A DNA stretch of 64,000 nucleotides from Collinsella aerofaciens (GTDB lineage Bacteria > Actinomycetota > Coriobacteriia > Coriobacteriales > Coriobacteriaceae): contig NZ_JADMOP010000001.1 in assembly GCF_015558785.1 (NCBI RefSeq), positions 1-64,000 on the forward strand, in the 5' to 3' direction. Shown here piece by piece: positions 1-64,000 of the stretch. A model generated the notes under the pieces. The model was not told where the DNA came from and ran no database searches. It saw only the letters and a list, made by a program, of their open reading frames with translations. Within the stretch, counting starts at the first letter, position 1; every line of letters starts with the position of its first letter. A program made the position numbers and the translations under genes.

Positions 1-94
1 GCCTGGGGTCCCTCATATACGGCCCTCCCGTCTCCTGCGCCCCTCCCGGAACTGTCCACATCAGTGTAGCCAATCCAAGCTGGCCCGCAGGGTC

Positions 95-805
95 GTGGAG
101 GCCGGGCGTTCGTGCTCGCTCACCACCGCCGTCCTGGAGGAGTGGTCGAGGCTCGGCACCCCGAAACAGGTGGAGTACCTGGCGGGCTACCTCGAGGCGG
201 AGAGGTCCAGCCGCGAGGCCTCGAAGCGCGCGACGCTGCTCAGGCGCTGCGCGCTGCCGGCGCCCAAGACCTTCGACGGCTACGACTGGTCGGCCGTGTC
301 GTGGCCGGAGGGCATGGGGCGCGAGTCGCTGCTCGCGCTCGACTTCGTCGAGCGCAGGGAGGACCTCGTGCTCATGGGCGACGTCGGCACCGGCAAGACG
401 CACATGGCGTCGGCCCTCTGCGCGCTGGCGTGCGAGAGGAGGCTCGAGGCGCGCTTCTTCACGGCGTCCTCGCTCGTGATGCGCCTGAGGCGCGCCCGCG
501 ACGACGGGAGGCTCGACCGTGAGGCCGCGCTCATCGGCAAGGCCCGCCTGCTCGTCATCGACGAGCTCGGGTTTCTCCCGCTCGACGCGGACGGGGCGAG
601 GCTGCTCTTCCAGGTCTTCGCCGACGCATACGAGAGGCAGTCGGTGGTAATCACCACGAACCTGGAGTTCAGCAGGTGGGGGTCGGTGTTCGGGGACGAC
701 CAGATGGCCGCCGCCGTGATCGACCGCATCGTCCACCACGGGAGGCTCGTCCAGTTCCGCGGCGAGTCCTACCGCGTCCGCCACGCCCTCATGCAGGAGG
801 GCTAG
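95..805 (+). CDS. istB: IS21-family helper ATPase IstB (5' end uncertain)
   Basis: This is the AAA+ ATPase that assists the IstA transposase of IS21-type insertion sequences. The Walker A motif GDVGTGKTH lies near residue 90 and the Walker B motif LLVIDELGFL near residue 150, followed by the arginine-rich C-terminal part typical of IstB/DnaC-like proteins. The length (236 aa from GTG at 95) is slightly short for the family. The frame stays open back to the left window edge without another ATG/GTG/TTG, so the true start, and the istA gene that normally precedes it, may lie outside. High GC contrasts with the AT-richer DNA that follows. Family assignment is firm; activity of the element is unknown. 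Confidence 0.88.
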   Translation: MEAGRSCSLTTAVLEEWSRLGTPKQVEYLAGYLEAERSSREASKRATLLRRCALPAPKTFDGYDWSAVSWPEGMGRESLLALDFVERREDLVLMGDVGTGKTHMASALCALACERRLEARFFTASSLVMRLRRARDDGRLDREAALIGKARLLVIDELGFLPLDADGARLLFQVFADAYERQSVVITTNLEFSRWGSVFGDDQMAAAVIDRIVHHGRLVQFRGESYRVRHALMQEG

Positions 806-826
806 CCGCTCAAAAATCGTGCGCGC

Positions 827-870
827 TTCCGATGCTCAGGCTGCTCAATTTCCGATGCTCTTTTTGCTCA
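827..870 (+). repeat. Probable right end of the IS21 element
   Basis: The 11-mer TTCCGATGCTC occurs twice, at 827-837 and 850-860, and GCTCA recurs to 870. IS21-type elements carry repeated transposase-binding sites near each end, and base composition changes right after this point. The boundary at about 870 (ending CA) is inferred; the left end is not in the window, so it cannot be confirmed by matching inverted repeats. Confidence 0.55.
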
Positions 871-1804
871 AGCCCTCTTGACGAAACACAGAAACTAGAA
901 GATCTTTCCGATTCGCGGCTGTTCATGCTTGTAGAGCATCTAAAACAATAGGATGTTATTCTGGAATATGCCGGGTGCGTGAACTTGCCTGTCTTAGCCT
1001 TAATAAGGTATAGGGGAGTTTGGCTCAGGGGTTCCGTCTTGTTCTTCAGCGCAGTATTGTGGGACAGATTTGCTGAGATTGGCGCCTTACACCGCAGAGC
1101 GCACGGAAGGCTCTCGATTTGTGTTCTGGCCCCAGAATACAGGGCCTGATACTTACCAACTGTGGCATGGATGTAACATCTGTAGAAATCAACCCTTTTG
1201 TTGTCGACCTTTGTAAGAAAAACACTGCCATCAACTCTTTGGATGACGAAACTAGGGTGCTTGAGGGGAGCCTTTACTCCCCTCTGAGAGATGACTCATG
1301 TTTTTCGCTTGTCGTTGTGAATCCTCCGTTACTGCCGATTCCGGATGAGATTCCTTATCCCTTCGTTTGAGATGGAGGACAATCGGGTCTGGATAAAACA
1401 CTTCGTATTCTTAAGGGTGGCGATACGCATTTAGAGAAAAACGGTAAATACTGCTAATAGGGGTGACGACGATGGTGCAGGGGCGACCCGCGATGCTCTC
1501 ATCAATACGTCGGATACTTGGGAAATCAGGTCTAGATGCATGTATGATGATGCTGTGTGGCTATTCAATTAATCCGCGTTCCGAATGGGTGCAGGGTATA
1601 GCTGCGACATCGTATGCTTTTGACCCGGCGCGATACTCAGATATTTCTGAGGCGGTTGACGAAGTTTATACGCACTATGCCGCGCAAGGCGTTTCGGAAG
1701 TTTGCACATCTACGTTACGGGCTTAGGTTTCTTCAAGCGAGCAGGCCGGTTGCGTTATTTCGAGCGATTTTTCTAGTCTAGACGACAAAAGGCAAAGGAT
1801 TTGA
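871..1804 (+). pseudogene. Class I SAM-dependent methyltransferase, decayed
   Basis: A methyltransferase can be followed across three frames. An N-terminal piece (frame of 871, around 952-1050, including ALIRYRGVWLRGS) leads to the SAM-binding segment LDLCSGPRIQG and VTSVEINPF (1113-1190), then the catalytic-type NPPLLP motif (about 1321-1340). Lesions seen directly: TAG at 949-951, a frame change around 1050-1074, TGA at 1074-1076, TGA at 1368-1370 where GGA would restore the family-like GDGG, loss of one base near 1446 after which ILLIGVTTMVQG continues in another frame, and TAG at 1724-1726. The 5' end abuts the inferred IS21 end, so insertion may have started the decay. The substrate is unknown; the motif set resembles N5-glutamine or small-molecule methyltransferases. 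Confidence 0.72.
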
Positions 1805-1947
1805 TGGGTATAAAACGCGGACGTTTGTGGGCGGATGCTCAAATCTATTGTGGCAATCGGGCGGTTGAAAAAGATATTTCAACCGCCCGATTGCCAGGTT
1901 CGTCGGAGGAGATGTCCGATTCCGACTCTCTTGTAGGAAGAGCTTGA
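1804..1947 (+). CDS. Possible 47-residue protein, unknown
   Basis: ATG at 1804 overlaps the last remnant stop of the methyltransferase (TGATG) and has an AAAGGA ribosome site four bases upstream. The predicted product is hydrophilic, with one Cys near residue 16 and an acidic Ser/Asp-rich C-terminus. No family is recognised. A perfect 20-bp palindrome lies inside the frame, which argues that the DNA or RNA structure may matter more than coding. Treat as tentative. Confidence 0.25.
   Translation: MGIKRGRLWADAQIYCGNRAVEKDISTARLPGSSEEMSDSDSLVGRA
1851..1896. repeat. Perfect 20-bp inverted repeat with 6-base loop
   Basis: The arms 1851-1870 and 1877-1896 are exact reverse complements, separated by AAGATA. 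There is no T-run, so it is not a standard terminator. It lies about 145 bases upstream of the ABC exporter start and could be an attenuator, a protein-binding site or a small mobile palindrome. Confidence 0.8.
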
Positions 1948-2041
1948 GATCGTATTGGCCCAAGGCAATCTTAAAGCAGTCTCATTGGCAAATCTTCGCT
2001 CCTGTTGTGTTGAGGTGTAAGGTATCAGTGATTGATGTTTT

Positions 2042-3694
2042 GTGGCGGGTAGATTGGGGCCTTCCTTGATTCGATGCGTTCTCTCGAGGTTCATCAGAGC
2101 AAAAGGGGCTTTCGTCTTCATTGCTATCACGGTGATTGGAACCGCTCTCTCCTATGCCATGCCATACGTGAACGGGAAATTCTTAGATTTTCTTCTCGGT
2201 AACCGCAGCGAAAGAGACGCCGTACTCTTCGCGCTCCTGGTTGCGTCAATAGGAGTTTTCTCCACCCTCTTTACTTATTTTGCAGGAACACTTTCCATTC
2301 GCATAACCACGAGACTTTCCTTTGATCTTCTCAGGGAGGCCGTCTTGCGTTTTGAAAGAGACGATTACTTGGTGAGTCGGACCATCGATCCAGCCTATAC
2401 AACGCAACGGATTATTTCCGACTCCAGCGTGGTCTCATCCTTCGTTTTGGCGAATTTTATCAGTGCGCCGCTGTCCATTGTAGCCATTCCCATCGTATTG
2501 CTTATCATATGGTCAATTGATTCAACTCTCGCGGTGTTTTCCATCATTCTCCTCATCGTGTATTTCTGTGTAATTACTGGGTTGAGGAAACTTTTGTATA
2601 GGGTCACGTATGAGAAGAAAGAGGCGGACAGCGCCTTTTACGCCGCAATTGCATCGCAGCTTAATCAGATTCTCAACATTCAACTGACATCTTCGTACGG
2701 CAAGAGCGAACAAGCGCTCGACGCTGGGTTTAAGAGCTATTTTCCCAAAGTTTTGCGCTCCGGAAAGCTATCATATTCTCTGACATCGCTCGATGGTCTT
2801 TTCGCAGCGTTGTTTCAAGCGGTGATACTTGTTGTTTCCGGAGTACGAATCATTAACGGAACTATGTCAATAGGCGAGTACACTATCATCGGTACATACT
2901 TCGCGGTTCTCTTTAAGACTTTGAAAAGTATGATGTCATTGTTCAAATCCTATCAAGATGCCAAAGCATCATGGGATAGGACGGCTATCGCGACGAGAGA
3001 AAAGGAGAGATCGGGGTGGAATCGGACCGATTTAGCTAAACTCGATGAAATAAATGACATTTCGGTATCTGATTTGGAATTCTCGGTTGCCCTTCCAGAC
3101 GGATCTGTCCGAGAGGTCCTCGGCGGGTTTTCTTTCAAGTTTTCCGGTCCTGGTACATATTGCATAGTTGGGGAAAACGGAAGAGGCAAGACGTCACTTC
3201 TTTACTTGATGCTCGGGCTATACTCATCGAAAGGCAAAGTAAAATACAACGGCGTGCCAATCGAAGAATGCGACTTGGATTACATACGTGCGAGAGAGAT
3301 ATCGTGCTGCCCACAGTCGTGCTTCGCGCCGGACGAAACGGTGAAAGAGCTGTTAGAGTATTTCGACACGCCCTTTTCTTCCTATCACCGGGGTGTAGAT
3401 GGCCTACTTTCGCTGGAAAACAGCGTGAAGGAGTTGCTCGGGAAACGTTGCTCCGCGCTTTCGGGCGGTGAGCTGCGCCGAGTGTACTTATGGTCGGCGA
3501 TTTCACGCAAGTCGTCAGTTTTGGTACTCGACGAGCCCACGACTGGGTTAGACGCTGTAAGCCGCGCCGAGCTTGCGGCCTATGTTAAGCGCAACAAGCA
3601 AAGCCAGCTGATCATCGTTGTCTCTCACGATGACGAGATGGTCGGCGCGGTAGAAGGGGTAGTGGATTTAGGCAGCATGTACCAGGGTAAATGA
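2042..3694 (+). CDS. ABC exporter, fused membrane and ATPase domains
   Basis: This is a half-transporter of the exporter type. Residues about 20-300 form a membrane domain with five to six hydrophobic segments, and the C-terminal ATPase has Walker A GENGRGKTS, signature LSGGE, Walker B VLVLDEPT and the switch His in VVSHDD. The length (550 aa) fits the family; there is no N-terminal C39 peptidase. The start is GTG at 2042; a later start is possible because the ribosome site is weak. It lies in the AT-richer island facing the radical SAM peptide operon, so export of the modified peptide is a reasonable guess, but the two are on opposite strands and 700 bp apart, so the link is inference. Confidence 0.85.
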   Translation: MAGRLGPSLIRCVLSRFIRAKGAFVFIAITVIGTALSYAMPYVNGKFLDFLLGNRSERDAVLFALLVASIGVFSTLFTYFAGTLSIRITTRLSFDLLREAVLRFERDDYLVSRTIDPAYTTQRIISDSSVVSSFVLANFISAPLSIVAIPIVLLIIWSIDSTLAVFSIILLIVYFCVITGLRKLLYRVTYEKKEADSAFYAAIASQLNQILNIQLTSSYGKSEQALDAGFKSYFPKVLRSGKLSYSLTSLDGLFAALFQAVILVVSGVRIINGTMSIGEYTIIGTYFAVLFKTLKSMMSLFKSYQDAKASWDRTAIATREKERSGWNRTDLAKLDEINDISVSDLEFSVALPDGSVREVLGGFSFKFSGPGTYCIVGENGRGKTSLLYLMLGLYSSKGKVKYNGVPIEECDLDYIRAREISCCPQSCFAPDETVKELLEYFDTPFSSYHRGVDGLLSLENSVKELLGKRCSALSGGELRRVYLWSAISRKSSVLVLDEPTTGLDAVSRAELAAYVKRNKQSQLIIVVSHDDEMVGAVEGVVDLGSMYQGK

Positions 3695-4065
3695 TGACAA
3701 GTGTAGTGCTACCCAACTGGCAGAGATAACAAAAAGGCGATGCAGATGCACGTAGCATTCAGGCGGTTCGGACTCGGTGCCTTCACGCCATCGCAACGCT
3801 TTCAGATATAGTTCTCGTTCTCTTACTAAAGGAAACTTTAGTCTACGTCATCTTGTCGAGACAGAGGTGAAGCGAAGTGTTGTCGCGACGTATCTTATTC
3901 CAGGTGGCTCAGTATCAGCGTGAGAATCGCACCAAAGTGTACTTACGATTCTCGTGTCCCACGGACAACATGAGCTGAGCATTGAGGTTCCACCCTTTGC
4001 TGCAACTACACGGGGTTGGACGGCAATGAATATGCCGGGCCGCATACCACGCGCAGCGGGGGTCC

Positions 4066-4191
4066 ATGTCCCAGTATGTTGCCTACAGCAGCCTCGATGT
4101 CCACGCACACATCATCTCTGCCTTCGCGTTCAATCCATTTGCCGGAGAGTGCGAGGGTTGCCAGGCCGTAGAATTCGAGCCGAACAAATGA
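4066..4191 (+). pseudogene. Fragment resembling the N-terminus of an IS110-family transposase
   Basis: A 41-residue frame from ATG 4066 contains YSSLDVHAHIISAFAFNP, which resembles the first beta-strand and catalytic Asp (xxDVH) of IS110/DEDD transposases. It stops at 4189-4191, far short of a 300-400 aa enzyme. It is likely a relic of a former insertion. The match is by eye only. Confidence 0.35.
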
Positions 4192-4285
4192 AATGCGGTA
4201 TCAGCGCATAGGATTAAACTGACGATTGCTTTGCACTGAGAATACGCTTGGAAAGCCGCTATGGGTGGCGGCCCGGGTTAAATAG

Positions 4286-4330
4286 AGAAGCCCGTCTGAT
4301 CACTTTCATGTGGCGAACGGTCGGGCTTCT
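4286..4330 (-). terminator. Possible terminator of the peptide operon
   Basis: AGAAGCCCG at 4286-4294 pairs with CGGGCTTCT at 4322-4330 across a 27-base loop. It lies about 65 bases past the last small gene of the minus-strand operon. The loop is long and the following T-run is poor, so the assignment is weak. Confidence 0.35.
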
Positions 4331-4394
4331 TATTCCACTTGCCAATGCTCGGCTCATATTGGAAGAAAGCTACGCTAATGTTTGCGTGACACTC

Positions 4395-4502
4395 CTATTT
4401 TCTCCGAAGAAAGAGTCGGATAATGAAGAATAGAATTAAAAAAGGTGCCAGATATAACGCAAGTATAAAGGCTAATCCAACGAGACCTTGCAATAATGGC
4501 AT
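4395..4502 (-). CDS. 35-residue hydrophobic membrane peptide
   Basis: ATG at 4502 follows a very strong ribosome site (GGGAGGAG, two bases before the codon's T-T-ATG context). The product is almost entirely hydrophobic from residue 3 to 30 (GLAFILALYLAPFLILFF) and ends with a basic tail, RLFLRRK, as expected for one membrane helix with the C-terminus inside. It is last in line behind the two precursor-like genes, all on the minus strand with gaps of 30-80 bases. A role as immunity protein or transporter helper is only a guess from position; no family is recognised. Confidence 0.55.
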   Translation of the reverse strand: MPLLQGLVGLAFILALYLAPFLILFFIIRLFLRRK

Positions 4503-4580
4503 AACTCCTCCCAGACACTAGATTTTGGTATTTGTTCCCATCTTATTCTGAATTGGACCAAATAGTTCCTAGCCACAAAA

Positions 4581-4760
4581 CTACTCGTCAACTGGATCGC
4601 ACCAATCTGCTGGCAAAACACAGCTTGATTCTTTATCGACATAGCACCAATCCGCAACAGGGCACTCGGCGATGTCGTAAAAATTGCATATATCAACTCC
4701 AAGACAACAAGGCTCAACGGGAGGATGTTCATTTGAACCAACAGGATGGATATGCTTCAT
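4581..4760 (-). CDS. Cys/Asp-rich precursor-like peptide 2 (59 aa)
   Basis: This is a candidate substrate of the radical SAM enzyme upstream. ATG at 4760 is preceded by GAGGAG at normal spacing. The peptide starts MKHIHP, as does its neighbour, then has a Cys/Asp/aromatic C-terminal half with Cys at 18, 19, 25, 33, 39, 47 and 54. Four Cys sit in a C-x3-D pattern: C19-D23, C25-D29 (CNFYD), C33-D37 (CPVAD) and C54-D58. The order CLGVDIC then YD then C aligns with peptide 1. Shared leader-like start, variable core and an adjacent SPASM enzyme are the usual signs of a RiPP precursor. Cys-to-Asp thioether formation, as in freyrasin, is the favoured inference; metal binding without modification is the alternative. 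Confidence 0.72.
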   Translation of the reverse strand: MKHIHPVGSNEHPPVEPCCLGVDICNFYDIAECPVADWCYVDKESSCVLPADWCDPVDE

Positions 4761-4790
4761 AACAGCTCCTCACCTTAATCCAATTAGAGA

Positions 4791-4994
4791 CTACGTTTGA
4801 TCAATGCCACAGTGATCTACAACGCAGATGCTGCCGCCATCCATGTCATAGTCGCAGTAATCGTATGCACCACAGCCATCTGCTTTATCATAAACAGTAC
4901 AGATGTCAGTAATGCCCAAGAGGCAGTCAAAAGACATCGGCTTCACGCCTGCCTCGTCGCCACTTCCTGGATTAATCGGATGAATATGCTTCAC
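4791..4994 (-). CDS. Cys/Asp-rich precursor-like peptide 1 (67 aa)
   Basis: The start is GTG at 4994, chosen because GGGAGG lies five bases upstream and because the product then begins MKHIHP exactly like peptide 2. Upstream in-frame codons lack a ribosome site. Cys are at 24, 32, 41, 47, 57 and 62. C32-D36 (CTVYD) and C41-D45 (CGAYD) are C-x3-D motifs, and the remaining Cys also have Asp two residues later. The C-terminal half is rich in Asp, Gly and Tyr and has few basic residues, so the peptide is strongly acidic. It follows the radical SAM gene by about 170 bases and precedes peptide 2 by 30 bases. The leader probably covers about residues 1-20; no double-Gly cleavage site is evident. Confidence 0.72.
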   Translation of the reverse strand: MKHIHPINPGSGDEAGVKPMSFDCLLGITDICTVYDKADGCGAYDYCDYDMDGGSICVVDHCGIDQT

Positions 4995-5163
4995 GACTAC
5001 CTCCCTTTGAGTGCAGAAAAACCTCAATATTGTGTATAACAAACCAAGATGTCTAGTTCACCATATTTCTAGAATGGTTTCGGCGAACGTAGCAATAAGC
5101 TTCGCAGACGGTAATCAGAAGAACGAACACCTCCACAATGGTGACAGCAATGCGCTGAACCGC

Positions 5164-6522
5164 TTATTCCGATACAGTAGCTTCTCGTTGATTTTTCTCC
5201 TGCGAAGATGAGTGGCGGGAAATAAGGTCAAAAGCCATCTCGTAGCACATTTTTCTATATTCACATGATGCAGGGTGTAGACTCTTGGGCAAGTAGCCGT
5301 GCTCGTCTGCAGCCTCCCAGCTACAGCCCCCACCACAGAAAGACCGAGCCCAACAGTCCGTACAGTCAATTCTTTTTTCGACACCCTGACTCCAGTTTTC
5401 AATATACCTAGTTTCGTCAATTCCGGTGACGATGTTGCCCATTTTGAATCGCATCATCCCGACAAACCTGTGACAGGGGTATACGTCCCCTTCGGGAGTC
5501 ACGGAAATAAAACGCCTGCCAGCCCCGCATCCGACAAAGGCGATCCTGTTGCTCATAATCAAATCAACTGCAGTTTTCAATGTTCTAAACAAGGGCTTTT
5601 CCCCTTGATCAATCTGTTTGAGATATTGATCCGCCAAATCTATTAGGCCCGCCCTGATTTTGTTTAATGAGTGTTCGTCGAGTTTGATATTCTCATCGAA
5701 TGAGCTCACGGGCGAGAAGTAAATCCTTCTGAAGCCCATCTCTTTAAACTGAAGATAGTCTTCAACAAGGTTACAGTTATTATTTGTTAAGGTCGCTCTT
5801 GCGCCGAAGGGGAACGACTCGGAAAAACGACGAACGTTTTTGTCGATATCGGAGAAAGAGCCGCCTCCCGTCTTGTACGGGCGCGATGCATCGTGCTTGC
5901 ATCCTGTACCATCGAGACTAATCAGAACAGAAAACCCGTGCTCCTTGAAAGAATTCACAGCAGTGTCATTCAAAAGCGTTCCGTTGGTCGTAATAGAATA
6001 GGTAAAGTTTCTATTGGGGTATATTCTTTTTGAATAGTCGACCGTTTTCCATATCAGCGGCTCGTTAATCATGGGTTCCCCACCAAAAAAGACGATCGCA
6101 AGCGTTTCGTTTTCCGATGAACTTGCGACGAGGTAGTCGACCGCCTTGAAGGCTATCTCGTCTGTCATCAGCAGAGGAGACGTTCCATAATCTCCTTTAC
6201 CGGCAAAACAGTAACTACAACCAAGGTTGCATGCATGTGAAACGTGGAGTTCGATGGATCTAAGTTTTCGAGGCGTGTCTTTTGTTAAGAAAGTCCGCTC
6301 AGACAATCGTTGATACTCATCAATGTCGTCTTCAAGTTCTGCTATGGTCGTTTGGTCGTAGCCTTTCGCAGCAAGTGACTTTGTTAGCAACTTCGAGTTG
6401 ACCGTTCTTCCCGATGCTTCAAATATGCGAAGCGCATCTTCTGATGCTTGGTCAACCTGAAAGCAATTGCGAGTGACCTCATCGAAGCAGTAACGACGAT
6501 CACTTACTGAGAAAAAATGCAT
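5164..6522 (-). CDS. Radical SAM/SPASM peptide maturase
   Basis: A radical SAM enzyme that probably installs thioether links in the two small peptides downstream. The SAM-cluster motif CNLGCSYC (C98, C102, C105) is followed by GGEP and by a C-terminal SPASM domain: GCGAG, then YPC, then the C-x2-C-x5-C-x3-C block CTDCWARSFCGGGC, and later Cys. The first 80 residues look like the peptide-recognition (RRE-like) region of SCIFF/ranthipeptide maturases. ATG at 6522 is chosen over GTG at 6552 because GAGG precedes it and the start MHFF is usual in this family. The length (452 aa) fits. The operon runs on the minus strand into the peptides. The exact product class cannot be read from sequence alone. 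Confidence 0.88.
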   Translation of the reverse strand: MHFFSVSDRRYCFDEVTRNCFQVDQASEDALRIFEASGRTVNSKLLTKSLAAKGYDQTTIAELEDDIDEYQRLSERTFLTKDTPRKLRSIELHVSHACNLGCSYCFAGKGDYGTSPLLMTDEIAFKAVDYLVASSSENETLAIVFFGGEPMINEPLIWKTVDYSKRIYPNRNFTYSITTNGTLLNDTAVNSFKEHGFSVLISLDGTGCKHDASRPYKTGGGSFSDIDKNVRRFSESFPFGARATLTNNNCNLVEDYLQFKEMGFRRIYFSPVSSFDENIKLDEHSLNKIRAGLIDLADQYLKQIDQGEKPLFRTLKTAVDLIMSNRIAFVGCGAGRRFISVTPEGDVYPCHRFVGMMRFKMGNIVTGIDETRYIENWSQGVEKRIDCTDCWARSFCGGGCSWEAADEHGYLPKSLHPASCEYRKMCYEMAFDLISRHSSSQEKNQREATVSE

Positions 6523-6950
6523 ACGTTCCTCAATTTCATGCTGGACTGGCACTAACCTTGTTTATTGTTGCGCAGCTATAAAAAACCACCAGCGGGGATT
6601 CGGTGTGCGGCCCAATCGGACTCCCAAAAGGTTCTATTTGAGACTGGCAAGCTTTGTGTTGTTGGCACTTCGACAGCGCTCTTTATTCCAACATGGAGCC
6701 TCGCAGTTTGAGTCGACTTGCCTCTGGAAGGTCCGATCTTAACTTGATTTAGGATGAAAACAGATTACAGGCGCGCTCCTCTAGAAAGAAAGGAAACCAA
6801 TCGCCGCCTTTCGCCAGGAAAGTTTTTATAGCCCACCTCGAGCAAAATGAAAGATGCGAGAGCGATTGGGGAACAACGCGAATCTCCCCTTTTGGGTGGG
6901 AGCGAGCCTTCAGCCACCGGCGAACGACTCGCCCTGGTCAGAATCTGGAA
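6523..6950. other. Upstream region of the peptide operon
   Basis: No gene is evident. The part next to 6522 should hold the minus-strand promoter of the radical SAM gene; no confident -35/-10 pair was found. Composition rises towards the chromosomal average beyond about 6.9 kb, which probably marks the island edge. Confidence 0.4.
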
Positions 6951-7445
6951 GTGGTGCCGGGCCGCTTGGGCCTCCCCGGTGACTTCGTGGGGCTTACCTG
7001 CCTGACGTCGAGGAGTACATCCGCAAGATTCGTTCCCTATGCCGTTTGCTCTCACGCCCGCCTTGGTTCCAAGTCGGGCGAGCACGAGGTCGCGCCGGCG
7101 CATCCGCTGGGACTGCTGCGCGTGCAAAACGGCTACGCGGTGAGCGTCCCGCGCTGGATTCAGCCGAGTGAGGAAGGCGTCGAGATCGGCGCGCTGGCAA
7201 CGGGGGAGGGCGGCATCACCGATGTGGGCGATGACGTTTCGGCTCGCCATGCCCACGTGTGGTGCGATGACCAAAATGTCTGGTACGTTGAGGACCTGTC
7301 GTCCACCAACGGAACCGTGGTGGTAAACGGCGCGACGAACGTCTGCACCCAGGTCGAGCCCGGCCGCTCCGCCCAGCTCAACCCCGGTGACGAGCTCAAG
7401 CTCGGAGAATCCACAACCTACGCCATCCTCCTCGGCGCCCTCTGA
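6951..7445 (+). pseudogene. FHA-domain protein, probably truncated
   Basis: The last 85 residues form a forkhead-associated domain that binds phosphothreonine peptides: SARHAHVW, then VEDLSSTNGT, then LNPGDELKLG. The preceding 70 residues do not look like a normal FHA partner domain, and there is no good start or ribosome site, so this may be the tail of a gene cut at the island boundary. In another frame, 7003-7060 also reads like coding (DVEEYIRKIRSLCRLL), which suggests a frameshift. It could be functional as a small FHA protein, but decay is more likely. Confidence 0.5.
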
Positions 7446-7461
7446 CTCATCTCCTAAATAA

Positions 7462-7526
7462 GTTGCGGTGAAATAGGGGCTGTTTAAGGCTACGGCCGGC
7501 AAAAACAGTTCCTATTTCACCGCAGC
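7462..7526. repeat. Dispersed palindrome, copy A (GTTGCGGTG family)
   Basis: Arms 7462-7485 and 7503-7526 pair over 24 bases with three mismatches; the outer part is GTTGCGGTGAAATAGG. A second member with the same outer sequence is at 43640-43704, and both are followed by a similar GACGGA...GGATCA tail. Confidence 0.75.
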
Positions 7527-7922
7527 TGCCATTTGGTCCCTCGGTGACGGAAGGATCAATTTTGCCCTTGATGGTCACTCGAGGTAAACCTTTACCGCCC
7601 GCCTATATTTGTCGAAATTACACTTGACGGCGGGGTACAATAAACCCGCATGCGGATTTCCGTTGCGGGCGCCTCCCATCGCCGGGGCGTGCCCGGGAGC
7701 ATCCGGCATGCGGCCTTTGCGGCGCTCGGTCATGTGCAAGACGGGCGGTCGGGTCTGTGGGGCGCATCAGCTGTCCCTCGCCTCGGCATGTCTTCTCTCC
7801 ACGCCACGTACCTGCTGCTGAGCCTGCCTGCCAGATGATTGGAAGCAACAGCGTAAATCCCATCACGCCAACATCCCGGCGATCGCCGGGGCCTGTATAC
7901 CTATATGAGAGGAGAGGGGTAT
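7527..7922 (+). promoter_or_regulatory. Long leader of the PFOR gene
   Basis: About 395 bases without a credible gene. TACAAT at 7636-7641 could be a -10 box, but no good -35 is found at standard distance. If used, it gives a GC-rich leader of about 275 bases with several short inverted repeats before the ribosome site GAGGAGAGGGG. No known riboswitch is recognised. Confidence 0.35.
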
Positions 7923-11462
<3,540 letters not shown>

Positions 11463-11472
11463 GTCTCCCACC

Positions 11473-11597
11473 GCAGGATCTGAGGGCTGACCTTCGCGGA
11501 CGCCCTCGGACATGAAAGAACCCCCGCTGCGCACTACGTGCGGCGGGGGTTCTTTCGTCCTGCGGAGTGTCCGCGAAGGTCAGCCCTCAGATCCTGC
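11473..11597 (+). terminator. PFOR terminator nested in a perfect 29-bp palindrome
   Basis: The inner hairpin GAAAGAACCCCCGC (11514-11527) pairs with 11543-11556, ending in TTCTTTC. It is enclosed by outer arms 11473-11501 and 11569-11597, which are exact 29-base reverse complements. The inner stem is a plausible bidirectional terminator; the outer palindrome is not needed for termination. Confidence 0.85.
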
Positions 11598-12117
11598 TAC
11601 GACTACGTCCTCGGATTGTGGGGGCGGATGAAGGACGTGGTTGTGGGGGCCTTTTGTCCCGGTCGCTGCTTCGCGGCTTTGCCGCGAAGCCTCGCGCCAC
11701 TTTGGGGATGGATGGGGGACTTGGCTGTTGCCGCCTTTTCGGAGCCCTTCTTTATTCCTTATGCTGGATGAAAAGCCCCTTGTTTTTGCAGGGGTGCATA
11801 CTCGACTTATAAGTGCATAGAATCTCGTATAGCGCGAGTAAGATATTGCGCTGTCCGTTTTGTGTTTAGCAGAGATGTAGTTTGCATAATCCGACATAAT
11901 CCTCGCTGCATTTAAATAAAGTTGCACGTAAATGGCGTAGATATGTCTGAGCTGGTGTTCTGTACGCTGAGCGGACAAAAACGACCGTTCACCGTTCCGC
12001 TATTTTCAAAATGAATAAAATGAGCGATAAAGAGAATATAAACCTTAATAAACTCGCGTATCGCACGGACGCGGGTTATTAATGGGTTGTAGGCCTTTTA
12101 CAGAAAGGATTCCAGCA
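11598..12117 (+). promoter_or_regulatory. Gene-free leader region of carbamate kinase
   Basis: There is a hairpin around 11670-11692 (GCTTCGCGGCTTTGCCGCGAAGC), then about 330 AT-rich bases (11780-12110) without a credible gene. The AT-rich part contains several TGCAT/TGCA motifs near 11880-11930 and probably the arcC promoter and operator sites; none is assignable with confidence. Confidence 0.4.
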
Positions 12118-13080
12118 ATGTCTAAGCCTCTTGGCAAGCCCGATCGTATTGTCGTCGCCCTTGGCGGCAACGCCCTCGGCAACAACCCCGTCGAGCAGAT
12201 CGAGGCCGTGAGCAACACCGCCCATGCCCTCCTCGGCCTCATCGAGCAGGGCAACGAGATCATCATCACCCACGGCAACGGCCCGCAGGTCGGCATGATC
12301 CAGAACGCCTTCGCCGCCGCCCACGACGCCATCGGCACCCCCGAGATGCCGCTGCCCGAGTGCGGCGCCATGTCCCAGGGCTACATCGGCTATCACCTGC
12401 AGCAGGGCATCGGCCGCGAGATGCACAAGCGCTATAAGCGTTGGCACGCCGCAACCGTCGTCACCCAGATCGAGTGCGACCCGGACGATCCTGCGTTCAA
12501 GAACCCGACCAAGCCGATCGGCCCCTTCTACACCGAGGAGCAGGCCAAGGAGTTCATGGCCGAGGATCCTTCCAAGGTCTTCGTCGAGGATTCCGGCCGC
12601 GGCTGGCGTCGCGTTGTCGCTTCCCCCGATCCCAAGAAGATCGTCGAGGCTGACTCCATCCTCAACCTGCTCGACAACGAGTTCATCGTCATCGCCTGCG
12701 GTGGCGGCGGCATCCCCGTCGTCCGCGACTACGAGAACAAGGGCTGCTACAAGGGCGTTCCCGCCGTCATCGACAAGGACCTGGGCGGCGAGCTGCTGGC
12801 CGAGGACTGCGACGCTGACGTTCTGTTCCTGCTGACCGCCGTTGAGCATGTCGCCATCAACTTTGGCAAGCCCAACCAGGAGGAGCTCGAGGACATCACC
12901 GCCGACGAGGCCGAGCGCCTGGCCGACGAGGGCCAGTTCGGCAAGGGTTCCATGGAGCCCAAGGTCCGCGCTGCCATCAAGTTCGCCCGTTCCCGCAAGG
13001 GCCGCACCTGCATCATCGGCGCTCTGGACAAGGCCGCCGAGACCATGGCCGGCCTCTCCGGTACCCGCATCCACGAGTAG
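12118..13080 (+). CDS. arcC: Carbamate kinase
   Basis: It transfers phosphate between carbamoyl phosphate and ADP, giving ATP, CO2 and ammonia, the last step of arginine/citrulline, agmatine or ureide fermentation. Signatures: ALGGNALG near the N-terminus, ITHGNGPQVG, GGGGIPVV, and DKDLGGELLA with DVLFLLTAVEHVA. The length (320 aa) is standard. ATG at 12118 follows AAAGGA. No arcA or arcB is adjacent, so the carbamoyl phosphate source is not shown here; the permease and amidohydrolase nearby could be part of a nitrogen-compound fermentation, which is inference. Confidence 0.95.
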   Translation: MSKPLGKPDRIVVALGGNALGNNPVEQIEAVSNTAHALLGLIEQGNEIIITHGNGPQVGMIQNAFAAAHDAIGTPEMPLPECGAMSQGYIGYHLQQGIGREMHKRYKRWHAATVVTQIECDPDDPAFKNPTKPIGPFYTEEQAKEFMAEDPSKVFVEDSGRGWRRVVASPDPKKIVEADSILNLLDNEFIVIACGGGGIPVVRDYENKGCYKGVPAVIDKDLGGELLAEDCDADVLFLLTAVEHVAINFGKPNQEELEDITADEAERLADEGQFGKGSMEPKVRAAIKFARSRKGRTCIIGALDKAAETMAGLSGTRIHE

Positions 13081-13145
13081 CCTCTACTCCATTGCCTCTC
13101 TCGTGGGCGCCGGGCAAGGCGCCCGCAAACTAGCCTCTCTTCATG

Positions 13146-13178
13146 AGCCCCGCAGTCCGCTCCGACTGCGGGGCTTTT
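13146..13178 (+). terminator. Terminator after arcC
   Basis: AGCCCCGCAGTC (13146-13157) pairs perfectly with GACTGCGGGGCT (13164-13175), followed by TTT. Confidence 0.85.
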
Positions 13179-13204
13179 GCTATTGAGGTAGCTGTTCATG
13201 AAAC

Positions 13205-13414
13205 CCGGCACTTGGGGACGTTCCCTTTCTGCCGGCAGCTTGGGACAGTCCTTAAAGGTAGCTCCTGACAGCTGGGAATGGGCCTATTCGTCCGCCCATG
13301 AGCGGCATCCGCAAGGGCTGTCCACAGTGGCTGGTCATTTATGTCTGTCCCCAATGACCACTCATTTAAGTCTGTCCCCAATGACTAGTAGGGGACGTTC
13401 TTAAATGACTAGTA
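13205..13414. repeat. Dispersed repeat block, copy A
   Basis: The block starts CCGGCACTTGGGGACG and continues to about 13254, closely matching 52156-52203. After that come two imperfect copies of TCATTTAAGTCTGTCCCC with AATGAC, then GGGGACGTTCTTAAATGACTAGT; a shorter version, GCGTTCTTAAACGACTAGT, is at about 52214-52232. No gene is visible in the 328 bases between arcC and the next gene. Confidence 0.7.
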
Positions 13415-14410
13415 GTAGGCCCACATGGCTTCGACTTCGTTGAGGACCTCTACGACGCCCCAGCGGCGGGCGCTGCGGCTGGCCGAGTTGGGGTCGTAGA
13501 CGCCAATCTGGTTGGCATCGTCGATGCCGTAGAGCACGATGTAGTGGCCTACGTTGGTAAACGTACCGGGGCGCACTGCGGCGATGACGGGCGCACCCGA
13601 GCGAAGTGCTTGGGTAATCGATTCGCGATCGTTATAGAGCTGTGTTCCGTTGAGCCCTAGCTGCCACGCACCGCCTGTCATAAACGACCACTCGGTGGCA
13701 CCGGTGGGGGCGTAGTTGCCGGCTTCGGCCAGTGCGCATATATCGACCGGCGTCTTATCGGTGTGGCCGGTCTTAAAGATATAGACCATGGTGAGGCAAG
13801 TGGGACCGCAAGCGTTTTCGCGAATAGTGCCACCGGCATAGGGCAGCTCCGACCATGCGGGGTCAATTTGGTAGATGTGGGGCATGGCGCCGGCCTGCCA
13901 TTGCGAGCGTGGGGTCGAGAACGCAAAGGAGTAACCGGGCGCGACGGGAGCTTTAAGCAGCTTGTCCTCGGCAGTGGGCTCAAGACCGGCTGATCCGTGG
14001 GAGATACAGGATCCCAAAAACACAAAGACGAGGCAGGCGGCGATGGAGCAAAGCGCAAGGCGTAGGCGGCGGGCCGGAAGCGCGTGGCTTGTGGTGTGCG
14101 ACGCGGGGTGAGGGGCGGAATTGCCGCGATCGCGTTGAGGTCGCGAAAAGGAGCGCTTGACGTAGTAGTCGGTCTTACGGCGATCGTAGCGGCGTGGTTG
14201 CAATGTGTCGGTCTGACGTTGGCGTGTGCTCGTACTCACGCGGTCTGACTGCTGCACGGTACGGCTTTGCTGCCGCGAAGAAGCCCCGGGCTGCTCTTGG
14301 GGGCGCTGCGGGTTGTCGTTGTCGGAGGTGCTTCTGGGCGTTGGCGTGGTGCGGCCGGCAAGGCGCACGCTTTGTGGCCGTTGGTCGCCGTCATTGTATC
14401 CGTATGCCAT
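13409..14410 (-). CDS. Membrane-anchored C39-like (papain-fold) protein
   Basis: The protein has three parts. About 115 residues are polar, Arg/Gln/Ser-rich and probably disordered in the cytoplasm; one membrane helix follows (LALCSIAACLVFVFLGS, about residues 118-140); the rest is an outside domain of the peptidase C39-like 2 type, with catalytic-type Cys in NACGPTCL, His in VGHYIVLYGID, and VYDPNS. ATG at 14410 is used because AAGGTG lies six bases upstream. These proteins are thought to be surface cysteine proteases or amidases; the substrate is unknown. It stands alone and converges on the repeat block, with no toxin or ABC gene adjacent. Confidence 0.8.
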   Translation of the reverse strand: MAYGYNDGDQRPQSVRLAGRTTPTPRSTSDNDNPQRPQEQPGASSRQQSRTVQQSDRVSTSTRQRQTDTLQPRRYDRRKTDYYVKRSFSRPQRDRGNSAPHPASHTTSHALPARRLRLALCSIAACLVFVFLGSCISHGSAGLEPTAEDKLLKAPVAPGYSFAFSTPRSQWQAGAMPHIYQIDPAWSELPYAGGTIRENACGPTCLTMVYIFKTGHTDKTPVDICALAEAGNYAPTGATEWSFMTGGAWQLGLNGTQLYNDRESITQALRSGAPVIAAVRPGTFTNVGHYIVLYGIDDANQIGVYDPNSASRSARRWGVVEVLNEVEAMWAYY

Positions 14411-14765
14411 TCGAATCACCTTGCCTCATATGTAACTTGTCTATCCTACATAAAAAGATGCACGACACATGGGTATGTGCGCCAAAAGCCTGACAAATGG
14501 TATGAACGTTGCCGCGCCGCGCGCCAAGCGTCACGGCAACAGGTATTCAAAAGCAGACAAGATGAAAGCGTCCAAGACGAATGACGTCTCCCGCCGTTCG
14601 TCCCAAAAACGGTGCCGCTCGTTTTGCAGTTCTGCCTTCGGTCGAGCTACAAGCGGCGCTGCTGTGCCAAGGCCGTATCTTAAAGCCACGAAATAAAAGC
14701 GCGCGGCAAAACAGACCGCGCAAGGGGTGACGTCAAGGGGCGTCAAAAAGGAAAGGAGGGGAACA
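14411..14765. other. Divergent intergenic region
   Basis: The region between the C39-like gene and the permease should hold both promoters. The stretch near 14440-14460 is AT-rich. A GC hairpin (GCGCGGCAAAACAGACCGCGC, split across 14701-14721) precedes the permease ribosome site. No gene was found. Confidence 0.4.
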
Positions 14766-16217
14766 ATGGCGGACAAGAACGCAGAAGTTGCAGTCGAGGA
14801 TAACGGCGGCATGAAGAAAACGCTCTCGCTCTGGAACTTCTTCACCATCGGCTTCGGTGCCATCATCGGTACCGGTTGGGTTCTGCAGGTCGGCGACTGG
14901 ATGGTCGTGGGCGGCGGTCCCGTTCCCGCTATGATCGCATTCCTCTTGGGTGCAATCTTCCTCGTGCCCGTCGGAGCTGTTTTCGGTGAGCTCACGGCTG
15001 CTATCCCCATTTCGGGTGGCATCGTCGAGTATGTCGATCGTAGCTTTGGCCGTACGCTGAGCTACATCACCGGATGGCTTTTGGCCCTGGGCAACGGCAT
15101 CCTGTGCCCGTGGGAGGCCATCGCCATCTCGACCCTCGTGTCCGAGATGTTCGGTAGCCTGCCCGGTCTTGAGTGGCTGCGCGCCGTCAAGCTCTACACC
15201 ATCCTGGGCGCCGACGTTTACCTGTTCCCGACGCTGATCGCGCTCGGCTTTGCAGTCTACGTCATCTTCCTCAATTTCCGCGGTGCCAGCTCGGCCGCCA
15301 AGCTCCAGGCCTTCCTGACCAAGGCCCTGCTCTGCGGCATGCTGCTCGCCATGGGCGTCTCGCTGTTCACCGGCTCGCCGGACAACGCCATGCCCGTGTT
15401 CTCCCAGGTCACCGGCGCTGGCGGCGGCAAGGCCGCTACCGAGAGCACCAGTCTGTTCGCCGGCATCGTGTCAGTCCTGGTTCTGACTCCGTTCTTCTAC
15501 GCCGGCTTCGACACCATTCCTCAGCAGGCTGAGGAAGCAGCCGAGGGCCTCAACTGGAACAAGTTCGGCAAGATCATCTCCCTGGCACTGCTGGCCGCCG
15601 GCGGCTTCTACATGGTCTGTATCTACTCGTTCGGCACCATCCTCGACTGGCATGAGTTCGTTAAGAGCCCGGTTCCCGCGCTCGCCTGCCTCAAGGGCAT
15701 CAATATGCTCCTGTACCTGGCCATGCTCGTCATCGCAACGCTTGGACCCATGGGCCCGATGAACTCCTTCTACGGCGCCACAAGCCGCATCATGCTCGCC
15801 ATGGGCCGCAAGGGCCAGCTGCCCGAGCAGTTCGCCGAGGTCGACCCCAAGTCCGGCGCTCCCAAGCTCGCCTGCGTCGTTCTGGGCGTCATCACCGTCG
15901 TCGGTCCGTTCCTGGGCAAGAACATGCTCATCCCCCTGACCAACGTGTCGGCTCTCGCCTTCATCTTCTCCTGCGGCATGGTCGCCCTCGCTTGCCTGCG
16001 CATGCGCTTCACCGAGCCCGACCTGCCTCGTCCCTACGAGGTGCCCGGCGGCAAGTTTGGCATCGGCCTCGCTATCGCTGCCTGCGCCATCATCATCGGC
16101 CTGCTCGTGATTCCGTTCTCTCCCGCTTCCCTCAACATGGTGGAGTGGAGCATCGTGATCGGCTGGTTGGCTATTGGCCTGGCCCTCATGGCTTTCACCA
16201 ATTCCCGCAAAAAGTAA
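14766..16217 (+). CDS. APC-superfamily amino acid permease
   Basis: A 483-aa membrane protein with about twelve helices. The first helix has the APC-type IGFGAIIGTGWVLQ, the broken helix that forms the substrate site. ATG at 14766 follows an ideal AAAGGAGGGG site; an upstream in-frame GTG is rejected. The substrate cannot be read from sequence. It is followed 130 bases later by the amidohydrolase in the same direction, so the pair may import and hydrolyse an amino acid derivative or cyclic amide; carbamate kinase upstream would fit fermentation of such a nitrogen source. The functional link is inference. Confidence 0.88.
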   Translation: MADKNAEVAVEDNGGMKKTLSLWNFFTIGFGAIIGTGWVLQVGDWMVVGGGPVPAMIAFLLGAIFLVPVGAVFGELTAAIPISGGIVEYVDRSFGRTLSYITGWLLALGNGILCPWEAIAISTLVSEMFGSLPGLEWLRAVKLYTILGADVYLFPTLIALGFAVYVIFLNFRGASSAAKLQAFLTKALLCGMLLAMGVSLFTGSPDNAMPVFSQVTGAGGGKAATESTSLFAGIVSVLVLTPFFYAGFDTIPQQAEEAAEGLNWNKFGKIISLALLAAGGFYMVCIYSFGTILDWHEFVKSPVPALACLKGINMLLYLAMLVIATLGPMGPMNSFYGATSRIMLAMGRKGQLPEQFAEVDPKSGAPKLACVVLGVITVVGPFLGKNMLIPLTNVSALAFIFSCGMVALACLRMRFTEPDLPRPYEVPGGKFGIGLAIAACAIIIGLLVIPFSPASLNMVEWSIVIGWLAIGLALMAFTNSRKK

Positions 16218-16348
16218 CGCCTAGCCGGGGCGGATCAGGTGCGCGGGCCCCTCTCTTCCGCGCACCGAACCCGGCACCACTTGGGTAGCTTTGTGAGGCC
16301 TTAACCCAACACGGTCTCGCCCACTATATGGATCCATAAGGAGGAACC

Positions 16349-17626
16349 ATGTCCACTAAGTATGCAATCGTTGGCGGCAAGCTCATCGACGGTACCGGTG
16401 CCGAGCCGGTCGAGAACTCCCTCGTTCTCGTCGACGACAACGGCAAGATCGAGTACGCCGGCGCCATGCAGGACCTTCCCGAGGGCGTTGAGGTCATCGA
16501 CGCCGCCGGCAAGACCGTCCTTCCCGGCCTGATCGACACCCACCTGCACTTCTCGGGCAACTTGACCGACGATGACACCGACTGGGTCATGCAGCCGCTC
16601 CTCGAGAAGCAGGCCGTCGCCGTCAAGCAGGCCTACGACTGCCTCACCCACGGCCTCACCACCGTCTGCGAGATCGGCCGCTTTGGTATCCAGATCCGTG
16701 ACTGCATCGACAAGGGCGTCTTCAAGGGCCCGCGCGTTCTGGCCACCGGCCTTGGCTTCTGCCGCGTTGCCGGCCACGGCGACTCCCACCACTGCAGCCA
16801 GGAGCTCAACAAGGAATCGCACCCCTGGGGCGATCAGGTCGACGGTCCTTGGGATCTGCGCAAGGCCGTCCGTCGTCGCCTGCGTGAGAACCCTGATGCC
16901 ATCAAGATCTGGGCTACCGGTGGCGGCATCTGGCGCTGGGACTCCGGCCGCGACCAGCACTACTGCTCCAAGGAGATTCAGGCTGTGGTCGAAGAGGCAA
17001 AGATGGTCGGCATCCCCGTGTGGAGCCACTGCTACAACAACCACGCCGCTGCCTACGATTCCGTTCGCTTTGGCTGCGAGCAGCTGATTCACGGCTTCGA
17101 TATCGATGAGCGTACCATGGACCTCATGGCCGAGCAGGGCACCTTCTTCACCCCGACGATCGCCTTCCTGCCCACCTGGTACGCCACCTATCCGCCCGTC
17201 TACGTCCCCGAGCTGCACGACAAGTACGAGGGCACCCTGGTCGAGAAGGAGCTGCAGCGCAACTACGACTGCCTGCGCGAGGCCAAGAAGCGCGGCGTCG
17301 TCATGACGATCGGCTCCGACTCCTTCTCCTTCGTCACCCCGTACGGCACCTGCTCCATCGAGGAGATGTACGAGTTCGTCGACAAGATCGGCTTCACCCC
17401 GGTCGAGACCATCACCTGTGCCACTCTCAACGGTGCCAAGATGTGCCACATCGAGGACGAGACCGGTTCCATCGAGGCCGGCAAGTGCGCCGACCTGCTG
17501 GTCGTCAACGGTGACGTCGCCGCCGACATCCACGTGCTCAACACCGACAACATGGACGTCATCATGAAGGACGGCTGGATTGTCGAGGGCGGCACCTTCG
17601 GCGAGGCAAACAAGTACAGCGCCTAA
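16349..17626 (+). CDS. Metal-dependent amidohydrolase
   Basis: A 425-aa member of the amidohydrolase superfamily (imidazolonepropionase/prolidase-like subgroup). Visible metal ligands and motifs in order: DTHLHFSG (HxH), the Lys-bearing IKIWATGGG, WSHCYNNHAA, LIHGFDI and the final Asp in IGSDSFSF. The C-terminal composite beta-sandwich (GKCADLLVVNGD) completes the fold. ATG at 16349 has AAGGAGGA at optimal spacing. Likely substrates are cyclic or acyl amides such as N-acyl dipeptides; none can be named with confidence. It is probably expressed with the permease. Confidence 0.88.
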   Translation: MSTKYAIVGGKLIDGTGAEPVENSLVLVDDNGKIEYAGAMQDLPEGVEVIDAAGKTVLPGLIDTHLHFSGNLTDDDTDWVMQPLLEKQAVAVKQAYDCLTHGLTTVCEIGRFGIQIRDCIDKGVFKGPRVLATGLGFCRVAGHGDSHHCSQELNKESHPWGDQVDGPWDLRKAVRRRLRENPDAIKIWATGGGIWRWDSGRDQHYCSKEIQAVVEEAKMVGIPVWSHCYNNHAAAYDSVRFGCEQLIHGFDIDERTMDLMAEQGTFFTPTIAFLPTWYATYPPVYVPELHDKYEGTLVEKELQRNYDCLREAKKRGVVMTIGSDSFSFVTPYGTCSIEEMYEFVDKIGFTPVETITCATLNGAKMCHIEDETGSIEAGKCADLLVVNGDVAADIHVLNTDNMDVIMKDGWIVEGGTFGEANKYSA

Positions 17627-17743
17627 GCTACCGTTCATCGATGGCTTGATGTAAAACACAGTATTTGATGCATAATGCAATGGAGAGGGTCGCTTGCGGC
17701 CCTCTTTATTGCTATGGGGTGCGTCAGTAAGAAGGAGATGACG

Positions 17744-19129
17744 GTGGATCTCAATAGGCTGATTCTGGGCAAGAGCTACAACTCTACCAAGGTCTTTCGT
17801 ACCGCTCAGCATGTGGTTCAAGCCATCTTGCTCGGTATTGTCGTTCCGCTGCTTATCCTGCTGCTCATCTGGGATCTAACCGATAATCCCAATCCCGTTC
17901 CGGCCGTTGTTGTCATTGCCGGCTTGGTCATGCTGTGCTTCTTCTTCTCGTACGTCTTTGTCGTTCCCGACGACCTCACATCGAGCGCAACCGACCGCAC
18001 GCTCGCCATCGCTTCAAAAATATTCGCCTACACGTCGCGCGGCCTTACGCCCGAAGCTGCCCTGGGCGCCTCTAAGATCATCCTGTCCGAAACGATCGCC
18101 TCTGCCATCTGCTTTACCGACGGCAAGCAGGTGTTGGCAAGCTGGGGCGAGGACTCGGCAAAATGCCCCGCGGGCACCCCGGTGGTGCTGCGGACTACGC
18201 TCAACGTGATCAACAGCGGTGAGCAAAGCGTGTTCTCGCGCGATGCCTCGACCGAGACAGGTGGCTACTTTCCGCGCCTGCGCGCCGGTATTGTCGCACC
18301 GCTTACCGTGCGCGGGCATTGCGTGGGCACGCTCGAGCTGTATTATCCCCGTCTGAGCAGCATCGATATGCGCCAGACGGCGCTTGCCTCGGGCTTTGCC
18401 GACCTCATTTCCACGCAGCTTGCGAGCTTTGAGCTCGAGCGCCAGGACGAGCTTACGGCCCGCGTGGAGCTGCGCGCCTTGCAATCGCAGGTCGATCCTC
18501 ATTTTCTGTTTAACACCATCAGCACCATCGTGTCGCTCGTTCGAACCGAGCCCGACAAGGCGCGATCGCTGCTGATCGACTTCTCCAACTACTATCGTCA
18601 GACGCTTTCTGATTCCGATACGCTCACCACGCTCGAGCACGAGGTGGAACAGGGCACTCGCTATATCAATCTTATGCAGGCTCGTTATGGCGACGGCCGT
18701 CTGCGCATCTCGGTCGATATCGACTTTGAGGTGCGCGATTGCATGGTGCCGCCGTTTATCTTGCAGCCGTTGCTCGAAAACTGCATCAAGCATGCGCAGC
18801 GCGAGACCGAGCCGCTTTCTATTCATGTTAGGGCTTTCGAGACCGATGACGGTTTGGAGATCATCGTCGAGGACGATGGCATCGGTATGAGCGAAGAGGT
18901 CTGCGCGCATCTGTTTGAGCAACATCGCCTGGAGGAGCCCGAGAGCATTACCGCCGACGGCTCCGTCAAGCGAGGTTGCGGCCTGGCGCTCTTCAACGTG
19001 CTTCAGCGCATCCATTTCTTTTACGGAGAAGATTCCGGCATGCGCGTGAAGTCCCAGGAGGGCGTGGGAACGCAGGTCATCGTCGAGCTGAACGGCGAGC
19101 CGCATGAGCCCGCGCCGTTGACGGCGTAG
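17744..19129 (+). CDS. LytS-type sensor histidine kinase (pair 1)
   Basis: The sensor of a two-component system with the LytTR regulator that follows 38 bases later. Two membrane helices (about residues 25-70) precede a GAF-like region (100-220), a His_kinase domain with the phospho-acceptor in VDPHFLFNTI, and an ATPase domain with LLENCIKHA and GIGMS. There is no extracellular sensor domain, so the signal is sensed in or through the membrane. GTG at 17744 is preferred, six bases after GAAGGAG; ATG at 17738 abuts the site. It is paralogous to the kinase at 23656. Signals are unknown; the family often senses pyruvate, peptides or membrane stress. Confidence 0.9.
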   Translation: MDLNRLILGKSYNSTKVFRTAQHVVQAILLGIVVPLLILLLIWDLTDNPNPVPAVVVIAGLVMLCFFFSYVFVVPDDLTSSATDRTLAIASKIFAYTSRGLTPEAALGASKIILSETIASAICFTDGKQVLASWGEDSAKCPAGTPVVLRTTLNVINSGEQSVFSRDASTETGGYFPRLRAGIVAPLTVRGHCVGTLELYYPRLSSIDMRQTALASGFADLISTQLASFELERQDELTARVELRALQSQVDPHFLFNTISTIVSLVRTEPDKARSLLIDFSNYYRQTLSDSDTLTTLEHEVEQGTRYINLMQARYGDGRLRISVDIDFEVRDCMVPPFILQPLLENCIKHAQRETEPLSIHVRAFETDDGLEIIVEDDGIGMSEEVCAHLFEQHRLEEPESITADGSVKRGCGLALFNVLQRIHFFYGEDSGMRVKSQEGVGTQVIVELNGEPHEPAPLTA

Positions 19130-19167
19130 CACGCGATTGGATTGAGAGAAAAAGAGGGGAAGCACAT

Positions 19168-19902
19168 ATGTCCGAAGGCTGGAACATCTTGGTGGTTGAT
19201 GACGAACCTCCCATTAGGGCTGAGCTACGCTATCTGTTGGAAAAGGATACGCGTGTGGGCCAGATTGCCGAGGCGGGCAATGTCACCGAAGCCGTGGAGT
19301 CGATTCTGTCGAACAAGCCCGACGTGCTGTTTTTAGACATTACCATGCCCGGTCGCTCGGGAATTGAGCTTGCCGAGACGCTGCAGAACCTAAAGACGCC
19401 GCCGGTGGTTGTGTTTGTGACGGCGTTTGCCGAGTATGCGGCTGATGCCTATAACCTCGATGCCGTCGATTATGTCGTCAAGCCGGTCGAGGACGCACGC
19501 CTGTCAAAGGCACTCGACAAGATCGAGGCAGCCTTGGGTGTCCGTCGTGTTATCCACGCTCCGCGCCAGCCTTTGCGTCTGACGGTGGACCGCGGGGGCA
19601 AAAAGGTGTTCATTCCCGCCGCAGACGTCTGCTACTTTGAGGCGCGTGCCGATTTTTGCAATGCCATCTGCGCCGAGGGAACGTACCTGATCAATGAGTC
19701 GATCTCTTCGCTCGAGCGTCGCTTGGTCTCCGAGGGCTTTATTCGCGTTCATCGCAGCTATCTGGTCAATTTGGAAGACGTGCACAATGTCGAGATCGGT
19801 TCCACGGGTCTTATGGAGCTCAGACTCGATCGCGTAACCTCGACGGTGCCCGTGTCCCGCCGTCGCGCTGCCGAGGTTAAAGCACACTTGGGGCTTGCGT
19901 AG
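19168..19902 (+). CDS. LytTR-family response regulator (pair 1)
   Basis: The receiver domain has the acidic pair DDEPP at the N-terminus, the phosphorylation site in FLDITMPG and the conserved Lys in YVVKPVED. The C-terminal LytTR DNA-binding domain runs from about residue 130 (GGKKVFIP, then RVHRSYLVN). The length (244 aa) is typical. ATG at 19168 follows GAGGGGA. It is paired with the kinase just upstream and probably controls a small set of nearby transport or surface genes, as LytTR regulators often do; targets are not visible. Confidence 0.92.
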   Translation: MSEGWNILVVDDEPPIRAELRYLLEKDTRVGQIAEAGNVTEAVESILSNKPDVLFLDITMPGRSGIELAETLQNLKTPPVVVFVTAFAEYAADAYNLDAVDYVVKPVEDARLSKALDKIEAALGVRRVIHAPRQPLRLTVDRGGKKVFIPAADVCYFEARADFCNAICAEGTYLINESISSLERRLVSEGFIRVHRSYLVNLEDVHNVEIGSTGLMELRLDRVTSTVPVSRRRAAEVKAHLGLA

Positions 19903-19994
19903 ACGGTCTGCGTGCCGTCGTTTACCATCGCAGGTTTGGCATGGGCGCGCGGTGGGCATAATGGGTGGCATCGAATGAAATCGAAAGGATCATT

Positions 19995-20939
19995 ATGCCC
20001 GCGCTTATCACCCATCATCTGTTTGGCGAGGAAAGCATCGACCGTCTTCCGCAGGGCGTCATCACGTCCGATGAAGAGCGCATTGCCTTTATCTTGGGCA
20101 ACCAAGGCCCCGACCCGTTTTTCTTTCACATTCTGACACCGCGTGTTTCCGACTGCACGCTGCTGGCGCAGGTCATGCATCGGTCGCGCATGTCTCGTCA
20201 GTTTGCGTGCCTGCGCGACGGCGTGTCGCATCTGCTGCCGCGCGACGCCAGCTTGGGTCGTGCCTTTGCGCTGGGCCTGCTGTCTCATTACGTGCTCGAC
20301 CGCAACGCTCATCCCTTTGTCTATGAGCAGCAGTTTGGCATTGTCGAGTCCGATTCAGAGCTTGAGGATTCGAGCAGTCAGGTCCATGCCGTGATCGAGA
20401 GCGACCTGGATGTGCTGATGCTGCAGCTTAAACGCGATGGCGCTACGGTTGACGATTACCCGCCGGCGGGCGAGATCGTCACCACTGATCGCATCAATCG
20501 CGTGGCCGGCGTGCTGATGAGCTATGTTGCCGGACGCGTGTACGGCATTGACATTCCGGCGGGGGAGTACGGTGCTGCCGTTGCCAATATGCAGCGACTT
20601 TACCGCGCGATTGAGCCGGCCGGCTCCGCAAAGACGCGCGCGATCTCGCTGGTTGAGGGCTTGGTGCACGATTACTCGCTGCTCGACGGCCTTGCTCATC
20701 GCGTGACGACGGAGTTGCCCGAGCGCACCGGTAACCTGGGCCATCTGACATGGAAGAATCCCTTTACCGACGAGGTCTCGAACGAGAGTTTCCCCGAGGT
20801 CTTTGATCGCGCGCTGGGCGATTACGAGTGCACGGTCGCACGTTTTATCGAGACCGGTGACATGGATGCCGTGACCAGTCACGTCAACTACAGCGGTCGC
20901 GTGCTCAATGCCGATGAGGAGTTCGACCGCGAGGAATAG
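19995..20939 (+). CDS. Zinc-dependent phospholipase C-like protein
   Basis: A 314-aa protein with His-rich motifs of the zinc-dependent phospholipase C/S1-P1 nuclease type: THHLFGE at the N-terminus, GPDPFFF, and LLSHYVLDRNAHPF around residues 90-105. There is no signal peptide, so it is probably cytoplasmic; many anaerobes have such intracellular homologues of unknown substrate. ATG at 19995 follows AAAGGA; the upstream ATG at 19965 has no site. It follows the regulator of pair 1 by about 90 bases in the same direction. Confidence 0.75.
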   Translation: MPALITHHLFGEESIDRLPQGVITSDEERIAFILGNQGPDPFFFHILTPRVSDCTLLAQVMHRSRMSRQFACLRDGVSHLLPRDASLGRAFALGLLSHYVLDRNAHPFVYEQQFGIVESDSELEDSSSQVHAVIESDLDVLMLQLKRDGATVDDYPPAGEIVTTDRINRVAGVLMSYVAGRVYGIDIPAGEYGAAVANMQRLYRAIEPAGSAKTRAISLVEGLVHDYSLLDGLAHRVTTELPERTGNLGHLTWKNPFTDEVSNESFPEVFDRALGDYECTVARFIETGDMDAVTSHVNYSGRVLNADEEFDREE

Positions 20940-21040
20940 GGCCCGTGCGTGCCCCTTTGCCGAATCCTTACCGGCGGTTCTGGACAATTGGGGTACGATG
21001 AACTGACTGCATATCGGGCGAATACGAAGGGTCCCTGTCC

Positions 21041-22300
21041 ATGAAATACACCAAGCTCGAGCGTAACTGGGTTATGTATGATGTGGGCAATTCGGCCCTC
21101 GTGCTGCTCAATACCTCGGTGGTGCCCATTTACTTTAACGCCATCAATACCGGCGCTTCCTCGGCCGACCTGGTGGTCGCCTGGGGCAATGCACAGACGA
21201 TCGCCTCGCTGGTCATCGCCATGCTCATGCCCATTCTGGGCGCACTTGCCGACTACGCTGGCAACAAAATCAAGTTCTTCTTGGGCTTCTTCCTCACGGG
21301 CCTGGTTCTTTGCCTGGCGCAGGCTATCCCAATGTCCGCCATGGCATTTTTGACCGTGTACGTGCTGTGCACCATCGGCCTTAACTCTTCTATGACGTTC
21401 TACGACGCCATGCTGCCCGACGTTACCACCGACGAGCGCATGGACGCCGTGTCCAGCTCGGGTTATGCCTGGGGCTACATCGGTTCCACCGTGCCGTTCG
21501 TCATCTGCCTGGCGCTCATCATGGGTGGCCCCGCTCTTGGCGTCCCCACCATGCTGGCAACGCGTCTGTCTTTTATCATCACTGGTGCCTGGTGGCTCAT
21601 CTTTACCCTGCCGCTCATTCACACCTATAAGCAAAAGTATGGTCGCGAGCGCGGTCCCGAGGACACCATCGGCCACATCGTTGGCGGTGTGTTCTCCGAG
21701 GTCGGACACACCATGCGCGAGATCGCCCACAACAAGACCGTGCTGGTCTACATGATTGCGTTCTTCTTCTATATCGATGGCGTCCACACGGTCATTTCCA
21801 TGGCAACCAGCTACGGATCGGCTTTGGGCATCGATTCGACCCAGCTGGTACTGGCGCTGCTCGTTACGCAGTTCGTGGCCTTTCCGTCCGCCATCATCTA
21901 CGGCAAGCTCGCCGGACGCGTGGGCACGCTCAACATGATCCTGGTGGCGGTCGCCGCCTACATGGGCATTGTGCTGTTCGCCGCGTTCTTCCTAAAGACC
22001 GCCTTTGAGTTCTGGGTGCTTGCCATTATGGTCGGCCTGTTCCAGGGCGGCGTGCAGGCGCTCAGCCGTAGCTACTTTGGTCGCATTATCCCCAAGGAAA
22101 AGTCCAACGAGTACTACGGCTTCTTTGACATCTTTGGTCGTTATGCAAGCGTCATGGGTACCTTCCTTGTGTCGGTCGTTACCTCGCTGACCGGCAACCC
22201 GTCGCTGGGCGTCCTTTCTATTGGCGTGCTGCTGATCGTTGGCTTTATGCTGCTGGTTCGCCTGTCCCGCATGACTCGGGCAGCAGAGCATGCCGCATAG
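21041..22300 (+). CDS. MFS transporter, UMF1/Atg22-like
   Basis: A 419-aa permease with about twelve helices. The start, ERNWVMYDVGNSALVLL, matches the W-x-x-Y-D-x-x-N-S signature of the UMF1 (Atg22-like) branch of the major facilitator superfamily. The start ATG at 21041 is the first in frame. Bacterial UMF1 members are little characterised; amino acid or solute efflux/uptake is possible. It is a separate unit about 100 bases after the phospholipase-like gene. Confidence 0.85.
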   Translation: MKYTKLERNWVMYDVGNSALVLLNTSVVPIYFNAINTGASSADLVVAWGNAQTIASLVIAMLMPILGALADYAGNKIKFFLGFFLTGLVLCLAQAIPMSAMAFLTVYVLCTIGLNSSMTFYDAMLPDVTTDERMDAVSSSGYAWGYIGSTVPFVICLALIMGGPALGVPTMLATRLSFIITGAWWLIFTLPLIHTYKQKYGRERGPEDTIGHIVGGVFSEVGHTMREIAHNKTVLVYMIAFFFYIDGVHTVISMATSYGSALGIDSTQLVLALLVTQFVAFPSAIIYGKLAGRVGTLNMILVAVAAYMGIVLFAAFFLKTAFEFWVLAIMVGLFQGGVQALSRSYFGRIIPKEKSNEYYGFFDIFGRYASVMGTFLVSVVTSLTGNPSLGVLSIGVLLIVGFMLLVRLSRMTRAAEHAA

Positions 22301-22414
22301 GAGCGAGCGGCTATTGTGCCTGTCCACGGTACTCTTTTGGGGTTATCCGCAATAAACATTGCGACTTGCGAGCAATGATTTGCCCAAGTGGGTATGATGG
22401 AATCAGCTAGGTCG

Positions 22415-22450
22415 CGGGGCGTCGCCTGTGTTTGGCGGCGTCCCGTTTTT
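22415..22450 (+). terminator. Terminator-like hairpin in the leader of the glycosyltransferase
   Basis: CGGGGCGTCGCC (22415-22426) pairs with GGCGGCGTCCCG (22434-22445, with two G-T pairs) and is followed by TTTTT. It ends only 21 bases before the next start codon, after 115 bases of spacer from the MFS gene. It is either the MFS terminator or an attenuator for the downstream operon. Confidence 0.7.
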
Positions 22451-22471
22451 GTGTTGCAGGGAGGGTAAGGC

Positions 22472-23659
22472 ATGAACGCCACAGTCGTGATTCCAACGTA
22501 TTGGGCGGGCGATGACGCTTGCGCAAACGCCCCTGGCACCTATGACCATTCGACGCGACTCAACGCCGACAATCCCGAACTCGACCGCTGCCTGGCCTCG
22601 CTTGAGCAGGTACGCGACATCCCGCGCATCATCCTTTTGGTGGTCTGTCCCGTTTCTGCCACAGCCGATGTGTCGCTGCGCGTGCGCGAGATTGTCGACG
22701 CGCATCCCACGCTCAAGGTCACCGTTGTCACCAACACCCAGGCCTCGCGCATCGCAGACCGGGTTGCTCAGATCGCGCCCAAGGGTTCGGGCGAGTGCGT
22801 GAGCCTGCGAGGCTACGGTGCCATCCGCAATATGGGGCTAGCCTGCGCCGCTGTGCTGGGGCATGACGCGGTTATCTTCTTGGATGACGATGAGACTGTC
22901 ATCGACGCCGACTTTATGAAGCGCGCGACCTATGCGTTGGGGCAGCAGACGCGTCAGGGCTTGCCGATCTTGGTCAAGAGCGGCTATTTCTACGATCGCG
23001 ACGGCTCGCCGCTGGCTCCCACGGACAAGGCGGGCATCTGCCATCGTTGGTGGACCAAGCGCATCGAGTTCAACCGTTGGATGAAAAAGGCGCTTTCGGG
23101 CACCCGCATCTCGCGCTCCAACTACGTGTGCGGCGGCCTGATGGCCCTGCACGCCCGCGCCTTTACGCGTGTGGCCTTTGACCCGTTTATCACCCGCGGC
23201 GAGGACTTGGATTACCTCTTTAACATGCGCATGTTTGGCTACGACGTGTGGTTCGATAACGAGTGGACCGTGCGCCATCTGCCTCCGGAGTCCGAAAAGC
23301 GCTCACCGCGCTTTATGCAGGATGTATACCGTTGGTACTACGAACGGGCCAAGTTGACATTCGCCGCGCATCAAAAGGAGCTCATTCCCGTTACGGCGGC
23401 ATCGCTCATGCCCTACCCGGGCCCGTGGATTTCGCGCGAGCTCGACGACCGCGTGCGCAAGACCGCTATGGTCCGCAGCGTGTTTACCCGCGAGCATGAG
23501 GGCTACCTGCGCATCTGGCGCCATGGTATCGGCGAGGCAAAGGCCTATGCGCGCCAAAACGCTGCAAGCTACCTGCGTTTCCAGAGCTTTTGGCCCAAGA
23601 TCATGGACGGACTTTGGCGTGACGCACAACTGATCAGTATCCTGGAGGGGGCCGAATGA
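22472..23659 (+). CDS. Glycosyltransferase, family 2-like
   Basis: A 395-aa GT-A fold protein: TVVIPTYW at the N-terminus, a DxD-type acidic motif in FLDDDETV near residue 146, and a second acidic motif in TRGEDLDYLF that often holds the catalytic base. There is no membrane helix, so it acts in the cytoplasm, perhaps on a lipid-linked or secondary-polymer acceptor. ATG at 22472 follows GGGAGGG. Its stop overlaps the start of the next kinase gene (ATGA), so the two are translationally coupled, an unusual pairing that ties the signal system to envelope glycan synthesis. Confidence 0.82.
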   Translation: MNATVVIPTYWAGDDACANAPGTYDHSTRLNADNPELDRCLASLEQVRDIPRIILLVVCPVSATADVSLRVREIVDAHPTLKVTVVTNTQASRIADRVAQIAPKGSGECVSLRGYGAIRNMGLACAAVLGHDAVIFLDDDETVIDADFMKRATYALGQQTRQGLPILVKSGYFYDRDGSPLAPTDKAGICHRWWTKRIEFNRWMKKALSGTRISRSNYVCGGLMALHARAFTRVAFDPFITRGEDLDYLFNMRMFGYDVWFDNEWTVRHLPPESEKRSPRFMQDVYRWYYERAKLTFAAHQKELIPVTAASLMPYPGPWISRELDDRVRKTAMVRSVFTREHEGYLRIWRHGIGEAKAYARQNAASYLRFQSFWPKIMDGLWRDAQLISILEGAE

Positions 23660-24999
23660 TCGACCGCCGCGCCCAGCGCGATAGTTCAATATCAATCTTT
23701 CGCATCATTGCCGTTGCCTGCGCCATTTGTGTGCTGGTGTACTTTATTTTTGCCTTGGTGACCGGTATCGAGCCGATCGCCACGGTGATTGCCTGCGCGC
23801 TGCTGTGCATCTTTCTGTGCATCTTTATCTTTTTGACGCTCAATCCCGATTCGGTGCGCTCCCAGTACACCGAGGAGACGCTCTCGGTGGCCTCGGCCAT
23901 GCTCGAGGACATTAAGGGCGGTCTGACGCAGGAGTCGGCGCGTTTGGTGTGCCGGCGCATTTTGCCCGAGACGCGCGCCATGACGGTGGCCATCACCGAC
24001 GAGGACAACGTGCTTGCCTGCGCGGGCGAGTTTGAGGAAAAACTGCTGCCCGATACTCCCATCCACACGCTTGCCACACGCTACGTTATCGAACATGGCA
24101 TCGTGCAGTCGTTCAACCGTATGGTGGATGTCGTGGGCTCGGACGGCTCGCACAACCAAGTCCCCGCCGGCATTATCGCCCCCATCAAGGTGGGCGATCG
24201 TACCGTCGGCACGCTCAAGTTCTACTACAAGACCCCGCGCGCCGTCGACCGTACCCAGTATGCGCTTGCCTCGGGCTTTGCCGAGATCTTGTCCACGCAG
24301 CTCGCCATCCACGAGCTCGAGGTGCAAAAGGAACTCACGGCGCGCGCCGAGGTGCGTGCGCTGCAGGCGCAGATTAACCCGCACTTCCTGTTCAACACGC
24401 TGAACACCATTGCATCGTTTACGCGCACCGACCCGCTGCGGGCCCGCGAACTGCTTCGTGAGTTCTCATCGTTCTATCGTGCCACGCTCGACAACTCGGG
24501 ATCGCTTATTCCGGTCTCGCGCGAGGTCGCACAGACCAAGCGCTACCTTACCTTTGAGAAGGCCCGCTTTGGCGAGGACCGCGTGCTTGCGACGTTCGAT
24601 GTGTCCGAGGACGTGGAAGATACGCTGGTGCCGGCGTTCGTGATCCAGCCGATTGTCGAGAACGCCGTACGTCATGGTATGGGCGATGACGACGCCCTGA
24701 GGATCGACGTGACCGTTCACCAAGACGGCGAGGATGCAATCTTGATTGCCGTGGCCGATAATGGCGTGGGCATGGATGAGGGTACCGCCGCCAGACTGTT
24801 TGACGAGCGTTCTGCCCGTCCCGACGCCAGCTCTCCCCAGGGTGGCGGCGCCGGTGTGGCCATGCACAATATTTCGGAGCGCATCCATCGCTTTTATGGG
24901 CCGCACTCCTATACGCGTGTCGAATCGGCGCCGGGCAAGGGCACCAAAGTGCTCCTTCATCTTGATTTGTCAGAGAGCATCTTTGACATTCAAGAGTAA
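23656..24999 (+). CDS. LytS-type sensor histidine kinase (pair 2)
   Basis: Same architecture as the kinase at 17744: two N-terminal helices (about residues 10-60), a GAF-like region, the phospho-acceptor in INPHFLFNTL near residue 245, and an ATPase domain with IVENAVRHG and GVGMD. The length is 447 aa. The start ATG overlaps the glycosyltransferase stop by four bases. It is followed by its LytTR partner. Pair 2 is clearly a duplicate of pair 1 by motif order and size, with diverged sensing regions. Confidence 0.92.
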   Translation: MIDRRAQRDSSISIFRIIAVACAICVLVYFIFALVTGIEPIATVIACALLCIFLCIFIFLTLNPDSVRSQYTEETLSVASAMLEDIKGGLTQESARLVCRRILPETRAMTVAITDEDNVLACAGEFEEKLLPDTPIHTLATRYVIEHGIVQSFNRMVDVVGSDGSHNQVPAGIIAPIKVGDRTVGTLKFYYKTPRAVDRTQYALASGFAEILSTQLAIHELEVQKELTARAEVRALQAQINPHFLFNTLNTIASFTRTDPLRARELLREFSSFYRATLDNSGSLIPVSREVAQTKRYLTFEKARFGEDRVLATFDVSEDVEDTLVPAFVIQPIVENAVRHGMGDDDALRIDVTVHQDGEDAILIAVADNGVGMDEGTAARLFDERSARPDASSPQGGGAGVAMHNISERIHRFYGPHSYTRVESAPGKGTKVLLHLDLSESIFDIQE

Positions 25000-25071
25000 A
25001 ATAAAAGGCTACGGGCTCAACGTCATGCGACGGATGCCCGGCGTAGTTAGTTGACGAAAGGTTTTATCCCT

Positions 25072-25788
25072 ATGCTGCGTGCGATGATTGTGGATGATGA
25101 GGCGCCGGCTCGCTCGGAGCTTCGCTTCCTGCTCGAGCAAACGGGCAAGATCGGCACGATCACTGAGGCGTCGAGCGTCCGCTCCGCCATCGAGATGCTT
25201 ATGGAAAGTCGCGTAGATGTCGTGTTTCTCGATATCTCGATGCCCGGTGCCTCGGGCCTGCAACTTGCCGAGGCGCTGCATAAGCTCAAAAATCCGCCGG
25301 CGATCGTGTTTGTGACTGCGTATAGTGACCATGCGGTCGAGGCATTCGACGTGGATGCCGTCGATTATCTGATGAAGCCGGTCGAGGAAGCTCGCTTGGA
25401 TCGCGCGATCGAGAAGGTCATGCAACGCACCAAGCCGGTTACGGACAGCAAGGTGACCATCGAGCGTATCCCGGTGGAAAAGGGCGGCCGCAAGGTGCTC
25501 ATTCCCGTGGACGACATTCGCTTTATCATGGCCAAGGACGATTACTCCTGCATCTATACCGTCGATGATCGCTTTTTGTCGACGACCTCGCTGGCGCAGT
25601 TTGAGGCCAAGCTCTGCGACTTTGGCTTCTTCCGTGTTCACCGCCGCTATATCGTCAACTTGGCGTGCGTCACGGATGTGGAGACGGTGCCCTCGGGCGC
25701 CATCCAGCTGGGCATTACGGGCGTCGACGAACGCGTGCCGGTTTCGCGCCGCCGCGTCGTGCCGCTCAAGAAGGCTCTGAGTCTCTAG
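25072..25788 (+). CDS. LytTR-family response regulator (pair 2)
   Basis: A receiver domain (VDDEAPARSE, FLDISMPG, LMKPVEE) fused to a LytTR DNA-binding domain (GGRKVLIP, RVHRRYIVN). The length is 238 aa. ATG at 25072 is used because GAAAGG precedes it; an earlier in-frame TTG is less likely. It is the partner of the preceding kinase and paralogous to the regulator at 19168. Confidence 0.92.
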   Translation: MLRAMIVDDEAPARSELRFLLEQTGKIGTITEASSVRSAIEMLMESRVDVVFLDISMPGASGLQLAEALHKLKNPPAIVFVTAYSDHAVEAFDVDAVDYLMKPVEEARLDRAIEKVMQRTKPVTDSKVTIERIPVEKGGRKVLIPVDDIRFIMAKDDYSCIYTVDDRFLSTTSLAQFEAKLCDFGFFRVHRRYIVNLACVTDVETVPSGAIQLGITGVDERVPVSRRRVVPLKKALSL

Positions 25789-25794
25789 CACACT

Positions 25795-25845
25795 GGCCCC
25801 GCAGCCCTGTAGACCCATCGTCTGCGGAGCCGTGGGGGCTTTTTG
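25795..25845 (+). terminator. Terminator after pair-2 regulator
   Basis: GGCCCC...GCC at 25795 onward pairs with GCCGTGGGGGC ending at 25839, followed by a T-run to 25844. The stem has bulges and a long loop. Confidence 0.65.
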
Positions 25846-25880
25846 TATATACGTCGAATCGGTTTTGCAGAAGGGATCCC

Positions 25881-26348
25881 ATGAACAGTGCAAGCGCCAA
25901 GCGCATCGACATCATCTCGGACACCCACGGCTATCTTTCGCCCGCGCTTCTGGACGAGCTCAAGGGCGCAGATCTGATCATCCACGCCGGAGACCTCACC
26001 TCAGAGATGGATTACGAGCATCTATGTACCATCGCCCCCGTGCGAGCGGTCCTAGGCAACAACGACTACTACCGCGACTACGGCCCGGATGTAGACCGTC
26101 TGGCCCTCTTCACCTACGAAGGCCTCAAATTTGCCGTAGCCCACTACCGCGAAGACCTTCCGGTGGGATCCGTAGACGTAGCCATCAACGGCCACACCCA
26201 CGTAACCAAAGAAGCCCAAGTGGGTCGTTGCTTAGTCCTCAATCCGGGTAGCGCCAGCTACCCCAGAGGCACCCGAGGCCCCACCATGGCCAGAATGCTC
26301 GTCAAAGACGGCAAGATCATAAGCACTAAGTTTATTGACCTAGAGTAA
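25881..26348 (+). CDS. YfcE/MJ0936-type metallophosphoesterase
   Basis: A compact 155-aa calcineurin-like phosphodiesterase. Metal-binding motifs in order: DIISDTHG, HAGDLT, LGNNDYY, VAHY and NGHTHV, ending with NPGSASYPR. ATG at 25881 follows GAAGGG. Homologues hydrolyse phosphodiesters such as bis-pNPP in vitro; the natural substrate is unknown. It is a single-gene unit closed by a terminator. Confidence 0.9.
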   Translation: MNSASAKRIDIISDTHGYLSPALLDELKGADLIIHAGDLTSEMDYEHLCTIAPVRAVLGNNDYYRDYGPDVDRLALFTYEGLKFAVAHYREDLPVGSVDVAINGHTHVTKEAQVGRCLVLNPGSASYPRGTRGPTMARMLVKDGKIISTKFIDLE

Positions 26349-26357
26349 TCACAACAA

Positions 26358-26387
26358 AAACGGGGGATGCAGATGCGTCCCCCCGTT
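26358..26387 (+). terminator. Terminator after the phosphoesterase
   Basis: AAACGGGGGA (26358-26367) pairs with TCCCCCCGTTT ending at 26387, with ATGC/GCAT pairing inside the loop. Confidence 0.8.
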
Positions 26388-26506
26388 TCCATTTGAGCCA
26401 AAGGCGGAAGTTCAACAAGATCCATCAGACCAACCCCGCCGAGGAGCATGCGGGCTAGCCGCGCAGCGGCGCACGCCCGCAAAACTGATTGAACAATGTG
26501 ACGGCA

Positions 26507-26650
26507 GGGAGGGTCTCCGGGGCTGAGGGCGGGGGTTAAGTTTGTCGCGAGTTCCGCACGCAAAGGAAAGCACTTAATGTGCTTTCCGTCTTGCGCAGGA
26601 CTGTAGAGCAGCAAACTCAACCCGCGCCCGCCGGCCCCGGAGACCCTCCC
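26507..26650. repeat. Long nested palindrome
   Basis: Outer arms 26507-26523 (GGGAGGGTCTCCGGGGC) and 26634-26650 pair perfectly. They continue inward over about 18 more bases with two mismatches (around 26527-26544 with 26612-26629). An inner hairpin GGAAAGCAC/GTGCTTTCC lies at 26565-26587. No gene lies in this 410-base gap. Confidence 0.75.
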
Positions 26651-26682
26651 GGAGGGACCGAAAAATTTTTTCAAAAAAGTTG

Positions 26683-26712
26683 TTGCGCGCCGGACAGACT
26701 TCTGTGTATACT
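26683..26712 (+). promoter_or_regulatory. Promoter of tRNA-Asp
   Basis: TTGCGC (26683-26688), an 18-base spacer and TATACT (26707-26712), about 47 bases before the mature tRNA start. Confidence 0.6.
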
Positions 26713-26758
26713 AATCCCCGCAGCGCACGCGAGCGGAAACAAACGCGAACGACTGCCT

Positions 26759-26836
<78 letters not shown>

Positions 26837-26844
26837 ACGCAATT

Positions 26845-26872
26845 AAAGCCACGTCTTCGGACGTGGCTTTTT
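26845..26872 (+). terminator. Terminator after tRNA-Asp
   Basis: AAAGCCACGTC, loop TTCG, GACGTGGCTTT and a short T-run: a textbook intrinsic terminator. Confidence 0.92.
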
Positions 26873-27006
26873 GCGTTTGATGCACTTTGTTTCGATAGAA
26901 CGATCGCCCTGGTGCATCTTCGCCCAGAATCCTCGCGCCTTCGGGAACGCAAGTAAAATCCAATAAGTATATCTGTCTGAACAACAGCTTTGTTGCGCAA
27001 CACCTG

Positions 27007-27035
27007 TTCAACGAGACAGGGGGTTAGGTTATACT
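27007..27035 (+). promoter_or_regulatory. Promoter of the Rrf2 gene
   Basis: TTCAAC (27007-27012), a 17-base spacer and TATACT (27030-27035). The transcript would have a leader of about 155 bases. The rest of the 359-base gap (26837-27195) shows no gene. Confidence 0.55.
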
Positions 27036-27195
27036 AAATTGCACTGTGCGCCGCATCTGATGCATTTCGCTCCAAGCGCGGCATTCAGTGGATATCCGAT
27101 TTACCATTTGGATGTCCTGGCGGTCATTTAGCGTCTCGACACAAGCTCGGCCCCGGAGCTCGTTCGAGCTGTTCGTATTCCTTGAAAGGGGAAAA

Positions 27196-27681
27196 ATGGA
27201 CATATCGAGGAAGACTGATTACGCCCTTCGTATGCTGGCGATGCTTGCCGAGGATCCAGAGTGCTTACTTTCTGTTCGCACCGCTGCCGAAGAGGTCAAT
27301 GTTCCGTATTCGTTTGCCCGCTCGATTCAGCACGGTTTGGTCCAGGCCGGTATTGTGGAGAGCCTGCGTGGCGTCCACGGTGGCATGCGTCTCAAGGTCA
27401 GTCCGGACGACGTCACTATCCGCCAGGTCGTCGAGGCCGTTCAGGGTCCTATGGTTATGAACGATTGCACCGCGCCCGATGGTGACTGTGCGCGCATGGG
27501 CGCGTGCTGCTATCATCCCCTGTGGGCCGGAGCCCAGGCGTTGATGCGCGACTACCTCGATTCCGTTTCGCTCGGCGACATCGTCGCTCACCGCCAGTTC
27601 CCGGCCGTCGATCCCAAGTTCGCCGACCGCGAAGCGTTTCCCGAGTACGCCACCTGCGCGTGCGCTTACCGGGAGGAATAG
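27196..27681 (+). CDS. Rrf2-family transcription regulator with likely Fe-S site
   Basis: A 161-aa winged-helix regulator: the DNA-binding part spans residues 1-70 (KTDYALRMLAML, then GGMRL wing) and a Cys cluster follows, C-x6-C-x5-CC (NDCTAPDGDCARMGACC), matching the position where IscR, NsrR and RsrR bind an iron-sulfur cluster. ATG at 27196 follows GAAAGGGG. It probably senses iron-sulfur status, nitric oxide or oxygen. It lies 21 bases ahead of the MutY-like gene in the same direction. Confidence 0.85.
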   Translation: MDISRKTDYALRMLAMLAEDPECLLSVRTAAEEVNVPYSFARSIQHGLVQAGIVESLRGVHGGMRLKVSPDDVTIRQVVEAVQGPMVMNDCTAPDGDCARMGACCYHPLWAGAQALMRDYLDSVSLGDIVAHRQFPAVDPKFADREAFPEYATCACAYREE

Positions 27682-27702
27682 CGCCGCATAAGGAGCATAG
27701 CC

Positions 27703-28608
27703 ATGATTCAGGACCCCTTTCGTTCGATGATTCGTTCGGAAGGGGTCCTGCGTTATCGCGACCTTCCGTGGCGCCGCACACGCGATCCGTACATCATTTG
27801 GCTTTCTGAGGTCATGCTGCAGCAAACGCAGGTGCCGCGTGTGGAGGCGCGCATGCCGGTGTGGCTCGATCGTTTTCCGACTGTGCAGGCGCTTGCCCAG
27901 GCCGCGCCTTCCGATGTTTTGGACGCTTGGCAGGGCATGGGCTACAACCGACGCGCTCTGGCGCTTCATGGGGCCGCTCAGCGCGTTGTAGAGGACTGGG
28001 ACGGGGAGTTTCCGCGTGAGACGCGTGACTTGGTCGCTCTGCCCGGCATTGGCCCGGCAACGGCGCAGGGCATCCGTTCGTTTGCGTTTGATCTTCCAGG
28101 CGTGTATCTAGAGACCAATGTGCGCACGGTCTTTTTGCATCATTTCTTTCCCGATGTGCCGGCCGTTCCCGATCGCGAGCTGGTGCCGCTGATTCAAGCC
28201 GCCTGTCCGGCGGCCCCTGGTGCGGCGGCGGATGAGATTGCGCCCTTTGCCGTGCCTCAAGACGATGCCGACACGCCGCGCGCATGGTATTACGCGTTGC
28301 TGGATTACGGCGCGTATCTTAAAAAGACGCTGCCCAATCCGTCCAGGCGGTCGGCGGGCTATAGTCGTCAGTCCAAGTTTGAGGGCTCGCGTCGCCAAAA
28401 GCGCGCCCACATTGTGCGCATGCTGCTGGCGGCGCGCGATGGACAACCGGCAGGTATTACGCTCGATGAAGCCGTTGCAGGCGTTAACGAGATGGAGACG
28501 GCAGCCGGCCGAGAGCCGGTCGAGCGCGAGCTGGTCGCAAGCATTCTTGCCGATCTGGAGCGCGAGGGCTTTTGCGGCTCCGAGGGCGATCGTTGGCTGA
28601 GTGTGTAG
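27703..28608 (+). CDS. mutY: MutY-like adenine DNA glycosylase lacking the Fe-S cluster
   Basis: A helix-hairpin-helix glycosylase that should remove adenine opposite 8-oxoguanine. LPWRRTRDPYIIWLSEVMLQ carries the catalytic Glu (SEVMLQQTQV), and LPGIGPATA is the HhH motif. In place of the usual catalytic DGNV there is ETNVRTV, with Glu for Asp. The four Cys of the [4Fe-4S] loop are absent: the stretch after LLDYGAYLKK has none. The C-terminal 8-oxoG recognition domain is short or missing (301 aa versus about 350). Cluster-less MutY clades are known; this one also differs at the Asp position, so activity should not be assumed. Confidence 0.8.
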   Translation: MIQDPFRSMIRSEGVLRYRDLPWRRTRDPYIIWLSEVMLQQTQVPRVEARMPVWLDRFPTVQALAQAAPSDVLDAWQGMGYNRRALALHGAAQRVVEDWDGEFPRETRDLVALPGIGPATAQGIRSFAFDLPGVYLETNVRTVFLHHFFPDVPAVPDRELVPLIQAACPAAPGAAADEIAPFAVPQDDADTPRAWYYALLDYGAYLKKTLPNPSRRSAGYSRQSKFEGSRRQKRAHIVRMLLAARDGQPAGITLDEAVAGVNEMETAAGREPVERELVASILADLEREGFCGSEGDRWLSV

Positions 28609-28722
28609 CTCACTCGAATCTGAAGAACGGGATTGTAAGGTTTAAATTCTCGGCATGAGGGCATCCTTAAAGCAAGGCCGCTCAAAGTCTGTGGGCGGCA
28701 TGCGTTGAAGGGAAGTACACCT

Positions 28723-29262
28723 ATGGATTTTGAGAATTCCCAAACCAAGAAGAACCTCGAGACCGCTTTTGCCGGTGAGTCCCAGGCACACACCAAGTAT
28801 CGCTACTATGCATCCAAGGCCAAAAAGGACGGCTACGTTCAGATCTCGAATATTTTTGCCGAGACGGCGGGCAACGAGTCCGAGCACGCCAAGCTGTGGT
28901 TTAAGTATCTGCACGACGGCGCCGTTCCGGGCACTCTGGACAACCTGCGCGACGCCGCTGCGGGCGAGAACTACGAGTGGACCACGATGTACGACGAGTT
29001 CGCCAAGACCGCCGAGGAGGAGGGCTTTGTCGAGATCGCCGAGAAGTTCCGTGGCGTCGCCGCCGTCGAGAAGGCCCACGAGGAGCGCTACAACAAACTC
29101 GTCGAGCGCATCGAGTCGGGCGAGGTGTTTGAGCGTGAGGGCGTGAAGGTGTGGAAGTGCCTGAACTGCGGGCACCTGCACGTTGGTGCCGAGGCGCCTG
29201 AGGTGTGCCCGGTGTGTAACCACCCGAAGGCGTACTTTGAGGAGCAGGTGGTGAACTACTAG
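28723..29262 (+). CDS. rbr: Rubrerythrin
   Basis: A peroxide-reducing protein of anaerobes. The N-terminal four-helix domain binds a di-iron site through ExxH-type ligands ([30 protein letters not shown]), and the C-terminal rubredoxin-like domain has [10 protein letters not shown] and [14 protein letters not shown] at 28723 starts the family-typical sequence; an upstream TTG is rejected. It is 179 aa, a separate transcription unit with its own terminator region. It fits the strictly anaerobic, PFOR-based metabolism. Confidence 0.96.
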
Positions 29263-29283
29263 CGCTTGGCGCTGGCGTGAGCT

Positions 29284-29369
29284 GGGCCGGGAGGGCCGGA
29301 CTACCTTCCCTCCTCGCTCACGGCTTCGCAGGGTCGCGTTGAGGGAAGGTAGTCCGGCCCTCCCGGCCC
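29284..29369. repeat. Palindrome with conserved loop, copy 1
   Basis: Arms 29284-29312 and 29341-29369 are perfect 29-base complements. The loop (29313-29340) contains TCGCTCACGGCTTCGCAG, shared with the palindrome at 30229-30314, whose arms are unrelated in sequence. Confidence 0.88.
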
Positions 29370-29419
29370 GCTTTGGTTCGTTGCGTGCTCGCTACAGAAA
29401 AGCTGATAACTAAGTTTGT

Positions 29420-29449
29420 GTGCCGCCCCTATCGGGGCGGCACGTTTTT
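29420..29449 (+). terminator. Terminator after rubrerythrin
   Basis: GTGCCGCCCC, loop TATC, GGGGCGGCAC, then GTTTTTG. A near-identical hairpin stands at 30357-30386 after the next gene. Confidence 0.88.
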
Positions 29450-29541
29450 GTATGGGGACTGGTTGGGACGGCACCGTTCATGGGTGGGGTACACTGGGTG
29501 GCGACTTTTAGTTTATCTACTACCTGATGGGGTGTTTTTGT

Positions 29542-30174
29542 ATGGGTAAGAAGTCTCGGGCTCGGGTTGCTGCGGCGGGAACTCGCAAGGATCCTGGTCG
29601 TCGGGTTGCCGAGGGTAAAAAGGTCGATCGTGTCGAGAAGGACAAGAAGGTTGGCGCGCATGCTCATCCTGAGTGGGCGCCTCACCTCAATACGGCTAGC
29701 GAGGATCTGACTGCTAAGTTGTTTACTCTGGTCGAGGTTATCTTGGGCGTGGTGCCCGTGGTGGTCATTGGCTTGTTCTTGGCTTCGAAAGATGCCACGA
29801 GTGTCGATAAACTCACCGATGTCTTTTCTCAGGACCCCTCGATGGTGGTTACGTTTATCTCTGCGTGCCTGCAGCCGTTTGTGGCGTACATGTTGTACAT
29901 GATTTATCGCAAATACTGCGAGGGCGACGCTGGTTTTGCCGCCGGCAACCTGATCGGTCTTTTGTGCTCCGAGATCCTACTGCTCAATATCCCAGGCGTC
30001 ATCGGTATGGGCATCTTGCTGTGGCGTGTTTGGCGCAACGTCGCCCCGCACTTTGAGAGCTGGTTGTTTGAGCGTCGTGCAATGGGCGTGCTGGCAGACA
30101 TTGCGGGCTCGCTCGTGATTTTAGCCTTGGCGTTTATGTGCGCCACCGCCGCCCGCGGTCTCGCGGGCATGTAG
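29542..30174 (+). CDS. Hypothetical membrane protein
   Basis: No family is recognised. The first 45 residues are strongly basic (KKSRARVAAAG, RRVAEGKK), followed by four hydrophobic segments (about residues 65-85, 105-130, 140-160 and 180-205), so it is probably an inner-membrane protein with a cytoplasmic basic tail. ATG at 29542 is preferred over ATG at 29527; neither has an ideal ribosome site. The length is 210 aa. It stands alone between two copies of the same palindrome-plus-terminator module. Confidence 0.65.
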   Translation: MGKKSRARVAAAGTRKDPGRRVAEGKKVDRVEKDKKVGAHAHPEWAPHLNTASEDLTAKLFTLVEVILGVVPVVVIGLFLASKDATSVDKLTDVFSQDPSMVVTFISACLQPFVAYMLYMIYRKYCEGDAGFAAGNLIGLLCSEILLLNIPGVIGMGILLWRVWRNVAPHFESWLFERRAMGVLADIAGSLVILALAFMCATAARGLAGM

Positions 30175-30228
30175 TCTGTCCTCACCGACCACGGAGCGCA
30201 GGGCAACTGCTGGTTTCACCGCTCCGGA

Positions 30229-30314
30229 CGTCAGACCCGCGGCGCATCCCTTTCCCTCTCGCTCACGGCTTCGCAGAGTCACGCGAGGCAAAGGCATGTG
30301 CCGCGGGTCTGACG
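30229..30314. repeat. Palindrome with conserved loop, copy 2
   Basis: Arms 30229-30258 and 30285-30314 pair over 30 bases with three mismatches. The loop shares TCGCTCACGGCTTCGCAG with copy 1. It lies 55 bases after the preceding stop codon. Confidence 0.85.
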
Positions 30315-30356
30315 ACGCGGGCTTGCCAACGAGTTTTGGCTAATAGATTGGTTTGT

Positions 30357-30386
30357 GTGCCGCCCCTTTGGGGCGGCACTTTTTGT
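30357..30386 (+). terminator. Terminator after the membrane protein
   Basis: GTGCCGCCCC, loop TTT, GGGGCGGCAC and TTTTTGT: the same stem as at 29420. The rest of the gap to 30637 shows no gene. Confidence 0.88.
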
Positions 30387-30637
30387 GTGGGGTCCCGGTC
30401 TCCACAATTTTCGTCAAGCTTTTGGTTAGATTTTGGTCAGTTGGCGTAAGGGTGGAAGGCCAAAAGATTGCTGGCGAAAAAAGCTCAGAGAAAGTGCTGG
30501 TAGGGGAGTTGTTGAGCTTTTCGACAGCTTTTGAGCAAAAGAAACTTTGTGGCTATTGCCGGCGATTGCGTTGTCGCGGTCATGGCGGTGCGGGATGCTG
30601 GTCGTAAGCGTCGAACGCTCCGATTTTGGAGGCCAAC

Positions 30638-31072
30638 ATGGACCTGTTTCTTGAGACCCCACAGCAACAAGCCGAGCGCATGCTGCGGCAGCAGCGGCGG
30701 CTTATAGAGATGCAAATGCAAGGGGTTGCCAACCAGGCGCCCGTGCAAAACGTCGTGCCCGCTGCTGTACCTGCAGCCGTGCCCGGGTGCGAATCGGCAC
30801 CAGAGGCCTATTCCGTACAGCAAGATTCATATGCGCAGGAGCTCGCGTTCGACAAGCGTCGTGCGCGTCGTCGCCGCGTGGGCCAGCGCCTGCGCACATT
30901 GGCGATGATCGTGCTCATCCCGTTAGGGCTTGCGGCCATCTTTCTGGCGTCGTATGTCCTCACGTGCATCCTCAACGGCGCATCGCCCAACGAGGTGCTC
31001 CAACATCTGTCAGCCCTCGGCCAGCGCCTAGGCGATGTCGTAACAACCATTCGTGCCGGCTGGGAGAGCTAG
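30638..31072 (+). CDS. Hypothetical small membrane protein
   Basis: No family is recognised. The N-terminal 35 residues are Gln/Arg-rich and predicted helical (QQQAERMLRQQRRL), then a polar linker, a basic patch (DKRRARRRRVGQRL) and one membrane helix (about residues 90-120, MIVLIPLGLAAIFLASYVL). ATG at 30638 follows GGAGG at good spacing. The length is 144 aa. It precedes rmuC by about 125 bases. Confidence 0.65.
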   Translation: MDLFLETPQQQAERMLRQQRRLIEMQMQGVANQAPVQNVVPAAVPAAVPGCESAPEAYSVQQDSYAQELAFDKRRARRRRVGQRLRTLAMIVLIPLGLAAIFLASYVLTCILNGASPNEVLQHLSALGQRLGDVVTTIRAGWES

Positions 31073-31196
31073 CGTTTTAGCGTCCGCGGCTCTAAGAGAA
31101 ATTTGTCTGCAAGGCAGTGAGTGATCCGTGTGTGTGACGGGGTAAGATTGATCGCGATTTTGATTGGTGCTCGATTGGGTTTGTTGGGCGGAGTTT

Positions 31197-32552
31197 ATGT
31201 CTGCTATTGATATCGTGCTTGTTGTGATCGCCTTGGTGGCGGTGGGGGTTGCTGTGGCTTGCGCCCTCCAGCTCAAGAGCCTGCGTGCCGAGTTGCGGGA
31301 GCGTGGCGACAGTAGCGCGGAAACGCTGGCAGCACTCGAGCAGGCCAACAACGCGCTCGATGCCCTGAACGTCGCGCTGGCCGAAACTCGCCGCACGGCC
31401 AATGCCATCGCGCAGCAGCAGACGACAGATGCGGCCGTGGAGCAGCAACGTTACCTGACCATCGCACGCGAGTTCTCGCAAGCTGGTGACCGGATGGATG
31501 ACCTGCGCCGCGAGACGGCCCAACAGCTCGGTGCCAACCGCGAGGGCATCGAGCACCGCCTGGACAAGGTGCGCGAGACGGTCGATGCCCAGCTGGGTGC
31601 TATCCGCAAAGACAACAACGTGCAACTCGATCAGATGCGCGCGACGGTGGACGAGAAGCTCTCCCGCACGCTCAACGATCGCCTGTCGGCATCGTTTAAG
31701 CAGGTGAGCGACCAGCTCGAGGCCGTGTACAAGGGGTTGGGCGACATGCAATCCATCGCCACCGGCGTGGGCGATCTTAAGCGTGTGCTGGGCAATGTGA
31801 AGGCGCGCGGTATTTTGGGCGAGGTGCAGCTGGGCGCAATTCTGGCGGACATCCTTACACCCGACCAGTATCTGGAAAACGTCGCCACCAGGCCCGGAGC
31901 CTCGGAGCGTGTTGAGTTTGCCGTCAAGCTGCCGGTGGACGAGGGCGACCCCGTGCTGCTGCCGATTGACTCCAAGTTTCCGGGCGACGCGTACGAGCAC
32001 TTGCTCGACGCGCAGGAGTCGGGCGATGCGGAGACCGTGGCGGCTGCGCGCAAGACGCTCGACACCATGGTCAAGCGCGAGGCCAAGGACATCTGCGAAA
32101 AGTACCTGAGTGTGCCGGCAACGACCAACTTTGGCATCATGTTCGTGCCGTTTGAAGGACTGTACGCCGAGATCGTCAGCCGCCCCGGGCTTATCGAAAC
32201 TCTGGGCCGCGACTATCACGTCAACGTTGCCGGTCCCAGCACCATGGCCGCCATTCTCAACAGCCTGCAGATGAGCTACCAGACGTTTAAATTGCAAAAA
32301 CGTACCGACGACGTGCTGCGCGTGCTTTCCGCCGTCAAGGCCGAGCTGCCGCGCTATCAAAAGGCGCTGCGCCGCGCCCAGCAGCAGATCGAGACCGCGG
32401 GCAAAACGGTCGAGGGCATCATCACCACGCGCACCAACGTCATGGAGCGCAAGCTCAAGGACATCGACGCACTGGAAGACGTCGACCAAGCCGATGAGAT
32501 CTTGGGACTCACGTCCGCGGACCTTCTCACAGACCAAGAAGACGAAGGCTAA
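31197..32552 (+). CDS. rmuC: DNA recombination protein RmuC
   Basis: A 451-aa protein: an N-terminal membrane helix (residues about 4-24, IVLVVIALVAVGVAVACAL), a long coiled coil (about 25-180) and the RmuC nuclease-like core (LGDVKARG-type KARGILGEVQL, IDSKFPGDAY, FVPFEGLYAEI). RmuC limits inversions at short inverted repeats in E. coli and is a putative PD-(D/E)xK-type nuclease. This is notable in a genome segment so rich in palindromes. ATG at 31197 follows GCGGAG. Confidence 0.92.
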   Translation: MSAIDIVLVVIALVAVGVAVACALQLKSLRAELRERGDSSAETLAALEQANNALDALNVALAETRRTANAIAQQQTTDAAVEQQRYLTIAREFSQAGDRMDDLRRETAQQLGANREGIEHRLDKVRETVDAQLGAIRKDNNVQLDQMRATVDEKLSRTLNDRLSASFKQVSDQLEAVYKGLGDMQSIATGVGDLKRVLGNVKARGILGEVQLGAILADILTPDQYLENVATRPGASERVEFAVKLPVDEGDPVLLPIDSKFPGDAYEHLLDAQESGDAETVAAARKTLDTMVKREAKDICEKYLSVPATTNFGIMFVPFEGLYAEIVSRPGLIETLGRDYHVNVAGPSTMAAILNSLQMSYQTFKLQKRTDDVLRVLSAVKAELPRYQKALRRAQQQIETAGKTVEGIITTRTNVMERKLKDIDALEDVDQADEILGLTSADLLTDQEDEG

Positions 32553-32563
32553 TTGCAACAAGA

Positions 32564-32605
32564 CGGTGGGGCGCCGGCGCAAACGCGGGCGCCCCACCGC
32601 TTTTC
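32564..32605 (+). terminator. Terminator after rmuC
   Basis: CGGTGGGGCGCC (32564-32575) pairs with GGCGCCCCACCG (32588-32599), then CTTTTCG. Confidence 0.87.
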
Positions 32606-32679
32606 GTATCGCACTTGTCTGGAGTGTGCTCCAATGTGCAACAATGGCGTTTCGCCCTATCAGACGCGAAAGGAAGCCC

Positions 32680-34482
32680 ATGTCTCAGAGAAGCACCAGC
32701 CCGCTCAGCCGCTCCACCGTGCGCCGCACGCTGCAACGGTTTTGGGGTGTCACGCGCACGCAGCCGCTGATTGTCTTTCTCTCGGTGTTCTCGTCGGCGG
32801 GCTACATCTTCTTGCTGACGTTTGCCAATACCTATGTGATGGCCCTCATTGTCGACCGCGTTCAAGCCGGTCCCGTGGCGGGTGACCAGGTGTTTGAGGT
32901 CTTCGGCCCCTATATCCTGGCGCTCGTACTCGTTAATCTGGTGGGTCAGATCCTCTCCAAGCTACAGGACTACACCGTCTACAAGCTCGAGATCGCAGGC
33001 AACTATCACCTGGCGCGTCTATGCTTCGACACGCTCTCCAACCAATCCATGACATTTCACACCAGCCGCTTTGGCGGATCACTCGTGAGCCAGACGAGCC
33101 GTTTTATGAGCGGCTATACGGGGCTGGTGGACGTGACGGTGTATTCGCTCATCCCCACCATCACCTCGGTCGTCTGCACGGTGGCGGCGCTCGCTCCGGT
33201 GGTGCCGACGTTTACCGTGATCCTGGTGGGCATCATGGTCGTCTACATTGCGTTTGTCTGGCTTATGTACAAGCGCATCATGCCGCTTTCGGCCGCGACG
33301 TCCGCCGCTCAGAACAAACTGTCGGGCGTGCTGTCCGACGCGGTCACGAACATCCTGGCCGTCAAGACCTGTGGGCGCGAGGACTTTGAGCGCGACCTGT
33401 TCGATACCGCCGACCGCGCCGCGCGCGATGCTGAAACGGTTTCGATGCACGCCATGATGCAGCGCAACTTTACGACCTCGGGCCTTATCGTCATCACCAT
33501 GGCCGTGGTGAGTGTGTTCGTCGCGGGTGGCAACGCGTGGTTTGGCATCTCGGCCGGCGCGCTCGTCATGATCTTTACCTACACCTATAACCTCACCATG
33601 CGCCTGAACTACGTAAGCTCCATGATGCAGCGCATCAACCGCGCGCTCGGCGATGCGGCCGAGATGACGCGCGTGCTGGACGAGCCACGTTTGGTGGCAG
33701 ATGACCCGGACGCCCCCGAGCTCAAAGTGACCGAGGGCGCGATTGATTTTGAGCAGCTGAGCTTTGCGTACCGTGACGCTGCGGCGGGCGAGAGCGTGTT
33801 CGATGACCTGACACTTCATGTGGCGGCGGGCCAGCGCGTGGGCCTGGTGGGCAAATCGGGCTCGGGCAAGACGACGCTCACCAAGTTGTTGTTGCGCCTG
33901 GACGATGTACAGGGCGGCCGCGTGCTCGTGGACGGCCAGGACGTCTCGCGCTGCACGCAGCAGAGCCTGCGCCGTCAGGTTGCCTACGTGCCGCAGGAGG
34001 CGCTGCTGTTCCACCGCTCCATTCGCGAAAACATTGCCTACGGTCGTCCCAACGCCACTGATGAGCAGATTCGCGAGGCGGCTCGCTTGGCTAATGCGAC
34101 CGAGTTTATCGACCGCTTGCCCCGTGGCTTTGACACTATGGTGGGCGAGCGCGGCGTCAAGCTCTCTGGCGGTCAGCGTCAGCGCGTGGCTATCGCCCGC
34201 GCCATCCTAACCGGCGCGCCGATTCTGGTGCTCGACGAGGCGACGTCTGCCTTGGACAGCGAGTCCGAGGCGTTGGTGCAGGAGGCGCTCGAGAATCTGA
34301 TGCGCGGCCGCACCTCCATTGTGGTGGCGCACCGCCTGTCCACCGTGGCGGCGCTTGACCGCATTGTGGTGCTGGCCGATGGCGAGATTGTCGAGGACGG
34401 CACGCATACGCAGCTCGTCGAGGCGGGTGGCGAGTACGCGAGCCTGTGGAGCCGTCAGACCGGCGCATTCTTGGAGGCGTAA
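32680..34482 (+). CDS. ABC exporter, fused membrane and ATPase domains
   Basis: A 600-aa multidrug/lipid-type half-transporter. Six membrane helices occupy about residues 25-310; the ATPase domain has Walker A GKSGSGKTT, the Q loop in VPQEALLF, signature LSGGQRQR, Walker B LVLDEATSALD and the switch His in VAHRLST. It acts as a homodimer or with a partner not present here. ATG at 32680 follows AAAGGA. Substrate unknown. It is a single-gene unit between rmuC and nth. Confidence 0.9.
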   Translation: MSQRSTSPLSRSTVRRTLQRFWGVTRTQPLIVFLSVFSSAGYIFLLTFANTYVMALIVDRVQAGPVAGDQVFEVFGPYILALVLVNLVGQILSKLQDYTVYKLEIAGNYHLARLCFDTLSNQSMTFHTSRFGGSLVSQTSRFMSGYTGLVDVTVYSLIPTITSVVCTVAALAPVVPTFTVILVGIMVVYIAFVWLMYKRIMPLSAATSAAQNKLSGVLSDAVTNILAVKTCGREDFERDLFDTADRAARDAETVSMHAMMQRNFTTSGLIVITMAVVSVFVAGGNAWFGISAGALVMIFTYTYNLTMRLNYVSSMMQRINRALGDAAEMTRVLDEPRLVADDPDAPELKVTEGAIDFEQLSFAYRDAAAGESVFDDLTLHVAAGQRVGLVGKSGSGKTTLTKLLLRLDDVQGGRVLVDGQDVSRCTQQSLRRQVAYVPQEALLFHRSIRENIAYGRPNATDEQIREAARLANATEFIDRLPRGFDTMVGERGVKLSGGQRQRVAIARAILTGAPILVLDEATSALDSESEALVQEALENLMRGRTSIVVAHRLSTVAALDRIVVLADGEIVEDGTHTQLVEAGGEYASLWSRQTGAFLEA

Positions 34483-34545
34483 GCGTCTCGGACGTGGGAC
34501 AATTGTGCCCATAAGTTTATTGTGCCGTTGAGCCGAGGAGTCGTT

Positions 34546-35211
34546 ATGCCACGCGAGACCAATGCCGCCAAACGCGAGCGCGCCGTTGAGGTGTGTGAGC
34601 GCCTCAACCGTCGCTATGGCCCGGTCGAGTGCTTTTTGGACCACGAGAATCCCTTCCGCCTGCTGATCGCGGTGTTGCTCTCGGCGCAAACGACCGACGC
34701 GCAGGTCAACAAGGTGACGCCGAAGCTGTTTGCCCAGTGGCCCACGCCCGAGGCCATGGCCGGGGCGAGTGTGGCTGACGTGGCAGACACCATCAAGTCA
34801 CTCGGCTTTTATAAGAGCAAGGCCAAGCACGCCGTGGAGGCCGCGCAGATGATCGTCGCCGACTATGGCGGCGAGGTGCCGGCCGACATGAAGGAACTCG
34901 TGAAGCTGCCGGGCGTGGGACGCAAGACGGCGAACATCGTGCTCAACGTGGGGTATGGCATCGTGGAGGGCATTGCGGTGGACACGCACGTCAACCGCAT
35001 TGCGCATCGCCTGATGTTGAGTCCCAAGACACATGCCAAGGAGCCGCTCAAGACCGAGCAGGATCTGCTCAAGATTTTGCCGCACGAGTATTGGGAGTCG
35101 GTCAACCATCAGTGGATCACCTTCGGTCGCGAGATCTGCGACGCCCGCAAACCCAAGTGTGACGAGTGTCCGCTGGCAGATTTGTGCCCCAGCGTGCGCG
35201 TAGCGGGGTAG
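34546..35211 (+). CDS. nth: Endonuclease III
   Basis: A bifunctional glycosylase/AP lyase for oxidised pyrimidines. LPGVGRKTANIVLN holds the HhH motif and catalytic Lys, VDTHVNRIAHR the catalytic Asp, and the [4Fe-4S] loop is intact as C-x6-C-x2-C-x5-C (ICDARKPKCDECPLADLC). The length (221 aa) is standard. ATG at 34546 follows GAGGAG. The intact cluster contrasts with the cluster-less MutY-like protein 6 kb upstream. Confidence 0.96.
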   Translation: MPRETNAAKRERAVEVCERLNRRYGPVECFLDHENPFRLLIAVLLSAQTTDAQVNKVTPKLFAQWPTPEAMAGASVADVADTIKSLGFYKSKAKHAVEAAQMIVADYGGEVPADMKELVKLPGVGRKTANIVLNVGYGIVEGIAVDTHVNRIAHRLMLSPKTHAKEPLKTEQDLLKILPHEYWESVNHQWITFGREICDARKPKCDECPLADLCPSVRVAG

Positions 35212-35315
35212 GGCGGAACGCATCTTCGTCTGGCGTTTTTTGCGGGGCTGGGTTTGCTCTTGAGCCGGAGTCCTCTCCATGCGCTACCATGACAGGCAAT
35301 GAAATCCGCCGCATA

Positions 35316-35343
35316 CCCGCCGAGCTTGCCCCGGCGGGCTTTT
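35316..35343 (+). terminator. Terminator between nth and mfd
   Basis: CCCGCC (35316-35321) pairs with GGCGGG (35333-35338), followed by CTTTTGG. It ends 26 bases before the mfd start, so it lies in the mfd leader. Confidence 0.6.
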
Positions 35344-35368
35344 GGCGTTGCAATGCCGGAGGAACAGC

Positions 35369-38300
35369 ATGCTCATTCACCGTATAGCCGCGCAGCTCTA
35401 CACTGCCGAGGCCTTGCAGGCCGTCGAGGCCGGGCTCGATGCTGGCGAGGACGTGACGCTGGCTGTGTCGCAGTCGGGCCGCACGCTTATGGCGGCCGCC
35501 CAGTTTGCGCGCCGTCCGCGCCCGACGGTCTATATCGTGAGCGGCGAGGATGCGGCCGATCGCGCCGCGCGTAGCCTTGCCGCCTACGTGGGCCTGGCGC
35601 ACGTGTGTCGTTTTCCTGAGCGCAAGGACTATCCGTGGCGCGAGCAGGCGCCGGACGACGCCGTGGTGGCGCAGCGCTGCGAGGCTCTGGGGCGCATCGT
35701 GCGCGGGGACAACTGCATCATGGTCGCCTCGGCTCGCGCGCTGCTGCGCTGCGTGCCGCCGGTCGAGAGCCGCTACTGGGAGTCCACTACTTTTGCGGTG
35801 GGCGAGGAGATTCCCTTTGACGAGGTGCCGCAGCGCTTGGTGGGCATGGGCTACACCAATGCCGGCGCCGCCGATGCGCCCGGCTTGTTTCGCGTTCACG
35901 GCGACACCGTCGAGGTGTTCCCCGCACAGGAAAAGGCACCCGTGCGCATCGAGTTCTTCGGCGACGAGATTGACCGCATCCGCCGCATGGTGAGCTCCAC
36001 GGGGCAGACCATCGGCAACGAGGACAGCATCGAAATCTTTCCCTGCCGCGAACTGGCACTCACCGACGAGGCCGTCCACAACATGCATGTGGCGCTCTAT
36101 CGCGCCAGCCAGGATGACAGCAAACTGGCGGCGCTGCTCGAGATGGTGGATGCGCGCATCGTCACGCCCGAGCTCGACCGCTTTTTGCCGGTGATGTACG
36201 GCCAGACCGTAAGCCCGTTGGCGCACGTGAGCGGCAAGGCGCTCGTGGTTCTGTCCGAGCCGCGCTCGCTGTTCGACGACTGCCTGCGCGCCTACGAGGA
36301 TATCGAGGCGCGTGCCGGCGAGGCAGGGATTGACCGCCTGGATGGTCTGTACGTGCGCGCTCAACAGCTCGATTTTGGTGCCCAGCAGCGCTTGAACTAC
36401 GTAAGCCTCATCCGTGCCGGCGGTGCGGTGACGGCCGAGCTCAAGATTGAGCAGCCTGCTATCGCAGGCTCGGACAACCGTTTTATGACGCGCGTTCAGG
36501 AAGTCGTGGGCAAGCGCTATGCCTGCGTGTTTGCCATTCCCGACCGCGGCGCGCGCGAGTCGATGGAGCTCACCTTTGGCGACGAGGGCATTACCTTTGA
36601 GGAATCGCTGACGGCCGCGCCCGAAAACGCCGGCGTCATTGGCGAGCGCGTGCGCGTGGCGGCGGCAGATTCTGCCGATCGTGCTGCCCGTCAGGATGCT
36701 CATGCTGCAATTCGCGAGCGTAAGGCTGACGCGCTCAACGCCCGCTCGCTCGAGGCGGGCGCGGCCCAGGCTGCCGCCGGTGCTGCCGTGCCCACTATCT
36801 CGCGCGGACGCGTGACCTTTGTCGATGCCGCCCTGCCGCAGGGCGTGGTGGTGCCCGATGCCAACCTGGCCGTGTTCTCGATCGCCGACCTCAACGCCCG
36901 TATGGATGCCAACCGCGCGCGCAGCCGCCGCAAGGTGGACATTACGCAGATCACGTTTCCGTTTAAGCCGGGCGACTACGTGGTGCACGCCACTCACGGC
37001 ATCGCGCTCTTTAGCGAGATCGCGCGCCAGGAAGTGGGCGGCAAGGAGCGCGACTACTTTTTGCTGGAATATGCCGACGGCGACAAGCTCTACGTGCCGC
37101 TCGAGCAGGTCGACCGCATCACGCGCTATGTTGGCCCCGACGGCGACAAGCCGCGCCTGACCAGGCTCAACACCGCCGACTGGACGCGGGCTACCAACAA
37201 GGCGCGCAAGAATGCCAAAAAGCTGGCGTTTGACCTGGTCGACCTGTATACACGCCGCTCGTCGATTACCGGTATCGCCTGCCCGCCCGACACGCCCGAG
37301 CAGATCGAGATGGAGGAGAGCTTTCCCTACGACGAGACGCGCGACCAGCTGGAGGCTATTGCCGACATCAAGGCCGACATGGAAGCGCCCAAGCCCATGG
37401 ACCGCCTGCTGTGCGGCGACGTGGGCTTTGGCAAGACCGAGGTTGCCCTGCGCGCGGCGTTTAAGTGCGTGGACTCCGGCCGCCAGGTCATGGTGCTCTG
37501 CCCCACGACCATTCTGGCCCAGCAGCACTATGAGACGTTCTTTGAGCGCTTTGCCCCGTTTGGCCTCGAGGTCGAAGTGCTCAGCCGCTTCCGCACCCCG
37601 GCGCAGCAAAAGCGCGCGCTTAAGGCGTTTGCCGAGGGCACGATCGACGTGCTCATCGGCACGCACCGCTTGCTTTCGGCCGATGTGAACCCCAAGAACC
37701 TGGGCATGGTGATCATCGACGAGGAGCAGCGCTTTGGTGTGCAGCACAAGGAGCAGCTCAAGAACCTGCGCGAGCAAATCGACGTGCTCGCGCTTTCGGC
37801 AACGCCTATTCCGCGAACCATGCAGATGGCCACGAGCGGCGTGCGCGACATGAGCCTGATCACCACACCGCCGACCGGGCGTCGTCCCGTGATCGTGCAC
37901 GTGGGGGAGTACGACCCCGATGTGGTGAGCGCGGCGATTCGCCTGGAGGTGGGCCGCGGCGGCCAGGTGTACTACGTGTCCAACCGCGTTAAGACCATCG
38001 ATGACGCCGTGGCGCGCGTGCATGAGGCCGCGCCCGAGGCGCGCGTGGGCGTGGCACACGGCAAGATGAGCCCGCGCGAGGTCGAGGACGTGATGATTGA
38101 GTTCGCGACCAAAAAGATCGATGTGCTCATCGCCACGACCATCGTGGAGAGCGGCATCGACAACGCAACGGCCAACACGCTGATCATCGAGGACTCGCAG
38201 CGCCTTGGCCTGGCGCAGCTCTACCAGCTCAAGGGCCGTGTGGGCCGCTCTGCCACGCAGGCCTACGCGTACTTTATGTTCCCCGGCGAGCTGCCGCTCA

Positions 38301-39001
38301 CCGAGGAGGCAACGGCGCGCCTGACCGCACTTTCCGAGTTCCAGGACCTGGGCAGCGGCATGCGCATCGCCATGCGCGACCTAGAGATCCGTGGCGCCGG
38401 TTCGCTTATGGGAGCCGAGCAGCACGGCAACCTGTCGAGCGTGGGCTTTGATCTGTTTACGCAGATGCTGGGCCAGGCCGTGGCCGAGGCGCGCGGCGAT
38501 GACGACGCCGGCGTGGAGGCGGCGAGCGTGGGTATTAACCTGCCGGCCGACTACTTCTTGTCCGAGGAGTACCTGCCGGCGGTGGACCAGCGCGTGCTCG
38601 TGTACCGTAAGCTCGCAGCGGCCGAGGACCTGGAGAGCATTGACGAGGTGCAGGAAGAGACCGAGGCCGCGCATGGTGAGCTGCCGTTGGCGGGACTCAA
38701 CCTGTTCAATCGCGCGCGCATCCGCATTCGCGGCGAGCGCCTGGGGCTCGAGAGCGTCACGCTCAGCGGCGGTCGCATCACGTTTTTGGGCGTCGACGTG
38801 CCCAAGAAGGTGGCCTTTGAGCTTAAGACCCGCTATGGCGCGGTGAACTTCCCCAAGAGCCGCAAGCTATCGGTGCCCTACAAGGCGGGCGCCGGCGCGG
38901 GCAGCGGCCTGGGTCGCGGTCTCGACGCCAACGACGGCACCGGCCCCGTGGCGGCCGCGCTCATGCTGCTGCAACAGCTGGGTGCCAGCGACGACGACTA
39001 A
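35369..39001 (+). CDS. mfd: Transcription-repair coupling factor
   Basis: Mfd removes stalled RNA polymerase and recruits UvrA to lesions. Its domains appear in order: a UvrB-like N-terminal region (about 1-400, with FFGDEIDRIRRM), a CarD-like polymerase-interacting domain (FKPGDYVVHATHGIALF, near 530), the RecG-like motor with Walker A GDVGFGKTEVALRAA, DEEQRFGV and RVGRSATQAYAY, and the C-terminal TRCF domain. The length is 1210 aa. ATG at 35369 follows GGAGG; an upstream in-frame TTG is rejected. It has a Gly/Ala-rich tail (AGAGSGLGRGLD). Confidence 0.97.
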   Translation: MLIHRIAAQLYTAEALQAVEAGLDAGEDVTLAVSQSGRTLMAAAQFARRPRPTVYIVSGEDAADRAARSLAAYVGLAHVCRFPERKDYPWREQAPDDAVVAQRCEALGRIVRGDNCIMVASARALLRCVPPVESRYWESTTFAVGEEIPFDEVPQRLVGMGYTNAGAADAPGLFRVHGDTVEVFPAQEKAPVRIEFFGDEIDRIRRMVSSTGQTIGNEDSIEIFPCRELALTDEAVHNMHVALYRASQDDSKLAALLEMVDARIVTPELDRFLPVMYGQTVSPLAHVSGKALVVLSEPRSLFDDCLRAYEDIEARAGEAGIDRLDGLYVRAQQLDFGAQQRLNYVSLIRAGGAVTAELKIEQPAIAGSDNRFMTRVQEVVGKRYACVFAIPDRGARESMELTFGDEGITFEESLTAAPENAGVIGERVRVAAADSADRAARQDAHAAIRERKADALNARSLEAGAAQAAAGAAVPTISRGRVTFVDAALPQGVVVPDANLAVFSIADLNARMDANRARSRRKVDITQITFPFKPGDYVVHATHGIALFSEIARQEVGGKERDYFLLEYADGDKLYVPLEQVDRITRYVGPDGDKPRLTRLNTADWTRATNKARKNAKKLAFDLVDLYTRRSSITGIACPPDTPEQIEMEESFPYDETRDQLEAIADIKADMEAPKPMDRLLCGDVGFGKTEVALRAAFKCVDSGRQVMVLCPTTILAQQHYETFFERFAPFGLEVEVLSRFRTPAQQKRALKAFAEGTIDVLIGTHRLLSADVNPKNLGMVIIDEEQRFGVQHKEQLKNLREQIDVLALSATPIPRTMQMATSGVRDMSLITTPPTGRRPVIVHVGEYDPDVVSAAIRLEVGRGGQVYYVSNRVKTIDDAVARVHEAAPEARVGVAHGKMSPREVEDVMIEFATKKIDVLIATTIVESGIDNATANTLIIEDSQRLGLAQLYQLKGRVGRSATQAYAYFMFPGELPLTEEATARLTALSEFQDLGSGMRIAMRDLEIRGAGSLMGAEQHGNLSSVGFDLFTQMLGQAVAEARGDDDAGVEAASVGINLPADYFLSEEYLPAVDQRVLVYRKLAAAEDLESIDEVQEETEAAHGELPLAGLNLFNRARIRIRGERLGLESVTLSGGRITFLGVDVPKKVAFELKTRYGAVNFPKSRKLSVPYKAGAGAGSGLGRGLDANDGTGPVAAALMLLQQLGASDDD

Positions 39002-39057
39002 CGGGTCGACGCTGCAAACGCCCCATTTGGGCAATCTGGCTCCATCGAAAGGAAAGC

Positions 39058-39921
39058 ATGTTCGGATACATCTATAAGAAGGATGTCGCCATTATCGCGG
39101 TTGTCCTGTGTCTTTGTCTGGGCGTGGGCAGCTTCTTCGATTATCAGATCTCGAGCGCGCTGTTCAATATCGGCAGCATGTACGGTCGCTTTATCGAGGC
39201 GGCCGGCGAGCTGCCGTTTGAGCTGACGGCGAGCATCGCGGGCGTTATGCTCGTGCGCGCGGTGCGTCCCGACTCCAGGGGGAGCAAATGGCTCGCCGTG
39301 CTCGGCATCCTCATCAACGTGGGCCTGCTCGGCTACGAGATCGTTTCGTCCCTGAGGGTTGGCGGCAAACTCATCGCGGCTCAGTTGGTGCTGACGTTTG
39401 TGCTGGTCATCGCCGCCAATCTTATCGTCTATCGTCTCACGCGCACGACCGAGCCCGACGAGCTCACGCGCTGGGCGTTGATGGTGCTTGTCGTGTGGGT
39501 CGCTCAGGCCATCATCCTCAACGTGATTGTCAAGCCGCTGTGGTCGCGCCCACGCATGCGCGTGATCGAGGTGACGCAGGGACTCGAGTTTCAGCCGTGG
39601 TGGGTGATCGGCAACCCTGACAAGTGGGCCTATATTGCCGCCGGTGTAGTCAAGGACGGCTTTAAGTCGTTTGCGAGCGGACACACGGCGCATGCGGCGA
39701 TTGGCCTTATGCTCGCCGGGCTTCCCGCGGCAGCCTTTAAGGAAAAATCTTCGCGTCGCCGCGTGATCTTTTGGGCGGCGGCTGTGGTCGCGGCGCTCGT
39801 CGCGCTTGGCCGCATCGTGATCGGTGCACACTTTTTGAGCGACGTGAGCTGCGGTTTTGCCCTGGTACTGGCGCTTGAGTGCCTTGCCGCGCGCATTGCC
39901 TATCCCAACGGCGTACAATAG
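39058..39921 (+). CDS. PAP2-family membrane phosphatase
   Basis: A 287-aa integral membrane protein with about six helices and the three PAP2 motifs: KPLWSRPRMR, FASGHTAHAA and GRIVIGAHFLSDV. Such enzymes dephosphorylate lipid phosphates such as phosphatidic acid, PGP or undecaprenyl pyrophosphate on the outer face. ATG at 39058 follows GAAAGGAAAGC. It lies 56 bases after mfd and may be co-transcribed with it. Confidence 0.88.
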   Translation: MFGYIYKKDVAIIAVVLCLCLGVGSFFDYQISSALFNIGSMYGRFIEAAGELPFELTASIAGVMLVRAVRPDSRGSKWLAVLGILINVGLLGYEIVSSLRVGGKLIAAQLVLTFVLVIAANLIVYRLTRTTEPDELTRWALMVLVVWVAQAIILNVIVKPLWSRPRMRVIEVTQGLEFQPWWVIGNPDKWAYIAAGVVKDGFKSFASGHTAHAAIGLMLAGLPAAAFKEKSSRRRVIFWAAAVVAALVALGRIVIGAHFLSDVSCGFALVLALECLAARIAYPNGVQ

Positions 39922-39966
39922 CTCCGTTTGAATCATCTGGCCGATACCCGGTAAGAGAGGATTGCC

Positions 39967-40992
39967 ATGCTCGCGTTTAACAACGATTATTCCCACGGCG
40001 CACATCCGGCAGTGCTGCAGGCGCTCGTCGACACCAATATGGAGCCGCAGCCCGGCTACGGTACCGATGCGCACACCGAGCGTGCCAAGCAGCTTATCCG
40101 TGAGGCCTGTCAGGCCCCCGATGCCGACGTGTTTTTTCTGGTGGGCGGCACGCAGGCCAACGCGACGGTGATCGACATGCTGCTTGCGCCCTACGAGGGC
40201 GTCGTTGCTGCCGAGACTGGCCACGTCGCCTGCCACGAGGCGGGCGCCATCGAGTTTGGCGGCCACAAGGTGCTTACCATCCCCGGCTACGAGGGCAAGA
40301 TGCACGCCGAGGACCTCGAGAACTATATCCAGGTGTTCTACGAAAACGAGAGCTACGAGCACACGGTGTTCCCGGGCGCCGTGTACGTGAGTCTGTCGAC
40401 CGAGTACGGCACGCTGTACTCCAAGGCCGAGCTCGCGGCGATTCATGCGGTATGCCAGAAGCGTGAGATTCCGCTGTTTGTGGACGGCGCCCGCCTGGCC
40501 TATGCGCTGGCGTCCGATGAGTGCGATATTACCCTGCCCGAGCTGGCACAGCTGTGTGATGTGTTCTACATCGGCGGCACCAAGTGCGGCGCGCTCTGCG
40601 GCGAGGCTGTGGTGTTCTGCGGCATGCACGCTCCGGCGCATCCCATTCCGCGCATTAAGCAGCACGGTGCGTTGCTGGCCAAGGGCCGCCTGACGGGCGT
40701 GCAGTTTGAGGCGCTCTTTACCGACGGCCTGTATTTTGAGATTGGTCGCCAGGCGATCGAAACCGCGCAGGCGCTTCGTCGCGTGCTGCACGAGCGCGGT
40801 TACCAGTTCTTCTTGGAGACGCCCACAAACCAGCAGTTTGTGATTCTGCCCAACGAGGACATGGCCCGCATTCGCGAGCATGCCTCGATTGAGTACTGGG
40901 AAAAGTACGACGAGACCCACACCGTGGTGCGCTTTTGCACTAGCTGGGCCACGACGCAGGAGGACATCGACGCGCTGGCGGCTGTCCTGTAG
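39967..40992 (+). CDS. ltaE: Low-specificity L-threonine aldolase
   Basis: A PLP enzyme that cleaves threonine or allo-threonine to glycine and acetaldehyde. The PLP Lys is in YIGGTKCGAL, with FVDGARLAYAL and the N-terminal NDYSHGAHP as expected. The length (341 aa) is standard. ATG at 39967 follows AGAGAGG. It is closed by a strong terminator. Confidence 0.93.
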   Translation: MLAFNNDYSHGAHPAVLQALVDTNMEPQPGYGTDAHTERAKQLIREACQAPDADVFFLVGGTQANATVIDMLLAPYEGVVAAETGHVACHEAGAIEFGGHKVLTIPGYEGKMHAEDLENYIQVFYENESYEHTVFPGAVYVSLSTEYGTLYSKAELAAIHAVCQKREIPLFVDGARLAYALASDECDITLPELAQLCDVFYIGGTKCGALCGEAVVFCGMHAPAHPIPRIKQHGALLAKGRLTGVQFEALFTDGLYFEIGRQAIETAQALRRVLHERGYQFFLETPTNQQFVILPNEDMARIREHASIEYWEKYDETHTVVRFCTSWATTQEDIDALAAVL

Positions 40993-41010
40993 CCTGATGT
41001 AATGACAAGG

Positions 41011-41054
41011 GGCCGCCCTGCGCCTGAGCTTGGCGCAGGGCGGCCTTTGCTTTT
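41011..41054 (+). terminator. Terminator after threonine aldolase
   Basis: GGCCGCCCTGCGCC (41011-41024) pairs perfectly with 41032-41045, followed by TTTGCTTTT. Confidence 0.92.
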
Positions 41055-41070
41055 GGGGGAGAAGGGTTGT

Positions 41071-41661
41071 ATGACCGAGATGTCCGAGCCGACGATTCGC
41101 CTGGCGACGCCCGATGACGCGTCGGCGTTGCTTGCCATCTATGAGCCGTATGTGCGCCAGACGGCGATTACCTGCGAATATGAGGTGCCGAGCGTTGAGG
41201 AGTTCGCCGGGCGCATCGAGCGTACGCTCAGGCGCTATCCGTATTTGGTGATGGAGTTGGACGGGCGTCCGGTGGGCTATGCCTATGCGAGCCCGCTTAA
41301 CAGCCGCGAGGCATACGACTGGTCGGTCGAGACGTCGATCTACCTGGCGCGTGATGTGCGCCACGGCGGGCTGGGCCGCAAACTACATGACGCGCTCAAG
41401 CAGTGCCTGATCGCGATGGGCATCACCAACATGTGTGCCCTCATCGCCGTGCCGCACGACAAGGACGACGAGTACCTGACGCACAACAGCCAGGACTTCC
41501 ATGCCCATATGGGGTATCGCCTGGTGGGTGCCTTTGACCGCTGCGCCCAAAAGTTCGGCCGCTGGTACGACATGTGCTGGATGGAGTTGGTCCTAGCCGA
41601 GCGCGTCCCCAACCAACCCAAACCAACCTGGTTCCCCGACCTCCCCAAACCTACCATTTAG
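41071..41661 (+). CDS. GNAT N-acetyltransferase, phosphinothricin-type
   Basis: A 196-aa acetyl-CoA-dependent acetyltransferase. It has IRLATPDDASALLAIYEPYV, the acetyl-CoA-binding segment RDVRHGGLGRKLHDAL, and FHAHMGYRLVG, as in the phosphinothricin/methionine sulfone acetyltransferase group. ATG at 41071 follows GAGAAGGG. Substrate unknown. A dispersed repeat overlaps its stop codon. Confidence 0.88.
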   Translation: MTEMSEPTIRLATPDDASALLAIYEPYVRQTAITCEYEVPSVEEFAGRIERTLRRYPYLVMELDGRPVGYAYASPLNSREAYDWSVETSIYLARDVRHGGLGRKLHDALKQCLIAMGITNMCALIAVPHDKDDEYLTHNSQDFHAHMGYRLVGAFDRCAQKFGRWYDMCWMELVLAERVPNQPKPTWFPDLPKPTI

Positions 41662-41684
41662 GGACAGGTTTATTTTGGCAGGTT
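41649..41684 (-). repeat. Partial copy of the CCTGCCAAAATAAACCTG repeat
   Basis: Read on the minus strand it matches the core of the elements at 48985, 51116 and 60616, but it lacks their upstream part and lies at gene ends, not at a gene start. Confidence 0.65.
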
Positions 41685-42405
41685 AGCCGATTGGCTCGGT
41701 GTATTTGGCGCGGTCGGTGCGTTGGATGCGCTTAGAGACATGGAGCGGTCGGCCGTCGGTGTCGTAGACGTAGTCGGTGATCAGGATCAGCGCCTGCCCG
41801 CGTTCGACGTTGAGCAAAAACGCCTCGTTTTGCGAGGCATAGCACACCTCAAAGGTCTTATGTCCCTGTGCTGGCGCGCGATGGAATTCTTGGCGCAGCG
41901 TCGCGTAGAGCGAACCGTTGATATCGCGATCGATGAGCGTCTCGAAGCTTGGCGGCAGGTAGGTGGTCTCCAGGCACAGCGGCACGTCGTCCAGGTAGCG
42001 CAGGCGGACAAGTTTGACGAGCTTGCTGCCCACGGCGGCGTCAAAGAACTTAGCTATGCTGCCGGCCGCCTTGGCAAAGCCCGAGTCCACGGTGCGCGTG
42101 GTGGGCTTCATGCCCTGACCTTCGACCTGCTTGGTATAGCTCGAAAACACTAGGTTGTTCTCGTGGAGCGCGGGCGTGTCGGCCACAAAGGCGCCACGCC
42201 CGCGCTCGGTGCGCACCAGGCCCTCATCAACGAGAACCTTAAGGGCGTGGCGCACGGTGCTGCGCGACAGCCCCGATTCGTCCATGAGCTCCATCTCGGA
42301 CGGCAGCTTGTCTCCGCGTGCGTAGATGCCGGCGGCGATGCGGTCGCGAAGCGTACCCGCCAAGCGCTCGTATTGGCTCAGTTTCTTTTTAGATGAAGCG
42401 TTCAT
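41683..42405 (-). CDS. GntR-family regulator (HutC/UTRA type), 1
   Basis: A 240-aa repressor: the winged helix spans about residues 8-75 (KLPSEMELMDESGLSRSTVRHAL, split here by helix turn) and the UTRA effector domain spans about 95-235, which binds sugar phosphates or amino acids in this family. It is divergent from the SIS gene at 42611, and the 205-base space between holds repeated ACTTGTATGC boxes, so it most likely controls that gene and itself. Start ATG at 42405. Confidence 0.9.
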   Translation of the reverse strand: MNASSKKKLSQYERLAGTLRDRIAAGIYARGDKLPSEMELMDESGLSRSTVRHALKVLVDEGLVRTERGRGAFVADTPALHENNLVFSSYTKQVEGQGMKPTTRTVDSGFAKAAGSIAKFFDAAVGSKLVKLVRLRYLDDVPLCLETTYLPPSFETLIDRDINGSLYATLRQEFHRAPAQGHKTFEVCYASQNEAFLLNVERGQALILITDYVYDTDGRPLHVSKRIQRTDRAKYTEPIG

Positions 42406-42422
42406 GCGATCAGCCTATATCT

Positions 42423-42572
42423 AACTTGTATGCTTATCTAAGCAAGCATGTATTCAACACAACAATAAAACCGCTGGTATCGAGCTACCGAAAACCTTAC
42501 CAGCAAAATTTCTAAGACAAATATAGCATACAACTAGTCGACATAACCAAAACATGTATGTAACTTGTATGC
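42423..42572. promoter_or_regulatory. Repeated candidate operators for the divergent GntR/SIS pair
   Basis: AACTTGTATGC occurs at 42423-42433 and 42562-42572, its inverse GCATACAACTA at 42526-42536, and related AAGCATGTATT and ACATGTATGT at 42444-42454 and 42552-42561. Several sites flanking one intergenic region fit repressor binding, perhaps with looping. Confidence 0.65.
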
Positions 42573-42610
42573 CATCGAGAGCATCAAACGAGAAGAAAGG
42601 CTGATGCACG

Positions 42611-43603
42611 ATGACTACTCAGGAACAGGTTAAGGACGTCGTCTCCCAGGTTTTGGCTGACAAGGCAGACAAGGGCGGCATCAAGCGCGTCGTGTGGATT
42701 GGCGCCGGCGGATCCAACGGCGGCAACTATCCTGCCCAGTACTTTATGGAGCACGAGGCCACGCAGGTCGTGAGCTCCAGCTACACCAGCAACGAGTTCG
42801 TGCACGCCACCCCGGCCTACGTCAACGAGAACACCCTGGCCGTCGTCGTGTCCATGCGCGGCACCAAGGAGACCATCGTTGCCGCCCAGGTCGCCAAGGA
42901 CCACGGCGCCAGCACCATCGCCATCTATGTTGACGAGTCCGGCCTCACCGAGGTCTGCGACTACAAGATTCAGTACGACAGCCTGGCCGTCGACGAGTCC
43001 TGCATGGGCCGCACCAACTCCGCCGTCGTGACCATGATCGCCATGGAGCTTACGCAGCAGACCGAGGGCTATGCCGAGTACGAGACCGCTATGGCCGCCT
43101 TCGACTTGGTCGACCCCATCTATCGCAAGGCCGTCGAGTATACCCGTCCGCTCGCTGCCAAGTGGGCCGAGCAGAACGCCGACAAGCCCTGCATCAACGT
43201 CATGGCCCAGGGCCCGCTCTTTGGTGCCGCCTACGTCTTTAGCATCTGCAACGTGCAGGAGATGCTGCAGATCGACTCCTGCACCATCAACACCTGCGAC
43301 TTCTTCCACGGCCCCTTCGAGATCCTGGACAAGCGCACCTCGCTGTTCCAGCTCATCAGCGTCGGCCGCAGCCGCTGCAACGACGAGCGCGGCATCCGCT
43401 TCGTCAACCAGTACGGTGGCGAGCGCGTCTATCAGCTCGACGCCAAGGAGCTCGGCCTCAACGACATCAAGGACAGCGTGAGCGAGTACTTCAACCACCT
43501 GATCTTTGCCCCGATCCTCAACAACGTGTATATGCGCGCGCTCTCCGCCGTCACCCACAAGGACTACATGACGCGCCGCTACATGTGGAAGCTCGACTAC
43601 TAG
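42611..43603 (+). CDS. SIS-domain sugar-phosphate isomerase/deglycase, 1
   Basis: A 330-aa protein with two SIS domains, like the fructoselysine/glucoselysine-6-phosphate deglycases (FrlB, GfrE, GfrF) and the GlmS isomerase half. Motifs: IGAGGSNGGNYPAQ near the N-terminus, VVVSMRGTKET, the catalytic-type FFHGPFEILD near residue 235, and the C-terminal RRYMWKLDY. It is controlled by the divergent GntR gene. It probably splits a 6-phosphorylated sugar-amine delivered by a PTS. Which sugar-amine cannot be read; fructosyl- or glucosyl-amino acids are the favoured guess. Confidence 0.82.
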   Translation: MTTQEQVKDVVSQVLADKADKGGIKRVVWIGAGGSNGGNYPAQYFMEHEATQVVSSSYTSNEFVHATPAYVNENTLAVVVSMRGTKETIVAAQVAKDHGASTIAIYVDESGLTEVCDYKIQYDSLAVDESCMGRTNSAVVTMIAMELTQQTEGYAEYETAMAAFDLVDPIYRKAVEYTRPLAAKWAEQNADKPCINVMAQGPLFGAAYVFSICNVQEMLQIDSCTINTCDFFHGPFEILDKRTSLFQLISVGRSRCNDERGIRFVNQYGGERVYQLDAKELGLNDIKDSVSEYFNHLIFAPILNNVYMRALSAVTHKDYMTRRYMWKLDY

Positions 43604-43639
43604 GGGATAGAGCGGCCTAACAGCTCGATGTCCTCATAA

Positions 43640-43704
43640 GTTGCGGTGGAATAGTTCCTGTTTGGGGGCTTGAAGCCTCTATTTGGGAACTAGTCCACCG
43701 CAAC
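43640..43704. repeat. Dispersed palindrome, copy B (GTTGCGGTG family)
   Basis: Arms 43640-43658 and 43686-43704 pair with one mismatch; the outer part GTTGCGGTGGAATAG matches copy A at 7462. A GAGGACGGAGG...GGATCA tail follows as in copy A. Confidence 0.78.
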
Positions 43705-43778
43705 CGCCAAGTAATCCGCTGAGGACGGAGGAAAACGGATCACTTTCCCGCTCGCCGATTTGTGTCTTGAAAAATGTA

Positions 43779-43796
43779 TATAACGACTATAACGTA
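43779..43796. promoter_or_regulatory. TATAACG repeat, candidate operator
   Basis: TATAACG-AC-TATAACG lies just upstream of the DMT gene. Related TATAAC/CGTTATA sequences precede the PTS operon (45054-45083) and the GntR gene at 51257. Confidence 0.5.
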
Positions 43797-43834
43797 GTGT
43801 GAAACATATTGGAAACAATACCGAGGAGGCTGCG

Positions 43835-44917
43835 TTGAAGAAAAGCAATCTGGGCTATGTGCTGGTGCTGATCGCCGCGCTTATGTGGGGCAGCATCGGA
43901 ATCTTTGTAAACGGCATCTCGGCCATGGGTGTTTCGTCTCAGAGCATGGCGGCCTTTCGCTTGTTGGTCGGAGCGCTTATCTTGGCGCCGGTCCTGATGT
44001 TTATGGGCTGCCGTCCGGGTGAGGGGTCTACCGTGGCTCAGGGTCCGCTGGCCCTGTTCAAGGCAAGCCCTAAAGAGCTTGTTCCCTGTGCGCTTGTCGG
44101 CATCGTCGGTTTGGCCGCCGCCAACACCTGTTATTACGAGTGCATGGGCGAGGTGGGCATGTCCACGGCCTCGGTGCTGCTCTACACCTCGCCGGTGTTT
44201 GGCGTCATGCTCGGCCGCGTGCTTTATCGCGAGGACGTGACCCCCAACAAGCTCGTTGCCATTGTCTTTAACATCGTAGGCTGCGTGCTTGCAGTGACCA
44301 ATGGCGACCTTTCCGGTTTTCATTTTTCGGTTTGGGGCGTCACGTCGGGCGTGATTGCAGGCCTTTGTGGTGCGTCGCTCGCGGTGTTTAGCCGAATAGC
44401 AACCAAGACGGTCCACCCGCTGGCTGTCACGTTTTGGGGCTTTGTTTTTGGCGGTGCGGTTATGGCAGCTATCGCGGCTCCGTGGCCGGATGTCGCCGCG
44501 GCAATGTCGCCACAGCTGCTGCTGCTGTTCCTTGGCTTTGGACTCATCCCCACAGCCGTTGCTTACATCTTATATATGCAGGGTCTGTCCATGGGGCTCG
44601 AGACATCGAAAGTTCCCGTCGTAATGTCTTTCGAGACGGTCGTCACCGTACTGGTGGGCATTGGTGTCTACGCCGAGCCCGCCGGCGCGATTAAAGTCCT
44701 GGGCATCGTGTTGGTGCTCGCGTCCATCCTGATTATGAACACCGACTTCTCCAGGCTGCGCAACAGTGTGTTTGTCAGTCATGTCATTGAGAGCATGACC
44801 TTTAAGCCCAACGCGTGGTGGACCGAAAAATCTCAGGACATGGATCTGTTTAAGGAACGCACCGGCATTGCGCTGGAACCCACCGTACAGGAAAGCCCCT
44901 GGTACTTCGTGCGATAG
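43835..44917 (+). CDS. EamA/DMT-family transporter
   Basis: A 360-aa membrane protein with ten helices in two EamA repeats (ALMWGSIGIFVNG in the first). TTG at 43835 is chosen because GAGGAG lies six bases upstream and the product then begins MKKSNLGYVLVLIAALMWG; GTG at 43799 lacks a site. An extra C-terminal tail of about 45 residues (FKPNAWWTEKSQD) is unusual for the family. Probably exports a metabolite; a TATAACG operator suggests co-regulation with the PTS operon. Confidence 0.85.
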   Translation: MKKSNLGYVLVLIAALMWGSIGIFVNGISAMGVSSQSMAAFRLLVGALILAPVLMFMGCRPGEGSTVAQGPLALFKASPKELVPCALVGIVGLAAANTCYYECMGEVGMSTASVLLYTSPVFGVMLGRVLYREDVTPNKLVAIVFNIVGCVLAVTNGDLSGFHFSVWGVTSGVIAGLCGASLAVFSRIATKTVHPLAVTFWGFVFGGAVMAAIAAPWPDVAAAMSPQLLLLFLGFGLIPTAVAYILYMQGLSMGLETSKVPVVMSFETVVTVLVGIGVYAEPAGAIKVLGIVLVLASILIMNTDFSRLRNSVFVSHVIESMTFKPNAWWTEKSQDMDLFKERTGIALEPTVQESPWYFVR

Positions 44918-45053
44918 GGGATTGCGCGCAGGGTCTGACCTGGGGTTATCCAGCTAGCGCCGGCCTACCCAGTCCAACGTTTCGAGTACGTTAAACCCGT
45001 CAACGGTCGATTTTCACCCGCGAACGGTCTTTATACTAATTAGCAATATAAGC

Positions 45054-45083
45054 AACGTATAAGACGTTATAATGACCATAACG
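45054..45083. promoter_or_regulatory. Candidate operator of the PTS operon
   Basis: AACGTATAAGACGTTATAAT and CATAACG form overlapping inverted and direct CGTTAT/ATAACG half-sites directly before the ribosome site. TATACT at 45032-45037 may be the -10 box. Confidence 0.5.
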
Positions 45084-45099
45084 AAAAGGAGGAGGCAAG

Positions 45100-46023
45100 A
45101 TGAATCAGATCATTCTCGCATCTCATGGCGGCCTGGCCGCAGGCGCCAAAGACACGCTCGAGATGGTTCTCGGCGACGTGTCGAACGTCCACGTCGTGTC
45201 GCTTGCTCGTGACGACAAGGAGCCCATCACCAATAAGGTTGAGGCTATGATCGCCACGTTCAACGCGGACGACACCGTCTATGTGCTGACCGATATGCTC
45301 GGCAGCTCGGTCAACAACAACATGGTCGAGCTTTCCAAGAACGGCACGAAGTTCACGGTTGTCAGCGGTTTCAACATCCCGTTGGCGCTCACGCTTGCTA
45401 TGAGCCCCGCCCCCGTCAAGGGCGCCGAGCTCGCGGCCCTCATCAATGAGGCCCGCACCGGTCTGACCAACCCCAACGCACCGGTCGAGGCCGCCGTGGC
45501 TCCCGCCAAGAAGGCCAAGGCGTCCCGTCACAGCTCCGGTCCCGCCAAGATCGTCCTCGCACGTCTTGACTACCGTCTGCTGCACGGCCAGGTCGTCTTT
45601 ACTTGGACCACCAAGGTTCAGGCCGAGCGCATCATCGTCGTCGACAACGCTGCCGCCAACGATGACATCAAGAAGGGCGCTCTTAAGCTGGCCAAGCCCC
45701 AGGGCGTGCGCCTGAACGTCTTCACCGTCGAGCGTGCCCTCGCCAAGATGGATAAGCTCAACACCCTCGGCGAGCGCGTCATGTTCGTCTTTGGCAACAC
45801 TGCCGAGATGCTGCAGTTCTGTCAGGGCTACAAGCTCGACGCCATCAACCTGGGCGCCACCGCCAACCACGACGGTGCCGATCAGGTCGGCGGCAAGGAC
45901 AGCTCCGTCTTCCTCGACGCCACCCAGAAGGCCGACGTCAACCAGCTGCTCGACATGGGCATCAAGCTCTATGTCCAGCAGACCCCTACGTATCAGAGCG
46001 TCGACATCGACGCCAAGCTGTAA
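45100..46023 (+). CDS. Mannose-family PTS EIIA-EIIB fusion
   Basis: This phosphate-relay protein takes phosphate from HPr and passes it to sugar during uptake. The EIIA domain (about 1-125) has the phospho-His at H9 in ILASHGG. A Pro/Ala/Lys linker (128-148) joins it to EIIB, whose phospho-His is H162 in RLDYRLLHGQV. The length is 307 aa. ATG at 45100 follows AAAGGAGGAGG. It is first of four genes (AB, C, D and SIS) in one direction. The family covers mannose, sorbose, glucosaminate and fructoselysine/glucoselysine; linkage to a SIS deglycase favours the last group. Confidence 0.92.
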   Translation: MNQIILASHGGLAAGAKDTLEMVLGDVSNVHVVSLARDDKEPITNKVEAMIATFNADDTVYVLTDMLGSSVNNNMVELSKNGTKFTVVSGFNIPLALTLAMSPAPVKGAELAALINEARTGLTNPNAPVEAAVAPAKKAKASRHSSGPAKIVLARLDYRLLHGQVVFTWTTKVQAERIIVVDNAAANDDIKKGALKLAKPQGVRLNVFTVERALAKMDKLNTLGERVMFVFGNTAEMLQFCQGYKLDAINLGATANHDGADQVGGKDSSVFLDATQKADVNQLLDMGIKLYVQQTPTYQSVDIDAKL

Positions 46024-46059
46024 TCAACCAGGCTTTTGCCTGACTGAAAGGAGAAGGGT

Positions 46060-46854
46060 ATGAATACGTTCATCAGTGCGGTGCTCGTCGGCCTCGTCGG
46101 CGTGTTCTGCATGTGGGACTCCCGCCTGCTCGGTCGTCTTAACTTCGAGCAGCCCCTCGTTGGCGCTACGCTCGTCGGTCTGCTGCTGGGCGATGTGCCC
46201 ACCGGCCTTGCCGTCGGTGCCGCCGTCGAGCTCGTGTCCATGGGCCTGGTGCAGGTCGGCGCCGCCGTTCCGCCCGATATGGTCCTGGGCGGCATCGTGG
46301 CCGCTGCCTTTGCGTGCCTGACCGATGCTTCTGCCGAGACCGCCATGACGATCGCCATCCCGGTCGCCGTCCTGGGTCAGCTCCTCGGCATCGTGTTCCG
46401 TTCCATCATCGCCGCCCTCACCCATGTGGCAGATAGCGCGATCGATAACGGAAAGTTCAAGACCGCCTACCGTATGCACATCTGCGCCGGCTCCGGTCTG
46501 TACGCCATCATGTACTTCCTGCCGATCTTCCTCGCCGTCTTTGTTGGCACCGACCTGGTTCAGGCCATCGTCAACATGGTTCCCGAGTGGCTGTCCACTG
46601 GTCTTAACGTTTCGACCAAGATCATGACCGCCTACGGCTTGGCCCTGCTGCTCACCATGATGATCAAGAAGGGTATGACTCCGTTCCTGTTCATCGGTTT
46701 CCTGCTCGCCGCTTACCTCAACCTGTCCGTCATCGCGGTCGCTCTGATCGGTGTGTGCCTGGCTGTCGTCTTCATGGGCTTCAAGTTCAACGGGTCCCAT
46801 GCAGCCGCCGGTGTCGATTCCGACTACGATCCGCTCGAAGACGACGAAGACTAA
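46060..46854 (+). CDS. Mannose-family PTS EIIC
   Basis: A membrane subunit of 264 aa with about seven helices, forming the sugar channel with EIID. LLGDVPTGLAVGAAVELVSMG is the family hallmark (here in two pieces, GDVPTGLAVG and AAVELVSMGL). ATG at 46060 follows GAAAGGAGAAGG. It has an acidic C-terminal tail (DPLEDDED). It is 36 bases after EIIAB. Confidence 0.92.
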   Translation: MNTFISAVLVGLVGVFCMWDSRLLGRLNFEQPLVGATLVGLLLGDVPTGLAVGAAVELVSMGLVQVGAAVPPDMVLGGIVAAAFACLTDASAETAMTIAIPVAVLGQLLGIVFRSIIAALTHVADSAIDNGKFKTAYRMHICAGSGLYAIMYFLPIFLAVFVGTDLVQAIVNMVPEWLSTGLNVSTKIMTAYGLALLLTMMIKKGMTPFLFIGFLLAAYLNLSVIAVALIGVCLAVVFMGFKFNGSHAAAGVDSDYDPLEDDED

Positions 46855-46867
46855 GGAGGAACACACT

Positions 46868-47701
46868 ATGGCAACCGCAACCAAGGACGTGTCCCTGAAC
46901 AAGAAGGTCAGCCAGTTCTTCTGGCGCTCCTGGGCCATCCAGGCCTCTTGGAACTACGAGCGTCAGATGAACATGGGCTTCCTCTACGGTATGGTTCCCA
47001 CGCTCGATCGCCTCTATCCGGACGAGTCCGACCCCAAGCAGCTTGCTGCTAAGAAAGAGGCTTACCACCGTCACATGGCGTTCTACAACTGCACCCCGCA
47101 GACGAGCGCTTTCATCCTGGGCCTCGCCGCCTCCATGGAGGAGGAGTACGCCAAGGATCCCGAGAACTTCAACCCCGATTCGATTAACGCGGTCAAGACC
47201 TCCCTTATGGGCCCGCTTTCCGGCATCGGTGACTCCTTCTTCCAGGGCACCATCCGCGTTATCGCCTTTGGCTTGGGCGTTCAGCTGGCTCAGCAGGGCT
47301 CCATCATGGGCCCGATCCTGGCCCTTCTCATCTCCATCGTCCCCTCCGTGCTGATCACTTGGTTCGCAGCCAAGATGGGATATCAGGGCGGCCACGAGTA
47401 CCTGAGCAAGCTTCAGGGCGGCGACCTCATGGAGAAGCTCATGTATGTCTGCGGCATCGTGGGTCTTATGTCCGTGGGCGGCATGATCGCCACGCTGATC
47501 GGCGCCACCACCCCGCTGCAGTTCGCTGACGGCACCGTCGTGATCCAGGACATCCTGGACAGCATGATGCCCCAGATGATCTCCCTTGGCCTCACCGGCC
47601 TTATGTACTGGCTCATCAAGAAGAACGTCAACACCGGTTGGCTTCTCGTGATCGCCATTGTGGGCGGCATCGCCCTCTCCGCGGTCGGCATCCTGGCCTA
47701 G
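46868..47701 (+). CDS. Mannose-family PTS EIID
   Basis: A membrane subunit of 277 aa. FFWRSWAIQASWNYERQMN and MGPLSGIGDSFFQGT are typical EIID sequences. ATG at 46868 follows AAGGAGGAA, only 13 bases after EIIC. EIIC and EIID together form the permease. Confidence 0.93.
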   Translation: MATATKDVSLNKKVSQFFWRSWAIQASWNYERQMNMGFLYGMVPTLDRLYPDESDPKQLAAKKEAYHRHMAFYNCTPQTSAFILGLAASMEEEYAKDPENFNPDSINAVKTSLMGPLSGIGDSFFQGTIRVIAFGLGVQLAQQGSIMGPILALLISIVPSVLITWFAAKMGYQGGHEYLSKLQGGDLMEKLMYVCGIVGLMSVGGMIATLIGATTPLQFADGTVVIQDILDSMMPQMISLGLTGLMYWLIKKNVNTGWLLVIAIVGGIALSAVGILA

Positions 47702-47735
47702 TCGCGACTAAGCGCCTAACCGCTTTCCCCCGGGG

Positions 47736-47810
47736 GCCTGCCTGGCATCCCATACCCCAGGCAGGCTTCCATCCCCAAAATGCGACAATGGGACAGTCCC
47801 TTTGTCGCAT
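47736..47810. repeat. Two hairpins between EIID and the SIS gene
   Basis: GCCTGCCTGG (47736-47745) pairs with 47757-47766. Then 47780-47810 is a near-perfect palindrome, ATGCGACAA...TTGTCGCAT, with GGGACAGTCCC at its centre. Neither has a strong T-run, so partial read-through into the SIS gene is likely. Confidence 0.65.
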
Positions 47811-47900
47811 CCTCAATGGGCCGGCGACTCGGTCCAAACCACGGTAACCCTGCGAGCGCCCGGCAATGTGGCGCCGCAAAAAATGAAAGGAATGTGTCAG

Positions 47901-48884
47901 ATGTACGAGATCGACCTTAACCTCCCTAAGCAGATCGTCGCTGACGTCCTGTCCAACCACGAGATCCACAGCGTCGCCTTCGTCGGCTGCGGTGCCTCCA
48001 TGTCCGACCTTTACCCCGCCAAGTACTTCCTGGCCAACAACACGGACAAGCTGAACGTTCAGATCTTCACCGCTAACGAGTTCAACTACGACACGCCTTC
48101 CTGGGTCAACGAGCACACCTTCGTGATCACCTGCTCCCTCGGTGGCTCCACGCCCGAGACCGTCGAGGCCAACAAGACCGCCAAGAAGCACAACTGCCCG
48201 GTCGTCTCCCTTACCAACAAGGCTGGCTCCGCTCTGACCGTCGACGCTGACTACGTCATCGTTCACGGCTTCCACGCCAACTTCGCTGCCAAGTGCGAGA
48301 AGCCCGGCTATGCCATCGCTCTTGCTGTCGAGATCCTTCAGCAGACCGAGGGTTATGACCACTACGAGGACATGATCACCGGCCTCACCAACGTCTTCGA
48401 GCTCTGCGAGAACGCCGCTCAGTCCTGCAAGAAACTCGCCAAGAAGTTCGCCGAGGACTTCAAGGACGACAAGATGATCTACTTCATGGCTTCCGGTGCC
48501 TCCGAGAAGATGGCTTATTCTCACGCTGCCTTCCTGTTCACCGAGATGCAGTGGATCGACGCCGCCGCCTACAACACCGGCGAGTACTTCCACGGCCCGT
48601 TCGAGGTTTCCACCGAGGGTAAGCCCTACGTCTTCTTCATGTCCGATGGCGCTACCCGTCCGATGGACGCCCGCGCCCTCACCTTCCTTAAGCGCATGGG
48701 CGCCAAGGTCGCTCTGATCGACTCCAAGGACTACGGCCTGGCTGACGCCGTGCCCGCGAGCGTCGTCACCTACTTCAACCCGCTGCTGCACCTCGCCGTT
48801 ATGCGCGAGTACGGCAACCAGATCGCCGAGGCCCGTCAGCACCCGCTGACCATGCGTCGCTACATGTGGAAGCTTTCCTACTAA
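47901..48884 (+). CDS. SIS-domain sugar-phosphate isomerase/deglycase, 2
   Basis: A 327-aa double-SIS protein in line with the PTS genes. It has FVGCGASMSDLYPAK, TCSLGGSTPET, the catalytic-type EYFHGPFEVS and the C-terminal RRYMWKLSY. ATG at 47901 is preferred, ten bases after AAAGG. It should cleave the 6-phosphate formed by the PTS, by analogy with the gfr operon of Salmonella, which pairs a mannose-type PTS with two such deglycases. Not proven by sequence. Confidence 0.84.
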   Translation: MYEIDLNLPKQIVADVLSNHEIHSVAFVGCGASMSDLYPAKYFLANNTDKLNVQIFTANEFNYDTPSWVNEHTFVITCSLGGSTPETVEANKTAKKHNCPVVSLTNKAGSALTVDADYVIVHGFHANFAAKCEKPGYAIALAVEILQQTEGYDHYEDMITGLTNVFELCENAAQSCKKLAKKFAEDFKDDKMIYFMASGASEKMAYSHAAFLFTEMQWIDAAAYNTGEYFHGPFEVSTEGKPYVFFMSDGATRPMDARALTFLKRMGAKVALIDSKDYGLADAVPASVVTYFNPLLHLAVMREYGNQIAEARQHPLTMRRYMWKLSY

Positions 48885-48918
48885 TCACAAGTAAGTAGAC
48901 CTTACGGGTTGATTGAGA

Positions 48919-48950
48919 GGGGATGGGGTTTGCGCCCCGTCCCCTTTTTT
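48919..48950 (+). terminator. Terminator of the PTS-SIS operon
   Basis: GGGGATGGGG, loop TTTGCG, CCCCGTCCCC, then TTTTTT. Confidence 0.88.
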
Positions 48951-48984
48951 GCTTTGGGGAGGGCACGCCTGTCGCGTCGCAAAA

Positions 48985-49030
48985 CCCAAGATAAAACCTA
49001 CCATAATAAACCTGTCTCTTTTTGGCAGGT
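48985..49030 (+). repeat. CCTGCC repeat upstream of a HAD gene
   Basis: Member of a family whose shared core is ATAAAACCTRCC, AAACCTGTC and TTTTTGGCAGGT. The ends ACCTACC and GGCAGGT can pair into a hairpin that stops right at the ribosome site of the next gene. Same orientation as the gene. Confidence 0.78.
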
Positions 49031-49044
49031 GGGAGGAGATGCGT

Positions 49045-49674
49045 ATGATCAAAGCAGTGCTGTTTGACATGGACGGCGTGCTGGTCGATACCGAGTGGTT
49101 CTACAACCGTCGTCGCGTGGCGTTTATGGAAGAGAAGGGGTTCCACTTTGACGAGATCCCCGATCTTTCGGGGTCTAACGAGCCTGCCATTTGGGAGGCA
49201 CTGGTGCCCGACGATGTTGAGCTGCGCGAGCGCCTGCGCGTGGAGTACAAGCAGGTTTATAGCCCGGACCATCCCGTTCCGTATGCCGAGCTGCTCAACG
49301 AGCAGACGGAGCCGGTGATGCGCAAGCTGCACGAGCGTGGCGCGAAGTGTGCCATCGCGAGCTCGTCCTATCGCGAGTTGATCGACGAGCTGGTGGAGAT
49401 TGCCGGTATCGCCGACGTGTTGGACTACACCATCAGCGGTCACGAGTGCAGTGCGTTTAAGCCCGACCCCGAGATCTACCTGCGTGCCATGGAGGCGCTA
49501 GGGGTGGAGCCTGCCGAGTGCCTGGTTATAGAGGATTCGCCTTTGGGCATCGAGGCTGGTAAGCGCTCCGGCGCCCGCGTCCTGGCGCTGCGTCCGCACG
49601 AGGGTGTCAACCTCGATCAATCGCGAGCCGATGTCGTTATCGATAATCTGACCGACATTTTGGCCGCTTTGTAG
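49045..49674 (+). CDS. HAD-family sugar phosphatase / beta-phosphoglucomutase-like
   Basis: A 209-aa HAD hydrolase: FDMDGVLVDTE with the nucleophile Asp, a helical cap, IASSSYREL, and KPDPEIYLRA with VIEDSPLGIEAG. These belong to the beta-phosphoglucomutase-like subgroup acting on small sugar phosphates. ATG at 49045 is taken (six bases after GAGGAG); ATG at 49039 abuts the site. Its place after the PTS-SIS operon suggests removal of a sugar phosphate, but it has its own leader. Confidence 0.87.
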   Translation: MIKAVLFDMDGVLVDTEWFYNRRRVAFMEEKGFHFDEIPDLSGSNEPAIWEALVPDDVELRERLRVEYKQVYSPDHPVPYAELLNEQTEPVMRKLHERGAKCAIASSSYRELIDELVEIAGIADVLDYTISGHECSAFKPDPEIYLRAMEALGVEPAECLVIEDSPLGIEAGKRSGARVLALRPHEGVNLDQSRADVVIDNLTDILAAL

Positions 49675-49771
49675 TGTCAATCCGCCGCGAGAAGCACTGA
49701 TTCACGCGTCTTTTGCTGCGGATTGGCTTAATTTGTCATCTATTTGGATCCGTTTGGCTTCGATTCGGACT

Positions 49772-49890
49772 AAGTGAGTAGACTTTTTGGTGCAAGACGA
49801 GCACAAAGCGCATCTGCTCTAGTAAAACCGCAGGTCACAGGGGTGGCGGTTTTGGGTGTGCTCTGCAGGTCGCGTAAAGTCTACTCACTT
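49772..49890. repeat. Nested palindrome AAGTGAGTAGACTTT
   Basis: Outer arms 49772-49786 and 49876-49890 are perfect 15-base complements. An inner pair AAAACCGC/GCGGTTTT lies at 49824-49831 and 49846-49853. The 354-base gap shows no gene. Confidence 0.82.
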
Positions 49891-50028
49891 GTTATTTGGG
49901 CCTTTGGTCGTGGGGTTGCTGGTCCCGCTTTGGTTGTCGAGGGAGGGTGAATTGAAGCGCCCCCGCATGCTCCGTGCTACAATCGCCGACATGCCTCACA
50001 ACCAGATTTGCCTTCGAAAGGAGCCCGC

Positions 50029-51036
50029 GTGGCGAACGCCATCGATCAGCTCACGGACCGCGTGCTCGTGCTCGGCCGCCTTACCATCGTCCGCCGCGCC
50101 ATTACTGCCGTGGCGGTCACGATTTCCGCCGTTCTCCAGACATTTCTGATCCAGGCGTTCATCCAGCCCGCCGACCTGCTTCCGAGCGGTCTTACCGGCG
50201 TCGCGGTCCTGCTCGATCGCGTTACCTCGCTCGGCGGCGTTCACGTCGACATCTCGCTCGGTATGCTCGCGCTCAACATTCCCGTGGCGCTCCTATGCTG
50301 GAGCGGCATTAGCAAGCGCTTCGTCATCTTCTCGATGATGCAGGTCGTGCTCTCGTCGCTGTTTCTCAACGTCTTTCACTTCGCGCCGTTTTTGGGCGAC
50401 AAGATCATGCTCATCATTTTTGGCGGCGTGGTCTCGGGTCTGGGCGCTGCCATCGCACTTAAATCCGGCGCATCCACCGGCGGCACCGACTTTATCGCGC
50501 TGTGGGTCTCCAACCACACGGGCAAGACCATCTGGGGCGTCATCTTTGGTTTCAACTGCTTTATCCTGGCGATCTTTGGCTTTATGTTTGGCTGGGACAA
50601 GGCGGCGTATTCCATCGTGTTCCAGTTTATTTCGACCAAGACCATCGACAGTTTCTATCGTCGCTACGATCGCGTGACGCTGCAGATCACGACGCGCAAG
50701 GCAGACGAGGTCATGACCGCCTATGTTGACCATTTTCAGCATGGCATTAGCTGTGCCGAGGTCATTGGCGGATATAGCCGCGAAAAGATGTATCTGCTGC
50801 ACGCCGTTGTCTCGACCTACGAGAGCCAGGACATTATCAAGCTGGTGTGCGACGTTGATCCCGGCGCCGTGATCAATGTGTTCCACACGCTCAACTTTGT
50901 GGGCGGCTGGTGGGGTGGTCATGTCGACGAGCCCATGCCCACGGCCGTTCCCGATCCCGACAAGCCCGCACGCATGGCCAGCAGGCAGGCGCGCCTCAGC
51001 GAACAGGACAGCCTGCAGCAGGACGACGGCAAGTAG
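50029..51036 (+). CDS. YitT-family membrane protein
   Basis: A 335-aa protein with five to six helices (DUF161) and a C-terminal DUF2179 soluble domain (VTLQITTRKADEVM, HGISCAEVIGGYSREK, VINVFHTLNF). SGASTGGTDF is a typical loop. GTG at 50029 is chosen because AAAGGAG precedes it. Function unknown; some members are proposed transporters. It ends with a polar tail of about 40 residues. Confidence 0.88.
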   Translation: MANAIDQLTDRVLVLGRLTIVRRAITAVAVTISAVLQTFLIQAFIQPADLLPSGLTGVAVLLDRVTSLGGVHVDISLGMLALNIPVALLCWSGISKRFVIFSMMQVVLSSLFLNVFHFAPFLGDKIMLIIFGGVVSGLGAAIALKSGASTGGTDFIALWVSNHTGKTIWGVIFGFNCFILAIFGFMFGWDKAAYSIVFQFISTKTIDSFYRRYDRVTLQITTRKADEVMTAYVDHFQHGISCAEVIGGYSREKMYLLHAVVSTYESQDIIKLVCDVDPGAVINVFHTLNFVGGWWGGHVDEPMPTAVPDPDKPARMASRQARLSEQDSLQQDDGK

Positions 51037-51115
51037 GGTATTGGCATTTTGCCGGTCCTGCGCAACCCATCCGAACGAGCCCCCCCGAAAGCCCCGTTGC
51101 TTTCGAGAGGCTCTC

Positions 51116-51164
51116 GTTTGCCCAGATAAAACCTACCAAAATGAAGCTGTCGCTTTTTGGTAGG
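51116..51164 (+). repeat. CCTGCC repeat upstream of a GntR gene
   Basis: Reads GTTTGCCCAGATAAAACC, then ACCAAAATGAAGCTGTC, then GCTTTTTGGTAGG. It is the same element as at 48985 and 60616, in sense orientation about 90 bases before the GntR start. Confidence 0.78.
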
Positions 51165-51206
51165 GAGGGTGTATCGTTTTATCATTATGAGGTAATATGA
51201 AACTAG

Positions 51207-51220
51207 ACGTTATATACGTA
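51207..51220. promoter_or_regulatory. Palindromic ACGTTATATACGTA site
   Basis: A near-symmetrical box before the GntR gene, sharing CGTTATA with the sites at 45054-45083 and 43779-43796. It probably serves autoregulation and links this GntR to the PTS genes. Confidence 0.5.
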
Positions 51221-51256
51221 TTAGTTATTTCGATATTTCGATAAGAGTGATTAGAT

Positions 51257-51976
51257 ATGCCTGCGCCCAAAAATGCACCGCTTTACCAGCAGATTTACGA
51301 CGAAATCAAGGATGCGATCGAGAAAGGTGTTTATGCACCCAAGGAGCGTATTCCGTCCGAGCTTGAGCTAGCCGAGCAGTACGACGTGAGCCGCATTACG
51401 GTGCGCCGCGCCGTCGAGGAGCTGTGCTCCGATGGCTACCTGGTTAAGCAGCAGGGCCGTGGCACCTTTGTCTCCACGCCGCACATCAACCGCCAGTTTC
51501 ACGCCTCGACGCTGCAGACGTTTACCGCGCTGTGTGCCGGCAACGGCATGAAGGCCGGTGCGCACGTGATCGATCGCCAGATCGTTCCGGCGCGCCAAAA
51601 CGAGATGGAGTTCTTTGGCCTGCAGAAGGATGCGCTGCTGCTGCATATCAAGCGCGTGCGTACGGCCGACGGCGAGCCCATCTTTGAGGAGAACATCTTT
51701 GTGCCGTTTGACGCCTACCGTGAGCTGTTGACGGCCGATCTTGAGGACAAGTCGATTTTTGCCGAGGTCGAGCGTGTTGGCGGAACGCCGATTGTCTCGG
51801 TTGGCTACCGCACGGTCGAGGCCGTTCGTGCCAATACCGAGCAGGCGGCCGAGCTGGGCATTGCTCCGCACGATCCGCTGCTCAACCTGCGTGCCGGCTT
51901 CACGGGCCCCAATGGCGAGCCGGTCCTGATGGGTAAGCAGTACTACGTGGGATCGCGCTACGTTATGGTCATGTAG
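51257..51976 (+). CDS. GntR-family regulator (UTRA type), 2
   Basis: A 239-aa repressor: the winged helix spans about residues 5-72 (RIPSELELAEQYDVSRITVR) and the UTRA effector domain follows to the end. By shared CGTTATA sites it is the best candidate to control the PTS operon and the DMT exporter. ATG at 51257. It is 48 percent similar in style to the regulator at 54294 only by eye (both begin with PLYQQ); no alignment was run. Confidence 0.9.
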   Translation: MPAPKNAPLYQQIYDEIKDAIEKGVYAPKERIPSELELAEQYDVSRITVRRAVEELCSDGYLVKQQGRGTFVSTPHINRQFHASTLQTFTALCAGNGMKAGAHVIDRQIVPARQNEMEFFGLQKDALLLHIKRVRTADGEPIFEENIFVPFDAYRELLTADLEDKSIFAEVERVGGTPIVSVGYRTVEAVRANTEQAAELGIAPHDPLLNLRAGFTGPNGEPVLMGKQYYVGSRYVMVM

Positions 51977-51981
51977 CTCTA

Positions 51982-52008
51982 GTTGCGCGGTTTTCCAAAC
52001 CGCGCAAC
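51982..52008 (+). terminator. Hairpin after GntR 2
   Basis: GTTGCGCGGTTT (51982-51993), loop TCC, and its exact complement to 52008. There is no T-run after it. Confidence 0.55.
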
Positions 52009-52021
52009 GGCTCGACGCTGC

Positions 52022-52120
52022 AAGCCCGCCAGAGCGGCAATCTGCCTTTCAACTTCGGCGGCATGACCAGAAGGTCAATGCCGCCTCGTTTCAAGGCACC
52101 TTGCTCGCTCTGGCGGGCTT
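52022..52120. repeat. Nested palindrome after GntR 2
   Basis: Outer arms AAGCCCGCCAGAGCG (52022-52036) and 52106-52120 are perfect. Inside, GCAA/TTGC and GCCTT/AAGGC also pair, and GGCGGCATGACC (52057-52068) pairs with 52073-52085. Confidence 0.82.
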
Positions 52121-52155
52121 TCGCTGTCCGCGCCAAAACATCGGCGTTGCCGGGC

Positions 52156-52232
52156 CGGCACTTGGGGACGTTCCTTTTCTGCCGGCACCTGGGGACACTC
52201 CTTAGCCGTTGGGGGCGTTCTTAAACGACTAG
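52156..52232. repeat. Dispersed repeat block, copy B
   Basis: GGCACTTGGGGACGTTCC, TTTTCTGCCGGCACC and GGGACACTCCTTA correspond to 13205-13254, followed by GCGTTCTTAAACGACTAGT as in copy A. Confidence 0.7.
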
Positions 52233-52308
52233 TCTGGGCGGCGGCCGTGTGCTGCTGTCCGCGTGGCGGCGTATAATCGGCGGCAGATGACTTGGACGTT
52301 AGGAAACC

Positions 52309-54291
52309 ATGACCGATAGCATGCAGCAGATGGCGCTCGACACGCTCGGCGCCTATTTTGGCTACACCTCGTTTCGCCCGGGGCAGGACCGCATGGTCGA
52401 TGCGATTCTTGCCGGTCGCGATGCGCTGGGTGTTATGCCCACGGGCGCCGGCAAGTCCATTTGCTACCAGGTGCCCGCGCTCATGCTGCCCGGCATCACC
52501 TTTGTGGTGAGTCCGCTGCTGTCGCTTATGGAGGACCAGACCCGTGCGTTGCTCGCGGCGGGTGCGCGACCCAGCTATCTCAACTCCAGCCTTACTCCGG
52601 CCCAGCAAAACACCGTGCTCAAGCGGGCGCGCGAGGGCCGCTACCAGCTTATGTATGTGGCGCCCGAGCGCTTGCTCGAGCCGCGTTTTTTGGCCTTTGC
52701 GCAGGAGGCTGCGGGTTCCGCCGGCATTGGCGTGCCGCTCGTGGCCATTGACGAGGCCCACTGCGTGAGCCAATGGGGCCAGGATTTCCGTCCCGCTTAC
52801 CTGCAGATTCGCGAGTTTATCGATTCCCTGCCGCAGCGCCCCATCGTGGCGGCCTTTACCGCTACGGCGACCGAGCGTGTGCGCGCGGACATTCAGCAGA
52901 TGCTTGGCCTGCAAAACCCCGCGACGGTAGTGACGGGCTTCGATCGCAAGAACCTCTACTTTGGTTGCGAGGAGATGGGCGACAAGGCCAAGACTGCCTG
53001 GGTGCGCGACTACGTGATCGCGCATTCGAGCGAGAGCGGCATCGTGTATTGTTCGACCCGCAAGACAGTTGATGCGCTGGCGGGCGAGCTTGCCGAGGCA
53101 CTGGGCCCCAGCGGCATTCGCGTTGGCCGCTACCATGCCGGCATGGGCAACGACGCCCGTCGCCAAAGCCAGCGCGCCTTTATCGACGACGATATCCAGG
53201 TGATGGTTGCCACCAACGCCTTTGGCATGGGCATCGACAAGCCCAACGTGCGCTACGTGATCCACAACAACGTGCCCGAGAGCATCGAAGCCTACTACCA
53301 GGAGGCGGGCCGCGCCGGCCGCGATGGCGACCCGGCCAGCTGCTACTTGCTGTGGAACGGCAACGATTTTCGCATGCGCCGCTTTCTGATCGACCGCGGC
53401 GATGCTGCCGATGAGGCGCTTGACGAAGAGCAGCGCGCGTGGGCGCTTCAGAACCGTTATCGCCTGCTCAGCCAGATGGAGGGCTACTGCAATACCACCG
53501 GCTGTCTGCGCGAATACATGCTGCGCTACTTTGGCGACGAGGCCGCGGCCGAGCATGCGGCTGCGGCCGGTGCGGGCAGCGCCGCCACGGACGATGCCGA
53601 GGGCTGCGGCAACTGCAGCAACTGCCTTACGCAGTTCGAGGCCGAGGACGTCACCGATATGGCCCGCGCCGCTGTGCGCTATGTGGCCAGGCGACCCATG
53701 CGCTTTGGCAAGTCGCTGATCGCCGACGTGCTCCACGGCGGCAACACCGAGCGCATTCGCCAGATGCATCTGGACGAGGACCGCGGCTACGGTGAGCTGT
53801 CGAGCGAATCGGTCGGGCGCATCAAGGACATCATCGGGCAGCTGTGCGGTCGCGGTTATTTGGCCACCTCGCAGGGGCAGTACCCGGTCGTGGGACTGGG
53901 TCCGCGTGCCGGCGAGGTCGAGGACGAGGCGTTCGCCTTTACCGTTAAGCGCCGCGCGTCCAAGCGCAAGGCCTCGGCCCGCGCCCGCCGCGCCGTCGAT
54001 CTGCTGCGCGAGGAGGCCGAGCTGGACCAGCACCCGCGCGTTGGCGACGATGCCGAGCTGTTCGAGCGCCTGCGTGCTCTCCGCAAGGAGATCTCGACCG
54101 AGCTGGAGATGGCGCCGTATATGGTCTTTTCCGACAAGGCCCTGCGCGGCCTGTGCCGCCTGCGTCCGCAGACGCGCGAGGAGCTGATCCAGGTCAACGG
54201 CATTGGCGAGAAAAAAGCCGACGCCTTTGGCGAGCAGTTTATGGCGGCGATTGAAGAATTTGAGTCCGAGCATGCACGGAATGGAGCATAA
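52309..54291 (+). CDS. recQ: ATP-dependent DNA helicase RecQ
   Basis: A 660-aa 3'-5' helicase. Walker A MPTGAGKSICYQ, DEAH box IDEAHCVSQWGQDFRP, FTATATERV, motif VI QEAGRAGRDG, and the RecQ-C zinc site (GCLREY, GCGNCSNC) are all present; the HRDC domain closes the protein (GIGEKKADAFG). ATG at 52309. The next GntR gene starts three bases after its stop, a coupling that is unusual for a repair helicase. Confidence 0.95.
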   Translation: MTDSMQQMALDTLGAYFGYTSFRPGQDRMVDAILAGRDALGVMPTGAGKSICYQVPALMLPGITFVVSPLLSLMEDQTRALLAAGARPSYLNSSLTPAQQNTVLKRAREGRYQLMYVAPERLLEPRFLAFAQEAAGSAGIGVPLVAIDEAHCVSQWGQDFRPAYLQIREFIDSLPQRPIVAAFTATATERVRADIQQMLGLQNPATVVTGFDRKNLYFGCEEMGDKAKTAWVRDYVIAHSSESGIVYCSTRKTVDALAGELAEALGPSGIRVGRYHAGMGNDARRQSQRAFIDDDIQVMVATNAFGMGIDKPNVRYVIHNNVPESIEAYYQEAGRAGRDGDPASCYLLWNGNDFRMRRFLIDRGDAADEALDEEQRAWALQNRYRLLSQMEGYCNTTGCLREYMLRYFGDEAAAEHAAAAGAGSAATDDAEGCGNCSNCLTQFEAEDVTDMARAAVRYVARRPMRFGKSLIADVLHGGNTERIRQMHLDEDRGYGELSSESVGRIKDIIGQLCGRGYLATSQGQYPVVGLGPRAGEVEDEAFAFTVKRRASKRKASARARRAVDLLREEAELDQHPRVGDDAELFERLRALRKEISTELEMAPYMVFSDKALRGLCRLRPQTREELIQVNGIGEKKADAFGEQFMAAIEEFESEHARNGA

Positions 54292-54293
54292 CG

Positions 54294-55049
54294 ATGGCAT
54301 CCGATGATAAAACCGAGCGCACTGAGGTGTCCGCTGTGCCGCTGTACCAGCAGGTTATGGACGACCTAAAGGGCGAGATCGCGCGTGGCGTGTACGCATC
54401 CGGCTCGCGCATTCCTTCCGAGATGGAGCTCGCGAAGTACTACGGCGTGGGACGCATCACCGTGCGTCGCGCAATCGAGGAGCTGTCGCGCGCGGGGTAT
54501 CTCAACCGCCAGCAGGGGAGGGGCACGTTCGTGTGCGCGCCCAAGCTCAAGCGCAAGATTGTCCAGAAGGGTGATGTTCAGAGCTTTTCCGAGGGTTGCG
54601 CTGCCAACGACATGGTGCCGGGTGCGCGCCTGGTATCGCGCACGGTGGTTGCGGCGACGCGCGAGGACGCGGCGTTCTTTGGCGTAGAGCCCGGCTGCGA
54701 GCTTATCGTGGTCGAGCGCGTGCGCACGGCCGACGGCATCCCCGTCATGCTCGAGAACAACGCCTTTGTGCTGGCTGACCATCCCTATCTGCAGACACTT
54801 GCCGATAAGGACCTCACCGATAACTCGATCTTTGCGCTCGTTGCCGAGCATTCGGGCCGCGCGCCGCTCAAGTCCGACCCTTGCACCGTGGAGATTGCGC
54901 TTGCCGATGCTCAGGCGGCCCCGCTGTTGGAGGTGCCGGTCGGCGAGCCGCTCTTCTATATGGAGGCGTACTTTACCGATGCGGACGAGCGGCCCTTGCT
55001 GCTCGGACGCCAAAAGATCGTGGGCTCGCGCTACGTGTTCGACATCTAA
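54294..55049 (+). CDS. GntR-family regulator (UTRA type), 3
   Basis: A 251-aa repressor: the winged helix (RIPSEMELAKYYGVGRITVR) covers about residues 12-80, then the UTRA domain. It begins right after recQ and is followed by the third SIS gene, whose promoter is flanked by two copies of TAGAACAACATAGAAC. It most likely represses that gene. ATG at 54294. Confidence 0.9.
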   Translation: MASDDKTERTEVSAVPLYQQVMDDLKGEIARGVYASGSRIPSEMELAKYYGVGRITVRRAIEELSRAGYLNRQQGRGTFVCAPKLKRKIVQKGDVQSFSEGCAANDMVPGARLVSRTVVAATREDAAFFGVEPGCELIVVERVRTADGIPVMLENNAFVLADHPYLQTLADKDLTDNSIFALVAEHSGRAPLKSDPCTVEIALADAQAAPLLEVPVGEPLFYMEAYFTDADERPLLLGRQKIVGSRYVFDI

Positions 55050-55059
55050 CGTCCATAGA

Positions 55060-55138
55060 TAGAACAACATAGAACAAGTTTGGTGAAATGACTTCACGAG
55101 CGTCGTCGTGCGTGCTATAAATAGGACAACATAGAACG
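55060..55138 (+). promoter_or_regulatory. Promoter and paired operators of the third SIS gene
   Basis: TTCACG (55093-55098), a 17-base spacer and TATAAA (55116-55121) form a promoter. Operators TAGAACAACATAGAACA (55060-55077) and TAGGACAACATAGAACG (55122-55138) bracket it, a layout fit for repression by the GntR protein encoded upstream. Confidence 0.7.
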
Positions 55139-55193
55139 ACCGCAGGTACGAGCTGTCGTCGTTCAAAACCGCCACACAAGGAGGAGCATCACC

Positions 55194-56162
55194 GTGAACG
55201 CACGCGATCTGGTTCAGGAAATTATCGAGCGCAAGGGCAAGATTGAGAACGTCTTTTGGATCGCCTGCGGCGGTTCGATGATCGACCTGATGCCGGCCAA
55301 CGAGCTGCTCAAGCGCGAGGCCACCACGTTTGCCTCGACGGTCTACACGGCGCGCGAGTTTTGCCTGATGGCTCCCAAGAGTCTTGGCGAGAAATCACTC
55401 GTCATCGCCTGCAGCCACAGCGGCAATACGCAGGAGGTCGTCGACGGTTGCGAGATGGCGCTGGCAGCCGGCGCCGAGGTCGTGGCCATGACCGACTGCG
55501 AGGGCTCCAAGATTGATAACGGCAAGTGGACCACCTGGGTCTATCCGTGGGGCGAAGGCGTGCCGCAGGCCGAGGTTCCGCAAGGCATCGGCGTCCTGAT
55601 GGCTGCCGAGCTGCTCGACCAGCAGGAGGGTTACGAGGCACTCGCCGACATGTACGCCGGCCTTAAGCAGATGGATGCGCTGTTGCCCGCTGCCCGTGAG
55701 AAGGTCAACGCCGAGCTGGGCGATCGCTTTGCCGAGCTCTGCCAGCAGCATAAGTTCTTCTATATCCTGGGTTCCGGCCCCAACTTTAGCCAGACCTATG
55801 CCATGGCCATCTGCTCGCTCATGGAGATGCAGTGGCAGCACTGCTGCTACATCCACTCCGGCGAGTACTTCCACGGCCCCTTCGAGGCCACCGAGCCCGG
55901 CGTGTTCTACTTTGTGCAGCTCGGATCGGGCGAGTGCCGCCCCATGGAGGAGCGCGCGCTGGCGTTCCTCAACACGCATACCGATACGGTAATGGTGCTC
56001 GACGCGCTCGAGTATGGCGTAGGCGACGTGCCCGCCAGCGTGCGTTCGTACCTGGAGCCGATCTTCTTCTACAACATGAGCTGCGAGCTGCGCGCCGCAC
56101 GCGGCAAGGTGTTCGATCACAGCCCCGAGGTTCGTCGCTACATGGGCATCGAGCGGTACTAA
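55194..56162 (+). CDS. SIS-domain sugar-phosphate isomerase/deglycase, 3
   Basis: A 322-aa double-SIS protein: IACGGSMIDLMPAN, CSHSGNTQEV, the catalytic-type EYFHGPFEAT and the C-terminal VRRYMGIERY. GTG at 55194 follows AAGGAGGAG. It is the most diverged of the three SIS proteins in the window and has its own promoter and regulator, so it may act on a different sugar-amine. Confidence 0.84.
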   Translation: MNARDLVQEIIERKGKIENVFWIACGGSMIDLMPANELLKREATTFASTVYTAREFCLMAPKSLGEKSLVIACSHSGNTQEVVDGCEMALAAGAEVVAMTDCEGSKIDNGKWTTWVYPWGEGVPQAEVPQGIGVLMAAELLDQQEGYEALADMYAGLKQMDALLPAAREKVNAELGDRFAELCQQHKFFYILGSGPNFSQTYAMAICSLMEMQWQHCCYIHSGEYFHGPFEATEPGVFYFVQLGSGECRPMEERALAFLNTHTDTVMVLDALEYGVGDVPASVRSYLEPIFFYNMSCELRAARGKVFDHSPEVRRYMGIERY

Positions 56163-56214
56163 GTAACGGGAAAAGCATTCACCTTCGATTCGCAAGCGTG
56201 CCGTGTGAGTCAAA

Positions 56215-56253
56215 AAGCGGGCCGCGCCGGTAGTATTCCGGCGCGGCCCGCTT
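56215..56253 (-). terminator. Terminator of the lactate dehydrogenase-like gene
   Basis: AAGCGGGCCGCGCCGG, loop TAGTATT, and its exact 16-base complement. On the minus strand it runs into TTTTTGA. It can also end transcripts from the SIS gene. Confidence 0.88.
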
Positions 56254-56294
56254 GGTATCGCGCTTAGATTCGCGAGATTGCGGCGATTGACGGC

Positions 56295-57272
56295 CTACTT
56301 GCCGACAACGCCCTCGGCATCCCACCAGTCGAGCTGGGCGATGTTGTCGCGGATGTGCTGACAGCTCTTGTGGAAGCCCTCGAGCTCGTGCTCGGACAGG
56401 TCGAGCGTGTAGACCTCCTCGACGCCCTCGGCACCGATCACGCACGGCAGGGAGGTGAAGATGCCCTCCTCGCCATACTGGCCGGTCATAAGCGTAGAGG
56501 CCGAAAGCACGGCGTGCTCGTCGTGCAGCACGGCGGCGCAGACGCGAGCGGCGGAGTTGGCGACGGCGTACTCGGTGCACTGCTTGCCCTGGTAGGTTAC
56601 GTAGCCGCCCTTGCGCGCGAGTTCCTCGGTCTCCATGTGGTCGAAGGCATACTTGTCGGGGTTCTCGGCCTGAAGTTCGTTGAGGCTCTTGCCGGCGATG
56701 GTTGCGGCCTTAAAGGCGGCGAGCTGGCTAAAGCCGTGCTCGCCGATCATGTAGGCGTCGATGGACTTGGGGCTCACGCCGACCTTCTTGGAGATCTCGG
56801 TGCGCAGGCGGGCGGAGTCCAGGCCGCAGCCCGAGCCGATGATCTTCTTGGGATCGTAGCCGGTCAGGTGCCACAGCTCGGTGCACACGACGTCGCAGGG
56901 GTTGGAGATGCTCACAAAGATGCCGTCAAAGCCGGCGTCGACGATGCGCTTGGCAAAGGTGCGGGCGGCGTCGGTGGTAAAGAACAGCTCGCCGTCGCGG
57001 TTGCCGGCGGCCAGCGCGACCTTGCCGGCGGCGTTGACGATGACGTCGCAGCAAGCAAGCTCCTCGTAGTGGTCGTAGCAGTTGACGATCTTGGTGTTGT
57101 ACGGGACAAACGAAAGGGAGTCGCGCAGGTCCTGGACCTCGGACGTCACCTTGGCCTCGTTGATATCGCACAGGTACAGCTCATCGGCAATGCCCTGCAT
57201 GAGCAGACTGTTGGCAACATGTGCTCCTACGTGGCCCTGGCCGACCACACCGATCTTACGCGTTTGGTACAT
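56295..57272 (-). CDS. L-lactate / L-2-hydroxyacid dehydrogenase
   Basis: A 325-aa NAD-dependent enzyme of the LDH/MDH family. GQGHVGAHVANSLL is the nucleotide-binding loop, with Asp in LYLCDINEAK favouring NAD; SNPCDVVC and the catalytic His in MIGEHGFSQ follow. The substrate loop differs from classic LDH, and the style is closer to L-2-hydroxyisocaproate dehydrogenases. It reduces pyruvate or a branched 2-oxo acid to regenerate NAD. ATG at 57272 follows GAAAGGA. Confidence 0.85.
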   Translation of the reverse strand: MYQTRKIGVVGQGHVGAHVANSLLMQGIADELYLCDINEAKVTSEVQDLRDSLSFVPYNTKIVNCYDHYEELACCDVIVNAAGKVALAAGNRDGELFFTTDAARTFAKRIVDAGFDGIFVSISNPCDVVCTELWHLTGYDPKKIIGSGCGLDSARLRTEISKKVGVSPKSIDAYMIGEHGFSQLAAFKAATIAGKSLNELQAENPDKYAFDHMETEELARKGGYVTYQGKQCTEYAVANSAARVCAAVLHDEHAVLSASTLMTGQYGEEGIFTSLPCVIGAEGVEEVYTLDLSEHELEGFHKSCQHIRDNIAQLDWWDAEGVVGK

Positions 57273-57482
57273 ATATGTATCCTTTCGGCCGAGTTTTTTG
57301 CGTCGAACCATTGTAGCGTCCTGCTGCCACTTTGCTATGCTAAAGCGCCATAGATTTTTGGGCATGCCTTAATCTCTACTTTTGGAGCGATTTGGGCCGC
57401 TGACGGTATCGCTGGGCGATGTGCTCGCGCGGACGGGGCCGCTCGTTGTACCATAGCTGCAACTGACTCGTAAGGAGCATCC

Positions 57483-58409
57483 ATGCCCATTCGCATCCCC
57501 GACGCCCTCCCTGCCGCCGCGCAGCTCGAGAGCGAGAACATCTTTGTCATGACCGAGTACCGCGCGCTGCACCAAGACATCCGCCCGCTGCGCGTGCTCA
57601 TCCTCAACCTCATGCCCACCAAGATTGCCACCGAGACGCAGATCATGCGCAAGCTCTCCAACACGCCGCTGCAGGTGGAGGTGGACCTGCTGCGCACCAA
57701 GACGCACGAGGCCACGCACGTGAGCGCCGGCCACTTGGAGACGTTCTACCGCACGTTCGACGACATCCGCGACATCCACTACGACGGCCTGATCATCACG
57801 GGCGCCCCGGTGGAGCAGATGCCGTTCGAGGAGGTCGACTACTGGCCCGAGCTCTGCCAGATCATGGATTGGTCCACCACGCACGTGCACTCTACGCTGC
57901 ACATTTGCTGGGGTGCACAGGCCGGTCTGTACCATCATTACGGTATCCAGAAGTACGACCTGCCGGCAAAGGCGAGCGGTGTGTTCGAGCATTATCTGGT
58001 GAAGCCGCAAAGCCCGCTGGTCCGCGGCTTCGACGACCGTTTCTATGCCGTGCATTCGCGCAACACCGATGTGCGCCGCGAGGACGTGGAGGCCGAGCCG
58101 CAGCTTGAGGTCGTGGCCGTGTCCGACGAGGTGGGCTTGTACATCGTCAAGTCGACCGACAGCCGCCGCTTCTTTGTCTTTGGCCATCCCGAGTACGATA
58201 CCGACACGTTGCGCTTGGAGTACGAGCGCGACGTGAAGCGCGGACTCAACCCCCAGGTGCCGGCGCATTACTTCCCGAATGACGACCCCACCGCCGAGCC
58301 GCGTAACGTCTGGCGCAGCCAGGCTCAGCTGTTCTACACCAACTGGCTCAACTACTACGTCTACCAGACCACGCCCTACGACCTGGCCCGCGCCGGCGAG
58401 GAGCACTAG
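57483..58409 (+). CDS. metA: Homoserine O-acetyltransferase (MetA type)
   Basis: The first step of methionine synthesis from homoserine. Length 308 aa. The catalytic Cys is C142 in HICWGAQAG, with E in FGHPEYD and conserved His. Residue 111 is Glu ([10 protein letters not shown]), which in this family directs use of acetyl-CoA, while Gly at this place gives succinyl-CoA use; so the product is likely O-acetylhomoserine despite the usual 'succinyltransferase' label. ATG at 57483 follows AAGGAG. Confidence 0.93.
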
Positions 58410-58460
58410 GCTGTGATGGTACTGCTGTAGCCGTGGCTGCGGCTGTGCTCGTGGCATGAC

Positions 58461-58575
58461 GAGCGTGGATTATCGGACACACGAGCGTGGATTTTCGGGC
58501 GTTTACAAATCGAGCGTGGATAATCTCCCACTTTTGGCTTGAAACTAGACTCAAAACGGGAGATTATCCACGCTC
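58461..58575. repeat. GAGCGTGGA repeat element, copy 1
   Basis: GAGCGTGGAT starts at 58461, 58483 and 58512; the third begins an 18-base perfect inverted repeat (58512-58529 with 58558-58575). A T-run follows, so it may end metA transcripts. Copy 2 at 59860 has exactly the same spacing (22, 29 and 63 bases). Confidence 0.88.
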
Positions 58576-58605
58576 ATTTTTTATATGTAGATGCCGATGG
58601 CTCGG

Positions 58606-58785
58606 CTAAGAGACGGTGCGTGAAGAGGCCAAGTCGCATTCGGCGTAGTCTCGTATCTCGACGGGTTTTTCTTTCTGATAATCCGATGGACACAGGCATC
58701 TAAATGTGGAGACAGGGACCTCTCGGTAAGGCTTCTGCCTGCAGATATAAGCCATCAGCCTAAAACGTCCAAAACCGTCAAGCAT
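58606..58785 (-). CDS. Possible small Cys-containing protein
   Basis: A 59-residue frame (an inner start gives about 49) with CRQKPY, FRCLCPSDY and AECD, which could be a small zinc-binding protein. Ribosome sites are weak and no family is recognised, so this is tentative. It lies in the 460-base gap before the nuclease-fold gene. Confidence 0.27.
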   Translation of the reverse strand: MLDGFGRFRLMAYICRQKPYREVPVSTFRCLCPSDYQKEKPVEIRDYAECDLASSRTVS

Positions 58786-58870
58786 TTGGTCAGTGCCTGG
58801 ACAGCATTTGGTTAGACTTCGCATGAAACCGTCTGGTACGTTTGCGCCGTTCCATGAGTTGGGAGGCGAC

Positions 58871-59833
58871 ATGGGAAACATGACGGCGAATCAAAGACTT
58901 ACAAGTCACATTAAAGCATGCGAACAGCAGATGAGTTGCGTGTACGCGCGCACGGCGGCGGAGGCAAAGCAGATTGAGCGGCGGGCGGAGGCGGGAAGTC
59001 TAGAGGCGGTCATGCCGGGGCTGTATGCGCGTCCGGAATACTGGTCCGAGCTCAAGTTTCGGCAGCGTTATCTGCATCGGGTGCGGGCGCTTGCGCAAAA
59101 GCACCCCGACTGGACATTTTGCTCCTATACGGCGGCTGTTATCTATGGCCTTTCGGTTTCGCATGCCAATTTGACGCACATCCATATCGCCGCGATGCCG
59201 GCCCAATCGACGACGCCGGGCTCTCAGGTCATTCGTCATCGCTATGCTCGTCAAACACGGGCCACCCAGATGGATATCGCCGTAACCGATATCGATCAAA
59301 CGATTACGGATTGCTTGGTCGATGCATCGTTTGTCGAGGGACTGATCATCGCGGATTCGGCACTCCATGAGCAACTTTTGTCGAAGGAGCATCTCGTTGA
59401 GACGGTCGATAAGCTTGGCCTGAATCGTCGCGGTGTTGTGATGGCGCGCAGGGTTGCGCGGTGTGCCGATGGCCTGTCGGAAAGCGGTGGCGAGTCCAAG
59501 GCACGTGCCCTGATGATTGAGCGCGGCTGGCAGATGCCGGAGCTGCAAGTTGAGCTGTTCGACCCGGTTGAGCCGGGACGGCCGTATCGCGTCGACTACT
59601 TGTGGCGCGTGGGCGACCAGCTGATTATCGGTGAGTTCGACGGATTCGTTAAAAGCGAGAAAGCGGCGGAGGAGGGCAAGCTCGCAAAGGCGCAGTTCGA
59701 TGAGCGTCAGCGCGAGTCGAGGCTTTCGCTGCTTGATAACTGCAAGATCGTGCGCTTGTGCTGGGATGATCTAAGGGATCCGACAAAGCTCGATCGCAAG
59801 CTCAAGGTCGCCGGCGTGCCGCGTGCGTGCTGA
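58871..59833 (+). CDS. AbiEi-like / DUF559 nuclease-fold protein
   Basis: A 320-aa protein. The N-terminal part resembles the winged-helix region of AbiEi-type proteins (MPGLYARPEYWSELKFRQRY, split by turns; YTAAVIYGLSV). The C-terminal part looks like a Vsr/DUF559 PD-(D/E)xK fold: Glu in ESGGESKAR, Asp in YRVDYLWR and the paired acidic GEFDGFVKSE. ATG at 58871 is used because GGGAGG precedes it. Such proteins are common in actinobacteria with unknown role; a defence or mobile function is possible. It is flanked by two copies of the same repeat element. No toxin partner is adjacent. Confidence 0.7.
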   Translation: MGNMTANQRLTSHIKACEQQMSCVYARTAAEAKQIERRAEAGSLEAVMPGLYARPEYWSELKFRQRYLHRVRALAQKHPDWTFCSYTAAVIYGLSVSHANLTHIHIAAMPAQSTTPGSQVIRHRYARQTRATQMDIAVTDIDQTITDCLVDASFVEGLIIADSALHEQLLSKEHLVETVDKLGLNRRGVVMARRVARCADGLSESGGESKARALMIERGWQMPELQVELFDPVEPGRPYRVDYLWRVGDQLIIGEFDGFVKSEKAAEEGKLAKAQFDERQRESRLSLLDNCKIVRLCWDDLRDPTKLDRKLKVAGVPRAC

Positions 59834-59859
59834 GGCAGTTGCAAGGCGTTTGGCTGCAC

Positions 59860-59974
59860 GAGCGTGGAAAATCAGACGGACGAGCGTGGAAATCTGGACG
59901 CTTGTTGAATGAGCGTGGATAATCTCCCACTTTTGGCTCGTAAGGGGGCCCAAAGTGGGAGATTATCCACGCTC
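59860..59974. repeat. GAGCGTGGA repeat element, copy 2
   Basis: GAGCGTGGA starts at 59860, 59882 and 59911, same order and spacing as copy 1. The inverted repeat here is 25 bases and perfect (59909-59933 with 59952-59976). Confidence 0.88.
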
Positions 59975-60000
59975 ATCTTGCGGGTGCGAAACAGCGGCGA

Positions 60001-60597
60001 TCAGGCGCTGACGATGTGGGGCAGCGGCAGGTCGTGGGCGTCGGTGGGAACGTGGCCGACGCGCTGCTCGTCAAAGGCGATGCCGATGATTTGACATGCG
60101 GGCGAAAGCGTGGGTAGGTAGCGGTCGTAGCAACCGCCGCCGTAGCCCAGGCGCGCGCCGGTTTGGTCGAAGGCCACGAGCGGCACGATAATCATGTCGA
60201 GAACATCGGCAGGCACGATAGGGAAGCGATCGCTGTCGATGTCCATGGTCGTGAAGGCCCGCGTGGGGTGGGCGATAAACGGAGCCGCGGACGCATCGTC
60301 GACAGCAACTGCCCGCATGCACATGCGCTGGCCACAAGCTGTGGCTTCGGCTGCCGAGAGCATGCACGGATAGGCCACGCGCCAGTCGCGTTTGGCGGCC
60401 GCCGCGGCAAACGCGGCAGGATTGACTTCGGAACCCATCGCGGCATAGACGGCAACGGTGTGCGGTGCCGCGGGATCCGAGCGACCCAGTCGCTCAACAA
60501 GCCGCGCACAGATAACGGCAGACTTCGCCGCCCGCACATCCAAATCAATCGCATCGCGCCGGGCAATCACCGCTCGCCGCAATTTAGCCTTGTCCAT
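60001..60597 (-). CDS. 5-formyltetrahydrofolate cyclo-ligase
   Basis: It converts 5-formyl-THF to 5,10-methenyl-THF with ATP. Length 198 aa. KAKLRRAVIARRDAI at the N-terminus and RLGYGGGCYDRYLP near the C-terminus, with the phosphate-binding Gly-rich loop, are characteristic. ATG at 60597 follows GAGGAGG. A dispersed CCTGCC repeat ends 18 bases upstream. Confidence 0.92.
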   Translation of the reverse strand: MDKAKLRRAVIARRDAIDLDVRAAKSAVICARLVERLGRSDPAAPHTVAVYAAMGSEVNPAAFAAAAAKRDWRVAYPCMLSAAEATACGQRMCMRAVAVDDASAAPFIAHPTRAFTTMDIDSDRFPIVPADVLDMIIVPLVAFDQTGARLGYGGGCYDRYLPTLSPACQIIGIAFDEQRVGHVPTDAHDLPLPHIVSA

Positions 60598-60615
60598 CCC
60601 AACCTCCTCTAGCAA

Positions 60616-60665
60616 ACCTGCCAAAAAGGGACAGGTTTATTTTGGCAGGTTTTATCTGGGCAAAC
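60616..60665 (-). repeat. CCTGCC repeat upstream of the cyclo-ligase gene
   Basis: On the minus strand it reads GTTTGCCCAGATAAAACC, TGCCAAAATAAACCTGTC and CCTTTTTGGCAGGT, matching 48985 and 51116. It is again in sense orientation directly before a gene. Confidence 0.8.
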
Positions 60666-60728
60666 AGCAAAACAACCACGAAGGGGATACATGCACCTTC
60701 GTGGTGGTCTGTGTTGTGATGGGTGTCT

Positions 60729-60886
60729 GCGGCGGTTTGTCTCGATCTGTAACAGTAACTCGGCAAAATTGGACTTAGATGTTACAGATTGAGACAAAGA
60801 GCTGGTGCCGTTCGGGAACGTCTCGATCTGTAACATCTGGAGCCGATATTGCCGTCTAGATGTTACGGATCGAGACAAACCGCCGC
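60729..60886. repeat. Four-part palindrome TCTCGATCTGTAACA
   Basis: Outer arms 60729-60754 and 60861-60886 pair over 26 bases with one mismatch. Each outer arm also pairs with an inner copy (60736-60754 with 60780-60798; 60820-60838 with 60858-60876), so two alternative folds exist. Confidence 0.85.
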
Positions 60887-60919
60887 GGTGGGCTGCGCCG
60901 CCTCGCCCAAGCCGCAGAA

Positions 60920-60958
60920 AAAGGTAGATTTCCGGGCATGTTCCAAAAATCTACCTTT
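60920..60958 (-). terminator. Terminator of the M16C peptidase gene
   Basis: AAAGGTAGATTT (60920-60931) pairs with AAATCTACCTTT (60947-60958). On the minus strand the stem is followed by TT and C, giving a TTTTT end. Confidence 0.8.
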
Positions 60959-60963
60959 GTGCG

Positions 60964-63900
60964 TTAGCCCAGCAGGTCGACTACGTTAAAGCCGGCGTTG
61001 CTCTTGGCGATGACGTCTCGGCCGCCAAAAACACAGGTTGGCGATTCGGCCGCAATGCGCGTCACGTCGGCACCGAGCGAGCGAAGCTCACCGGGCGTGG
61101 CGGCGAGCATCTGGGCGCGGCGCTCCTCGCGTGCGTGCGGATCGAGCCCGGCCAGGTAGGTCGTGTTGCGGCGCTTGGTGAGCGCGTACGGCTTCACCGG
61201 CGCGTCCATGCCGCTCACGCAGCTTACGATAAAGCCCTCAAAGGCAGCCTCGTCGGGCTCAAAGCTGCCGAGCCATTCGCCTGCGCGCGCCACACGCTCA
61301 ATCGAGGGGTCGATTGCTGGGTCGCGGTAGGTGTAGAACGCCGTCTGGCGCTCGCCGGCTGCGCGGAATCCGCAGCCGTACGCACCGCCCTTCACGCGAA
61401 TCTCGTTCCACAGGTAGTCGTAGGAGAGCGCGTTGGCGGCAACCGCCCAGGCGCCCGTCACGTCGATGCCCAGGCGACGCGGGTCGGACGCGCTTGCCGC
61501 AAAGCAGATATCGCTGGGGATGACGAAAGCCTCGTGGCGGTCGCGCGGCGTCGGCACCACGAGAGCGTCGCGGCCGGCATCGGCACCATCGCCCGCACCC
61601 AGCCCCAGGTCGCCCGCGGCATCCCAGTATGCGTCAAAGTCCTCGTTGCTGCCGGTAAAGCTCGCCATGCAGCCATCGGCCACAAAGATGCGCTCCGCCA
61701 GCTCGGCAAGCTTGGTACGCAGCCCGTCCACGCGCTCGTCAAAGTGCTCGAGCAGATTGCGCAGGAACAGGTAGAAATCTACGCCCGAAAGCTGCTCGCG
61801 CACCACGGCCGAAGGCGAGCTGTAGCTCATCGCGCGACCCAGCGCCGCCGAGTGGCCGTTGTTGATAAAGCCCTGCTCAAGCCCAATGCGAATCTGCGTG
61901 AGCACGTCGCGAACGCGGTCGGCGTCGGCATCGAGCAAAAGCGTGCTCGACCACACCTCGCGCGGCAGGCTTACCAGTGCGTCGATCTTTTCGGACAGGG
62001 CGCCGGCGCTCACCAGCAGGTAGGGGCGCACGTCGTCCACGTCGGGCTGCGTCATGACCTCGGTCGTAAAGCTCAAAAAGCCGAGCTTGCCGGCGAGCAA
62101 GTTGTCGAGTTCCTCGGCCGAGTGCTCGCGCGTGGGCAGCTGCTTGAGCAGGCGGCAGAGCAACGTCACGTAGGGCAGGTCCTCAAATGCGACGCAGCTC
62201 AGGTCGAAGTACTGCATGGCGTAGGCCAGGCGGTTAGTGGGGATGCCATGGCGCAGGCAGGGGATGGGCGCGGTTGTGTCCACAACGAGCGGCGGCTCGG
62301 GGCGTGCCTCGCCAATGTCGGACACGCGCAGGCGCGGTAGCGTGGCCTTGGCCTCGGGCGTGTCCTCGGCCTCCTGCGCGGCACGCAGCGCGGCCGTGCG
62401 CTCGGTCACGTCCGCCAGCTCGGCATCGGTCATGGCGTCGCGCTTGGCAGCTAGCTCGGCAGCTTCGGCACTCTCCGCACCCTCGGCAGCGTCCACCGGC
62501 ACCAGCTCGACCAGCGCCATGTGATCGTTTTCCAGCACGAGCTCGCGCAACAGGTCCTCAAAGTAAGTGCCGTTCAGCTCGCCGCGCAGCTTCTCGTACA
62601 CCGGGCCGTACTTGAGCGCCAGCGTCGCGGCGTCGTCATCGTAGAGCCACGTGCTCAGTGCGTCGCACGCAATGGCCACGCCGTCGGCGATGCCATAGTC
62701 GCGCTGGCGCAGGTCGTATTCGTTGCTGCTGATGATGGCCTCCAGGCGCTCGCGCGGAACGCCGTGCTCACACAGGTCGCGGCAGGCGTCTTGGAACACG
62801 CGACGCAGCTCGCGCGCCACGCCGGGCTGCGCGTTTTGCAGCATGATGAGCTCGTAGGGCTGCAGGCTCTCGGCCGCGGTGTAGCTCACCACGTTGCCGC
62901 CCAGGCCGGCGGCCAGAATGGCCTTCTTAACCGGCGCTTCGTTGGAGCCCAGCAGTGCCTCAAACAGGATGTCCGCCGCGATCGTGCGCTTGCGATCGAG
63001 CGCACTGCCCAGCACCAGGCCCAGGCCCACCAGGGCGTTCTCGGGCGTGGTGGCCATCTCGATGCGCTTGTACTCGCAGGTCACGGGTACCTGCACGCCC
63101 AGTGGATTGGGTGCCAGCGCGGACGGGTCCTCGCCGGCGGCAACGGCGGCGTCCATGCGGCGGCTCGCAGCGCTCGGCTGCGACAGATAGCGCTCGTCCA
63201 AAAACGCCAGCGCGCGGTCCACATCCAGGTCGCCGTAGAGCGTTATATAAGAGTTGGAAGGATTGTAGTGGCGCGCGTGCGTGTCCAGGAACTGCTCGTA
63301 GGTGAGCGCGGGAATCGCGCGCGGGTCGCCACCGCTCTCGTGTGCATAGGCGGTGTCGGGATAGAGCGCGGCGTTGACGGCATCGTCCAGCACACTCATG
63401 GGGTCGGACAGCGCACCTTTCATCTCGTTGAACACCACGCCGTTATAGCGCAGCGTGCCCTCGCGCAGGCTCGCGGAGCCGCCCTCGCCCTCGCCCTCGA
63501 CGCTCTCCGGCAGGTCCAGCTCGTAGTGCCAGCCCTCCTGCTCAAAAATGGTGGGCTTGGTATAGATGGCCGGGTTGAACACCGCGTCCAGGTACACGTC
63601 CATCAGGTTGTACAGATCCTGCTCGTTGGTGGTGGCAACGGGGTAGATGGTCTTGTCGGGGTAGGTCATGGCGTTGAGAAACGTCTGCATGGAGCTCTTG
63701 ATCAGATCGACAAACGGCTCCTTGACGGGGAACTTAGCCGATCCGCACAGCACCGAGTGCTCAAGAATATGGAACACGCCGGTGGAATCGGCCGGCGGCG
63801 TCTTAAAGCCAATGGCAAAGGCCTTGTTTTCGTCGTCGCATGCCAGGTACAGCAGGCGAGCGCCCGAGGCAGTGTGTCGCAGCACGTAAGCGTCCGAGTC

Positions 63901-64000
63901 GAGCTCGGGCACGGTCTCGCGGCGCTCGACGGCAAAGCCGTGGCAGGTAGTGCCGGGCACCAGCAGTGTAGCGGCTGCGGCGCGCGGGTCGGTTGAGGTG
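60964..64000 (-). CDS. M16C (presequence protease-like) metallopeptidase, 5' end outside window
   Basis: A zinc peptidase of the insulinase family, about 1000 aa, made of two clamshell halves. The inverted zinc motif HILEH with its Glu is in FHILEHSVLCGS near the N-terminus, followed by NAMTYPDKT and an acidic third ligand region; the C-terminal half has the Arg/Tyr pair typical of M16C (GGAYGCGFRA). It degrades peptides inside the cell. The frame is open to the right edge with no stop, so the start is probably just beyond; GTG at 63960 is an alternative. Confidence 0.9.
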   Translation of the reverse strand, partial: TSTDPRAAAATLLVPGTTCHGFAVERRETVPELDSDAYVLRHTASGARLLYLACDDENKAFAIGFKTPPADSTGVFHILEHSVLCGSAKFPVKEPFVDLIKSSMQTFLNAMTYPDKTIYPVATTNEQDLYNLMDVYLDAVFNPAIYTKPTIFEQEGWHYELDLPESVEGEGEGGSASLREGTLRYNGVVFNEMKGALSDPMSVLDDAVNAALYPDTAYAHESGGDPRAIPALTYEQFLDTHARHYNPSNSYITLYGDLDVDRALAFLDERYLSQPSAASRRMDAAVAAGEDPSALAPNPLGVQVPVTCEYKRIEMATTPENALVGLGLVLGSALDRKRTIAADILFEALLGSNEAPVKKAILAAGLGGNVVSYTAAESLQPYELIMLQNAQPGVARELRRVFQDACRDLCEHGVPRERLEAIISSNEYDLRQRDYGIADGVAIACDALSTWLYDDDAATLALKYGPVYEKLRGELNGTYFEDLLRELVLENDHMALVELVPVDAAEGAESAEAAELAAKRDAMTDAELADVTERTAALRAAQEAEDTPEAKATLPRLRVSDIGEARPEPPLVVDTTAPIPCLRHGIPTNRLAYAMQYFDLSCVAFEDLPYVTLLCRLLKQLPTREHSAEELDNLLAGKLGFLSFTTEVMTQPDVDDVRPYLLVSAGALSEKIDALVSLPREVWSSTLLLDADADRVRDVLTQIRIGLEQGFINNGHSAALGRAMSYSSPSAVVREQLSGVDFYLFLRNLLEHFDERVDGLRTKLAELAERIFVADGCMASFTGSNEDFDAYWDAAGDLGLGAGDGADAGRDALVVPTPRDRHEAFVIPSDICFAASASDPRRLGIDVTGAWAVAANALSYDYLWNEIRVKGGAYGCGFRAAGERQTAFYTYRDPAIDPSIERVARAGEWLGSFEPDEAAFEGFIVSCVSGMDAPVKPYALTKRRNTTYLAGLDPHAREERRAQMLAATPGELRSLGADVTRIAAESPTCVFGGRDVIAKSNAGFNVVDLLG

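Follow-up and report, generated by a model that had tools for sequence, protein, structure and literature searches.

Long hairpins that keep one conserved tip while their arms are rewritten lie behind genes in Collinsella and in other families of its order, and these arms are probably rebuilt at the DNA level by fold-back (template-switch) copying round the tip, the palindromes being tolerated in the absence of SbcD. Two such hairpins, one 3' of a rubrerythrin gene and one 3' of a membrane-protein gene, are found in the analysed stretch of 64,000 nucleotides from Collinsella aerofaciens (contig NZ_JADMOP010000001.1, positions 1 to 64,000; hereafter the window), and their coordinates are given in Table 1. 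Both had been picked out, together with a common loop and the same GTGCCGCCCC terminator behind each, in an earlier sequence-only reading of this DNA, and all of these were recovered here, with a gap of about 50 nt between hairpin and terminator in both cases.

The 18-mer TCGCTCACGGCTTCGCAG, which had been taken as the shared loop, occurs at 29314-29331 and 30259-30276. With up to three mismatches allowed, it gave three matches in the window against 0.2 expected by chance, and no hairpins of such length arose in three Markov shuffles of the window. The part common to both hairpins is in fact longer than the 18-mer (24-25 nt, TCGCTCACGGCTTCGCAGRGTCRCG) and folds to a short structured tip rather than an open loop. 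Moreover, while the outer ~20 bp of the arms are unrelated between hairpins 1 and 2, as had been claimed for the arms as a whole, this does not extend to the innermost ~10 bp, where a pyrimidine-rich pattern (CCTTYCCY), together with the purine sequence that pairs with it, is present in both. Hairpin 2, with arms of type C, looks to adjoin a collapsed hairpin of type B at 30192-30227, and an intact type B hairpin is found at the equivalent site in G002, G007, G011, G013, and other genomes. A Pfam search with the 210-residue membrane protein gave no match.

Table 1. Features of the two hairpin-terminator units in the window.
Feature	Position	Strand	Remarks
Rubrerythrin gene, upstream neighbour of hairpin 1	28723-29262	+	Pfam PF02915, E = 1.2e-31; RUBY_RBDX
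Hairpin 1, 5' arm (type A)	29284-29312	+	Pairs with 29341-29369; 29 bp, perfect
Hairpin 1, tip	29313-29340	+	Conserved core CGCTCACGGCTTCGCAGGGTCGCG at 29315-29338; same tip in hairpin 2 and at other loci of the order
Hairpin 1, 3' arm	29341-29369	+	Partner of 29284-29312
Intrinsic terminator, distinct from hairpin 1	29420-29449	+	GTGCCGCCCC TATC GGGGCGGCAC G TTTTT; from sequence and repeat search
Membrane-protein gene (210 aa)	29542-30174	+	Optional in the clade; hairpin-terminator unit on either side
Probable remnant of an older, collapsed hairpin, 5' arm	30192-30204	+	CGGAGCGCAGGGC, type B
Probable remnant of the older hairpin, 3' arm	30212-30227	+	GGTTTCACCGCTCCGG, compare type B GGTTTCCCCGCCCTGCGCTCCGG
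Hairpin 2, 5' arm (type C)	30229-30258	+	Partner 30285-30314
Hairpin 2, tip	30259-30284	+	TCGCTCACGGCTTCGCAGAGTCACGC; sequence shared with hairpin 1 tip
Hairpin 2, 3' arm	30285-30314	+	30 bp stem with 3 mismatches
Intrinsic terminator behind hairpin 2	30357-30384	+	GTGCCGCCCC TTT GGGGCGGCAC TTTTT; from sequence and repeat search

The 18-mer was not found elsewhere in the window's genome. Among 45 Collinsella genomes it has 24 exact copies, all of them after the rubrerythrin or the membrane-protein gene and, in line with the check that the sequence-only reading had proposed, each between its own inverted arms. Those looser matches off the locus that were inspected are single sequences without arms. 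A longer tip pattern, searched against species genomes, was present in Collinsella only, mostly in C. aerofaciens, and outgroup Collinsella have no such hairpin 3' of rubrerythrin. Searches of viral contigs with the tip pattern and of plasmids with the hairpin 1 region gave no match. A gapped pattern (CGCTCAC-N-GTCGCG) tried over the genus as a census was dropped, its matches being mostly non-family sequences.

Across genomes, three arm types (A, B, and C) occupy the two window sites, with types A and B found at the same site in different species. In G006 and G012, the hairpin is a chimera, with a type B outer stem and an inner stem mostly in common with type A (87%), and it is symmetric on both sides. 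Matched single changes are likewise seen in the arms (GGTCTACC/GGTAGACC, GGATTACC/GGTAATCC, and GGATTGCC/GGCAATCC). In the core alignment, 8 of the 17 long-stem pairs show two-sided changes, a number reached by 6 of 500 shuffles; the covariation score was reached by none of 500, and the signal was lost when the partners were slid. The membrane-protein gene is present in some genomes of the C. aerofaciens group and missing from others (G003, G006, G020, G022, G032, G036, and, by its junction, G033), which have one hairpin-terminator unit or a remnant of it, joined to the sequence that elsewhere follows hairpin 2. Recombination between the two hairpin-terminator units would explain this presence and absence.

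A first covariance model, made from the tip and inner stem, matched further hairpins in the same genomes, and the Collinsella loci follow genes for an aconitase-family hydratase, transaldolase, class II fructose-bisphosphate aldolase, the large subunit of carbamoyl-phosphate synthase (carB), and ribose-phosphate diphosphokinase. With a second model, matches were obtained in 42 of 150 genomes of the order and 13 of 77 genera, the genes outside the clade including ftsH, leuC, xerD, and those for formate-tetrahydrofolate ligase, PEP carboxylase, enolase, and an FAD-dependent protein. Altogether, Collinsella and the order's other families have the tip at about 20 classes of gene, and it starts 28-85 nt past the stop codon on the sense strand (30 representatives). 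Exceptions are L361, L370, and L372, which have no same-strand gene end nearby, and the differently placed repeated copies in G145. Antisense matches of model R1 were due to the palindromic stem and are not true antisense copies, and the weak matches L157, L162, L182, L186, L190, and L199 were discarded, being either chance hits or a different sequence. Across loci, 12 of 17 stem pairs show two-sided changes, and 91 hairpins fall into 29 arm clusters. For scale, 400 kb of G002 contain 15 long hairpins, one of them with this tip.

The tip has the architecture GC-UC-A ... apical stem ... U-C-GC and caps a stem of 20-50 bp whose sequence is arbitrary. When the tips of 15 hairpins were aligned, the short asymmetric internal loop (GCTCA / TCGC) was nearly invariant and the stems on either side varied, an apparent invariance that is exaggerated by the recruitment of members with models containing the tip. 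This loop, recurring at so many gene classes, lends support to the earlier suggestion of a recognition site, which we would regard as putative, and the orientation and position of the tip point to a role that is probably played in the transcribed 3' end. Rfam models matched only a tRNA in the window, and for 11 family loci they gave sub-threshold matches only, mostly to generic microRNA hairpins. No description of a family with a constant tip and rewritten arms was found in Rfam or in the literature searched. A conserved gene-end element of common gut bacteria can be named, with the tip as its candidate partner-binding part.

At orthologous loci, coding ends are 91-99% and tips 88-100% identical, whereas most arm pairs are only 53-73% identical, and the arms retain 81-94% self-complementarity per pair over the windows compared. 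For example, ftsH in G094 and G168 shares 99% of the last 90 coding bases and 96% of the tip, with arms at 66% (shuffled mean, 51%) that are still self-complementary. Similar contrasts are seen between rubrerythrin types A and B (coding end 96%, tip 96%, arms 71%) and among the hydratase loci (coding end 94-98%, tip 88-96%, arms 65-73%). As orthologous arms are slightly more alike than shuffled ones, ordinary divergence may account for some of the change. The window arms match only themselves in genome G000, and this lack of a second copy speaks against a donor.

The last 66 coding bases were compared with the sequence 3' of the tip, using pairings with unrelated loci as the control. Here, complementarity was highest for ftsH in G057 (score of 25, with 22 coding nucleotides copied exactly in inverse), followed by the FAD-protein gene (22.5 and 13.5), leuC (18.5), and carB (12 to 15 in three species), each above the locus's maximum with unrelated genes. 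The copies are collinear about the centre and positioned symmetrically about the tip, the one at ftsH with a 13-nt offset. Weaker symmetric matches are found at gltX (G016) and a sulfatase gene, and the rubrerythrin score, just over controls and asymmetric, was left out of the count. Since constraint lies on the coding sequence, the simplest view is that the copy is the downstream side. Where carB of G022 and G004 has changed from CAGCAC to CAGTAC (codon CAC to TAC), the downstream copy is altered likewise, whereas in G019 and G007 it did not follow the codon change. The earlier proposal, that some element had copied the DNA beside it into an inverted repeat, thus receives support at these four genes, though at most loci, including both in the window, no inverted copy of a coding end is visible; there, it is the replacement of the arms that would suggest copying. 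With regard to carB itself, some species (L258, L250, L267, and others) have the same outer arms around an inner stem and tip that are entirely different (AACTGGGCTTCGCGAAGTT), so that the hairpin core can be exchanged. A further family hairpin, with the tip TTCGCTCC..TTGCTTCGCAAAGTCGCTC, is found downstream of carB, where L261 and L269 have it on the minus strand and L267 on the plus strand.

Selection on stem pairing in RNA would be expected to tolerate G.U and not A.C. Among the distinct arm mismatches of the 91 family hairpins, we counted 24 G.U and 24 A.C, although related hairpins of one locus were de-duplicated only by the sequence context of each mismatch and these 48 events are not fully independent. 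Terminator-like hairpins of the genus gave 23 G.U against 7 A.C (p = 0.003), and the arms differ from them in this respect (Fisher p = 0.03). A looser, gapped alignment that reached farther out gave 80 G.U and 68 A.C. Because the excess of G.U is seen in the terminators and not in the arms, the matching of the arms is mostly not a matter of RNA selection.

From these comparisons, fold-back copying is the mechanism that we judge most likely. Once the gene end and the tip have been copied, the nascent strand would fold back at the tip and copy itself, and by this template switch the 3' side would become an inverted copy of the 5' side. Ordinary divergence and indels would alter the 5' side, and the other would be reset when it is copied anew or when paralogous hairpins recombine. 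More tentatively, the tip would owe its conservation to an action in the transcribed 3' UTR, in the protection of mRNA 3' ends or as a protein site, and the arms may provide a stiff stem whose sequence is indifferent. The persistence of long palindromes would be permitted by a missing SbcD, the nuclease that cuts them. A search of six hosts did not find SbcD in five (G000, G002, G057, G094, and G168), and it was found in 13 of 14 control genomes; the hairpin-bearing G145, however, does have it. As expected of long palindromes, the hairpins are sometimes lost, with carB in G027 (L261) having none and rubrerythrin in G022 lacking the tip and most of one arm. The SbcD of G145, the want of inverted coding copies at most loci, and the non-independent mismatches weigh against this explanation, and we call it probable with these in mind. 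That the tip is an active palindrome-making module, serving as a fold-back primer or as the site of a dedicated enzyme and making inverted repeats, time and again, out of the gene end before it, such that arbitrary and always self-matching hairpins are kept as a regular genome feature, seems doubtful to us.

For functional RNA, covariation counts as the best evidence, and its strength here would suit selection at the RNA level only, in which a protein reads the tip in the 3' UTR and the stem stays paired through ordinary compensatory substitutions. Such a reading would also account for the sense orientation at a short distance past the stop codon in some 20 gene classes and for window hairpins that precede separate terminators. 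However, it sits badly with the equal numbers of G.U and A.C in the arms, when the genus terminators do have the excess, and with arms that change blockwise, chimera included; nor are inverted coding copies expected from point compensation. We therefore hold it to be unlikely. What the family presents is strong covariation in which, judging from the G.U and A.C counts and from the coding ends copied in inverse, DNA copying does most of the matching.

Quite unlikely, in our estimate, is the insertion of whole hairpins, with their own arms, behind genes by a mobile palindromic element (REP- or MITE-like). The same tip at many loci, the dispersed palindrome families of the same genome, and the several G145 copies with common arms would fit with it, but the window arms are not repeated anywhere else in G000, close species have different arms between like flanks at the same locus, and some palindromes include coding ends. 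Local gene conversion or recombination among a few paralogous hairpins might instead swap arms without any fold-back copying, as types A and B at one site in different species, the chimera, and the membrane-protein gene that comes and goes with one unit would suggest. Yet this could not create the locus-unique arms or the inverted coding copies at other loci, and as the whole explanation it is very unlikely, though local conversion may act alongside fold-back copying.

The creation and mending of hairpins by template switching has been described (PMC8794818). The family resembles template-switch and quasipalindrome mutations (PMC8794818; in bacteria, PMC7202029) in its inverted copies beside their source, its matched multi-base changes in two arms, and one-event repair of perfect pairing, and in its arm types, chimera, and compensated changes the arms are replaced without wobble intermediates. 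Quasipalindrome mutations are described as sporadic, whereas the events considered here would be tied to one recurrent conserved tip after many genes of the order. Fold-back copying at these loci would provide a natural system in which to watch hairpin template switching, polarised by coding sequence, in bacteria seemingly without SbcD.

Intrinsic terminators are alike in being GC-rich hairpins right behind stop codons, but the family stems are much longer, show no preference for G.U over A.C (24:24 vs 23:7), and, in the window, have no U-tract directly 3' (29370 and 30315 onward). The PBC-28-3 RNA motif adjoins the start codon of the adjacent gene, unlike the family, and is set apart by this description, in which Collinsella and relatives are not mentioned (PMC8632094). 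Collinsella-1 RNA (RF01700; PMC2864571) is, like the family, a candidate RNA from Actinobacteria and the human gut, and its model had no hit reaching the gathering score in the window, nor any at E ≤ 5 in the 11 family loci. With REP/REPIN sequences (PMC3733652), the family has in common extragenic palindromes behind genes and possible roles in mRNA stability. REPs, however, are 20-40 bp long, carry a GTAG or CGTC tag, and occur in many copies whose arms are conserved (PMC3733652), while the family has locus-specific arms, a conserved tip, and few copies per Collinsella genome. Accordingly, neither arms repeated genome-wide (the window arms are unique in G000, and the 91 hairpins form 29 arm clusters) nor a constant tag at the stem base, which differs among types A, B, and C, was found.

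Other repeats were also observed in these genomes. In G145 (L354, L356-L360, L388, and L389), repeated hairpins have common arms and a long tip rich in GCTCAC/TCGCTC. The motif CCGAGGTTCTTCTCGCC, non-palindromic alone, is dispersed as a solo element in G057, G094, and G168 (L374-L393) and forms the inner 5' arm in L364 and L368; a repeated arm that had been considered as further hairpins in genomes of another family proved to be this motif and was rejected. The window itself contains a dispersed palindrome family with conserved arms (GAGCGTGGATAATCTCCC...) at 58512-58575 and 59909-59976, which is also present in G002, and a second one (TGCGGTGAAATAG / GTTGCGGTGGAATAG) at 7464-7524 and 43640-43704, with several copies in 400 kb of G002. 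Lastly, a large imperfect palindrome at 60729-60886, whose arms contain GTCTCGATCTGTAACA, is related to repeats of G002.
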